Part shown: positions 1-43,667 of the stretch, piece after piece
Position numbering within the stretch: position 1 is the first letter of the stretch
How the letters are laid out: every line of letters starts with the position of its first letter
From: Rhodothermales bacterium
GTDB taxonomy: Bacteria; Bacteroidota; Rhodothermia; Rhodothermales; VXPQ01
Direction of reading: 5' to 3'
Length of the DNA: 43,667 nt
Assembly: GCA_022825385.1 (NCBI GenBank)
Contig: JAJDWX010000007.1
Span: forward strand, 1-43,667
Program-made: the position numbers and the translations under genes
Notes under the pieces: model-generated
The model's input: the letters and a program-made list of their open reading frames with translations, nothing else
What the model was told of the DNA's origin: nothing
Databases searched by the model: none

Positions 1-77
1 CCGTCGCCGCGAATGGCGGCAAAGGCTACCTTCGCCTTGAACGAAGGGCTGTGGGTTCTACGGGTGCGTTTGGGCAT
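1..77 (-). mobile_element. IS3-family transposase OrfA, 5' end only (cut by window edge)
   Basis: The minus strand from 77 reads MPKRTRRTHSPSFKAKVAFA and continues out of the window. This basic start with SPSFKAKVA is typical of the small OrfA protein of IS3-family elements, the helix-turn-helix half of the transposase. A good ribosome site (GGAGG) lies directly upstream on the minus strand, at about 82-88. The element would extend to the left of the window. Its outer end should lie somewhere in 100-200; a TAGAGGTGGT-like stretch near 165-175 is a candidate terminus, but no second inverted repeat is available to prove it. Only 25 codons are visible, so the state of the rest of the element is unknown. 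Confidence 0.75.
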
Positions 78-684
78 GGAATACCTCCAGTGGGTTGGTT
101 GGATCGGAACAAGGTCGCAATCCTGTACCTTAAAAGCCCAAAATCCTGTTCATACAACCCGAACCACCTCTAGTGCCTGCAAACCGTGTAAATACGGTTA
201 CGTTTCTTAGGGCATTCTTTCTCCGTAAGGCATGACGAACTGGTTGGGCGCGTCCTCCCAACTGTTGAAGGGCCGTGTAGCCCTGCCCCAGAAGGGGACC
301 GATAGCCGAGTACGCCCGTTCCAGGCGTGCTTGAAGCGTCGAGCACCGAGAGGATCGCCTCCTCTGTCGGCGAACGCCTATGTCTTTACGCGGATCTGCG
401 GGTCAGCCAGTGGCTTTCCCGTTTCGGTCAGCGGTCTGTGCAACGTGTGGCGCGATCTCCTGTATCGAAGAGGGCGAAGGGACGACCGCTTTCGCTACCG
501 GCGTACTTGGAGAGTCTCCGCCCGGGATGCCTGGCGCATTCGCTTGATTTTGGCAGGATTTTGGTCATATCAAGTCTATTTTTGACTTGATTTCACGTAA
601 TATTCACAATAAATGACTATATTAATACTGAATAAATTGGTTATTATGGAGACTCAACCCTCAACATAAGGAGACGGTGCGCCC
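78..684. other. gene-poor stretch beside the IS element, with three consecutive stem-loops
   Basis: No frame on either strand here gives a recognisable protein, although 232-590 stays open in two overlapping plus-strand frames. Three perfect hairpins follow one another: GTTGGG/CCCAAC (243-248, 257-262), AGGGC/GCCCT (269-273, 280-284) and CCCC-AGAA-GGGG (286-297). This could be a decayed mobile-element end or a structured RNA; the sequence alone does not decide. From about 560 onwards the base composition turns AT-rich, marking the entry to the mrr gene. Confidence 0.35.
570..590. promoter_or_regulatory. inverted repeat upstream of mrr
   Basis: TCAAGTC (570-576) and GACTTGA (584-590) form a perfect 7-bp inverted repeat around a T-rich 7-base loop. 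It lies about 195 bases upstream of the mrr start, in the AT-rich part of the spacer. It could be an operator or the terminator of something upstream. No function can be assigned. Confidence 0.3.
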
Positions 685-784
685 GATGTTTGGCTTAAGA
701 AAAAGGGACTTCGGACTCGTGTGGTCCCGCTTTGCGGCGCGGCGGGCGCGGGCAATCCAATTGTAATTCAAAAACGAATAACAT

Positions 785-1708
785 ATGCCTGTTCCTGATT
801 ATCAATCACTCATGCTTCCGGTGCTTCAAGCCTTTGCCAACGGGGTAGAAACGTCAATCTCAATCGTGAGAGAACGTGTCGCTACTGCCGAAGGATTAGC
901 ATCCGAAGATCTTGCGGAAATGCTGCCTAGTGGCAGGCAGACAGTATTCACGAATCGAGTGAGTTGGGCCATCGTTCACATGAGCCGCGCTGGTCTCGTA
1001 GAACAGGTTCGTCGCGGTGCATATCGGTTGACCACGGCAGGCCAACATTTGTTGTCAAAGTCACCTGAGCGAATTGATCTAAAGTTATTGCAAAAATATC
1101 AAGCTTATATTGAATGGCAGGAGCAATTTAACCCAACACCTCCTCCCAAGCGAAACGAAGACACGCTCGGGGAAGAATTCACGCCTGAGGAAGTGCTCGA
1201 ATATCTTACTAATCAACTGAATAATTCTATAGAAGCCGATATGTTAAATCGGATTCGCAAGTGCTCACCGGCATTTTTCGAAAAAATAGTTCTCGATTTA
1301 TTGCTTGCAATGGGCTACGGAGGCGGCAATGCTAGTAAGGGTCGCGTGACCGGAAAACCGGGTGACGGCGGAATCGATGGCAAGATTGAAGAAGACGCAC
1401 TCGGCTTGGACGAGGTGTATTTTCAGGCAAAAAGATATGCTGATGACAAAAATGTGGGAGAGAGTGACCTACGTAACTTCGCTGGAGCGCTTGATGCAAA
1501 AAGCACAACTAAGGGAGTGTTTCTTACCACTTCTTCCTTTACGAGAAGTGCATTAGATTTCGTAAAGCAAATCCACAAGCGGATCGTTATGATCGATGGC
1601 GAAAGGCTGGCTACCCTTATGGTGAAGTACGACATTGGAACACGTACTCGAGTGCATTACGAAATAAAACGAATCGACGAAGACTATTTTGACGAAGAAG
1701 GGGTGTAA
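785..1708 (+). CDS. mrr: Mrr-type type IV restriction endonuclease
   Basis: The 307-residue protein is a typical full-length Mrr protein, an enzyme that cuts methylated foreign DNA. Residues 5-100 form the N-terminal winged-helix (Mrr_N) part and residues 155-285 the Mrr catalytic domain. The PD-(D/E)xK-type nuclease motif is visible as GDGGIDG (193-199, D198 as metal ligand) followed by QAK (214-216). The start at ATG 785 follows an AT-rich spacer with no clear Shine-Dalgarno site. The gene is distinctly AT-richer than the core genes and faces the Abi and GIY-YIG genes that lie beyond it, so the group looks like an acquired defence cassette. The orphan DNA methyltransferase at 27160-27954 is far away and is probably unrelated. 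Confidence 0.93.
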   Translation: MPVPDYQSLMLPVLQAFANGVETSISIVRERVATAEGLASEDLAEMLPSGRQTVFTNRVSWAIVHMSRAGLVEQVRRGAYRLTTAGQHLLSKSPERIDLKLLQKYQAYIEWQEQFNPTPPPKRNEDTLGEEFTPEEVLEYLTNQLNNSIEADMLNRIRKCSPAFFEKIVLDLLLAMGYGGGNASKGRVTGKPGDGGIDGKIEEDALGLDEVYFQAKRYADDKNVGESDLRNFAGALDAKSTTKGVFLTTSSFTRSALDFVKQIHKRIVMIDGERLATLMVKYDIGTRTRVHYEIKRIDEDYFDEEGV

Positions 1709-1760
1709 TTATCTATATTTTTTCGAATAAAGTATTGACAAAAACGATGATCTAAATTCA

Positions 1761-2605
1761 TTAATAAATATAAATTGTGTTTCGCTTTTTGCATTGGTAA
1801 TCCCAAGTTTGAAAAAGAAAAAAAACAAGCGTATATGATGCATTTACTGCGAGCTGTGCATGGTGCGGATCCAATCTATATGGTTCTTTTCCTCGTCCCA
1901 TGGGCAGATCCTTTACGATTACGTAATGTAATGAATCCATCAACCACTAATGTAAGACCATTTAGGATATCTTTTATTTCGTTATCCATTGCACCTGTTG
2001 TCTGTGATAGATTCAGGTCTTCCCGAACGATTTCCCAAAGTGGTTTTGCTGTTTTCTTTGGAGGAAAATTAAGATTATTCTCCTCAATGTATATTTTGCG
2101 ATAATGCCTCAAAAATGGCGGAGGCCGCTGTAATTGCTACTGGTGGGTCAGATGCTAACAAATCTCTTGTTCTCTGATATTCAATAAGAAGTGATGGAAG
2201 GTTCCGCTTTTTAATGATAGATTCCAAATCCTTAGATATTAAATCGGAACCATTTTGTGAAATGATTTTACCTCGATAGTAGGTCAACTCGTATTTTGTA
2301 AGAATTTTTTCTATCCGATCCTTTCGCTTTATATATATATCTTCTATTTCATCGTTCTCCCAATTCTTTGAAGGAATTTCCATAAATTCTTCAAGAATTC
2401 CTCCAAGAATATTGAGGGGCTCTAATCCAGGTGTATCATTTATACGTTTAAACCAAAGCCTGCATTTTTCAATACAGCTTCCTTCTGGAGGATCGCCCGG
2501 TGCATCATTACTGATAAATAAAGTATTCAATTTAGCATGGTTGTAGTAATGTTCGCTGAGCGTTTTGCTAACAACAGCACAGACAGGGTTTGGTATCTTG
2601 GACAT
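1761..2605 (-). pseudogene. abortive-infection protein with Abi_C domain, two frameshifts
   Basis: Three minus-strand frames join into one Abi_C-type protein of about 280 residues. The first part (2605 to about 2100) ends ITAASAIFEALSQNIH. Deleting one base (G at 2100) would give EALCKIYIEEN, the usual Abi_C wording. The second part runs through LVVDGFITLRNRKGSAHG. Deleting one more base (T at 1896) continues it as GRGKEPYRLDPHHAQLAVNA, again the family pattern, to the stop at 1761. Abi_C proteins are linked to phage-triggered growth arrest. The gene begins 25 bases after the GIY-YIG gene and was probably co-transcribed with it. As written it is inactive. Two single-base insertions, each restoring the consensus when removed, fit either recent decay or sequencing error. 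Confidence 0.85.
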
Positions 2606-2630
2606 GGTATTAGTGGGTTTTGATTAATTG

Positions 2631-2939
2631 CTATCGTTTTGCCCGGCGCCCGCCTCCTCCTCTTCTTTTATTACCCGGAGGTAAATGTTCATCAACTTTC
2701 TTTTTCTCATGTTCTCTTCGTGTGCCAGAAGTGCTTCTCCCATCGGCCGGTTGCCATTCAAGATACTGACTTTCGGGATTAAATTTTCCAGCACGTTGGT
2801 GTTCAGACTTGCGCCTGTGTAAATCACTGGTCTCGCCAATATACTCCTTTTTACCAGATTCCTTATCAATAATTCGATATTCTCCTGGGGCTTTGGGAGG
2901 TTGCTGGCGACTCGGGCGGCCTGGTTTGTAAATACCCAT
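2631..2939 (-). CDS. small GIY-YIG-like nuclease-domain protein
   Basis: This is a 102-residue protein. It opens MGIYKPGRPSRQQPPKAPGE and then has a shortened GIY-YIG-like core: GEYRIIDKESGKKEYIGET (residues 19-37), with the YIG of the second strand intact, followed by the Arg-rich helix LHRRKSEHQ. The tail is basic and Gly-rich (GNKRRGGGGRRAKR). Small stand-alone proteins with exactly this plan are annotated as GIY-YIG nuclease family members; the first motif is EYR rather than GIY, so catalytic activity is unsure. A ribosome site (GAGGAAG) precedes ATG 2939. It is the first gene of an AT-rich pair with the broken Abi gene downstream and is best read as part of the defence cassette. Confidence 0.7.
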   Translation of the reverse strand: MGIYKPGRPSRQQPPKAPGEYRIIDKESGKKEYIGETSDLHRRKSEHQRAGKFNPESQYLEWQPADGRSTSGTRREHEKKKVDEHLPPGNKRRGGGGRRAKR

Positions 2940-3074
2940 TGTATCTTCCTCTTAATGTTGGTTGATGTAAAGAATCCATTTGGATTGGGATATTGCGTTG
3001 CAGGACGGGAGCGTCGAACCCTTGCTTATGATGCACCCCCGCCAATTCTACCTCCAGCCCCTCAAAGCCACCCC

Positions 3075-5039
3075 CTACGCCTGCGCCGCCGACGGCGGCG
3101 CTTCTTCATCCTCGTCCAGCACTTCGAAGTCGGCGTCTACGGAGCCGTCGCCTGAGGTTTCGTGCTGGCCCGCCTCGCCAGGGCCTTCCGGCGCGCCCGC
3201 CGCCCCCTGCGCCGCGGCTTCCTGCGCGGCGGCGGCCTGCGCCTTGTACATATCCTCGGCGGCTTCGCCCCAGGCCTGATTGAGTTGCTCCAGCGCCGAA
3301 TCGAGTTCGGGCGAATCGTCGTTCTTGCGCACTTCCTTGAGTCGTTCGAGCGCCGCCTCTACCTTTGCCTTCTTTTCGGCGGGAATCTTGTCTCCGTATT
3401 CATTAAGGTTCTTCTCCGTGGAATAGAGCAGGGAATCGGCCTGGTTTCGCTTCTCGATCTGCTCCCGCTTTTTCTTGTCCTCCTCGGCGTGCGCCTTTGC
3501 GTCCTGCCGCATCTTCTCTATTTCCTGATCGGAAAGCCCGCTGGACGCCTCGATTCGGATGTTCTGCTCCTTGTTCGTCGCCTTGTCCTTTGCGGTAACG
3601 TTCAGAATGCCGTTCGCGTCCATATCGAAGGTAACCTCGATCTGGGGAACGCCGCGCGGCGCCGGCGGAATGCCGTCCAGATGAAAACGCCCGAGCGTAC
3701 GGTTATCTATAGCCATCTGGCGATCCCCCTGGAGCACATGGATTTCCACGGAAGGCTGGCTGTCCGCCGCCGTAGAGAAAACCTGGCTTTTGTTCGTGGG
3801 AATGGTCGTGTTGGCCTCGATGAGCGGGGTCATCACGCCCCCCAGCGTTTCGATGCCCAGGTTGAGCGGCGTTACGTCCAGCAGCAGCACGTCGGTAACG
3901 TCGCCGGACAACACGCCGCCCTGGATCGCCGCGCCCATGGCCACCACTTCGTCCGGATTGACGGAACGGTTGGGCGTCTTGCCGAAGAATTTCTCGACCA
4001 CTTCCTGGATTTTGGGAATGCGGGTGGAGCCGCCCACCAGAATCACTTCGTCGATGTCGCTTCTCGAAACCCCGGCGTCCTTCAGCGCTTTTTCCATGGG
4101 CGGAATGGTGCGCTCGACCAGGTCGTCCACCAGGCGCTCGAACGCCGCCCGCGAAATGTCGAGGGCGAGGTGTTTCGGCCCGCTTTCCGTAGCGGTGATA
4201 TAGGGCAGGTTGATGTTCACCTGCTGCTGGGAAGAGAGTTCTTTCTTGGCGTTCTCCGCCGCGTCTTTCAGCCGTTGCAGCGCCATGCTGTCCTTGCGCA
4301 GGTCGATGCCCTCTTCCTGCTGGAATTTGTCGGCGAGATGGTTGATCAGCCGCTGGTCGAAATCGTCCCCGCCAAGGTGCGTATCGCCATAGGTGGCCTT
4401 CACTTCGAACACCCCTTCTCCCAGTTCCAGAATGGAAATGTCGTACGTGCCGCCGCCCAGGTCGTATACGGCGACCAGTTTGTCGGAGGCGTCCTTTTTG
4501 TCAAGGCCGTAGGCCAGCGCCGCCGCCGTCGGTTCGTTGATGATGCGCTGGACCTTCAGCCCGGCGATTTCTCCGGCTTCCTTGGTGGCCTTGCGCTGCG
4601 CGTCGTTGAAATAGGCGGGCACGGTAATGACGGCGTCGGTCACCTTTTCTCCGAGATGGTCTTCCGCTGTCTGCTTCAGTTTCTGGAGCACCATGGCGGA
4701 TATTTCCTGCGGGGTATAGACCCGGTCGTTCATCTGGACGCGGGCCGTGTTGTTCTCGCCGCGCGTCACTTCGTAGGGCACCGTGGCGATCTCGCCTGAA
4801 ACCTCGTCGTGCTGCCGCCCCATGAAGCGCTTGATGGAGGAGATGGTGTTCTTCGGGTTCGTAGTGGCCTGCCGTTCGGCGGGCGCGCCCACGAGGCGTT
4901 CGCCGTCTCCCTTGTACGCGACGACGGACGGCGTGGTGCGCGCGCCTTCGGCGTTGGTGATCACGACGGGTTCGCCGCCTTCCATCACGGCCACGACCGA
5001 ATTGGTGGTGCCGAGGTCAATTCCTATAATCTTTCCCAT
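3075..5039 (-). CDS. dnaK: Hsp70 chaperone DnaK
   Basis: The 654-residue protein is complete Hsp70. The ATPase domain begins with [15 protein letters not shown] (from residue 4) and carries the phosphate loop [12 protein letters not shown] and the adenosine motif [14 protein letters not shown]. The linker VLLLDVTPL lies near residue 390, the substrate-binding domain follows, then a helical lid and a low-complexity Ala/Gly/Glu tail that ends in an acidic stretch ([12 protein letters not shown]). It folds proteins in the cytoplasm together with GrpE and DnaJ, neither of which is in this window. The start ATG 5039 is fixed by the [10 protein letters not shown] beginning. No CIRCE operator is visible upstream, so HrcA control is not supported. 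It is divergent from the phosphatidyltransferase gene. Confidence 0.98.
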
Positions 5040-5166
5040 AATGCGTATCTCGCTACCTTGCAGGTCTTTATTTTAGGGTGATGCGCGGTGGCGCGTATGT
5101 TTCGTGTCGCGCAGGCTGCCCTCAAGAATAATGCCGGAGTTTATTCTCCGTCATAATGACAGCACG

Positions 5167-5766
5167 ATGAAATATCTCCCGAACGTACTGACGACATTTC
5201 GGATACTGGTTACGCCGGTTGTGCTTATCCTGTTGTACGGCAATGCGTTACCTGGTCTTGCCATAGCCTTGGCGCTGTTTCTTCTTGCGGCGGCGTCGGA
5301 CTGGCTGGACGGCAAGATCGCCCGAAAATTCGAGGCCCGCTCCCGGCTTGGCCAAACGCTGGACCCGCTGGCGGACAAGGCGCTGGTCCTCGGCGTCTTT
5401 GTCATGCTGTGCGTGGTGGCGCCGAAAGCTGCGCCCTGGTGGGGGGTGGCGCTTATCGGCTTGCGCGACGCGGCGGTGACCTGGCTACGTTCGCATGCCC
5501 CAAGCGCCGAGGGCGGGTTCACGCTCCCCGTCGCAAAACAAAAAACGGCGGTCCAGATCGCATACCTCGCGGGGATGTTGACCCTCTTGACCTTCGAAAA
5601 AATGGAGGGGGCGGCGGGGGCCTGGGCGCGGGGCCTGCTCGATACGCCGCTGCCGTTTGCAGCCTTTTTGCTCGTTGCGGCGTTTACCTTGTGGACCGGA
5701 TGGATCTATTTCGCCCGAACGCGCCCCGGACGGACGAGACGCGGGCTGAACGCCAATGAATCTTAA
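5167..5766 (+). CDS. pgsA: CDP-alcohol phosphatidyltransferase (PgsA-like)
   Basis: The 199-residue membrane protein has the complete family signature D-x2-D-G-x2-A-R-x8-G-x3-D-x3-D, spanning D45, D48, G49, R53, G62, D66 and D70. Members transfer a phosphatidyl group from a CDP-lipid to an alcohol. The length and the opening LPNVLTTFRI fit phosphatidylglycerophosphate synthase, the first committed step to phosphatidylglycerol, but a phosphatidylserine- or cardiolipin-type role is not excluded. About five to six hydrophobic helices are visible. ATG 5167 was chosen because the family begins at (M)xxLPNxLTxxRI; in-frame starts at 5104 and 5131 would add an unrelated leader. pyrE follows 39 bases later on the same strand. 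Confidence 0.85.
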   Translation: MKYLPNVLTTFRILVTPVVLILLYGNALPGLAIALALFLLAAASDWLDGKIARKFEARSRLGQTLDPLADKALVLGVFVMLCVVAPKAAPWWGVALIGLRDAAVTWLRSHAPSAEGGFTLPVAKQKTAVQIAYLAGMLTLLTFEKMEGAAGAWARGLLDTPLPFAAFLLVAAFTLWTGWIYFARTRPGRTRRGLNANES

Positions 5767-5805
5767 TGGACCCCAAGGGATATTCTGAAAAATTCGCGAA
5801 TTTTT

Positions 5806-6510
5806 ATGGCGACGAACCACGCAACCCTGGACAACCAAAACGCGCGCGACCCAAACGAGGGGAGCCGCTCGCTGGCCCGCCGCGTGGCGGAATATCTGCT
5901 GGACGCAGGGGCCGTTCGCTTTGCGCCGGAGGAGCCGTTTACGCTGGCTTCCGGCTTGCTGGCTCCGGTGTATTGCGACAACAGGCTGCTCCTTTCCAGT
6001 CCGGCAGCCCGCCGCGCCGTGTGCGACGGGTTCGCGCGCGTATGGCGAGAGGAGGGCCTCGCGGCCGACATGGTTACGGGCACGGCCACCGCCGGCATCC
6101 CGCATGCGGCCTGGCTGGCGGACCGGCTGGACCTGCCCATGGCGTATGCGCGGGCGCAACCGAAAAAGCATGGGCGGGGGCAGCGCATCGAGGGAGGAAG
6201 CGTGGCGGGGCGGACAACGGTGGTGGTGGAGGACGCGATTTCGACGGGCGGGTCCGTCTGCGCCGTCGTGGAAACGCTGCGCGCCGCCGGGGCCGAAGTG
6301 CAGGCGGCGCTGGCCATTTATTCGCATGGCTTCGCGGCGGCCCGCCTTGCTTTCGAAAAGGCGCGGACGCCCGTGTACGCGTTGACCGGCCTGGACGCCT
6401 TGCTCCAGGCGGCGCAGGCGCGGGGCGCGCTGTCCGACGCGGCGATTCGGACCATACTGGACTGGCGCGCCGACCCGGCCAGCTGGTCCGCCCGCCGCGC
6501 AGGCCCATAA
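5806..6510 (+). CDS. pyrE: orotate phosphoribosyltransferase
   Basis: The 234-residue enzyme joins orotate and PRPP to give OMP in pyrimidine synthesis. The PRPP-binding motif TTVVVEDAISTGGS is at residues 137-150 and the orotate-side loop FTLASGLLAPVYCDNR at 45-60. The first 20 residues are an extra hydrophilic leader; a later start is possible, but no in-frame Met lies between residue 1 and the conserved core. The C-terminus is somewhat longer than in short PyrE proteins and ends in a basic tail. It lies in a same-strand run pgsA-pyrE-cinA-recA with short gaps. Confidence 0.93.
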   Translation: MATNHATLDNQNARDPNEGSRSLARRVAEYLLDAGAVRFAPEEPFTLASGLLAPVYCDNRLLLSSPAARRAVCDGFARVWREEGLAADMVTGTATAGIPHAAWLADRLDLPMAYARAQPKKHGRGQRIEGGSVAGRTTVVVEDAISTGGSVCAVVETLRAAGAEVQAALAIYSHGFAAARLAFEKARTPVYALTGLDALLQAAQARGALSDAAIRTILDWRADPASWSARRAGP

Positions 6511-6564
6511 GCCTTCTCGTTCCGCATCATTGCATCATTATTGAGAGATCATATTTCGAGGGAA

Positions 6565-7827
6565 ATGCAGGCTACCGTGCTGACCATCGGGGACGAATTG
6601 CTCATTGGGCAGGTGCGGGATACGAATGCGGCCTGGCTGGGCGAACAGTTGACCCTGGCGGGCGCAGTCGTCCGGCGCATGGCTACGGTCGGCGACGACG
6701 AAAAGGCGCTGCAATCCGAACTGCGGCGCAGCCTTGCTGAAAGCGACCTGGTCGTGGCCACCGGCGGGCTTGGACCTACCCGCGACGACAAAACGCGGCG
6801 GGCCGCGGCAGACCTGTTCGCCGCCGAACTGGTCTTGCGGGAAGATATTCTGGACGAAATCCGGGCGCGGTTCGCACGGCGGGGACGCGCGATGCCGGAA
6901 AGCAACCGGTCCCAGGCCATGGTTCCCGAGGGTTTCGAGGCGTTGCCCAATCGGGCGGGGACCGCGCCGGGGCTCTGGCGAGAAATCCGGGGAGGAGAAG
7001 CGGCGGGAAGCCTGCTCGCCCTTTTGCCCGGCGTGCCCCATGAAATGCAGCGCCTTTTTACCGAGGAAGTCCTGCCCCGGGTTCGGCGGCGCGGCGGGTT
7101 GCAGGTCATTGCGCACCGAACCCTCCGAACGGCGGGCATTGGAGAATCCGGTTTGCAGGAAGCGGCGGGGGATGTGTCCGGGATGCTTTCGGAAACGCGC
7201 CGGCTGGCCTGGCTGCCCGGCCTGGGGGGCGTACGCTTGCGCATCACGGCCTTCGGCGAGCGGCGGGACGAGGCGGAGGAGCGCGTGGCCGAACTGGAAG
7301 CGCGCCTGCGGGAGCGGATTGGACACTATATATACGGGACGAACGACGAGACGCTGGAAGAAGTGGTGGGGCAGATGCTTCGGGAGCGGGCCCTGACCGT
7401 GGCCGTGGCGGAAAGCTGCACCGGGGGATATGTGGCCCATACGCTTACGAACGTTCCCGGATCGTCCGACTGGATGGCGGGGGGCGTGGTGGCCTATGCG
7501 AACCGGGCGAAGGTGGATGCGCTGGGGGTATCGCAGGAGGCGCTTCGGCGGCATGGCGCCGTGAGCGAAAACGTCGCCGCGCAGATGGCCGACGGCGTCC
7601 GGCGGCGGCTTGGGGCGGACCTGGGCCTGTCGACGACCGGGGTGGCCGGGCCTTCGGGCGGTACGCCGGAAAAGCCGGTGGGCACGGTATGGATCGGCTA
7701 CGCGGACGCCGCCGGCGCAAGCGCCCGCCGATTGCAACTGGTTCAGGATCGCCTCCTCAACAAGCGCCTCGCCGCCGCCGCCTTGCTGGACCATGTGCGA
7801 AAAAAATTGCTTGATCCCCGCCCATGA
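6565..7827 (+). CDS. cinA: CinA: molybdopterin-binding-like domain fused to nicotinamide-nucleotide amidase
   Basis: The 420-residue protein has the standard two-part CinA layout. Residues 1-170 are the MoaB/COG1058 domain (TIGDELLIGQVRDTNAAWL near the start; GGLGPTRDDKT at about 65-75), linked to ADP-ribose pyrophosphatase activity in homologues. The C-terminal CinA domain from about residue 265 carries the amidase site ESCTGG (283-288) and later STTGVAGPSGGTPEKPVGTV; it deamidates NMN in the pyridine-nucleotide salvage cycle. ATG 6565 fits the family start; a TTG at 6541 is in frame but adds an unsupported leader. A GAGGGA stretch sits close before the ATG. The adjacent recA reproduces the common cinA-recA order. 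Confidence 0.94.
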   Translation: MQATVLTIGDELLIGQVRDTNAAWLGEQLTLAGAVVRRMATVGDDEKALQSELRRSLAESDLVVATGGLGPTRDDKTRRAAADLFAAELVLREDILDEIRARFARRGRAMPESNRSQAMVPEGFEALPNRAGTAPGLWREIRGGEAAGSLLALLPGVPHEMQRLFTEEVLPRVRRRGGLQVIAHRTLRTAGIGESGLQEAAGDVSGMLSETRRLAWLPGLGGVRLRITAFGERRDEAEERVAELEARLRERIGHYIYGTNDETLEEVVGQMLRERALTVAVAESCTGGYVAHTLTNVPGSSDWMAGGVVAYANRAKVDALGVSQEALRRHGAVSENVAAQMADGVRRRLGADLGLSTTGVAGPSGGTPEKPVGTVWIGYADAAGASARRLQLVQDRLLNKRLAAAALLDHVRKKLLDPRP

Positions 7828-7945
7828 AGGGTATAATTGCGTATCGTATGTGTCTATAGGGGAGAAAAAGGTCATTTTCCGGGATTTTTCGGGATTTATT
7901 TCCTCAAATGGAGCGTGACCCCTTGCGCAATACATAAAATATATG

Positions 7946-7958
7946 TATGTTGCACATA
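7946..7958. promoter_or_regulatory. palindrome in the recA leader, possible SOS operator
   Basis: TATGT-TGC-ACATA is a perfect 5-bp inverted repeat with a 3-base centre, placed 30 bases before the recA start in an AT-rich leader and close to a TTGCGC box at 7923-7928. recA is commonly controlled by LexA, and this is the only clear palindrome in the leader. The sequence is not one of the well-known LexA boxes, so the assignment is tentative. Confidence 0.3.
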
Positions 7959-7987
7959 TACCCCGTAACCAACACAACCCTGACAGA

Positions 7988-9019
7988 ATGCGTAACCACT
8001 CCGACACGAACCAGGCCCTCAACCTCGCAGTCAAGCAAATCGAGAAGCAATACGGCAAGGGCGCCGTGATGCGCATGAGCGACGCCCCCGTCGCCCGCAT
8101 CGAATCCATCTCGACGGGGTCGCTGACCCTGGACGCCGCGCTGGGCGTGGGGGGCGTGCCCCGCGGGCGCATCATAGAGATTTACGGACCGGAATCGTCG
8201 GGCAAGACGACGCTGGCCACGCATATCATCGCCGAGGCGCAAAAGAGCGGCGGCATGTGCGCCTTCATCGACGCCGAACATGCGTTCGATATCAATTACG
8301 CGGAAAAGCTGGGCGTGAAGGTGGACAACATGCTGGTGTCCCAGCCGGATACCGGGGAGCAGGCGCTCAACATATGCGACATGCTCGTGCGCAGCGGCGG
8401 GCTGGACGCGGTGGTGATCGACTCGGTGGCGGCGCTGGTGCCGCAGGCCGAGATAGAAGGGGAGATGAGCGACCATCAGGTGGGGCTTCAGGCCCGGCTG
8501 ATGAGCAAGGCGCTGCGGAAACTGACCGGCACGATAAGCCGGACGCGCACGGCGCTCATTTTCATCAACCAGATTCGGGAAAAGATCGGGGTCATGTTCG
8601 GGAATCCCGAAACGACTTCCGGCGGACGGGCGCTCAAGTTTTATTCGTCCGTGCGGATGGATATTCGGCGGATCGGGGCGATCAAGGAAGGCACGGAGGT
8701 GGTGGGCAACCGGACCCGCGTAAAGATCGTGAAAAACAAGACGGCGCCGCCTTTCCGGCAGGCCGAATTTGACATTATCTATGGAGAAGGCATTTCGTCG
8801 CTGGGCGAACTGATCGACCTGGGGTGCGAATGCAAAATCATGCAGAAATCCGGTTCCTGGTATGCCTACGACAGCGAATCCATAGGGCAGGGGAGGGAAG
8901 CCACCAAGGAATGGCTGCGGGAGCACGACGCGGAGCGCGAAGCGATCAAGCAGCGAATCCGGGAGGAACTGGGAATGCTGCCAGAGGTGGAAATCGCTTC
9001 GAACGGCGCGCCCTCGTAG
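7988..9019 (+). CDS. recA: recombinase RecA
   Basis: The 343-residue RecA drives strand exchange and triggers LexA self-cleavage. The Walker A loop GPESSGKTT is at residues 67-75; [11 protein letters not shown] is Walker [23 protein letters not shown] covers loop L2. The C-terminal domain follows, ending ...ASNGAPS. ATG 7988 gives [30 protein letters not shown], the expected beginning; an in-frame ATG at 7943 would place 15 odd residues in front and would overlap the leader palindrome. There is no Shine-Dalgarno site. After the TAG stop the same frame stays open for 22 more codons (see findings). Confidence 0.98.
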
Positions 9020-9084
9020 GGGACGCCGGCGCTATCCGAACGGCTGGCGCGGCTGGAGGCGAAGAAAGCGCGACGACTATGCGG

Positions 9085-9129
9085 GCAATAGTGACGCGCT
9101 GAGCGAAGCGGCTTTGATCAGAGTATCCT
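9085..9129 (+). repeat. dispersed intergenic repeat, long copy (inverted partner at 43471-43515)
   Basis: These 45 bases match the reverse complement of 43471-43515 at 44 of 45 positions. The right half contains the core TTGATCAGAGTATCC found, with small changes, at 20334-20354, 35511-35561 and 36715-36735. It lies in the spacer between recA and the hydrolase gene. Its role is unknown. Confidence 0.85.
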
Positions 9130-9188
9130 ATATTATATGCATAGGGTTAAACGAAGCTCGCGTCGGCAAGGCTGCCGGAAACGCTGTT

Positions 9189-10124
9189 ATGAATAACGTA
9201 TGGGAAGTACCCGAGCCGCTTTCGACATGCGAGGTCCCGCTTGACAAAGCCGCCGTAACCACTTTGCGCCGGCATGGAAATCCCGACGGGCCCCGCCTGG
9301 TCCTGAGCCACGGCAATGGCCTTGCAAGCGATCTGTACTACCCTTTCTGGTCGCTGCTCGAAGAGGATTTCGACCTCGTTCTCTTCGATCTCAGGAACCA
9401 CGGGTGGAACGCCGTGGGGCCGCGCGAAAGCCACAACTTGCCCACGCTGGTCCGCGATCACCTTTGCCTCTTTGAAGCCATTGATCGAGCCTGGGGCGCC
9501 AAACCCAAAAGCGGCGTTTTTCATTCCGTTTCCGCGCTGATAACGCTCCTTTCGTCCACGATCATGGCGGACCTCTTGCCATCCGCCCGGAGCGGCCATC
9601 TGTCTGCGATGATCCTGTTCGATCCTCCCCTCTGCAAGCCCGGCAAAAGCCAGACGGAATTTGACGAGGCTTCCGAAAAGAACGCCCGCATCATCCGTCG
9701 CCGCAGGTATCGGTTTCAGACGGAAGAGAATTTTGCAGAACTCCTCAGTTATCTGCCCGGCTTTGCGCGCCTCGTTCCCGGCGTTCGGGAACTCATGGCC
9801 AGAACCACGCTTCGAAAGACGGCCGACGGGGCGGAGTACGAACTGCGGTGTCCTCGCGAATACGAAGCGCAGATCGCGGATTATTTCAGGAGTTTTTCTG
9901 CGCTGCCGGTTTTTGAAACGCTGTCTTGTCCCGCGAAAGTCATCGGAGCCGATCCCACCTTGCCCTACGCATATCTGCCAACCATCGACCTCGGCGACAT
10001 TCTGACGATAGATTACGATTTCGTACCGGAGGCAACGCATTTCCTGCAATTGGAAAAACCGGAGACGTGCGCTCAGATGGTCCGCGAATTTCTCGAAAGC
10101 AATAATCTGATGCGAAATCCGTGA
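9189..10124 (+). CDS. alpha/beta hydrolase next to the PKS (possible releasing enzyme)
   Basis: The 311-residue protein has an alpha/beta-hydrolase fold. The oxyanion loop LVLSHGNGLASDLYYPFW is near residues 37-54 and LVLFDLRNHG at 63-72. The nucleophile elbow reads GVFHSVSAL (109-117), with Ser113 as candidate nucleophile in place of the usual GxSxG. A likely catalytic His is H284 in EATHFLQLEKPE; the acid may be D255 in GADPTLPY. ATG 9189 was chosen because the in-frame TTG at 9114 lies inside the dispersed repeat. The PKS starts 58 bases after its stop on the same strand and has no thioesterase domain, so release or transfer of the finished chain is a reasonable inferred role. A simple unrelated esterase remains possible. 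Confidence 0.75.
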   Translation: MNNVWEVPEPLSTCEVPLDKAAVTTLRRHGNPDGPRLVLSHGNGLASDLYYPFWSLLEEDFDLVLFDLRNHGWNAVGPRESHNLPTLVRDHLCLFEAIDRAWGAKPKSGVFHSVSALITLLSSTIMADLLPSARSGHLSAMILFDPPLCKPGKSQTEFDEASEKNARIIRRRRYRFQTEENFAELLSYLPGFARLVPGVRELMARTTLRKTADGAEYELRCPREYEAQIADYFRSFSALPVFETLSCPAKVIGADPTLPYAYLPTIDLGDILTIDYDFVPEATHFLQLEKPETCAQMVREFLESNNLMRNP

Positions 10125-10182
10125 AAACAGGGCAAACGCTACAGGCGACGCGCCCGTCCGTCCTTATAAAATCCGTCCGAAC

Positions 10183-13100
10183 ATGAAGGAGTCCATCGTG
10201 AAACGAGGCAAAAGAGACCAGCCCATAGCGATCATAGGCATGGCGTGCCGGTTTCCCAATGCGCCGAATATCTCTGCCTTCTGGCGCCTGCTCGAAGCCG
10301 GCGAGAACGCTGTGACGAAAGGTTCCCCGGGCTCTGGCGTCGGTCGCATAGGCACGCTCTTTCCGGATGCCGAGGTGCAAAACGACGCTTGCCGTTTCGG
10401 CGCTTTCGTCGAGGACATCGACCTGTTCGACGCCGCCTTCTTCCGCATTTCCCCCGTGGAAGCGCAACTTCTGGACCCGCAGCAACGTATGATGCTGGAG
10501 ACAAGTTGGCAGGCGTTCGAGGACGCGGGGATAGATCCGGATCGGCTAAGGGGTAGTCGCACCGGCGTGTACGCGGGAATCAGCAACAACGATTACCGGG
10601 GCGTAATCCTCGGAGGCAGCAGAACAGCCGATCCTTCCGCCAGCCTCTTCTCTGTCGCGGGCACCTCGCTGAATACAGCCATAGGTCGCGTGGCCTTCGC
10701 ATTGGGCCTGGGGGGACCGGCCATGGCGGTAGATACCGCCTGTTCGTCGTCGCTGGTTGCGATAAACCAGGCGGTTGCCGAATTGCAGCAGGGCAAAGCG
10801 GATCTGGCGCTGGCGGGCGGGGTGCAGGCGATCCTTTCCGGACGGCTGACCGAACTGCGGGGCAATGCCGGGATGTTGTCGCCAGACGGGCAATGCAAGG
10901 CGTTCGATGCGTCTGCGAACGGTTTCGTGCGAGGCGAAGGCTGCGGAATCGTGGTCCTCAAGCGGCTCGACGAGGCAGAGGCCGACGGCGACCATATCTG
11001 GGGCGTCATCCGAAGCGCCGCGGTAAACCAGGATGGCGCGAGTACAGGCTTGACGGTGCCAAACGGAGAGGCCCAGGAGCGGGTGATCGAAGAGGCGCTG
11101 TCGCGGGCGGGCATTCTGCCGTCGGAAGTCGATTACGTAGAGGCGCACGGGACGGGCACAGAGGTAGGCGACCCCATTGAGATCAACGCGACGGCAGCGG
11201 TGTATGGCAAGGGGCGCGCGGCGGACAACCCGATACTCGTCGGCTCGGTAAAAACAAATATCGGCCATCTGGAGCCCACCGCGGGGATTGCGGGCCTCGT
11301 CAAGACCGTGCTCTCGATGAAGCGGGGCGTGATCCCAAAACATCTGCACTTCGAGAATCCCAATCCGAACATGGATTGGGACCGGCTGCCTCTGCGCGTG
11401 ACTTCCGAGGCGACGGACTGGCCGCTGAGCGGCGAACGACCGCCGATTGCGGGCGTGAATTCGTTTGGATGGTCGGGCACGAACGCGCATGTCATCGTGG
11501 CGGGGTACGGATCGCCTGCAAGCAGCGACGAAGCGCTTTTCCCCATGGGACTGGCGGGACCCGCGCGGCCAGTCGCCATTTCTTTACCTGATTCCGTGCC
11601 GCCGCCGGAGGAAGAACTCGCCCCGCGCAGAACGCGGCTCCTGCCGCTATCGGCAAAATCCGACGAAGCGCTTCGAGACCTGGCGAGGCAGTACCTGAAA
11701 CGCGATGTTGCTTTCAAAGACGAAGCCCTGCTTGCCGACATGGCGTGGACAGCGGGCGTGGGACGCAGCCAGTTCTCTCGCCGCGCGGGTATCGTATTCG
11801 ATGGCGGCGCATCGCTGCGCGAGGGCCTGCATGCGCTCGCAGAGACCAGCGCGAGACCCGCGCCGCAAACGCCTTCCAGAATCGCATTTTTATATACCGG
11901 ACAGGGGAGCCAGTGGGTCGGCATGGGCGAGCATTTGTACCAGACCGAACCCGTGGCGCGGGCCGTCCTTAACCAATGCGACGCCGTGTTGCGGGAAGCG
12001 CGAGGCGCCTCGTTGCTCGATGCGATGTTCGGACGCGCCGGCGATTTATCGGACCAGGCGTGGACGCAACCAGCCATTTTCGCGATAGAATGCGCGCTGA
12101 CGGCGCTCTGGAAAAGCGTGGGGATTCAGCCCGACGTGGTGCTTGGACACAGCCTTGGAGAACTTGCGGCGGCGCAAGCGGCGGGCGTATTTAGCATAGA
12201 AGAAGGCGTGCGATTTGCCGCGGCGAGAGGCGAGTTGACCGCGACGCTGCCCGGCGGCGGGGCCATGGCGGCCATTTTCGCGGATGTGGCGCAAGTAGCC
12301 TCGGCCCTCGACGAACTGAACGCCGCCTCCACAGGGACGGGACTGAGCATCGCGGGATACAACGGGGCGCATCAGGTGGTGAGCGGCCCCGAAGACAAGG
12401 TAGAGGCCATCTCCGAGCGCTTCCTTGCGCAGGACATTCGGGTCAGCCGCTTGCGCGCCACGCATGCATTTCACAGCGCGTTGATAGAGCCGATGCTGGA
12501 CAAACTGGACGCCATCGTCTCAGAGATCGCGATCGCGCCCCCGTCGCTCCCCCTGGTGAGCAATGTGACGGGCCAGGCGCTGGAAACGGGCAAACTTCAG
12601 GATAGCGCGTATTGGCGGCGGCACACGCGAGAGCCCGTGGCGTTCGCGCGGGGCATCGAGACATTGGCCGGGATGGGCATCGATCTGGTCATTGAAGCGG
12701 GTCCGCACGCCGTGCTGAGTACCATGGCGACCCTGGCCTGGCCAGACACGGCAGCCGATCCTCCCGTTGCGCTGCCAAGCTTGCTGCGCCCCTCGTCCAA
12801 CGTATCGCAAGCAGAAGCCGACCGCGCATTTACGGCGGCGGTTGCAACGGCTTACGAAGCGGGCCTTTCCGTGTCCTTCGCCGGATTGTTCGCAGGAGAA
12901 AAGCGGCGCAAGGTCTCCCTGCCCGGCTATCCTTTCCAGCGCGAACGTTACTGGGTCGAAGCGCCGAAACGACGGAGACGGAGCGCGGGCCATCCCCTCC
13001 TGGGCGAGCGGCATGAATCCGCCAGCGGCGAGATTACGTTCGAGACAGAAGTGTTTCCCTCAGACCCGTCGTGGCTGAACGATCACCGGGTGTTCGGCTG

Positions 13101-16100
13101 CGTCATAGCGCCGGGCGCGTTCTATGGGGCCATGGCGATATCGGCGTCCGCCTCCGAGGGAAGCGAATCGATGGTCATCGAGGAAATGCAACTGCACAGC
13201 CCGCTGATCTTCCCGAAGGAGCGTACGGATAACGAGGAAGGCGCGGGCCGGGAAATGCAGGTTCTGCTCGCGGCTCCGGGGGAGGAGCCTTCGCGCCTTG
13301 TTCGAATATTCAGCAAAGGAGAGGGCGAGGAAGATTGGACGCTGCACGCGGAATGTCGCGCGCCATCGGACGCCGGCGCGAGGCAAGCCGCTGAGCAGGC
13401 GGATATGGAAAGCCTGAAGGCCGCGCTGTCGCCCGAGGACGTGCCGGCGTTTTACCGAGCCAAGGCGCGTGTCGGGATCGATCTCGGCCCCTCGTTTCGT
13501 ACGCTCAGGATGATCTGGTCGCGGGCGGGCGAGGCGTTGGGGGAGGTGTGTTTCCCCGAGGCGCCCGGCGGGAACGATCTCGACGTACACCCGCTTCTGC
13601 TCGACGCTTGCTTTCAGGCGATGGGCGCCGCGCGCAATCCGGGTGGCGCCGAAGACGCAGTCACCTATCTGCCGTTTGGCTGGGAGCGGCTATGGCTGCC
13701 GGACCGGCTGCCGGATCGGTTTTTCTGCCATGTGCGCATGCGGGAGGCTTCCAGGAACCGGGAGGCGGACGCCGAAACCGGCGGGTCGCCGGAGGTATTC
13801 GTGGGGGATTTCCTGCTCTATGACCAGCGCGGGAGCCTCGTCGGCGAACTGAGCGGATTCATGGTGAAGCGCGCGACGCGGGCGGCGCTGCTCTCGGCAG
13901 TGGAAGGGGTGCAGGAACTGCTCTACGAGGTCGCGTGGCGCGAAAGCCCTCTTGCGCAGGGCCTGCTGCCCGCGGATTTCCTCCCCAGTCCGGGAGCGGT
14001 TGCGGACCGCTGGGAGCTGTTCTCCGACTACCTCGCGGCGGAAGGCGTCGATGCCGGATTGCGGCCCGCCTGGTTGGCGGACCTCTCGTGCATGGCGCGG
14101 CATTTTGCGCTCTCGGCCCTGGAGAAACTCGGATGGGAGCGGAAGGCGGGCGACGCCGTGGACTCCGAAGGTTTGCGGCAGCGCCTGGGCGTCCTGGACG
14201 AACACAGCCGTCTGTTCCGCCGGATGCTCGAGCTATTGGCCCAATCAGGCGTTCTGGAGGCGGCGGGCGAAGATTTTGTCGTTGCCGCAGGGGCCGAAGA
14301 TCCCTTGCCAGAAGGAATTCCGGACAATCCCGAGGAGTTCGCGGCGCAAGTAATCGAGCGTTACGCGTATGCTTCAAGCGAGATCGGGATTTTTCGCAGA
14401 AGCGCGGGCGCCCTGGCGGAAGTGCTTCGCGGCGAAGAGGATCCGCTGTCGCTTCTCTTTGGCAGCGGAGAACCCAGCGCCGCGGATCTCTATTTCAAGG
14501 CGCCGATATATCGAGCGTCGAACCGGATGCTGGGAGACGCGGTGCGTACGCTTGTAGCCGGGTTGCCCGAAGGACGGCGCTTGCGGGTGATTGAGGTCGG
14601 GGCCGGTACCGGATCGGCGACCGAATCCGTCCTGCCGGAACTTCCCGAAGGGCGGTACGACTACATGTACACGGATATCTCGGCGGGCTTCTTCGCGCAG
14701 GCCGAGGCCTTGTTCGGGGATGAGTGTATCGAGTACCGGGTGCTGGATATAGAAAAAGACCCCGTAGAGCAGGGATTCGACGCCCACGGTTATGATTTGC
14801 TGATTGCGTCCAATGTGCTGCACGCCACGCGGTACCTGGAGGAAACGCTAACGCATTGCAGGAGCCTTCTCGCGCCGTCGGGACATCTCGTGGCGCTTGA
14901 GAACCTTTGCGGCCAGGATTGGCTGGATATGACGTTCGGACAATTGGACGGCTGGTGGCGGTTCTCTGACGACTGTCGCCCCCGCTACGCGCTGGCAGGG
15001 CCAGACGTATGGCGGCAGTCCCTCGGTAGCGTGGGTTTCGAAAGCGTAGAGATTCTGGGACTGGGCGGACCCGACGCTGCCGAGATGCCGGACAGGGGCG
15101 TGATTCTGGCCCAACAGCCCGAGGGGGTGGCCGAGCGGCGCGGCGTATGGGTTCTGGCGGCGGACCGCGGCGGCGGCGCGGCGTATGGGTTCTGGCGGCG
15201 GACCGCGGCGGCGGCGCTGGCCCTGGAGCTGGCGGCGCGCAACCAGACGGTTGTGCTGGCGAGCGATGCAGGCTCGACGGGAGAGGGGCCGGCGGAGAAA
15301 GAAACCGCTGTCATCCATACGTCTCTGGAGATGGCGCGCCGCGAATCGTGGCGGTCGCTGCTCGAAGGCCTGCCTGCAGACGCGCCGCTCAGCGGCGTCG
15401 TGCATTTCGCAGCGCTTGACGGCCACGGCTTCGATGCGACGACTGCCGAGATGGCGGAAGACGTAAAACGAGCAGGCGCGAGCGCATTGGCGCTGGCGCA
15501 GGGCCTCGTCGACGCCGATATGGCGCCCGAGAAGGGCTTGTGGTTTCTCACGCGGGGCGCGCAGGCGCTGGAGCGCGAACGCGCCGGAGAACTCGCCGGG
15601 GCGACGCTTTGGGGTTTCGGAAAGGTGCTGGCCCGGGAAGCGCCTCACCTGCAGCCCAGGATGATCGATCTGGACCCCGATCCTGCGGCGCCGCCGGCAG
15701 ACCTTGCCAACGAGCTGCTCTATCCCGATACGGAAGACCAAATCGTACGCCGCGGCAACCGCCGCCGCGTAGCCCGCCTTGTCCGGATCGGCGAGGGGGC
15801 GGACAGGATAAACTTGCCCGGAGAGCCGGGCTGGATGCTGGGGGTAGGAGAGGACGGCGCGGTCGCCGCCTTGCAGGCGCCGCGGACGGCGCTGGAATCG
15901 AAAGAAGTTCGCGTGGCTGTCGAGGCCGCCGGATTGAACTTCTGGGACGTGTTTGCGGCGCTTGGTTTGATTGACGAGAAATTTCTGGGCACGGAGTTTT
16001 GCGGCCATATCATTGAGGTCGGCTCCGAGGCGGCGAGCGTTGCGGTGGGGGATCGCGTCGTGGGATTGGCGTTCGGCGCCTTCGGGCCGGAGGTGGCGAC

Positions 16101-19100
16101 CCGGGCGGAACTCGTGGCGCCTGCGCCGACGGATTTGTCCGCCACGGCCCTTGCCTCCATGCCCACGGTCTTCGTGTCCGTCGCGCTATCTTACGAACTC
16201 GCGGAGCTGAAAGCCGGCGACCGGGCGCTGATTCACGCAGGCGCGGGCGGCGTGGGACTTGCGGCCATCCAGTGGGCGCAGGCAGCGGGCGCGGAAGTGT
16301 TCGCGACGGCGAGCGCGCCAAAACAGGCGTATCTCCGCTCGCTCGGCGTAAAGCATGTGTTCGACAGCCGTCAGACGAAATTCGGGAAAGAAATCCTTGA
16401 GGCCACCGATGGCGCAGGAGTCGATGTGGTACTCAACAGCCTCACGGCGGAGGGTTTCATCGACGCGAGTCTGGCGTGTCTGGCCAAGGGCGGCCGGTTC
16501 GTGGAACTGGCGGCGCGGGACATTCTGAGCAAGGAACAGATGGCGGCCGTACGGCCGGACGTGGCCTATTACATCGTGAATCTTCATGCCATGAAGGGGG
16601 ATGATCCGGCGCGGCCCGGCGCTTTGTTGCGGGACGTCATGAAACGGCTCGCAGCGGGAGAACTAACCCCGCTCATCCATTCCAGGTGGCCGTTTGCCGA
16701 AGCGAGACGGGCGATTGAGTTCATGCGCGATGGCAGGCACATCGGCAAAATCGCCTTTGCGAATTCGCCGCTCGCCAGCGGGCGGTTGCGAGCAGATCGA
16801 ACCTATCTGGTAACGGGCGGCCTGGGGGGAATCGGGTGCGTACTGGCCGACTATCTGGCGGATCGCGGGGCGGGCGCCATCGCGCTAAACGGGCGCCGGG
16901 CGCCAGACCCTGAAGCCGAAGAGACGATCCGCAGACTCCGCGCGCGCGGCGTGACAGTGCAGGTAGAGATTGCAGACGTTACGGACGCCGATGCAATAGA
17001 CGAGATGCTGGCGCGGATAGACGAGACGCTGCCGCCGCTGGGCGGCGTAATCCACAGCGTGGGGGTGTTGTCGGACGGCGCGCTCGGGAACCAGCGTTGG
17101 GAAAGATTCGAGCAGGTGCTGTGGCCGAAGGTGCTGGGCGCGTGGCATCTGCACCAGGCGACGGCGGACCGCGATCTGGATATGTTTATCCTTTTCTCCA
17201 GCGTCGCTGGCGTACTGGGCAATCCGGGACAGTCGAACCACGCGGCGGCCAATGCCTTTCTGGATCAACTCGCCATGCATCGCCGGGCGCTCGGGCTTCC
17301 GGGACAGACCATCGCATGGGGCGCGTGGTCAGAACTTGGCGAAGCGGAGGAACAAAGAGAACGGATTGCCGACCGGCTGGAAGCGCGCGGAACGGATTGG
17401 ATCACGCCGCAGCAAGGTCTCAGGGCATTCGATCAACTGGCGCGCGAGGACGCTGCGACGTCCGTCGTGCTGGCGGCCGACTGGTCCTCTTACGGGGAGA
17501 GCCTGGAATACCGCATGCCCCTGCTGGAGGATATGCTCTCTGCCATTTCAGAAAACGAGTCCGGGTCGCCTGCCCTGGCAGACGATTTGATGTCTCATCT
17601 GGCGGAAACGCCTGCCGCGGAACGCGAGGCCCTGCTGGTATCGTTCCTGCAACAGGAATTACAGGCCGTGCTGAGGTTGCCGACAGCGCCCGAGCCCACC
17701 GTGGGATTTTTCGATCTGGGGATGGACTCGCTCATGGCCGTAGCGTTGCGAAACCGGCTGAACCGCGCGCTTGCCGATGCGTACGCGGTACCCAACACGG
17801 TGGTATTTGACTACCCGGACATTGCCCGCCTCGCCAGCCATCTCCTTGAGGCGCTCGGCGAAGTCGGCGCGGCGCCCATGCCTCCGCCCCAAGCGCAACC
17901 CGAGCCAGAACCGCAACCGGCGGCGCAACGCGAAGACGACGGCATTGCCATCGTGGGCATGGCCTGCCGCTTCCCTGGCGCCCCGGATATTTCCGCCTTC
18001 TGGCGTCTGCTGGAGGCAGGCGCAAACGCAGTGACCGACGGACGCCAGGATTCCGGTTCATGGAACCATTCTGCCAACGGCCTTCCGCAAAAATACGCCC
18101 CCTATCGCCGGGGCGGATTCGTAGAAGGCATCGATCAATTCGACGCGGGATTCTTTCGAATTTCGCCGATCGAGGCGCGCATGATGGATCCGCGGCAGCG
18201 CATGATGCTGGAGACGACCTGGCTGGCGCTCGAGGACGCCGGCATGAATCCGGACGAATTGCGGGGTAGCCGCACCGGGCTATACGCTGGCGTCGCCACC
18301 AGCGAATACCGGGACCTGATGACAGCCAGCGACTACGGCGTCAATTATCTGAGCACTGCCGCGAGCATGACGGTCGGGCGCATCGCTTTCTTTCTTGGCC
18401 TGGAGGGACCGACGATGCCAGTGGAACTCAACTGCGCGTCGTCGCTGGTTGCGGTGCACCAGGCCGCGATGGGTTTGCGGCAGGGCGAAATCGATATGGC
18501 GCTGGTTGGAGGGACGCACGCAGCGCTGTCGCCGGAATTAACCCAAGAGATGGCGGACCTGGGGATATTGTCGCGGGAAGGGCGGTGCAAAACCTTTGAC
18601 GCCGATGCAGACGGATTCGTGCGAGGCGAGGGCTGCGGGATGGTCGTTCTCAAACGGCTAAGCGAGGCAGAAGCCGATGGCGACCGCATCTGGGGGGTGA
18701 TCCGCGGGTCGGCGGTCAACCAGAACGGGGCCAGCGCCGGGCCCACCGTGCCAAACGGGCCGGTGCAGGAGCAGTTGATTGAAGAAGCCCTGTCGCGGGC
18801 AGGCGTTGCCCCGTCAGAAGTGGATTATCTGGAAGCCCACGGAGGCGCGTCCGAATTCGGCGACCCCATCGAAGTGCAGGCAGCGGCGGCTGTTTATGGC
18901 AAAGGTCGCGAAGCAGATCGACCGCTTTTGATCGGCTCTGTGAAAACCAACATCGGTCACATAGAACCCGCCGCCGGCGTTGCGGCGCTGATCAAGGCCG
19001 TCCTGGCGATGAAGCGGGGCAAAATACCGAAACACCTGCATCTTGAAAACCCGAGTCGGCATATAGACTGGAGTCGACTCCCGGTACAAGTAGTTTCCGA

Positions 19101-20313
19101 AGGGACAGACTGGCCGCATCGTCCCGAACGTCCGCCGCGAGCGGGCGTCAGCGCCTTTGGCATATCGGGCGCGAACGCCCACGTCGTCGTGGAAGGATAT
19201 GGCAGCCCGGATGCAACGCCGGCGGGTTTGCCGCGCCCCGTTTCTGCGGCGGGCATGGATATTTCGGGCGAAGAACGAGCGTTCGCTCCGCGTCAGACGC
19301 GGCTCCTGCCCTTGTCGGGCAAATCCGACGAGGCGCTTCGCGAACTGGCGGGCCGCTATTTGTCGTGGCTCGACAAACTGGACGACGCCGAAGATCAGGA
19401 CCTGCTTGCCGATATGGCGTGGACGGCAGGCGCAGGGCGCAGCCATTTCGATCATCGGGCGGGTATCGCCTTCCAGGACGCCGCGTCTTTACGAAAAAAA
19501 CTACAGAACCTCGTAGAAACCGGGCAAAAACAAACGCTGCGGACGGGGACAAAGATTGGGTTTACCTGCGCTGGAGAGGGCGGCGAGTGGATTCGCGAGG
19601 GCAAGGCGCTGTACGAAAGCGAGCCGGCGGTCCGGGCCATTCTGGACCGTTGCGACCAGGTCATTCGGGAAGAAAGAAGCGCCTCCTTGCTGGACGCGAT
19701 GTTCGGCCAGACGGGCGATGCGTCCGATCTGGCGCAAGCCGCCGTCTATGCCATGGCGTCCGCGCTGGCCGCGCTGTGGTCAAGCGCCGGGATCCGGCCC
19801 GGCGTGGTCGTCGGGCGCGGCGCGGGCGAAATTGCCGCGGCGGCCGCGGCGAGCGTCTTTAGCCTGGAAGACGGGGTACGAATCGCAGCGGCGCGGGGGG
19901 CGAACAATCTGGAATCCGCCCTCGCAAACGTCGAGATCGCCTCGCCGTCCCTGATCCTGGTAAGCAGCATAACGGGCGGAATCGAAGTCCTTGACGCGGC
20001 GTACTGGCGGCGGCAAGCGCAAGAACCGGCGGCGCTCGCCGAATGCGGCAAGACGTTGGCCAACCTGAATGTTGACGCACTCCTCGAGATGGGTCCCGGC
20101 GCGGCGCCCGGCCTGATAAACCCGACAGACGACAACGCGAAGACGCTGGTTGTATTGCCAAGTCCGGGAAACAGCGGTTTTGCGGAATCGGCGGCCAGGG
20201 CGTACGAAGCGGGGCTTTCCGTTTCGTTCGGCGGGCTATTCGCGGGAGAAACGCGTCGCCGCATCTCGCTGCCGGGATATCCGTTCCAGCGCCAGTCCTA
20301 CTGGATTGCGTAG
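10183..20313 (+). CDS. type I polyketide synthase: KS-AT-DH-cMT-psiKR-ER-KR-ACP-KS-AT(inactive)
   Basis: A 3376-residue multidomain synthase. KS1 (13-442): C187 in DTACSSS, H322 in EAHGTGT, H362 in KTNIGHLE. AT1 (566-926): GHSLGE with S657, and HAFH (761-764), the malonyl-CoA type. DH (937-1236): H968 in DHRVFGCVIAP and D1141 in HPLLLDACFQ. C-methyltransferase (about 1240-1648): SAM loop VIEVGAGTGSA (1469-1479). A structural pseudo-KR follows (about 1650-1870). ER (about 1878-2194): GAGGVGL at 2020-2026. KR: TGGLGGIG from 2211, S2340, but H2353 where Tyr is usual. ACP1: DSL with S2516. KS2 (2585-3010): C2751 in ELNCASS, H2886 in EAHGGAS, H2926. AT2: GRGAGE, so Gly3213 replaces Ser, and about 90 residues are missing. 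The protein ends just after AT2, without ACP or thioesterase. A strong AAGGAG before GTG 10198 makes that an alternative start. The expected product is a reduced, methyl-branched chain. Confidence 0.95.
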   Translation: MKESIVKRGKRDQPIAIIGMACRFPNAPNISAFWRLLEAGENAVTKGSPGSGVGRIGTLFPDAEVQNDACRFGAFVEDIDLFDAAFFRISPVEAQLLDPQQRMMLETSWQAFEDAGIDPDRLRGSRTGVYAGISNNDYRGVILGGSRTADPSASLFSVAGTSLNTAIGRVAFALGLGGPAMAVDTACSSSLVAINQAVAELQQGKADLALAGGVQAILSGRLTELRGNAGMLSPDGQCKAFDASANGFVRGEGCGIVVLKRLDEAEADGDHIWGVIRSAAVNQDGASTGLTVPNGEAQERVIEEALSRAGILPSEVDYVEAHGTGTEVGDPIEINATAAVYGKGRAADNPILVGSVKTNIGHLEPTAGIAGLVKTVLSMKRGVIPKHLHFENPNPNMDWDRLPLRVTSEATDWPLSGERPPIAGVNSFGWSGTNAHVIVAGYGSPASSDEALFPMGLAGPARPVAISLPDSVPPPEEELAPRRTRLLPLSAKSDEALRDLARQYLKRDVAFKDEALLADMAWTAGVGRSQFSRRAGIVFDGGASLREGLHALAETSARPAPQTPSRIAFLYTGQGSQWVGMGEHLYQTEPVARAVLNQCDAVLREARGASLLDAMFGRAGDLSDQAWTQPAIFAIECALTALWKSVGIQPDVVLGHSLGELAAAQAAGVFSIEEGVRFAAARGELTATLPGGGAMAAIFADVAQVASALDELNAASTGTGLSIAGYNGAHQVVSGPEDKVEAISERFLAQDIRVSRLRATHAFHSALIEPMLDKLDAIVSEIAIAPPSLPLVSNVTGQALETGKLQDSAYWRRHTREPVAFARGIETLAGMGIDLVIEAGPHAVLSTMATLAWPDTAADPPVALPSLLRPSSNVSQAEADRAFTAAVATAYEAGLSVSFAGLFAGEKRRKVSLPGYPFQRERYWVEAPKRRRRSAGHPLLGERHESASGEITFETEVFPSDPSWLNDHRVFGCVIAPGAFYGAMAISASASEGSESMVIEEMQLHSPLIFPKERTDNEEGAGREMQVLLAAPGEEPSRLVRIFSKGEGEEDWTLHAECRAPSDAGARQAAEQADMESLKAALSPEDVPAFYRAKARVGIDLGPSFRTLRMIWSRAGEALGEVCFPEAPGGNDLDVHPLLLDACFQAMGAARNPGGAEDAVTYLPFGWERLWLPDRLPDRFFCHVRMREASRNREADAETGGSPEVFVGDFLLYDQRGSLVGELSGFMVKRATRAALLSAVEGVQELLYEVAWRESPLAQGLLPADFLPSPGAVADRWELFSDYLAAEGVDAGLRPAWLADLSCMARHFALSALEKLGWERKAGDAVDSEGLRQRLGVLDEHSRLFRRMLELLAQSGVLEAAGEDFVVAAGAEDPLPEGIPDNPEEFAAQVIERYAYASSEIGIFRRSAGALAEVLRGEEDPLSLLFGSGEPSAADLYFKAPIYRASNRMLGDAVRTLVAGLPEGRRLRVIEVGAGTGSATESVLPELPEGRYDYMYTDISAGFFAQAEALFGDECIEYRVLDIEKDPVEQGFDAHGYDLLIASNVLHATRYLEETLTHCRSLLAPSGHLVALENLCGQDWLDMTFGQLDGWWRFSDDCRPRYALAGPDVWRQSLGSVGFESVEILGLGGPDAAEMPDRGVILAQQPEGVAERRGVWVLAADRGGGAAYGFWRRTAAAALALELAARNQTVVLASDAGSTGEGPAEKETAVIHTSLEMARRESWRSLLEGLPADAPLSGVVHFAALDGHGFDATTAEMAEDVKRAGASALALAQGLVDADMAPEKGLWFLTRGAQALERERAGELAGATLWGFGKVLAREAPHLQPRMIDLDPDPAAPPADLANELLYPDTEDQIVRRGNRRRVARLVRIGEGADRINLPGEPGWMLGVGEDGAVAALQAPRTALESKEVRVAVEAAGLNFWDVFAALGLIDEKFLGTEFCGHIIEVGSEAASVAVGDRVVGLAFGAFGPEVATRAELVAPAPTDLSATALASMPTVFVSVALSYELAELKAGDRALIHAGAGGVGLAAIQWAQAAGAEVFATASAPKQAYLRSLGVKHVFDSRQTKFGKEILEATDGAGVDVVLNSLTAEGFIDASLACLAKGGRFVELAARDILSKEQMAAVRPDVAYYIVNLHAMKGDDPARPGALLRDVMKRLAAGELTPLIHSRWPFAEARRAIEFMRDGRHIGKIAFANSPLASGRLRADRTYLVTGGLGGIGCVLADYLADRGAGAIALNGRRAPDPEAEETIRRLRARGVTVQVEIADVTDADAIDEMLARIDETLPPLGGVIHSVGVLSDGALGNQRWERFEQVLWPKVLGAWHLHQATADRDLDMFILFSSVAGVLGNPGQSNHAAANAFLDQLAMHRRALGLPGQTIAWGAWSELGEAEEQRERIADRLEARGTDWITPQQGLRAFDQLAREDAATSVVLAADWSSYGESLEYRMPLLEDMLSAISENESGSPALADDLMSHLAETPAAEREALLVSFLQQELQAVLRLPTAPEPTVGFFDLGMDSLMAVALRNRLNRALADAYAVPNTVVFDYPDIARLASHLLEALGEVGAAPMPPPQAQPEPEPQPAAQREDDGIAIVGMACRFPGAPDISAFWRLLEAGANAVTDGRQDSGSWNHSANGLPQKYAPYRRGGFVEGIDQFDAGFFRISPIEARMMDPRQRMMLETTWLALEDAGMNPDELRGSRTGLYAGVATSEYRDLMTASDYGVNYLSTAASMTVGRIAFFLGLEGPTMPVELNCASSLVAVHQAAMGLRQGEIDMALVGGTHAALSPELTQEMADLGILSREGRCKTFDADADGFVRGEGCGMVVLKRLSEAEADGDRIWGVIRGSAVNQNGASAGPTVPNGPVQEQLIEEALSRAGVAPSEVDYLEAHGGASEFGDPIEVQAAAAVYGKGREADRPLLIGSVKTNIGHIEPAAGVAALIKAVLAMKRGKIPKHLHLENPSRHIDWSRLPVQVVSEGTDWPHRPERPPRAGVSAFGISGANAHVVVEGYGSPDATPAGLPRPVSAAGMDISGEERAFAPRQTRLLPLSGKSDEALRELAGRYLSWLDKLDDAEDQDLLADMAWTAGAGRSHFDHRAGIAFQDAASLRKKLQNLVETGQKQTLRTGTKIGFTCAGEGGEWIREGKALYESEPAVRAILDRCDQVIREERSASLLDAMFGQTGDASDLAQAAVYAMASALAALWSSAGIRPGVVVGRGAGEIAAAAAASVFSLEDGVRIAAARGANNLESALANVEIASPSLILVSSITGGIEVLDAAYWRRQAQEPAALAECGKTLANLNVDALLEMGPGAAPGLINPTDDNAKTLVVLPSPGNSGFAESAARAYEAGLSVSFGGLFAGETRRRISLPGYPFQRQSYWIA
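15135..15217 (+). repeat. 38-bp tandem duplication inside the PKS gene, read in two frames
   Basis: The sequence around CGGCGTATGGGTTCTGGCGG (from 15141) is repeated exactly 38 bases downstream, giving just over two copies. Because 38 is not a multiple of three, the first copy reads RGVWVLAADRGGG and the second AAYGFWRRTAAAA. It sits at the joint between the methyltransferase and the pseudo-KR region, where the first reading is the one expected. Confidence 0.85.
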
Positions 20314-20333
20314 CCGCTGCTTCCTCGTGCCTT

Positions 20334-20354
20334 GCGGACTTGATCAGCGTATCC
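20334..20354 (+). repeat. dispersed intergenic repeat, short copy
   Basis: GCGGACTTGATCAGCGTATCC matches the right half of the repeat at 9085-9129. It lies between the PKS stop and the ACP promoter. Confidence 0.7.
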
Positions 20355-20375
20355 GCAACGTTTTTTCGCAAAAAA

Positions 20376-20404
20376 TTGACTTTGCTCATGCAGCGCATTA
20401 TTTT
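20376..20404 (+). promoter_or_regulatory. probable promoter of the free-standing ACP gene
   Basis: TTGACT (20376-20381) and TATTTT (20399-20404) are separated by exactly 17 bases, a close match to a housekeeping sigma promoter, in an AT-rich 140-base spacer 50 bases before the ACP start. The trailing TATTTTG also resembles the Bacteroidota TAnnTTTG box. It implies that the ACP, and perhaps the transporter after it, can be transcribed separately from the PKS. Confidence 0.5.
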
Positions 20405-20453
20405 GCGCCGCACACCTTGGTAAACCCTTACAAAATCCAACCTCAAAACAACC

Positions 20454-20696
20454 ATGGCTTCAACCGAACAACGCATCAGAAACCTCATTGCAGAGAACCT
20501 GGCAATAGACGGGCAGCCGATCTCGCTGCCTGACGATTTGAACATCAGCCTTCAGAAAGCAGGCGTTTCCTCTGTGGACCTTGTCGCGTTCGCGAAAGTC
20601 GTTTCGCGGGAATTCGGCGTTGACTTTACTCCCGAAGATTGCGTCAATGTCGAAAGCGTACGAGAACTGGTCGAGCGGCTGGACGCCGACGGCTAA
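20454..20696 (+). CDS. free-standing acyl carrier protein
   Basis: An 80-residue carrier protein with the usual four-helix pattern. The attachment Ser is S40 in AGVSSVDLVAFAKVV; the residue before it is Ser instead of the usual Asp of the DSL motif. Helix III follows as NVESVRELVERL. It is too divergent to be the housekeeping fatty-acid ACP and lies 140 bases after the PKS, whose last module has no ACP of its own. It is therefore a plausible partner of the terminal KS2, or the acceptor of the finished chain. The PPTase at 22613-23401 would load it. It has its own promoter and is followed by a strong hairpin. Confidence 0.88.
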   Translation: MASTEQRIRNLIAENLAIDGQPISLPDDLNISLQKAGVSSVDLVAFAKVVSREFGVDFTPEDCVNVESVRELVERLDADG

Positions 20697-20731
20697 AATC
20701 CTCTCCGAAAGGAGAACATACGGTTCTTGCG

Positions 20732-20765
20732 CAACAGGCCCTGGATGCAAATTCGGGGCCTGTTG
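20732..20765 (+). terminator. 10-bp stem-loop between ACP and transporter
   Basis: CAACAGGCCC (20732-20741) pairs perfectly with GGGCCTGTTG (20756-20765) around a 14-base loop. It lies 36 bases after the ACP stop and 60 bases before the transporter start. No T-run follows, so it may be a weak terminator or an mRNA-stabilising or attenuating element. Confidence 0.5.
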
Positions 20766-20824
20766 GCTTATGGGGATTCGATGCAGGCTCCGCTTATTCG
20801 ATCTCCACAGCCCCAAAATTCGAC

Positions 20825-22555
20825 ATGGGCGCCAATAACCCCGGCGGTTCTTCCCGCGTCCGCTACCAGCCCGACGACAAGCTTTCGGCCACGCTTTCCC
20901 TTGGCCTTGGCTTCCAGATCGCCGTGCTCAGCATCGCTGGCGTCATACTGATTCCAACGGTGGTGATGCGCGCGGCGGGCGCGAGCGAAGCCTATGTGTC
21001 ATGGGCCGTTTTTACCGCTGTCGCGATCGGCGGCGCGGCCACCATGCTGCAAGCGGCCCGCGTCGGCCGCGTCGGCGCGGGATATATACTCGCCATGGGG
21101 CCGTCCGCCGCTTTTATTTCGGTCTGCATTACAGCAGTCGCCGAAGGCGGTCCGGGCATGCTTGCTCCCCTCGTCGTCATCACGGCGTTCGTCCCGCTTC
21201 TCTTGTCCTGGCGGCTTTCGCTATTCCAGCGACTTCTGACGCCTACCGTTGCGGGGACCGTCATCATGCTGATACCCATCACCGTGATGCCGGCCATCCT
21301 GAACTTGCTATCGGCCACGCCCCCCGACGCGCCTGCGCTGGCCGCGCCGCTAAGCGCGCTGGCGACGATACTTATTATCAGCGGCCTGGCGCTCAAGGGA
21401 ACCGGGGCCTGGCGCCTGTGGGCCCCCGTCGTCGGGGTCGTCGCCGGATCGATCCTTGGCGGCTTCTTCGGTCTGTACGACATACATCGCGTTGCTTCGG
21501 CTTCGTGGATCGGCCTGCCTGCAAACGCATGGCCTGGCCTCAATTTCGATTTCGGACCGACGTTCCGGGCGCTTCTCCCGGCATTTCTGCTCGTCGCCGT
21601 AATCAACGCCGTCCGAACGATCAGCAGCGCCGTGGCCATTCAGCGCATCTCGTGGCGCCAGGCCCGGGCAGTGGACTCCCGGGCGGTCCAGGGGGCGCTG
21701 GCCGTAGACGGCATAAGCACCCTCGTTTCCGGCCTCGCGGGAACCATGCCCAACACAGCCTATACGGTGGGCGTATCGGTTACCGACCTTACCGGCGTCG
21801 GCGCCCGCAGCGTGGGGGTCGCCGCCGGAGCGGCGTTCGTCGCCATGGCGTTTCTTCCGAAGGCGCTTGCCCTGATCCTGGCGATACCCGGTCCCGTCGT
21901 CGCTGCTTATCTCGCCGTACTCCTCGCGGCGCTCTTCATAGTTGGAATAAAGATCGTCGTGCAGGATGGAATCGATTATCGCAACGGCTTGATCGCCGGG
22001 GTTGCCTTCTTTACAGGGGTTGGCTTTCAGAGCGGCATGATATTTCCCGAATACGTTTCGGAGTTCGCAGGCGGTTTCCTGGAGAACGGGATGACGGCGG
22101 GCGGTTTCATCGCCATCCTGATGACGCTATTCGTGGAACTGACAGCGCCTCGCCGAAGCCGGCTCGAAATGTCGTTTGATTTTTCAGACTTGCCCAAAAT
22201 CACAGATTTTCTCCACGCATTTGCCTCCCGAAACGGTTTGGACGCGGCGATGGCAAACCGCCTGGACGCCGCCGCAGAGGAAACATTGCTTACGCTCATT
22301 CCGCAAGACGAAGCAGAACGCGCCCGCCGCCTGCGCCTTGTTGCGTACAAGGAAGAAGGCGACGCCGTACTCGAATTCGTTGTTTCCTCCGGAGAAGAAA
22401 ACCTTCAGGATCAGATTGCCCTGCTCAGCGAGCACGTAGACGAAACCCCTGTGGAGCGAGAAGTTTCTCTTCGGCTATTGCGACACCTTGCATCGTCCGT
22501 TCGCCACCAGCAATACCGCGAGACCGATATCGTAACCGTGCGCATGAAAACGTAG
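20825..22555 (+). CDS. NCS2-family transporter with C-terminal GHKL-like domain, copy A (altered substrate site)
   Basis: A 576-residue protein. Residues 20-440 are a nucleobase-cation symporter-2 (uracil/xanthine permease) core with about 12-14 membrane segments. The last 130 residues (from about 445) resemble the anti-sigma/histidine-kinase ATPase fold (LDAAAEETLLTL), without a clear complete ATP-binding set. It aligns without gaps to copy B at 23602-25338 through at least the first 280 residues. In the helix that holds the substrate-binding Glu of this family, copy B has ETVGD (264-268), whereas copy A reads RTISS, so a key acidic residue is lost. The TM10 motif PNT-x5-V-x2-DLTGVG is kept. 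ATG 20825 was chosen by alignment to copy B. Location beside the PKS genes suggests, but does not prove, a role in that locus. Confidence 0.85.
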   Translation: MGANNPGGSSRVRYQPDDKLSATLSLGLGFQIAVLSIAGVILIPTVVMRAAGASEAYVSWAVFTAVAIGGAATMLQAARVGRVGAGYILAMGPSAAFISVCITAVAEGGPGMLAPLVVITAFVPLLLSWRLSLFQRLLTPTVAGTVIMLIPITVMPAILNLLSATPPDAPALAAPLSALATILIISGLALKGTGAWRLWAPVVGVVAGSILGGFFGLYDIHRVASASWIGLPANAWPGLNFDFGPTFRALLPAFLLVAVINAVRTISSAVAIQRISWRQARAVDSRAVQGALAVDGISTLVSGLAGTMPNTAYTVGVSVTDLTGVGARSVGVAAGAAFVAMAFLPKALALILAIPGPVVAAYLAVLLAALFIVGIKIVVQDGIDYRNGLIAGVAFFTGVGFQSGMIFPEYVSEFAGGFLENGMTAGGFIAILMTLFVELTAPRRSRLEMSFDFSDLPKITDFLHAFASRNGLDAAMANRLDAAAEETLLTLIPQDEAERARRLRLVAYKEEGDAVLEFVVSSGEENLQDQIALLSEHVDETPVEREVSLRLLRHLASSVRHQQYRETDIVTVRMKT

Positions 22556-22566
22556 CGGCGGGAAAA

Positions 22567-22579
22567 CGGCGAGACGCCG
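22567..22579. terminator. small hairpin between convergent genes
   Basis: CGGCG-AGA-CGCCG lies in the 57-base gap between the stops of transporter copy A and the PPTase, which face each other. It could end both transcripts, but no T-run is present. Confidence 0.3.
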
Positions 22580-22612
22580 CCCTTCGCCCCCTTCTGCCGC
22601 GCCGGCCCAAAA

Positions 22613-23401
22613 TCAGGGTCTGGCGGCGCCATTCGGAGCCAGTTCATACGCCAGGGCCGCTGCGAAATGCTCGTTGCCCAGATTTTCGAGCCGCCATTCG
22701 ACGCCCGGCAGATGCGGAAATCTGAAGCGGCTCGCGCGCGCGCCGGAATACATGCCCGGCGGAATTTCGAACTGCGAAAGGTTCAGGGACAAGCCGGTCC
22801 CAAGCGCCTTGATCAAGGCTTCTTTCATAGTCCAGAGCGCAAAAAAGAGGCGGCGCTTCCGGTCTCCGCTGGCCGAAGCAAGCTGGGCGCGCTCCCCGGG
22901 AGCAAAGACCTTTCTTATCTCTCCGTCCGGGTCGTGGCGGGCGGTGCGTTCCTCCACGTCCACGCCAAGGCGGCCTTCCGGAGCCAAGGCAATCAATCCG
23001 TGTTTGCCGCTGTGACTGACACTGAAACTGATGGGCGCAGGCGCATCGTCGAGGAGCGCGAATAACTTGCCGTACCTGGACGCGCCGAAGGCAAGCTGGT
23101 CGTTTCTGCAACCGAACTGGCCGCAAAGCGCGGCGCGCAGCGCGGCGCGGCACAAGGCGAATTCCCTTCGGGGACGAGCGTGCCGGTAACGCTGTCGCCG
23201 CACCCGTTCCGCATTGTTCAGCCACGACAACGCCTCGGCCTCGCGCGCTCGATCCGGCGTCAGATCGACGTGCAGGATCACGATATCCCCTCGCTTGTCG
23301 AAAAATCGCCACCAGCGCTCGTCCATAGACGCCGCCGCGGTCATGCAGGCGGCGGGACGGGCGAACGAGGGGCGAGTACGGACTGTGGAAACGAGCGACA
23401 T
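22613..23401 (-). CDS. Sfp-type 4'-phosphopantetheinyl transferase
   Basis: A 262-residue enzyme that moves the phosphopantetheine arm of CoA to the Ser of carrier proteins. The family motifs are all visible: FSVSHSG (126-132) for CoA, GVDVEE (146-151) with Mg ligands D148 and E150, and WTMKEALIKALGTGL (190-204) with E194. The two-domain Sfp size fits. The first 25 residues are weakly conserved, and an in-frame ATG at residue 26 (position 23326) is an alternative start. It lies within the PKS locus, on the opposite strand between the two transporter copies, and is the natural activator of PKS ACP1 and the free ACP. Confidence 0.93.
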   Translation of the reverse strand: MSLVSTVRTRPSFARPAACMTAAASMDERWWRFFDKRGDIVILHVDLTPDRAREAEALSWLNNAERVRRQRYRHARPRREFALCRAALRAALCGQFGCRNDQLAFGASRYGKLFALLDDAPAPISFSVSHSGKHGLIALAPEGRLGVDVEERTARHDPDGEIRKVFAPGERAQLASASGDRKRRLFFALWTMKEALIKALGTGLSLNLSQFEIPPGMYSGARASRFRFPHLPGVEWRLENLGNEHFAAALAYELAPNGAARP

Positions 23402-23601
23402 AACGGTTTTCGCGTTCAGGGATACCCGCCAAGCCGGGCGATCCTGTCGAATATCCCAGGCAAAAATCCCTCCGAAGTTTTATCTTGCGATATATCCCCG
23501 ATTGACAGGCCCTTGCAGTCTGACAAGACCGCCACTGTTGCGACAAGATACGAAAAATCCGCCAGGCGCCGCTGCGCCCTGGCGTCACGATAAAATTCGA
23601 C

Positions 23602-25338
23602 ATGACCAACGACACGAACTCGTCTCCTGTCAACGTTCGCTACGAAGCGGACGAAAAACCGCCCTCTTCGCTCTCGTTCGGCCTCGGTTTCCAACTGGCT
23701 GCGCTATGCATATCCGGCATCGTGTTTACCCCGCTCATCGTGATTCGGGCTGCGGGCGGAACCGAAACCTACTTGTCCTGGGCCGTTTTCGCCGCCGTCA
23801 TGATCAGCGGGCTTGCGACGATCCTGCAAGCGGCGCGCGTCGGGCGGCTCGGGGCGGGATACGTGCTTCTGATGGGCACTTCCGGCGCCTTCATCGCGGT
23901 GTGCATCACGGCGCTCATGGAAGGCGGCCCGGCCATGCTCGCCACGCTGGTCATCATTTCGTCGCTTTTCCAGTTTGCGCTGGCGGCGCGACTTGCGCTC
24001 TTCCGCCGCATCCTGACCCCCGCCGTGACCGGCACGGTCATCATGCTGATCGCGGCCACCGTCATGCCCATCGTGTTCGATATGCTAAACGACGTGCCGG
24101 AGGGGTCTCCGCAACTTTCCGCGCCGGTAACCGCGCTCGTAACCATACTCGTCATTACCGGCATCGCCCTGAAGGCCAAGGGGGCCTTGCGGCTCTGGGC
24201 TCCGGTCATCGGGGTCGTCGCGGGTACGCTGGTCGGCGCATTCTACGGGCTGTACGACATGACGCGCGTGGGCGAGGCGGGCTGGTTCGGCCTGCCGGAC
24301 GGCGCCTGGCCGGGCATTGATTTTTCGTTTGGACCCGCTTTCTGGGGGCTGCTTCCGGCTTTCGTGTTCGTAACCCTCATCGGAGCCATCGAAACGGTGG
24401 GGGACGCCGTGGCCATTCAGCGCGTTTCCTGGCGGCGTCCCCGCGCGGTGGATTTCCGGGCCGTGCAGGGGGCGGTGGCGGCGGACGGGCTGGGCAACTT
24501 GCTGTCCGGCCTGGCGGGCACGGTCCCGAACACAACCTATTCGACGAGCGTGGCGGTCACCGAACTTACGGGCGTAGGCGCGCGCCGGGTCGGCATGGCC
24601 GCCGGGGCGTTTTTCGTTGTTCTTGCTTTTCTGCCCAAGGGGCTGGCGGCGTTTCTGGCCATACCCAGCCCGGTCGTCGCAGCGTATATCGCCATACTGC
24701 TGGCCATGCTTTTCGTGGTTGGCATGCGCATCGTCATTCAGGACGGGGTCGATTACCGCAAGGGGCTGGTGGTCGGCATTGCGTTCTGGGCGGGCGTCGG
24801 TTTCCAGAACGGGGTAATTTTCCCGGAATATTTCGCCGAATTCGCAGGCGGCATTTTCCAGAACGGCATGACGGCGGGCGGACTTACCGCGATCGTCCTG
24901 ACGCTGTTCATGGAACTCGCGGGACGGCGGGCGAGCCGCATGGAGGCCGCGTTCGACATATCCGTCCTGCCGGAAATTCGAGCGTTTCTGGTCGAATTTA
25001 CTTCCCGCAGCGGATGGAACCGGACCATGGGAGACCGGCTCGAAGCCGCCGCCGAAGAAACGTTGCTTACGCTCTTCGATCAGGACAAGGCAAAGGGCGA
25101 AGCGCGGCGGCTGCGCCTGACGGCCCGGAAGGAGGGCGACGAGGCGGTGCTGGAATTCGTCGCCTCCGCCGGGGAGGAGAATCTTCAGGATCAAATGGCG
25201 CTACTTGGGGAGCAAACCGCCGTGGAGCCGGTCGAGCAGGAAATTTCGCTCCGGCTATTGCGCCATGTCGCTTCCTCCGTCCGCCATCAGATGTATCATA
25301 ACACCGATATCGTGACGGTTCACGTAAAAGTCCGGTGA
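23602..25338 (+). CDS. NCS2-family transporter with C-terminal GHKL-like domain, copy B
   Basis: A 578-residue protein with the same plan as copy A: a membrane core (residues 20-440) and a soluble C-terminal domain (from about 445; LEAAAEETLLTLF, then a region ending HNTDIVTVHVKVR). This copy keeps the family substrate residues: IETVGD (263-268) with E264 and the TM10 stretch PNTTYSTSVAVTELTGVG. NCS2 proteins import uracil, xanthine or other purines with protons or sodium. The extra domain resembles RsbW-like anti-sigma ATPases and could regulate the transporter; this is inferred from pattern only. It starts 200 bases upstream of the PPTase start, divergently. ATG 23602 gives a short hydrophilic leader. 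Confidence 0.87.
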   Translation: MTNDTNSSPVNVRYEADEKPPSSLSFGLGFQLAALCISGIVFTPLIVIRAAGGTETYLSWAVFAAVMISGLATILQAARVGRLGAGYVLLMGTSGAFIAVCITALMEGGPAMLATLVIISSLFQFALAARLALFRRILTPAVTGTVIMLIAATVMPIVFDMLNDVPEGSPQLSAPVTALVTILVITGIALKAKGALRLWAPVIGVVAGTLVGAFYGLYDMTRVGEAGWFGLPDGAWPGIDFSFGPAFWGLLPAFVFVTLIGAIETVGDAVAIQRVSWRRPRAVDFRAVQGAVAADGLGNLLSGLAGTVPNTTYSTSVAVTELTGVGARRVGMAAGAFFVVLAFLPKGLAAFLAIPSPVVAAYIAILLAMLFVVGMRIVIQDGVDYRKGLVVGIAFWAGVGFQNGVIFPEYFAEFAGGIFQNGMTAGGLTAIVLTLFMELAGRRASRMEAAFDISVLPEIRAFLVEFTSRSGWNRTMGDRLEAAAEETLLTLFDQDKAKGEARRLRLTARKEGDEAVLEFVASAGEENLQDQMALLGEQTAVEPVEQEISLRLLRHVASSVRHQMYHNTDIVTVHVKVR

Positions 25339-25438
25339 TCGCGGCGGATGCCTGCAAACGCGCTCCGCCTGGCGATGCTTGCCGGATGGAAAGCGGGCTG
25401 GCCGATTGCCTGCCGCAGGGCGGCTTCTGCCCAGCCTC

Positions 25439-26836
25439 TCAGTCTTCGTCGTCGTCCAGGTCGGGAATGACGACGAATTCCGGATACGCCTCGATCCCCA
25501 GTTCCGCCACGTCCTGTCCCAACTCCTCGACGTTCTTCGAGACGCGGACCCCCATGGTTTTGTCGATGGCCATCCAGACGAGCCAGGAGGCGGCGAACGC
25601 AAAAACGCCAACGGCCAGCACGCCAAGGAGCTGCACGCCAAAGTTGCCGCCCGCGGCAATGCAGACGGCCAGCGTGCCCCAGATGCCGGAAAACAGATGC
25701 ACCGGCACGGCGCCGACCACGTCGTCCACCCGGAGGCGCTCCAGAACCTTTAATCCGATGACGCACAGGGCGCCGCCCACCGCGCCGATGAACACGGCCC
25801 ATTGATGCGACACGATGTCGGGCCCGGCGGTGATCGCCACGAGACCCGCAAGCGCGCCGTTCAGGCTGGCGAGCAAATCCACGCGCCCCAAAAGCGGACG
25901 CGACAGGAAAATAGCGGCCACGAAACCCGCCGCGCCGGCAAGGTTGGTGTTCACAAGAATGTTGCTGATCGCTACGGCGTCCGCCGCGCCGCCGAGGGCC
26001 AGCTGCGAACCGCCGTTAAAGCCGAACCAGCCAAGCCACAGGATGAACACGCCCAGCGTCACCGCGGGCACATTCGACGGCGGCGTGATCTTGACGTCCC
26101 CGTTTTTTCGGAATTTGCCCTTGCGCGCGCCGACGATGAGCACCCCGGCCAGCGCCGCCCAGCCGCCCGTCGAATGCACGATGGTGGATCCTGCGAAATC
26201 CTGAAAGCCCATGGCGGCCAGCCATCCCCCGCCCCAGGTCCAGGCCCCGACGATCGGGTAGATCACCATGGTCAGGATGGCGATGAACACGAAAAAGGAC
26301 CATAATTTGACGCGCTCGGCCAGCGCGCCGGATACGATGGAGGCGGTGGTCCCCACGAACACCATCTGAAAGAACCAGTTCGACATGATCGAATGGCCAT
26401 TGTCAATCACGTCGGCGGCGGCTTCGCGCTCGCCGCCCAGCAGCGCGACTTCGTCCGCAGAGGTTCCGTAGAACAGTTTGAGGGACCCGAACCAGCCGCC
26501 CGGCTCCACGCCGACATACATGATATTGTAGCCGATCAGGTAAAACGTCAGCCCGGCGATCGAATAGAGGCCCACATTCTTCAGGCAAATCACCGAGGCG
26601 TTTTTCGTACGCACGGACCCGGCCTCCAGCATTGTGAAGCCGGCGCACATCCACATCACCAGGGCGCCCCAGACCAGAAAGGAGAACGTGTTCAGCACGA
26701 ACCGGGCCTCGTCGCCCATCATGCTTTGGCCTTGCGCAGCGGGTACGGCGACAAGGAACAGGGCCGCGAGACCGCACAAGCCGACGGCGGCGCGGCGCAG
26801 GGTTTTACGAGAAATACCGGATAAATTGCTTTGCAT
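25439..26836 (-). CDS. amt: ammonium transporter Amt with signal peptide
   Basis: A 465-residue Amt-family channel for ammonium uptake. A cleavable signal peptide is likely (hydrophobic 17-33, then AAQGQS at 33-38), followed by 11 membrane segments. The twin pore histidines are H221 in VHSTGGWAAL and H380 in VPVHLFSGIWG; the outer gate residues lie in NWFFQMVFVGTTASIVSGALAER. The acidic cytoplasmic tail (NVEELGQDVAELGIEAYP...DLDDDED) is where a PII protein would bind, but no glnB/glnK is nearby. ATG 26836 was chosen because it starts the signal peptide and has a G-rich ribosome site just upstream; an in-frame start at 26902 would add a 22-residue leader. Confidence 0.95.
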   Translation of the reverse strand: MQSNLSGISRKTLRRAAVGLCGLAALFLVAVPAAQGQSMMGDEARFVLNTFSFLVWGALVMWMCAGFTMLEAGSVRTKNASVICLKNVGLYSIAGLTFYLIGYNIMYVGVEPGGWFGSLKLFYGTSADEVALLGGEREAAADVIDNGHSIMSNWFFQMVFVGTTASIVSGALAERVKLWSFFVFIAILTMVIYPIVGAWTWGGGWLAAMGFQDFAGSTIVHSTGGWAALAGVLIVGARKGKFRKNGDVKITPPSNVPAVTLGVFILWLGWFGFNGGSQLALGGAADAVAISNILVNTNLAGAAGFVAAIFLSRPLLGRVDLLASLNGALAGLVAITAGPDIVSHQWAVFIGAVGGALCVIGLKVLERLRVDDVVGAVPVHLFSGIWGTLAVCIAAGGNFGVQLLGVLAVGVFAFAASWLVWMAIDKTMGVRVSKNVEELGQDVAELGIEAYPEFVVIPDLDDDED

Positions 26837-26919
26837 GGAGGTCCCCCGGTTCGATCTGGAAAGTTTCACAGGGCTACGGCAGGCCAATTCCTCAAGAAGC
26901 AAAGGGAAAAACTGACCAC

Positions 26920-27034
26920 GTCTATTGAATGTACAAACTAAAAATGATTATCTGCAAATGATTAAAAATATTAGGTTAGAAAATTTTCAACTTAAAAAAT
27001 TAAAGTCCGCCTTGTATTGAGACGGTATCTGGCC
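26920..27034 (-). promoter_or_regulatory. AT-rich promoter region of amt
   Basis: About 100 bases are strongly AT-rich against a GC-rich background. On the minus strand a TTGCAG / TACATT pair about 18 bases apart (near 26930-26962) could be the amt promoter. No NtrC or sigma-54 (GG-N10-GC) site was recognised. Confidence 0.3.
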
Positions 27035-27142
27035 TCAAAATGATTCCTTCATCTCAATGATCGCGGCCCTGCCGTCCCAGACCTTCGGCATACGGCGGGA
27101 GGCAGATTGCAATGCCTGAATGATTTCGCTGTTTTCTAACAT
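27035..27142 (-). pseudogene. truncated ORF after the methyltransferase, probable restriction-endonuclease stub
   Basis: An ATG at 27142, 17 bases after the methyltransferase stop, opens a 35-codon frame: MLENSEIIQALQSASRRMPK, then VWDGRAAIIEMKESF and a stop. The wording GRAAIIE-x-MKE resembles the first 40 residues of type II restriction enzymes that are usually followed by a Trp-rich segment. Here the sequence changes abruptly to AT-rich non-coding DNA. I read it as the remaining N-terminus of a lost cognate restriction gene, on pattern memory only. Confidence 0.4.
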
Positions 27143-27159
27143 GGTGTAACGCGCGTTGC

Positions 27160-27954
27160 CTAATCGCCGAAAAGATGCCCTGTCTCGGCTTTTTCCGGTT
27201 GTCGGATAAGATATTCCCCGGATTCCAGGCGGGCCCGTGCAAACTCGTAGTAATCCGGCACGATTTCGAATCCAACGTAGCGCCGGCCCTTTGCCTTGCT
27301 TACAACGGCCACCTGACCGGAGCCAAGGAACGGATCCATTACAATATCTCCCTCCCGGCTGGAATAGTCCAGCATCTTCTCGATCAGCGCGGACGGCAGT
27401 TTGGTTGGCGTCTTGACCGCCCCGGTCCAGTACTCGCGGTTGATTTGCCACACGTCTTCCTTGTCCTTGTAGTGCGCGGACCCGCCCCCTGGGGCTTTGG
27501 CATCCTTGTCGAACCGGCAATACGGATCGAAATAACGCTGCTTGTCGTCCTTGCATACGAACAGGCAGTGATAATGGGACGTTACGTACTTGCGCCTGGT
27601 CACCACGCCGAACTGGTACTTCCAGATCAGGTGATTAACCGTGGTCAGCTTGCATTCGTCGATGGCGATCAGAATTTCTTTCAGGTGGTTCCACCCGGAG
27701 AATATGTACATGCTGCCCGTCTCCTTCAGCAAGCGCGCGGCCTCCGCAAGCCAGGCCAGCGTGAAAGCCTGGTACTCGCTGCCCGCAACCTCGCCATACC
27801 CCTTCAACACGCGGCTTTCCTTGCGGTTGTAATTGTTTCGCGCCGCCTTGAAATCAATGGCGAAGGGCGGGTCGGTTATGACCAGATCAATGCAGTCGTC
27901 CGGCATTTCGGCCATCAACTCGACGCAGTCCCCCCGCTTTATAGTATCGAACAT
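27160..27954 (-). CDS. site-specific DNA methyltransferase, beta class
   Basis: A 264-residue amino-methyltransferase (N6-adenine or N4-cytosine). The catalytic motif DLVITDPPFAIDF (DPPF at 28-31) comes first and the SAM-binding motif DPFLGSG (207-213) near the end, the order of the beta class. The recognition segment lies between about 110 and 185. The start MFDTIKRGDCVELM at 27954 fits the family; an in-frame ATG at 28029 would add 25 residues. The gene stands alone except for the 35-codon stub after it, so it is either an orphan methyltransferase with a regulatory or maintenance role or what is left of a restriction-modification pair. Confidence 0.92.
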   Translation of the reverse strand: MFDTIKRGDCVELMAEMPDDCIDLVITDPPFAIDFKAARNNYNRKESRVLKGYGEVAGSEYQAFTLAWLAEAARLLKETGSMYIFSGWNHLKEILIAIDECKLTTVNHLIWKYQFGVVTRRKYVTSHYHCLFVCKDDKQRYFDPYCRFDKDAKAPGGGSAHYKDKEDVWQINREYWTGAVKTPTKLPSALIEKMLDYSSREGDIVMDPFLGSGQVAVVSKAKGRRYVGFEIVPDYYEFARARLESGEYLIRQPEKAETGHLFGD

Positions 27955-28220
27955 GCTTTTTCGAACGCCAGGTTCTTGCGCCCGAGCCGTTTTGGGTCCG
28001 TCCTCGAAGGATGGCGAAATGCCGTGCACCGAAGCGTACGGTTGGAATCAGGATACCAACCGAACCACCGCTCGTTCCCGTTGCGCAAACGCTCGCGTCG
28101 CACCCTGAAGCCATGGAAATCCCGTCTCATGGGAGGAATGGCTGGTCGTTGCGCCGCTGTCCGGGCAAGGCGACACCTTGCACCCCAGGCCGCCCTGTCC
28201 AGAACGCCACCCCCGGTTGT

Positions 28221-28236
28221 ACAGTTTTATAACTGT
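28221..28236. promoter_or_regulatory. 16-bp palindrome, candidate operator upstream of the methyltransferase
   Basis: ACAGTT-TTAT-AACTGT is a perfect inverted repeat in the 336-base gap between the coiled-coil gene (stop at 28291) and the methyltransferase (start at 27954). The gap has no other convincing gene. Both flanking genes are on the minus strand, so the site could control methyltransferase expression or end the upstream transcript. Confidence 0.4.
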
Positions 28237-28290
28237 CGATTATTGCTTTTCCAGCGGTTGCCAGAAACCCAAGCATTCATTTCCGGGGCG

Positions 28291-28749
28291 TTACTCCGCA
28301 TCAAGGGGAAGCGGTGCAGGCGGATCGGCGGCGGGCGTTTCTGTAGCCGCAGGGACGGGCGTTTCCATAACCGTAGGAGCCGGGGGCGAATGGATTATTA
28401 CAGGCGGATATGCCGGGGCCGCAGGTTGCAGAAAACGAATCAACAACCCGATAATAGCCGTCATAACAGCCAATGCGGTAAGAATTATCCTGAATTGTTT
28501 TTTCCATTCGTTCGCAAACTCTACCCTGATTTCGGCGAATCGCTCCGCGTTCTCGGTTTGCATTGCAGCGAATCGCTCCGCGCTCTCGGTTTGCATTGCG
28601 GCGAATCGCTCCGCGCTCTCGGCTTGCATTGCGGCGAATCGCTCCGCGCTCTCGGCGTGTACTGCGCTGATTCCTTCTCGCACTTCGTAGCGCACGAAAT
28701 CGGGAAGGGTAATCGTCAGGGGAGCATTATGTTCGGGTTCCTTCGCCAT
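28291..28749 (-). CDS. coiled-coil membrane protein with 11-residue repeats, function unknown
   Basis: I do not recognise a named family. From ATG 28749 the protein has 152 residues: a short leader, then four 11-residue repeats of the type AESAERFAAMQ that predict a helical coiled coil, a charged stretch, one membrane helix (ILTALAVMTAIIGLLIRFL, about residues 85-103) and a Pro/Ala-rich tail. The plan, coiled coil then a single anchor, resembles small DUF1640/CCDC90-like membrane proteins, but the likeness is weak. An in-frame ATG at 28881 would add 44 polar residues. The repeats are nearly identical in DNA, so the number of units may vary between strains. Confidence 0.65.
   Translation of the reverse strand: MAKEPEHNAPLTITLPDFVRYEVREGISAVHAESAERFAAMQAESAERFAAMQTESAERFAAMQTENAERFAEIRVEFANEWKKQFRIILTALAVMTAIIGLLIRFLQPAAPAYPPVIIHSPPAPTVMETPVPAATETPAADPPAPLPLDAE
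28535..28666. repeat. 33-bp tandem repeat, four copies, inside the coiled-coil gene
   Basis: Four consecutive 33-base units begin GCGAATCGCTCCGCG at 28535, 28568, 28601 and 28634, with few substitutions. Each encodes one 11-residue coiled-coil unit on the minus strand. Confidence 0.9.
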
Positions 28750-29067
28750 GTTCTCGGCCTTGTCGGGGGTTTCCGTCTTTTCTGTACGCGCTTCAGGGTC
28801 GGGCTTATGCCTCTTCTGGGATTTCACCGTCCGGTGCGATCCCGCGCCGGTGGCGAGATGCTGTTGCAGTTGGGGGGACATATGCTACGTTGCGCCGTGC
28901 GCTACAGAACGTCATGCGAGTGCAGCGGAAAGGTGCGTCCGTGCCTGTGCCCGCGCTACCTTTGCCTGCCCGCTGAAAATCACGAACGGAATCAATGCGT
29001 TTGCCGCGTACGCTTGCGCCACCGCCTCTTTTCGGAAGCGCCGGCTTATTATAGCGTATCCTGATAG

Positions 29068-29140
29068 TGGCGGGGGCGGGATTTGAACCCGCGACCTCCG
29101 GGTTATGAGCCCGGTGAGCTACCAGCTGCTCCACCCCGCG
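29068..29140 (-). tRNA. initiator tRNA-fMet (CAU)
   Basis: The minus strand folds as a 73-base tRNA. The anticodon loop is CTCATAA with the CAU anticodon on a CCGGG/CCCGG stem that includes the three G-C pairs typical of initiators. The T arm is GCGGG-TTCAAAT-CCCGC. The acceptor pairs GCGGGG with CCCCGC, leaving C1 opposite C72 unpaired, as expected for an initiator. The discriminator is A and CCA is not encoded. Confidence 0.93.
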
Positions 29141-29396
29141 ATGTATGCGCGACGCAATGCGCCGCCTGGTATAGAATGTCCATAATACGAATTTATTCCG
29201 ACAAAAGCAAGGAAATCATGATTTCCGCGTTATGAAAAGGCGGCGAATGGGCGAGAAGCGTGTGCATAAGCGCTTCTCCGGGCGAGCGTTTTTCCCGCCG
29301 CCGACGGCTTGGCAGCCAAACCCGGAACCCTTCCATTTCCCAAATAGTAAGGCTTGGCGAACGGATCGCCTCATCCCTTGACGCCGTACGGACCCG

Positions 29397-30083
29397 ATGC
29401 CCGTTTCTCACTTCACTCCTGCCACGCTTCAGTTCCTCAAGGAATTGGCGGCGAACAACGACCGGGACTGGTTCCAGGCCAATAAGCCTCGCTACGAAAG
29501 AGACATCAAGGAACCCGCCTTGCGCTTCATCGCGGATTTCGCCGAGCCGCTGCACCGCGTCAGTCCGCATTTCCGGGCCGATCCGCGCGCGGTCGGCGGT
29601 TCGCTTTTCCGCATCTACCGGGACGTACGCTTTTCTAAGGACAAAAGCCCGTACAAAACCCATACGGGCATTCATTTCCGGCACGAAGCAGGCAAGGACG
29701 CGCACGCCCCCGGCTTTTATCTGCATATCGAGCCGGGCGGCTCCTTTGCGGCCTGCGGCATATGGCGCCCGCCCGCCCCGGCGCTTGTCGCGATCCGCCA
29801 AGCCATCCTGGACGATCCCGACGCCTGGACGGAAGCAAGGGACGACGCGCCCTTCCGCGCCGCGTTCGCATTGTCCGGCGATTCGCTCAAGAAAGCTCCT
29901 CGGGGAACGGACCCGAACCATCCCCTGATTGAGGACCTGAAGCGAAAAGACTTCATTGGCGTAGCGCCGCTTGGGGAGGAGGCCCTTGTTGCAGAGAATT
30001 TTATCGACCGTTTTGCGGCGTTATGCCAGCGCGCGGCGCCCTTTCAGCGCTGGCTGTGCGGCGCGCTGGACGCAGCCTGGTGA
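29397..30083 (+). CDS. DUF2461 family protein
   Basis: The 228-residue protein is a full-length DUF2461 member (TIGR02453 type). Recognisable pieces are FTPATLQFLKELAANNDRDW near the start, RIYRDVRFSKDKSPYKTHTG (about 75-94) and GFYLHIEPGGSFAACGIWRP (about 106-125). The molecular role of this widespread soluble family is not established. ATG 29397 is the natural start of the conserved region. It lies 256 bases from the initiator tRNA, and no other gene is seen in that gap. The TonB-type gene follows 55 bases later, but functional linkage is not evident. Confidence 0.9.
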   Translation: MPVSHFTPATLQFLKELAANNDRDWFQANKPRYERDIKEPALRFIADFAEPLHRVSPHFRADPRAVGGSLFRIYRDVRFSKDKSPYKTHTGIHFRHEAGKDAHAPGFYLHIEPGGSFAACGIWRPPAPALVAIRQAILDDPDAWTEARDDAPFRAAFALSGDSLKKAPRGTDPNHPLIEDLKRKDFIGVAPLGEEALVAENFIDRFAALCQRAAPFQRWLCGALDAAW

Positions 30084-30138
30084 ACCTGCAAACCCCAACG
30101 TGCACGTCCAAATATCCAAACGCAAGGGGGATCGAAAA

Positions 30139-30699
30139 ATGCGCAAAAAACGATCGGCTCGGCGGCGCCTGCTCGCCCTGATGCTTGGGGCTGCCCTGAC
30201 CTCCCTGTTGTCTTCGGAAACGCAAGCCCAGGCGCTGGCGCAAGCGGAACCCCGCCTGCAACCCGTACGCCACGCCCCGCTGGAAGCAATGCATCGACCC
30301 GGCGCAAGGCCGCGGCTGTTCTTGCCCTCCAGCGGCTTTCCGACGATAGAAAGTATTCCCGAATTGATTGGCGGACTTCCCGAACTGGTCGAGAAAGTGC
30401 GGTACCCTCCGTCCGCTCGCGACAGGGGGATCCAGGGCGTGGTCACGATATCGTTCGTCGTGAACGAGGCGGGCTACGTAGAGCAAGCCGCCGTCGCAGA
30501 GGGCGTGGGGGGCGGCCTGGACGAAGAAGCCCTGCGCGTCGTGCGCGAGGCGCGATTCAAACCCGGCGCCAGGATAAAAATGCTGCCCGACGGCAATTGG
30601 GTTCGCAAGGTCGTTCCCATGGAAATGAGCATCCCCATTACGTTTATATTGCACCAGGTCCCCCGCCCGGAATTGCCCCAGCGGCTTTGGACCTGGTAG
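30139..30699 (+). CDS. TonB C-terminal-domain protein, first of a tandem pair
   Basis: A 186-residue protein: a basic start, one hydrophobic segment (RRRLLALMLGAALTSLL, signal or anchor), a short linker, then a TonB C-terminal domain. The conserved core reads YPPSARDRGIQGVVTISFVV, followed by EEALRVVREARFKPG. TonB proteins pass energy from the inner membrane to outer-membrane transporters. The linker here is short for spanning the periplasm, and no exbB/exbD is nearby, so an energy-transducing role is uncertain. ATG 30139 follows AAGGGGG at 30124-30130. The next gene is a diverged duplicate. Confidence 0.85.
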   Translation: MRKKRSARRRLLALMLGAALTSLLSSETQAQALAQAEPRLQPVRHAPLEAMHRPGARPRLFLPSSGFPTIESIPELIGGLPELVEKVRYPPSARDRGIQGVVTISFVVNEAGYVEQAAVAEGVGGGLDEEALRVVREARFKPGARIKMLPDGNWVRKVVPMEMSIPITFILHQVPRPELPQRLWTW

Positions 30700-30799
30700 C
30701 GCCGACCCGACAGCCCGAAAAGGCCGCATGCGCATCGCGCCGATACGTCGGTTGCGCCCGACGTTCAAAAATAACCGACTTTCGACGAGGGCAAGGAAC

Positions 30800-31369
30800 A
30801 TGCGCAGAAAACGATCCACAGGGAAAGGTCTGTCCGTCCTCGTCGCCGCAGTCCTGATTGGGAGTTCGTGTCCCGAAGCGCTGGGACAGGCGGAGCAAAA
30901 AGCGAGGGAGGCAGCAAAGGCGGTACCCATCGAGCCGTTGAAAACCGCCCCGCTGGAAGCGCTGTCGCAGGGGCCTTTGGAAAGAAAGCCGGTATTTCTG
31001 GAAGATCAGGTCTGGATTATTGGAAAAGAGCCGCCCGAATTGATTGGAGGCATCAAAGCCTTGCTTGCGAAAATGATATATCCCGAGTCTGCTATCCAAA
31101 ATGGCATTCAGGGAAAACTTGTGGTATTGTTCGATGTCAACGAAGAGGGACATGTAGAAAACGCCGTAGTCGATAAGCCTATTGGCGGCGGCCTGGACGA
31201 AGAATCCCTGCGCATCGCCCGCCAGGCGCGATACAAGCCGGGCGTGCAACTGGAATTGACGCCGGATGGCGCCGTGCATCGCAGGCCGATCAGGGTTCAG
31301 ATGCAGTTACCCATGTCGTGGCATCTGAAGAGGGGAGAAACGTATATTACCCCGCGCGGCGGAATCTGA
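30800..31369 (+). CDS. TonB C-terminal-domain protein, second of a tandem pair
   Basis: A 189-residue paralogue of the gene before it, with the same order: basic start, hydrophobic segment (GLSVLVAAVLIGSSCPEAL), linker, TonB domain (YPESAIQNGIQGKLVVLFDV; EESLRIARQARYKPG). The shared phrases ELIGG before the domain and GGGLDEE inside it show tandem duplication. An AAGGA ribosome site stands just before ATG 30800. A Cys in SSCPEA could suggest lipidation, but it does not form a proper lipobox. The two copies may serve different outer-membrane receptors; neither receptor nor ExbBD genes are in the window. Confidence 0.83.
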   Translation: MRRKRSTGKGLSVLVAAVLIGSSCPEALGQAEQKAREAAKAVPIEPLKTAPLEALSQGPLERKPVFLEDQVWIIGKEPPELIGGIKALLAKMIYPESAIQNGIQGKLVVLFDVNEEGHVENAVVDKPIGGGLDEESLRIARQARYKPGVQLELTPDGAVHRRPIRVQMQLPMSWHLKRGETYITPRGGI

Positions 31370-31423
31370 TAACACCCGTAGCCTCGCCAGCGGCAACCGC
31401 AAACGCCATTCAGGACAAAGCAT

Positions 31424-32539
31424 ATGGACGAAACGGAAAACGGCGGCGCGGACGCGGGGGCAACGCGTCAGGAAATCGGCATGGTCCTTTCGCTTGCGGT
31501 CCTTGCGGCGTTGGCCATAAAAATACCGGCGTTTTTCGGCCTGTCGATGGAAGACGGGAACGAAACATTTTACGCCCGCAACATGAGCCTGTTTGCGCTC
31601 CCGTTTCTGGCCGGATATTTCGCCTGGAAGCGCGATCTCCGCATGAAAACCTGTTTGTGGATTGCGGCGGCTTTCGGCGCGGCGGCCGCGCTGGTCAATC
31701 TTTACCCCTTCCAGCCGGAAGGCGACGCCGAGATACTTGCCGCGCTGCACCTGCCCATCGCGCTATGGCTCGCCATTGGCGTTGCGTACGCCGGCGGCGC
31801 ATGGAGCGACCGTTCGAAACGCATGGATTTTGTCCGGTTTTCCGGGGAAATGTTTCTGTACTACGTGCTTATCGCGCTGGGAGGCGGCGTGCTGTCGGGC
31901 CTTACGATGTTCCTGTTCGCGGCGATCGACCTGGACGCCGAATTTTTTATTACCAACTGGATAATCCCTTGCGGCGCCATGGGGGCCGTGCTTGCAAGCG
32001 CCTGGCTGGCGGAAACGAAGCAACGCGCAATGGTCCATGTCGCGCCTTTGCTGACGCGCCTGTTCACGCCGCTTTTCGCCCTCGTGCTCCTTGTTTTTCT
32101 GGGCGCCATGGTATGGACGGGAAATATCCTTGGCGTAGCGCGCGAGGCGCTAATCGCGTGCGACCTTTTACTCGTCGTGGTGCTCGGCCTTTTGCTGTAC
32201 GCCGCGTCGGCGCGGGATCCCGAACAAAAACCGGGCCTGTTCGACCGGATTCAACTCGCGCTCGTCGCGCTGGCCCTCGTCGTGGATATCGTGGCGCTCG
32301 CGTCTATCGCGGCCCGCATATCGGAGTTCGGATTCAGCCCGAACAAGGCGGCGGCGCTGGGCATGAACCTGCTACTGCTCGTTAATCTGGCCTGGTCCGC
32401 CTGGCTGTACGCCCGTTTTCTGCGCGGCGCAGGCTCCTTCGCCGCCCTGGAACGCTGGCAGACCAACTACCTCCCGGCCTACGCAATCTGGGCGGCATGG
32501 GTAGCGGCGGCGTTCCCCCCGCTTTTCGGATATGTGTAG
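31424..32539 (+). CDS. DUF4153-like polytopic membrane protein
   Basis: A 371-residue protein with about ten hydrophobic helices from residue 20 to the end. The closing segment, ALERWQTNYLPAYAIWAAWV then AAAFPPLFGY, is characteristic of DUF4153 inner-membrane proteins, whose function is unknown. The conserved acidic FAAIDLDAEFF loop lies mid-protein (about 163-173). The gene follows the second TonB gene by 54 bases on the same strand. Downstream is the hairpin and tandem-repeat spacer. Confidence 0.75.
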   Translation: MDETENGGADAGATRQEIGMVLSLAVLAALAIKIPAFFGLSMEDGNETFYARNMSLFALPFLAGYFAWKRDLRMKTCLWIAAAFGAAAALVNLYPFQPEGDAEILAALHLPIALWLAIGVAYAGGAWSDRSKRMDFVRFSGEMFLYYVLIALGGGVLSGLTMFLFAAIDLDAEFFITNWIIPCGAMGAVLASAWLAETKQRAMVHVAPLLTRLFTPLFALVLLVFLGAMVWTGNILGVAREALIACDLLLVVVLGLLLYAASARDPEQKPGLFDRIQLALVALALVVDIVALASIAARISEFGFSPNKAAALGMNLLLLVNLAWSAWLYARFLRGAGSFAALERWQTNYLPAYAIWAAWVAAAFPPLFGYV

Positions 32540-32548
32540 GGAAGAGAG

Positions 32549-32653
32549 GGGGCTTGGGGTGCGGATTTGAACGAACCATAAACGTGCGGTAGGCTACGAG
32601 GAAGTAGCCGATCCCGGGCCCTATGTTTCGTTCAAATCCGCACCCCAAGCCCC
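32549..32653. repeat. large inverted repeat with a nested stem-loop
   Basis: Arms 32549-32580 and 32622-32653 are complementary at 31 of 32 positions. The 41-base loop holds a second perfect hairpin, GGCTAC (32592-32597) and GTAGCC (32604-32609). It starts 10 bases after the DUF4153 stop. It could be a very strong terminator, a miniature inverted-repeat element or a structured RNA. The flanking tandem repeat makes a mobile or REP-like origin plausible. Confidence 0.85.
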
Positions 32654-32901
32654 GTTGTCATCCTGAATTTCCAGACAGAACATACCTTCCCGGAAGGGCC
32701 GGTTAAAATAATAAGGCGCAAGAATTCCGAGGTTAAATAGCAGATTAGGGGTCTGAGGCGCGTCTCAGGCCCCGTTGTCATCCTGATTTTCCAGTAGCAC
32801 ACGCCTTATTCCGGCAAGGCCGGTTAAAATAATAAGGCGCAAAAATTTCGAGGTTAAATAATTAAGGTGGAGCGGATTTCGGGGTCTGTGGCACAGGCCC
32901 C
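32649..32901. repeat. two tandem copies of a ~120-bp intergenic unit
   Basis: Units begin GCCCCGTTGTCATCCTGA at 32649 and 32769, and each contains GGCCGGTTAAAATAATAAGG. Each unit ends in a GGGG...CCCC hairpin: CTGAG/CTCAG at 32744-32768 and CTGTG/CACAG at 32881-32901, so the same module (unit plus hairpin) was repeated and diverged. GTCATCCTGA is a common beginning of dispersed repeats in related genomes. No gene is seen between 32540 and 33011. Confidence 0.8.
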
Positions 32902-33011
32902 AAATGTTGTTCAATTCGCATATTCGCTGCGGTTTCACGACAAAAGAGCCAGGCGTTTCCGAAATTACGGCGGATTGTTTTGCGAACTATTCCAGCCTTG
33001 CAACACCCCTC

Positions 33012-34226
33012 ATGGCGATTCTTCACCCTTTTCGCGCGCTCCGTCCCCTTCCCGACAAGGCGGCGGAAGTGGCGTCCGTGCCCTACGACGTGGTGGATAC
33101 GGAAGAAGCCCGTGCCCTTGCCGCCGGACGCCCGCTGAGTTTTCTGCATGTCGCGCGCCCGGAAATAGACCTGCCGCCGGATGCAGACGAATACGCCCCG
33201 GAAACCTATGCGCGCGGCGCCGCCAACCTGCAAGACTACGCCCGGAGCGCCGCCTCGATGCAGGACCCGGAACCGTCCGTCTATCTGTACCGCCTCGAAA
33301 TGGACGGACGGGCGCAAACCGGCGTATTCGGGTGCGTCTCGGTGGCCGAATACGACGAGGGCGTCATCCTCAAACACGAAAAAACGCGCCCAAAGAAGGA
33401 GACGGACCGCGTCCGGCATATCATAGCCCAGCAGGCGCACGCGGAACCGGTCATTATGACGTACCGGAACACAGACCGCATCGATGCCCTGGTCGCCGCC
33501 GAGACCGCTTCAAAGCCGCTCTATGATTTCACGGCGGAGGATGGCGTCCGGCATACGATCTGGAAAGCGGCGCAAAAGGATGCGCTGATTGACGCCTTCC
33601 AGGCCGTGGAGCGCCTCTACATAGCGGACGGGCACCACCGGTGCGCGGCGGCCTCGCGCGTGGCGGCGGGACTGCGCGAAGCCGCTGCCGAATGCCCGGA
33701 GGCGGCGTTCTTCCCGGCGGCGCTCTTTCCCATGAGCGAATTGCGCATCCTGGCCTACAACCGCATCCTGCGCACACTGCCCGCCCCCGCCGGCGAGTTT
33801 CTGCGCGCGCTGGGCGCCCGGTTTGACCTGTCCACAGATTCAGGAGAGAAGACGCCCGCCGAACCGGGCGCCGTTTGCCTGTATCTGGATGGGCGGTGGC
33901 ATACGATGTCCCTTCCGCCTACGGCGCGCAACGAAGTGGCCGACACGCTGGACGTCGCCCGGCTCAGCGAGCATCTCCTGGAGCCCGTATTCGGGATCGC
34001 AGATCAGCGCCTGGACCCGAACATCGACTTCGTGGGAGGCATTCGCGGCGCGGACGAACTGGAGCGCCTCGTCGATTCGGGGCGAGCGGAACTGGCCGTT
34101 TCCATGTATCCGACCCGCGTGGAAGAACTGCTTGCGGTGTCCAATGCGGGCTTGCTCATGCCGCCGAAGTCCACCTGGTTCGAACCGAAACTACGCAGCG
34201 GATTGCTTGTCCACTTGTTCGAATAA
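33012..34226 (+). CDS. DUF1015 family protein next to serC
   Basis: The 404-residue protein begins MAILHPFRALRPLPDKAAEV and has the conserved DUF1015 stretches ILKHEKTRPKKETDR, LYIADGHHRCAAA and LDPNIDFVGGIRG. The family is often found beside serine-biosynthesis genes in Bacteroidota and relatives, and here serC follows 96 bases later on the same strand, so a role tied to serine or phosphoserine metabolism is a fair inference; the reaction is not known to me. ATG 33012 begins at the conserved region; the open frame to 32904 reaches the repeat element and is not likely used. Confidence 0.88.
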   Translation: MAILHPFRALRPLPDKAAEVASVPYDVVDTEEARALAAGRPLSFLHVARPEIDLPPDADEYAPETYARGAANLQDYARSAASMQDPEPSVYLYRLEMDGRAQTGVFGCVSVAEYDEGVILKHEKTRPKKETDRVRHIIAQQAHAEPVIMTYRNTDRIDALVAAETASKPLYDFTAEDGVRHTIWKAAQKDALIDAFQAVERLYIADGHHRCAAASRVAAGLREAAAECPEAAFFPAALFPMSELRILAYNRILRTLPAPAGEFLRALGARFDLSTDSGEKTPAEPGAVCLYLDGRWHTMSLPPTARNEVADTLDVARLSEHLLEPVFGIADQRLDPNIDFVGGIRGADELERLVDSGRAELAVSMYPTRVEELLAVSNAGLLMPPKSTWFEPKLRSGLLVHLFE

Positions 34227-34322
34227 CGCGCCTTTCCGAACTGTTTTTGCTTGCCGCGCGGCTTCCAGGCCTGCGGTTTTTTTTGATCGTCCCCATCATC
34301 CCTTTTCATGTACCCTGCCGCC

Positions 34323-35405
34323 ATGCAACCCGCCCTGCGCTTGCATAACTTTTCCGCCGGTCCCGCAACGCTTCCAGAGGCCGTACTTCTGGAAATAAAA
34401 GAAGAACTCCCGGTCTATGGCGACCTGGGCGCTTCCGTCCTTGAAATCAGCCATCGCTCCGCCGCCTATACGCAGATTGCGCAGGACGCCCGGGACCGCA
34501 TGCGGCGTTTGCTGGGCGTCGGCGCCGAATGGCACGTGCTTTTCCTGCAAGGCGGCGCGTCCATGCAGTTTCATCAGGCGCCGCTGAATTTTCGGAAAGC
34601 GGAAGGCTCCGCGGATTACGTCGTGACCGGTCGATGGGCGGCGAACGCGCTGAAGGAAGCGCAGCGGACAGGCAAGGCGCGGGCCGCGGCCTCCAGCGAG
34701 GACCAGAATTTCTCGTACCTCCCGGACGTTGCCGCATGGGATATCGACCCCGAGGCCGCCTATCTGCATATCACTTCGAACAACACGGTGGCGGGTACGC
34801 AATTTCGCGAAACTCCGCAGGTCGCGCCGCCGCTCGTATGCGACGCCTCCAGCGATTTCCTGAGTCGTCCGATCGATATGGCGCGGCATGCGCTTGTCTA
34901 CGCGGGCGCGCAAAAAAACATTGGCCCGGCAGGTGCCACAGCGGTCCTCGTTCGCGACGATTTCCTGCAACGGCGCAACGCTTCGCTGCCGGTCATGCTG
35001 GATTACGGCGTCCACGCCGCGAAATTGTACAATACGCCCCCTGTGTTCGCCGTGTACGTCATTGGGAAGGTGCTGGCCTGGCTGGAAGGGCGGGGCGGCC
35101 TGGCGGCCATGGACAAGATCAACGAGGGCAAGGCGGGCGCCCTGTACGCCCGCATCGACCGAACGGATTTCTACCGGGGCGTCGCGCGCAAGGAAGCCCG
35201 CTCGCGGATGAACGTAACCTTTCGCTTGCCGTCCGAAGACCTCGAAGGCCGTTTTCTCGCCGAAGCGAACGCGCAGGGCTTGCTGGGGCTGAAAGGACAT
35301 CGCTCGGTGGGAGGGATGCGCGCCTCTCTCTACAATGCCTGCCCGGAAGCCTCCGTGGACGCGCTCATCGCTTTTATGGACGATTTCGAAAGGAAACGCG
35401 GATGA
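34323..35405 (+). CDS. serC: phosphoserine aminotransferase
   Basis: A 360-residue PLP enzyme, the usual SerC length, converting 3-phosphohydroxypyruvate and glutamate to phosphoserine. The start HNFSAGPATLPEAVL and the loop EISHRS are typical. The PLP lysine is in YAGAQKNIGPAG (K198 from this start), and the phosphate-binding GGASMQF loop is at about 77-83. The end GHRSVGGMRASLYNACPEAS is also conserved. An in-frame ATG at 34308 would add MYPAA; the shorter start fits the family better. It probably shares a transcript with the DUF1015 gene. serA and serB are not in the window. Confidence 0.95.
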   Translation: MQPALRLHNFSAGPATLPEAVLLEIKEELPVYGDLGASVLEISHRSAAYTQIAQDARDRMRRLLGVGAEWHVLFLQGGASMQFHQAPLNFRKAEGSADYVVTGRWAANALKEAQRTGKARAAASSEDQNFSYLPDVAAWDIDPEAAYLHITSNNTVAGTQFRETPQVAPPLVCDASSDFLSRPIDMARHALVYAGAQKNIGPAGATAVLVRDDFLQRRNASLPVMLDYGVHAAKLYNTPPVFAVYVIGKVLAWLEGRGGLAAMDKINEGKAGALYARIDRTDFYRGVARKEARSRMNVTFRLPSEDLEGRFLAEANAQGLLGLKGHRSVGGMRASLYNACPEASVDALIAFMDDFERKRG

Positions 35406-35510
35406 TGTACGGCGGCTTTCGTATATTTTCCCGGCCATGCGCGCAGGGTTGGCCGTACGCAGGGCCTTTTCGCGCCTTGCCCGCGCGCGTCTCGCATGCC
35501 TCTGCGCTTC

Positions 35511-35561
35511 GCGGATTTAATCAGCGTATCCTTAATCAGATGATCCTTACTCAGCGTATCC
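35511..35561 (+). repeat. dispersed intergenic repeat, tandem triplet
   Basis: Three 15-base units follow each other: TTAATCAGCGTATCC (35517-35531), TTAATCAGATGATCC (35532-35546) and TTACTCAGCGTATCC (35547-35561), preceded by GCGGA as in the other copies. They end 16 bases before the pntAA start. Confidence 0.85.
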
Positions 35562-35577
35562 TTTTATTTCGAGGCGT

Positions 35578-36714
35578 ATGGCGTTGACCATTGGGGTTCC
35601 CAAAGAGACCGCGGACGGCGAACGGCGCGTGGCGCTCGTTCCGGAAGTCGTTCGAAAACTCGCGCGCGCGGGGTTCGAAATCGTCGTGGAGGCGGGGGCG
35701 GGCGAAGCCGCGTACTTTCCCGACAACGCCTTCCGGGAAGACGGGGCGCGCATCGGGACGGATAGCGAGGCGCTGGGCGCGGACATCGTCCTGAAAGTCG
35801 CCCCGCCCTCGGAATCCGAAATTGGAAAGATGGTTTCCGGCGGCGTGTTTCTGGGCATGCTGGATCCCCTGGGCCGCCCGGCCCTCGCGCAGGCCCTCGC
35901 GAACCGATCCGTTACGGCGCTCAGCATGGAACTGGTCCCGCGCATATCCCGCGCGCAAAAGATGGACGCGCTTTCCGCCATGAGCAGCGTGGCGGGGTAC
36001 GTCGCCGCGTTGCAAGCCGCCGCCGAATTGCCCCGGTTTTTCCCGCTCCTGACGACGGCGGCGGGCACCGTGAAGCCTGCGAACGCGCTGGTGCTGGGCG
36101 CAGGCGTGGCCGGGCTGCAAGCCATCGCCACGGCGAGGCGGCTCGGCGCCCGCGTGTCCGCCTACGATATCCGGGACGCCGCGCAGGAGGAAGTGCGCAG
36201 CCTGGGCGCGAAGTTCGTGGAATTGACGTTCGAAACGCAGGAAGACGCCGATACGGGCGGGTACGCCAAAGCGTTGACCGAAGAAAAAGCGGCCCAGCAA
36301 ACGGCGTTGCTCGTTCCGCATATCGGGGCGGCGGACGTCGTGATCTCGACCGCGCTGGTGCCGGGCCGACCGGCGCCGATCCTGATTGCGGACGAAGCCT
36401 TGCAAGCCATGAAGCCGGGGTCCGTAGTGATCGACCTGGCGGCCCCCGGCGGCGGCAATTGCGCGGCCACCCGCCCGGGCGAAACGGTCCTGTACGGGCA
36501 CGGCGTACGCATTTTCGGCCCCCTCGATCTTCCGTCCCGCGCGCCCATCGACGCCAGCGCCATGTACGCCCGCACGCTGCTTGCCGTCCTGACGGAATTT
36601 TCCGACGGCGAAACCTTCCGCGCGGATTTCGAGGACGACATTTTCCAGGGGATGTGCGTGGCCGAGGGCGGACAAGTGGTGCACGAGCGCGTCCGCGCCT
36701 TGCTCGAAACATAA
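35578..36714 (+). CDS. pntAA: NAD(P) transhydrogenase, subunit alpha part 1 (NAD-binding)
   Basis: The 378-residue soluble dI component binds NAD(H). It begins GVPKETADGERRVALVPEVV, has the RQD-loop region and the NAD fold ALVLGAGVAGLQAIATARRL (about 169-188), and ends before any membrane segment. This is the split three-gene form, in which alpha is encoded by pntAA plus pntAB, as in Rhodospirillum. The enzyme couples hydride transfer from NADH to NADP with proton flow and supplies NADPH. GAGG lies just before ATG 35578, and the triplet repeat lies immediately upstream. Confidence 0.95.
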   Translation: MALTIGVPKETADGERRVALVPEVVRKLARAGFEIVVEAGAGEAAYFPDNAFREDGARIGTDSEALGADIVLKVAPPSESEIGKMVSGGVFLGMLDPLGRPALAQALANRSVTALSMELVPRISRAQKMDALSAMSSVAGYVAALQAAAELPRFFPLLTTAAGTVKPANALVLGAGVAGLQAIATARRLGARVSAYDIRDAAQEEVRSLGAKFVELTFETQEDADTGGYAKALTEEKAAQQTALLVPHIGAADVVISTALVPGRPAPILIADEALQAMKPGSVVIDLAAPGGGNCAATRPGETVLYGHGVRIFGPLDLPSRAPIDASAMYARTLLAVLTEFSDGETFRADFEDDIFQGMCVAEGGQVVHERVRALLET

Positions 36715-36735
36715 GGACACACTGATCAAAACCGC
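36715..36735 (-). repeat. dispersed intergenic repeat, reverse copy inside the pnt operon
   Basis: The minus strand reads GCGGTTTTGATCAGTGTGTCC, a variant of the core seen at 9085-9129. It begins directly after the pntAA stop and lies within the 59-base gap before pntAB. Confidence 0.65.
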
Positions 36736-36773
36736 TTCCCGCGCCCACCCTGTTTTCGACCCGACCTGTTCCG

Positions 36774-37079
36774 ATGCTAAGCAATCTCGTCATATTCGTT
36801 CTGGCGGCCTTTATTGGCTTTGAAATTATCAGCAAGGTGCCGCAAACCTTGCACACGCCGCTCATGTCCGGCACGAACGCCATCAGCGGCATTACCATTG
36901 TGGGCGCGCTGGTGGCGACGGGCATGGTCGCCGCGCCCTGGGCCAAATGGATTGGGTTTGCGGCGCTCGTCGTCGCCGCGATCAACGTGGTCGGGGGCTT
37001 CCTCGTGACGGATCGGATGCTGCAAATGTTCAAGCCGAAACAGCGCCCCGCCCCGGACGCCTCCGCCGAGACCTCCTGA
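36774..37079 (+). CDS. pntAB: NAD(P) transhydrogenase, subunit alpha part 2 (membrane)
   Basis: A 101-residue membrane protein with three hydrophobic helices. The beginning LSNLVIFVLAAFIGFEIISK, then VPQTLHTPLMSGTNAISGI, is diagnostic of the small dIIa component of split transhydrogenases. It pairs with PntB to form the proton channel. ATG 36774 follows the gap that holds the reverse repeat copy, and pntB starts 12 bases after its stop. The tail is hydrophilic and Pro-rich. Confidence 0.95.
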   Translation: MLSNLVIFVLAAFIGFEIISKVPQTLHTPLMSGTNAISGITIVGALVATGMVAAPWAKWIGFAALVVAAINVVGGFLVTDRMLQMFKPKQRPAPDASAETS

Positions 37080-37091
37080 CGCTTCGTCCCG

Positions 37092-38564
37092 ATGCAAAAC
37101 GCAATCTTGTTGGCATATCTCGCCGCCGCCGTGCTCTTTATCCTGGGCATGAAGCGGCTACAGTCTCCGGCGACGGCCCGCGCGGGAAACCGGCAGGCCG
37201 CGCTCGGCATGTTGATTGCGGTCGTCGCGACGCTGCTCATTCAGGAACTCCTTTCCCCCGTGGAAATGATCGCCGGGTGCGCAGTGGGCGCGACGGTAGG
37301 CCTGCTGCTGGCCCGCCGCGTGGCCATGACAAGCATGCCGGAACTGGTGGCGGTGTTCAACGGGTTCGGCGGGCTGGCGTCGGCGCTGGTGGCGGGCGCC
37401 GAAATCGCGCGCTACCTGGTCGCGGAGCCCGGCGGCGGCGCGTTCGCCCGGGTTGCGCAGACCAGCGCCACCCTTGCGCCGCTGGACGCGCCGGCGGCGG
37501 TGATCGGCGCGCTGTGCATCCTGATTGGCGCAATCACCTTTTCGGGAAGTTTCGTGGCGTTCGGCAAACTGGGAGGGCGGCTGAGCGGCAATCCCGTTTC
37601 GTTTCCGGGGATGCGCGTACTTACGGCGCTGATCCTCGTGGGCGCGCTTGCGGCGGGCGGATACCTGATCTACGGGGCGGGCGCGTCTTTTGCGGCCATG
37701 GATATGGAAGCCATCCTGTGGGGCACCCTCGCGCTGGGCGGGTTTGCGCTGGCGCTGGGCGTGCTGCTGGTCATTCCCATCGGCGGCGCGGACATGCCGG
37801 TAGTCGTAGCGCTTCTGAACGCCTATTCGGGGCTTGCCGCGGCGGCCACCGGATTCATGCTGGACAACACGGCGCTGATCGTAAGCGGCGCGCTGGTCGG
37901 CGCGTCGGGCCTCATCCTGACCTCCATTATGTGCGAGGCCATGAACCGGTCCTTGCTGAATGTCCTGCTGGGCGGGTTTGGCGGCGACAGCGACGGGGGC
38001 GGCCCCGCCGTGGAAGGCGCCCGAGAGGATCTGACGGCGCAGGAAACGTCGGTGGAGGACGTCGCCATCCAGCTAACCTATGCGGAACAGGTGGTTATCG
38101 TGCCCGGATACGGGATGGCGGTGGCGCAGGCGCAGCATCAGGTGCGCGAACTGGCGGATATGCTGCAAGCGCGGGGCGTTACCGTGAAATATGCGATTCA
38201 CCCGGTGGCGGGGCGCATGCCCGGACATATGAACGTATTGCTTGCCGAGGCGGACGTGCCTTACGATCAGTTGTACGAAATGGACGACATCAATAGCGAA
38301 TTCGCGATGACGGACGTGTCGCTTGTGATCGGCGCGAACGACGTGGTCAATCCGGCGGCGCGCACGGACAAGGCCAGCCCTGTTTACGGAATGCCTATTC
38401 TGGACGTGGACCGCTCCGGCGCGGTGGTCGTGCTCAAGCGCAGCCTGCGCCCCGGCTATTCCGGCATCGAGAATATGTTGTTTTACCACGACAATACGCG
38501 CATGCTTTTCGGGGATGCGAAAGATTCGCTGACCAACCTGGCGGCGGCGGTAAAGAATCTGTAG
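37092..38564 (+). CDS. pntB: NAD(P) transhydrogenase, subunit beta
   Basis: The 490-residue protein has about eight or nine membrane helices (residues 1-290, dIIb) and a soluble NADP(H)-binding domain (dIII, from about 315). Clear marks are MPELVAVFNGFGGLASALVA, PIGGADMPVVVALLNAYSG, the dIII loop VIVPGYGMAVAQAQHQ, HPVAGRMPGHMNVLLAEA and DVSLVIGANDVVNPAA. It completes the three-gene proton-pumping transhydrogenase. The linker between membrane part and dIII (GGDSDGGGPAVEGARE) is Gly-rich and somewhat long. Its stop is 14 bases from the stop of the convergent tesA-like gene. Confidence 0.97.
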   Translation: MQNAILLAYLAAAVLFILGMKRLQSPATARAGNRQAALGMLIAVVATLLIQELLSPVEMIAGCAVGATVGLLLARRVAMTSMPELVAVFNGFGGLASALVAGAEIARYLVAEPGGGAFARVAQTSATLAPLDAPAAVIGALCILIGAITFSGSFVAFGKLGGRLSGNPVSFPGMRVLTALILVGALAAGGYLIYGAGASFAAMDMEAILWGTLALGGFALALGVLLVIPIGGADMPVVVALLNAYSGLAAAATGFMLDNTALIVSGALVGASGLILTSIMCEAMNRSLLNVLLGGFGGDSDGGGPAVEGAREDLTAQETSVEDVAIQLTYAEQVVIVPGYGMAVAQAQHQVRELADMLQARGVTVKYAIHPVAGRMPGHMNVLLAEADVPYDQLYEMDDINSEFAMTDVSLVIGANDVVNPAARTDKASPVYGMPILDVDRSGAVVVLKRSLRPGYSGIENMLFYHDNTRMLFGDAKDSLTNLAAAVKNL

Positions 38565-38578
38565 GCCACGTGGCGAAA

Positions 38579-39304
38579 TTATTCCCGGAAACGCCATTTT
38601 TCCATAACTGGCTGGAGCGCGGCCCAGACATGCTCGGCGACGATCCGGTGGCCCGCCTCGTTGGGATGGATCCCGTCCGCCTGCATGAGCGAATCGACGC
38701 CGCCCACGCCTTCGAGCAGGAACGGGATGAGGCGGACCCGCTCCCCGGCGGCAAGCGCGGGATAGACGTTGCGGAAAGCCTGCGCGTACTCCTGCCCCAG
38801 GTTGGGCGGAATCTGCATGCCGGCAAGAATAATTTCCATATCCGGGTTCGCCCGCCGGGCCTTGTCCATGATGGCGCGCAGGTTGCGCGCTGTAACATCG
38901 ACCGGAATGCCTCGTAAACCATCGTTTCCCCCCAGTTCCAGCACGAGGACGTCCACCGCATGTCGCTCCAGATACCAGTCTATGCGGCGCAAACCCCCTG
39001 CGCTGGTTTCTCCGCTCAGTCCTGCGTTGATCGCCTGCGCATTCCATCCCAGCGAATCCATGCGCTGTTGCACGAGGGCGGGAAAGGCATGGGCGGGATC
39101 GACGCCGGCGCCCGCAGACAAGCTGTTTCCCAGAAAAAGCAGGACCGCATCCGGCTTGCGGGCCGGGTCTGCGGCGCCCGGATTGGGCGCGAGGGCCAGC
39201 GCGTCCGCGCCGTTCGCGGAAGGCGCCGGGCGGTCGTTGCGAGACCCGCACCCCAGGCACAGGACCGGAATGCATGCCAGCAGGTATAGTTTGCCGATGC
39301 GCAT
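38579..39304 (-). CDS. tesA: SGNH-fold esterase/lysophospholipase (TesA-like), probably exported
   Basis: A 241-residue protein with an export signal ending in LCLGC-G; C19 could be lipidated, although the lipobox is not ideal. All SGNH blocks are visible: LFLGNSLSAG with Ser61 (GNSL in place of GDSL), a Gly in INAGLSGETSAGG, GGND (125-128) and DGIHPN with D210 and H213. TesA enzymes hydrolyse acyl-CoA thioesters, lysophospholipids and aryl esters in the periplasm. ATG 39304 was chosen for the signal peptide; the frame is open to 39394. It is divergent from the ABC genes ybbA-ybbP, the same arrangement as in E. coli. Confidence 0.9.
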   Translation of the reverse strand: MRIGKLYLLACIPVLCLGCGSRNDRPAPSANGADALALAPNPGAADPARKPDAVLLFLGNSLSAGAGVDPAHAFPALVQQRMDSLGWNAQAINAGLSGETSAGGLRRIDWYLERHAVDVLVLELGGNDGLRGIPVDVTARNLRAIMDKARRANPDMEIILAGMQIPPNLGQEYAQAFRNVYPALAAGERVRLIPFLLEGVGGVDSLMQADGIHPNEAGHRIVAEHVWAALQPVMEKWRFRE

Positions 39305-39432
39305 GGATTGCCGAAAACGTTTGGGCGCGAACGCGGGGTAAGGAAATACTGATACTGTACATCCGGAGCAAGGATAAAGACCCGAATGCAACAAACCCCC
39401 GGAAACGAAAACCGGTTTCAGAAAAATATCGC

Positions 39433-40134
39433 ATGACCCCCATCCTCTCCGTTCGCCATCTCGCGAAAACCTACCGGAGCGGCGACCGCTCGCTTACCGT
39501 GCTATGCGACGTATCCTTCGATTTGCATCCCGGAGAAACGTGCGCCGTGGCAGGCCCTTCGGGTTCTGGCAAAACCACGCTGCTGGGCTTGTGCGCCGGA
39601 CTGGATCGGGCTACGTCGGGAAGCGTGGATTTGTCCGGTCGTCGCCTTGGAAACCTGTCGGAAGACGCGCTGGCAAGGCTGCGCAACCGGGAAGTCGGGT
39701 TTATTTTTCAGACATTCCAGCTCATTCCTACGTTGACGGCGCTGGAAAACGTGATGGTTCCGGCGGAATTGCGGGGCGAGAAGGGGGCCCGCAAGCGGGC
39801 AAGCGAATTGCTGGATCAGGTGGGACTCGGAGAACGGATGTCGCATTATCCCGCGCAGTTGTCCGGGGGCGAGCAGCAACGGGTGTCCATTGCGCGGGCG
39901 TTCGCGAACCGGCCCGCCATGCTTTTCGCCGACGAACCCACGGGCAACCTCGACGCCGAGACGGGGGCAACCATCGAGGAACTGATGTTTGACTTGAACG
40001 AAACCGCGGGCGCCACGCTGCTCCTTGTTACGCACAATCACGAATTGGCGCGGCGCGCCGGGCGCATCATTCGGCTCAGGGGCGGCCGCGTCGTTTCCGA
40101 CAGCCGGGCGAAAGCCGAACCCGCCTTGCCGTAG
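39433..40134 (+). CDS. ybbA: ABC transporter ATP-binding protein (YbbA/LolD type)
   Basis: A 233-residue ATPase of the MacB/LolD class that works with FtsX-type permeases. Walker A GPSGSGKTT is at 41-49, the Q-loop at IFQTF (91-95), the signature LSGGEQ at 143-148, Walker B AMLFADEP at 162-169, and the switch His in LLLVTHNHE. ATG 39433 gives MTPILSVRHLAKTYRSGDRS, the expected start; the frame stays open to 39274 but crosses the divergent promoter region. The permease follows after 15 bases. The tesA/ybbA/ybbP block suggests a shared role in extracting or processing lipids or exported molecules. Confidence 0.93.
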   Translation: MTPILSVRHLAKTYRSGDRSLTVLCDVSFDLHPGETCAVAGPSGSGKTTLLGLCAGLDRATSGSVDLSGRRLGNLSEDALARLRNREVGFIFQTFQLIPTLTALENVMVPAELRGEKGARKRASELLDQVGLGERMSHYPAQLSGGEQQRVSIARAFANRPAMLFADEPTGNLDAETGATIEELMFDLNETAGATLLLVTHNHELARRAGRIIRLRGGRVVSDSRAKAEPALP

Positions 40135-40149
40135 CGAGCGCGCAATACG

Positions 40150-42669
40150 ATGCCGAATTTTTGGATATGCAAGATGGCCTGGCGGGACAGCCGGGGCAGC
40201 CGACGGCAACTGGCGCTCTTTTTGTCCGCCATGGTCGTGGGCGTGGCGGCGCTGGTGGCCATTTCGTCGTTCGGGAGCAACCTGCGCAAGGTCGTGGACC
40301 GCGAGGCGAAAACCTTGCTGGGCGCAGACCTCATGCTGGAATCCGGGCGTCCGTTCGGAAGCGCCATGGAAGCGGCCATCGACTCTATGGGCGGAACCCA
40401 GGCCCGGCTCGTTTCCTTTCCCTCCATGGCCTGGTTTCCGGCGGGGCGGCATTCGCGCCTGATGACCGTGCGCGCAGTCGAGGGCGCCTTTCCATTCTAC
40501 GGCGCCCTCGAAACCACGCCCGCCGACGCGGCGAACCGCTGGCTTGCGGACGGCGGCGCCCTCGTGGATCGGGCGGTCATGGACCTTTTCGACGCGCAGC
40601 CCGGGGACAGCGTCCGCATCGGGCGCCGTTTCTATCCGATAGCGGGGCGGATCGACAAGATGCCGGGCGAAAACCAGATGATGTCGCTTTTCAGTCCGCG
40701 CATATACATTCCCGCCGCGCAGCTGGATTCGACGCTTTTGTCCCGGGGGAGCCAGGCGGAATACGCCCTCGCTTTCCGGTTCGACGACGGCAGAGACATA
40801 GAAGCGCTCGTCGAACGGATGGGGCCGCGCTTGCGCGAAGAAGAAGTTCGCTACGATACGGTCGCCGAGATCCGGGAAGGCTGGGACGAGGGCCTCACCA
40901 ATCTGTACCGCTTTCTGAACGTAATCGCTTTTGTGGCCGTGCTGCTGGGCGGCATTGGGGTGGCGGGCGCCGTGCATGCGTACGTACGCAGGCGGCTGGC
41001 GATGATCGCCGTGTTGCGATGCCTGGGGGCGGGCGTCTGGCGAACCTGCGCCGTATACGCCTTGCAAACGCTTGCCATGGGCCTGGCGAGCAGCGCAGCG
41101 GGGGCCGCGCTGGGCATAGGGGTGCAAGCGCTCGTGCCGCTGGCCTTGCAGGATTTTCTTCCCGTAACCGTGCCTTTTTCTATATCCTGGGGGTCTCTTG
41201 GCGCAGGCATGGCGCTGGGCGTCGGGGCCGCGGTGGCCTTTGCGCTTTTTCCGCTCGTTTCGGTTCGCCGGGTATCGCCGCTTTTGGCCCTGCGCGCAAG
41301 CGTGGAAAACGGCTTGTCCGGTTTGAAAGACCCCCTCTGGTGGGGCGCGCTGGGTATCGTGGCGGCGGGCATAGCCGCATTCGCCATAGGCAATGCGCCG
41401 TCGCCCGGCGTCGGACTGGGATACGCGGCGGGCCTCGCGGCGGGCTTTCTCGCCCTCCTGAGTACGGCGAAAAGCGTCGTCTGGGCTACGAGGCGCTTCT
41501 TTCCGTCCGGCTGGAGTTACATCTGGCGGCAAGGACTGGCCAACTTGTTCCGCCCCGATAACCAGACCACGATGCTGGTGCTTTCGCTGGGACTTGGGGC
41601 TTTTGCGATCGGAACGCTTTTCGGCGTACAGCGAACGCTGCTGGGCCAGCTCGAACTGTCCGAAGCCCTGCGCCTGCCCAATATGGTCTTGTTCGATATT
41701 CAATCCGACGAAATCGATCCGGTTACGGATATGGTGCAGGCGCAGGGGTTGCCCGTGCTGGATAGCATCCCGATCGTAACCATGCGCCTTGCCTCCGTCA
41801 ACGGACGCGCGGTACGCGCCATGCAGGAGGATTCTACGGCAACCTGGGCGCATCGCCGCGAATACCGCGTAACGTATCGGGACCATTTGACCGAATCCGA
41901 AAAGGTGGCGGCGGGCGAATTTATCGGCGCGGCGGATCCGAACGACCCGCGGGCGCCCGTATCGCTCGACGAGGATATTGCCCGGGAACTGGAGGTCGGG
42001 GTGGGGGACAGCCTTGCGTTCGACGTGCAGGGGCAGTTGATTCCGGCCCGGGTGGCCAGCTTGCGCGAAGTGGAATGGCGGCGCATAGGCGCCAATTTCT
42101 ATGTGGTGTTTCCCACAGGCGTACTCGAAGAAACGCCGCGATTCCATGTCCTCCTTAGCCGGACGGAAACCGCAGACGCGGCGTCCGGGTTGCAGCGAGC
42201 CGTAGCGGACGGATACCCTTCCGTCTCCATCATCGACTTGTCGCTGGTTCTGAGTACCTTCGACGCTATTTTCTCCAGCGTATCGTTCGTGGTTCGTTTT
42301 ATGGCGTCTTTCAGTATCCTGACCGGAATCATTGTGCTCGTCGGGGCCGTGGTCGTGAGCCGGGCGCAACGGCGGCGCGAGAGCGTATTGCTGAAAACGC
42401 TGGGGGCGTCCCGGTCCGAAGTACTCCGAATCATGACGGTCGAGTATTTTTTCCTCGGGTTTTTCGCCGCCTTGACGGGCCTTTCGCTGTCTTTCGCGGC
42501 GGTATGGGCGTTTGCGGCGTTCCTCTTCGACGCGCCTTTCCGACCGGATATCGTGGCCGCGCTGGCGTTGCTGGTCGCCGTGCCGCTTTTGACGATAGCC
42601 ACCGGACTCGTAAACAGTCGGGGCATTTACCGGCGATCTCCGCTGGAGGTATTGCGCGCGGAAACCTGA
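40150..42669 (+). CDS. ybbP: ABC permease, FtsX/MacB-like, ten-helix YbbP type
   Basis: The 839-residue protein has two FtsX-type permease halves: an N-terminal helix (LALFLSAMVVGVAALVAISS), an extracytoplasmic domain to about 255, a three-helix set with LRCLGAGVWRTCAVYALQTL, a middle pair of helices (about 395-445), a second extracytoplasmic domain (about 490-700), and a final three-helix set with LLKTLGASRSEVLRIMTVEY. The end IYRRSPLEVLRAE is typical. This size and order match YbbP. It forms the membrane part of the YbbA system; the substrate is not known. yggS follows 46 bases later on the same strand. Confidence 0.92.
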   Translation: MPNFWICKMAWRDSRGSRRQLALFLSAMVVGVAALVAISSFGSNLRKVVDREAKTLLGADLMLESGRPFGSAMEAAIDSMGGTQARLVSFPSMAWFPAGRHSRLMTVRAVEGAFPFYGALETTPADAANRWLADGGALVDRAVMDLFDAQPGDSVRIGRRFYPIAGRIDKMPGENQMMSLFSPRIYIPAAQLDSTLLSRGSQAEYALAFRFDDGRDIEALVERMGPRLREEEVRYDTVAEIREGWDEGLTNLYRFLNVIAFVAVLLGGIGVAGAVHAYVRRRLAMIAVLRCLGAGVWRTCAVYALQTLAMGLASSAAGAALGIGVQALVPLALQDFLPVTVPFSISWGSLGAGMALGVGAAVAFALFPLVSVRRVSPLLALRASVENGLSGLKDPLWWGALGIVAAGIAAFAIGNAPSPGVGLGYAAGLAAGFLALLSTAKSVVWATRRFFPSGWSYIWRQGLANLFRPDNQTTMLVLSLGLGAFAIGTLFGVQRTLLGQLELSEALRLPNMVLFDIQSDEIDPVTDMVQAQGLPVLDSIPIVTMRLASVNGRAVRAMQEDSTATWAHRREYRVTYRDHLTESEKVAAGEFIGAADPNDPRAPVSLDEDIARELEVGVGDSLAFDVQGQLIPARVASLREVEWRRIGANFYVVFPTGVLEETPRFHVLLSRTETADAASGLQRAVADGYPSVSIIDLSLVLSTFDAIFSSVSFVVRFMASFSILTGIIVLVGAVVVSRAQRRRESVLLKTLGASRSEVLRIMTVEYFFLGFFAALTGLSLSFAAVWAFAAFLFDAPFRPDIVAALALLVAVPLLTIATGLVNSRGIYRRSPLEVLRAET

Positions 42670-42715
42670 CGGCGCAGCGCCTCCGCACAGACTCAGAAAC
42701 GCCTGGAATAACGGC

Positions 42716-43471
42716 ATGGCAGATTGCATGGACAGGGAGGGCATTGCCCGCAACGCGGAGCGGATTCGCGCGCGCATTGCAGAAGCCTGCCGGCGAGCCG
42801 GGCGTTCGCCCGACGAAATCACGCTCGTCGCCGTATCCAAAACGTTTCCCATGGCGGCGATAGAGGCGGCGCGGCGGGCCGGGATACGTCATTTTGGAGA
42901 AAACCGCGTACAGGAACTGGCCTGGAAAAGCAAGGAAGCGCCGGGACGGGCGCAAGGCGGGGACAGAACCTGGCACATGATCGGACATTTGCAGCGAAAC
43001 AAGGCAAGGGACGTCGTGCGGTTCGCAGATTATTTCCATGCGCTGGACAGCGCGCGCCTCGCCCGCGCGCTGAACGAACGCGCCCGAACGGAAGAGCGCA
43101 TAGTGTCCTGCCTGGCCCAGGTCGATATTTCCGGCGAGGCCAGCAAGTTCGGCGTAGCCCCGGACGAACTGCTTCCCCTGCTGGAAGCCGTGGCCTCCTG
43201 CGAACGCATTCGGGTGCGCGGGTTGATGGCCATCGGGTCGCTTCGCGCCGGCCCGGACGCCATTCGCGGCGAGTTTCAGCGCCTGCGCGCCCTGTTCGAC
43301 GCCGTGCCGCCCCGCTTCGCCCCGAACGTCTCCATGGAGCATCTTTCCATGGGCATGAGCCGGGATTTCGAGGCGGCCATCGAAGAAGGCGCCACGCATG
43401 TGCGCGTCGGCAGCGCCCTGTTTGGAGAAAGGGTTGCGCCAGAAGGCGCCAAGGGGCCAACCCCGCCTTAA
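42716..43471 (+). CDS. yggS: PLP homeostasis protein (YggS/PROSC family)
   Basis: A 251-residue single-domain PLP-binding protein. The cofactor lysine is K42 in LVAVSKTFP; other family marks are FGENRVQE, WHMIGHLQRNK (GHLQxNK), the SGEASKFG loop, and LSMGMSRDFEAAI-EEGATHVRVG with the final GSALFGER. It controls the cellular PLP pool and has no known catalytic reaction. ATG 42716 gives a four-residue leader; ATG 42728 is an alternative. The stop codon sits at the very edge of the 45-bp repeat. Confidence 0.95.
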   Translation: MADCMDREGIARNAERIRARIAEACRRAGRSPDEITLVAVSKTFPMAAIEAARRAGIRHFGENRVQELAWKSKEAPGRAQGGDRTWHMIGHLQRNKARDVVRFADYFHALDSARLARALNERARTEERIVSCLAQVDISGEASKFGVAPDELLPLLEAVASCERIRVRGLMAIGSLRAGPDAIRGEFQRLRALFDAVPPRFAPNVSMEHLSMGMSRDFEAAIEEGATHVRVGSALFGERVAPEGAKGPTPP

Positions 43472-43515
43472 GGATACTCTGATCAAAGCCACTTCGCTCA
43501 GCGCGTCACTATTGC
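43471..43515 (-). repeat. dispersed intergenic repeat, long copy (inverted partner of 9085-9129)
   Basis: The reverse complement matches 9085-9129 at 44 of 45 positions. It begins at the last base of yggS. Confidence 0.85.
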
Positions 43516-43667
43516 GCGCAAAGATCGTCATGCCCGGATCATTGAAATCAGCCAAAAACACCGTAGATTCGGGTCGTTGGGGACGTGACGCGCCCTTCGG
43601 GAGGCTGCGAGGGGCACGCTGGCTGTGTCATTCCTCATTATGTGGGGCCTGCCACATCGCTTCGTCA
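43516..43667. other. end-of-window spacer, no gene recognised
   Basis: No supported gene. The final part contains ATTATGTGGGGCCTGCCACA, with TGTGG...CCACA able to pair, and both ATTCCTCATT and CTTCGTCA wording that looks like another dispersed repeat cut by the window edge. Confidence 0.3.

What the first reader, a model, noticed from the sequence alone, without database searches (positions are those of the whole stretch)
20825..25338. Two NCS2 transporters fused to an anti-sigma/GHKL-like domain, one with its substrate Glu replaced by Arg
Both copies carry about 130 soluble residues after the membrane core, with an EETLLTL helix like the N-box region of RsbW-type ATPases. Alignment of the cores needs no gaps over at least the first 280 residues. 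Copy B has ETVGD at 264-268, copy A RTISS, at the place where the family binds the nucleobase. Copy A, the one next to the ACP, may have a new substrate, perhaps linked to the polyketide, or act as a sensor.
Basis: partly seen in the sequence, partly recalled or inferred. Interest (0 to 1): 0.6.

Follow-up and report, generated by a model that had tools for sequence, protein, structure and literature searches.

The report
Sponge-symbiont permeases fused to RsbW-like domain
Two neighbouring membrane transporters in this probable sponge-symbiont genome each carry a built-in, ATP-site-less copy of a bacterial regulatory (anti-sigma) domain, and one belongs to a branch that has swapped its key substrate-binding acid for arginine and usually sits beside polyketide-making genes, which hints at a transporter re-tooled to serve a symbiont lipid pathway.

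Summary
Genes A (20825-22555) and B (23602-25338) are NCS2-fold permeases, 62% identical. Each has a ~135-residue C-terminal domain whose AlphaFold model matches RsbW (Z 15.2), UsfX and SpoIIAB; HATPase_c_2 hits 32 of 75 relatives. The ATP-site motifs are lost (N-box Asn to Thr, G1 and G2 gone), but another residue set is nearly invariant (E485, E486, N527, D530, S549, R551, H555, H562, Y565).

The Glu-to-Arg change is not a fluke. Arg264 marks a clade with essentially one origin, spanning about seven phyla. Of 27 dereplicated Arg copies, 18 lie within 3 kb of a type I PKS, against 0 of 85 Glu/Asp copies. Three Lys copies on other branches are PKS-linked too. Gene order is shuffled, so the linkage looks selected. 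Copy A is probably the SupE permease of sponge sup-PKS clusters (sequence not available to test).

Best reading: a transporter whose pseudo-anti-sigma domain docks a STAS-type partner, and in copy A a pocket re-tooled for an anion of the PKS pathway. Fold, motif loss, Arg clade and linkage are shown; substrate, partner and direction of transport are inferred.

The parts
20825..22555 (+). Copy A: NCS2-fold permease with C-terminal RsbW-like domain; Arg264 (PKS-linked) type; probable SupE
   Evidence: PF00860 1e-34; Arg clade; adjacent to PKS and ACP
21614..21628 (+). RTISS, residues 264-268 of copy A; Arg in place of the substrate Glu (UraA Glu241)
22145..22552 (+). C-terminal RsbW-like domain of copy A (residues 441-576), EETLLTL at 22277-22297
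   Evidence: HATPase_c_2 E 0.024 alone; family evidence; fold of the orthologous domain
23602..25338 (+). Copy B: NCS2-fold permease with C-terminal RsbW-like domain; Glu264/Asp268 type
   Evidence: PF00860 7e-48; AlphaFold model matches UapA and UraA
24391..24405 (+). ETVGD, residues 264-268 of copy B; Glu aligned with UraA Glu241, Asp with His245
24922..25335 (+). C-terminal RsbW-like domain of copy B (residues 441-578), EETLLTL at 25054-25074
   Evidence: separate AlphaFold model, RsbW Z 15.2, UsfX 14.5, SpoIIAB 13.2
10183..20313 (+). Type I PKS beside copy A: KS-AT-DH-MT-ER-KR-ACP-KS-AT
   Evidence: Pfam
20454..20696 (+). Free-standing ACP between the PKS and copy A, same strand
   Evidence: PF00550 2.8e-10
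22613..23401 (-). 4'-phosphopantetheinyl transferase between copies A and B, opposite strand
   Evidence: PF01648 1.1e-18

Best explanation
Shown: both proteins are NCS2-fold permeases with a C-terminal RsbW/SpoIIAB-fold domain that has lost the ATP motifs but keeps a near-invariant polar set of its own. Shown: copy A belongs to an Arg264 clade that is kept next to type I PKS genes across about seven phyla, with further changes concentrated in the substrate half-helices. Inferred: the C-terminal domain is a pseudo-anti-sigma domain that docks a protein partner, most likely a free STAS protein whose phosphorylation is set by ordinary RsbW and SpoIIE enzymes, and so gates transport. That would be the mirror image of SulP/SLC26 permeases, which carry the STAS half. 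Inferred: copy B moves a small molecule that need not be a classical nucleobase, and copy A uses Arg264 and a more hydrophobic TM10 pocket to bind an anion, most simply an acyl carboxylate made by, or fed to, the adjacent sup-type PKS.
For: Fold. Loss of ATP motifs with a new invariant set. Purifying selection on the domain. Core fold. Arg clade. Arg copies 18/27 within 3 kb of a PKS versus 0/85 Glu/Asp copies; shuffled gene order; all 21 PKS-linked copies carry Arg or Lys at 264. Substrate-site changes 258, 262, 264, 267, 268, 298, 312, 316. STAS, RsbW and SpoIIE genes beside some relatives; anti-anti-sigma ORFs beside a SupE-like permease in a sponge PKS fosmid: PMC3908369.
Against: No substrate, binding partner or activity was tested. 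The window itself has no STAS gene next to A or B that I found. Partner-switch genes lie within 3 kb in only 9 of 145 dereplicated copies, clustered in a few lineages. The Arg-PKS association has one main origin, so the Fisher p value overstates it. 9 of 27 Arg copies have no PKS within 3 kb, two of them with a neighbouring ACP gene. Residues 526-551 of the domain are modelled with low confidence.
Confidence: 0.4

Rival explanations
1. Transceptor: the core of copy A no longer transports but senses a ligand (the polyketide or a host metabolite), and the C-terminal domain holds or releases a sigma factor or STAS protein and so controls gene expression.
For: Copy A lost both the Glu264 and Asp268 equivalents of the UraA substrate and proton-coupling pair. 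The C-terminal domain is nearest to anti-sigma factors in fold.
Against: The rest of the permease core is strongly conserved and TM9 Asp295 is kept in all Arg copies. The same C-terminal domain sits on the Glu types, which keep the coupling pair.
Confidence: 0.2
2. Nucleobase-type transporter after all: both copies move purines, pyrimidines or related rings (copy A perhaps an anionic one such as urate), and linkage to the PKS reflects co-transfer on islands rather than a shared pathway.
For: Fold and family are NCS2. Nine of 27 Arg copies have no PKS within 3 kb. The Arg-PKS link has one main origin.
Against: TM10 NAT signature lost in both copies. Linkage survives changes of gene order and strand. 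PKS-linked Lys copies lie on other branches.
Confidence: 0.2
3. The C-terminal domain is an intramolecular or oligomer-forming element (NCS2 proteins are dimers) that regulates the core without any STAS or sigma partner, possibly through a small ligand bound by the invariant N527/R551/H555/H562 set.
For: A dense invariant polar set different from the ATP site. RsbW and SpoIIAB themselves form dimers (established knowledge). Partner-switch genes lie near only a minority of copies.
Against: Recurrent partner-switch neighbours in unrelated contexts: Nitrospirales, Defluviicoccus, Thiodictyon.
Confidence: 0.15
4. Decay: the C-terminal domain is a non-functional remnant and the Arg is drift in a redundant duplicate.
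For: ATP motifs are gone. A few Arg-type copies are broken (L130, L132).
Against: dN/dS is lower in the C-terminal domain than in the core for both copies. E486, N527 and L553 are invariant in 75 sequences. Arg is conserved across phyla.
Confidence: 0.05

Closest known systems
SupE permease of sponge sup-PKS clusters (ABE03914, Aplysina aerophoba symbiont clone pAPKS18) and ORF17 of the Plakortis simplex swf fosmid pPS11G3
   Same: A permease of similar length (ORF17, 557 aa) next to a sponge-symbiont type I PKS; anti-anti-sigma ORFs beside ORF17 (PMC3908369)
NCS2/NAT nucleobase permeases UraA, UapA, XanQ/PbuX
   Same: Fold (UapA TM 0.79-0.80 normalised by target) and, in copy B, Glu and Asp of the TM8 ExxGD motif
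   Different: C-terminal RsbW-like domain; TM10 signature lost; copy A has Arg and Ser in place of the TM8 Glu and Asp; far below curated cut-offs
RsbW / SpoIIAB / UsfX anti-sigma kinases
   Same: Fold and topology (Z 13-15); the Glu of the N-box is kept (E486)
   Different: N-box Asn, G1 and G2 motifs lost; fused to a permease; a different invariant residue set
SulP/SLC26 permeases with a C-terminal STAS domain
   Same: Related membrane fold and a C-terminal soluble domain taken from the same partner-switch system
   Different: The soluble domain is the anti-sigma half, not the STAS half
'Solute carrier family 23' proteins of Ca. Thiodictyon syntrophicum (WP_157818058, WP_157818059) and Azospirillum thermophilum (WP_109333777)
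   Same: NCS2 core with a C-terminal extension of similar length outside sponges; the Thiodictyon pair lies near a RiPP precursor, STAS and SpoIIE genes
   Different: About 25-26% identical; kinship of the extension only weakly supported; Asp at the Glu position

Membership tests
NCS2/NAT permease (PF00860) | Match to the family profile and fold | tested here: met
   PF00860 1e-34 and 7e-48, cut-off passed; full model of B matches UapA, UraA and SVCT1
NCS2/NAT permease (PF00860) | Acidic substrate residue in TM8 (UraA Glu241) | tested here: inconclusive
   Met in copy B (Glu264), not met in copy A (Arg264)
NCS2/NAT permease (PF00860) | TM10 NAT signature [QEP]NxGxxxxT[RKG] (from established knowledge) | tested here: not met
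   TSVAVTELTG in B and VGVSVTDLTG in A
NCS2/NAT permease (PF00860) | Curated xanthine permease / NCS2 model cut-offs | tested here: not met
   pbuX 171 and 201 bits against 414; ncs2 145 and 176 against 292
NCS2/NAT permease (PF00860) | Nucleobase transport | not testable with these tools
   Needs uptake assays
RsbW/SpoIIAB anti-sigma kinase | GHKL fold of the RsbW type | tested here: met
   Z 15.2 to RsbW over 113 residues at 2.2 A, next family well below; HATPase_c_2 in 32 of 75 members
RsbW/SpoIIAB anti-sigma kinase | ATP site: N-box Asn, G1 DxGxG, G2 GxG | tested here: not met
   Position 490 is Thr in 51 of 75, Ile, Ser or Ala in most others; G1 and G2 glycine motifs absent
RsbW/SpoIIAB anti-sigma kinase | Binding of a STAS protein or sigma factor; kinase activity | not testable with these tools
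   Only gene neighbourhood is available
SulP/SLC26 with STAS | C-terminal STAS domain | tested here: not met
   The C-terminal domain is RsbW-like, not STAS
SupE of the sup-PKS cluster | Permease gene next to a sponge-type PKS | tested here: met
   Window, and 18 of 27 dereplicated Arg copies; PKS domains KS-AT-DH-MT-ER-KR-ACP-KS-AT
SupE of the sup-PKS cluster | Sequence orthology to ABE03914 | not testable with these tools
   Sequence not held; the paper on the sup cluster is not in the library

The most novel reading that the evidence does not exclude
A mirror image of the SulP-STAS permeases: a transporter family, expanded to several copies per genome in sponge symbionts, carries the anti-sigma (RsbW-like, ATP-dead) half of the partner switch and is gated by free STAS proteins; its substrate site has been re-tooled into Glu, Arg, Lys and Gln types, and the basic types handle acyl products of symbiont PKS clusters.
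Probability: 0.25. Interest if true: 0.8.

Novelty: new variant of a known kind. Interest (0 to 1): 0.58.

Why it matters
sup-type PKS genes are widespread in high-microbial-abundance sponges and their products and transport are unknown. This gives their permease a concrete architecture, one testable residue (264) and a testable regulator type (STAS). If right, partner-switch signalling would act directly on a transporter that serves symbiont lipid or polyketide chemistry. It also suggests that annotating these genes as xanthine/uracil permeases or 'solute carrier family 23' is misleading.

Tried and rejected
Sequence-profile search of the PDB with the C-terminal domain found nothing credible; the fold search did. 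Recurrent neighbours found by clustering were mostly lineage synteny (malate synthase, RNA polymerase, MOSC, YchF), not a shared pathway. Independent-pairs testing of Arg against PKS linkage had only 3 pairs, so phylogenetically independent support could not be shown. Kinship of the Thiodictyon and Azospirillum C-terminal extensions was inconclusive (hhalign probability 2%, E 0.025). Literature searches found no paper describing an NCS2 permease with an RsbW/GHKL domain, but the library lacks most subscription papers. The decayed-tail reading was disfavoured by dN/dS. A first survey of ordinary PF00860 proteins aligned only 3 and was redone with 28 others.
Full report
Observation. The two ORFs lie as described: copy A at 20825-22555 (576 aa) and copy B at 23602-25338 (578 aa), with a PPTase on the other strand between them and a PKS and free-standing ACP upstream of A. 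Both match PF00860 and are its only members in this genome. RTISS and ETVGD fall at the same residue numbers, 264-268. Alignment to the solved uracil permease puts B-E264 on UraA Glu241 and B-D268 on His245. In UraA these residues coordinate uracil and are proposed for proton coupling (PMC5539350).

C-terminal domain. A single-sequence Pfam hit is weak (HATPase_c_2 E 0.024 in A), but the family evidence is strong. Of 75 diverse relatives, 32 hit HATPase_c_2 on their own, the best at 2.6e-6. A profile comparison with canonical RsbW-like proteins from the fetched loci gives 96% and E 4e-9. A separate AlphaFold model of residues 441-578 (mean pLDDT 80) matches RsbW (Z 15.2), UsfX (14.5), Rv1364c (14.4) and SpoIIAB (13.2), well above the histidine-kinase rows at 7-8. 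The ATP machinery is gone: the N-box Asn position is mostly Thr, and the G1 and G2 glycine motifs are replaced by stretches such as ENLQD and SLRLLRH. Yet E485, E486, N527, D530, S549, R551, H555, S559, H562 and Y565 are nearly invariant. Selection is purifying and stronger on this domain than on the core (dN/dS 0.12 in A and 0.05 in B; the counts behind this are small). So it is a conserved pseudo-anti-sigma domain, not a decayed tail. Residues 526-551 are modelled with low confidence.

Membrane core. The full model of B matches UapA, UraA and SVCT1 first and SLC26 proteins next. Both copies fall far below the xanthine-permease and NCS2 curated cut-offs, and both lack the TM10 NAT signature. 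Hence even copy B need not be a nucleobase permease.

The family. Relatives were found in MAGs of many phyla, and 50 of those genomes have mostly 2-9 matches each (the count includes fragments and some ordinary NCS2 proteins). Records named MPN.. come from the sponge Aplysina aerophoba and those named 277c from Petrosia ficiformis. Most other labels look like sponge MAGs to me, but that is recall, not a test. In 198 genomes drawn from the window's phylum the long form appears only in the window's genome and one relative. In 274 genomes of one gammaproteobacterial draw only three, the centre included, have a close match. More distant proteins with a similar-length extension occur in free-living Thiodictyon and Azospirillum, so the architecture may not be sponge-exclusive.

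Arg264. Among 145 dereplicated copies with usable flanks, 85 carry Glu or Asp with Asp268, 27 Arg, 18 Lys and 12 Gln. The Arg type is essentially one clade (27 rows, SH-aLRT 91) on a tree built without the trait columns. It holds members from Rhodothermales, Gemmatimonadota, Latescibacterota, Alpha- and Gammaproteobacteria, Nitrospirales, Nitrospinota and Binatia MAGs. The 28 ordinary PF00860 proteins sampled, all from the window's phylum, have Glu or Asp here, one Lys, and no Arg. Positions that separate Glu from Arg types gather in the substrate half-helices (256-268, 298, 312, 316).

PKS linkage. Of the 27 Arg copies, 18 lie within 3 kb of a type I PKS, against 0 of 85 Glu/Asp copies. Fisher p is 1.7e-14, but the copies are not independent: only 3 independent pairs exist on the tree. 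Three things still argue for a functional tie. Gene order and orientation are reshuffled (16 same strand, half with the PKS upstream and half downstream; 5 opposite strand). The neighbouring KS domains are as little as 51% identical. And three Lys-type copies on other branches are PKS-linked too, so all 21 PKS-linked copies have a basic residue at 264. The literature names a permease SupE in the sup cluster of A. aerophoba symbionts and reports a SupE-like ORF, with anti-anti-sigma ORFs beside it, close to SwfA (PMC3908369). Sup enzymes are proposed to make mid-chain-branched fatty acids (PMC4245539). Copy A is probably SupE, but I could not obtain that sequence.

Partner switch. Gln-type copies of three Nitrospirales MAGs are flanked by canonical RsbW, STAS and response-regulator/SpoIIE genes (domains checked). 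Glu types of four loci, three of them named Nitrospinota or Nitrospinae, have a response-regulator/SpoIIE gene and an RsbW gene downstream. L064 has two STAS genes. The Thiodictyon pair lies near a RiPP precursor, STAS and SpoIIE. Overall the linkage within 3 kb is 9 of 145 copies, so it is suggestive only. The window's genome has its own SpoIIE-STAS-RsbW sets on other contigs.

Mechanism. I commit to a transporter gated through a docking pseudo-anti-sigma domain, the mirror image of SulP-STAS, with the pocket of copy A re-tooled for an anion such as an acyl carboxylate of the PKS pathway. Fold, motif loss, conservation, Arg clade and PKS linkage are shown. Docking partner, direction and substrate are inferred.

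Novelty. The permease fold, the RsbW fold and a PKS-linked permease are each known. The fusion with a lost ATP site and the Arg/Lys re-tooling were not found in the papers I could search, which are open-licence papers only. I file it as a new variant of a known kind.

Noticed in passing
window 25439-26902 (minus); also L033, L034, L064, L230, L244: An ammonium transporter (Amt) gene lies about 100 bp from copy B and recurs within about 5 kb of family members in unrelated lineages, in L064, L230 and L244 together with STAS or RsbW genes.
   Followed up: partly
L258 (Thiodictyon plasmid pTs417) 3725-13701: Two NCS2 proteins with C-terminal extensions stand back to back near an NHLP RiPP precursor, ABC transporter genes, a STAS protein and a SpoIIE phosphatase: a second natural-product context for this architecture.
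   Followed up: partly
L203, L206, L211 (Nitrospirales MAGs): The Gln type (QTISA) of the permease lies next to a complete partner-switch set: RsbW on the opposite strand, then STAS and a response-regulator/SpoIIE phosphatase.
   Followed up: partly
L130 (G004:C1:1408432-1409797) and L132 (G085:C59:785-2441): Arg-type copies split over several frames, probably pseudogenes or assembly errors; no PKS was found beside them.
   Followed up: no
L099 and L108 (5713-9679), L089, L095, L098, L118: Family members often occur as tandem pairs; the gammaproteobacterial pairs in L099 and L108 are both Lys types (KSIGV and KSIGT).
   Followed up: no
window 10183-20313: The PKS ends in a second module with KS and AT only, completed by a separate ACP gene; it is longer than the monomodular sup enzymes described in the literature.
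   Followed up: no
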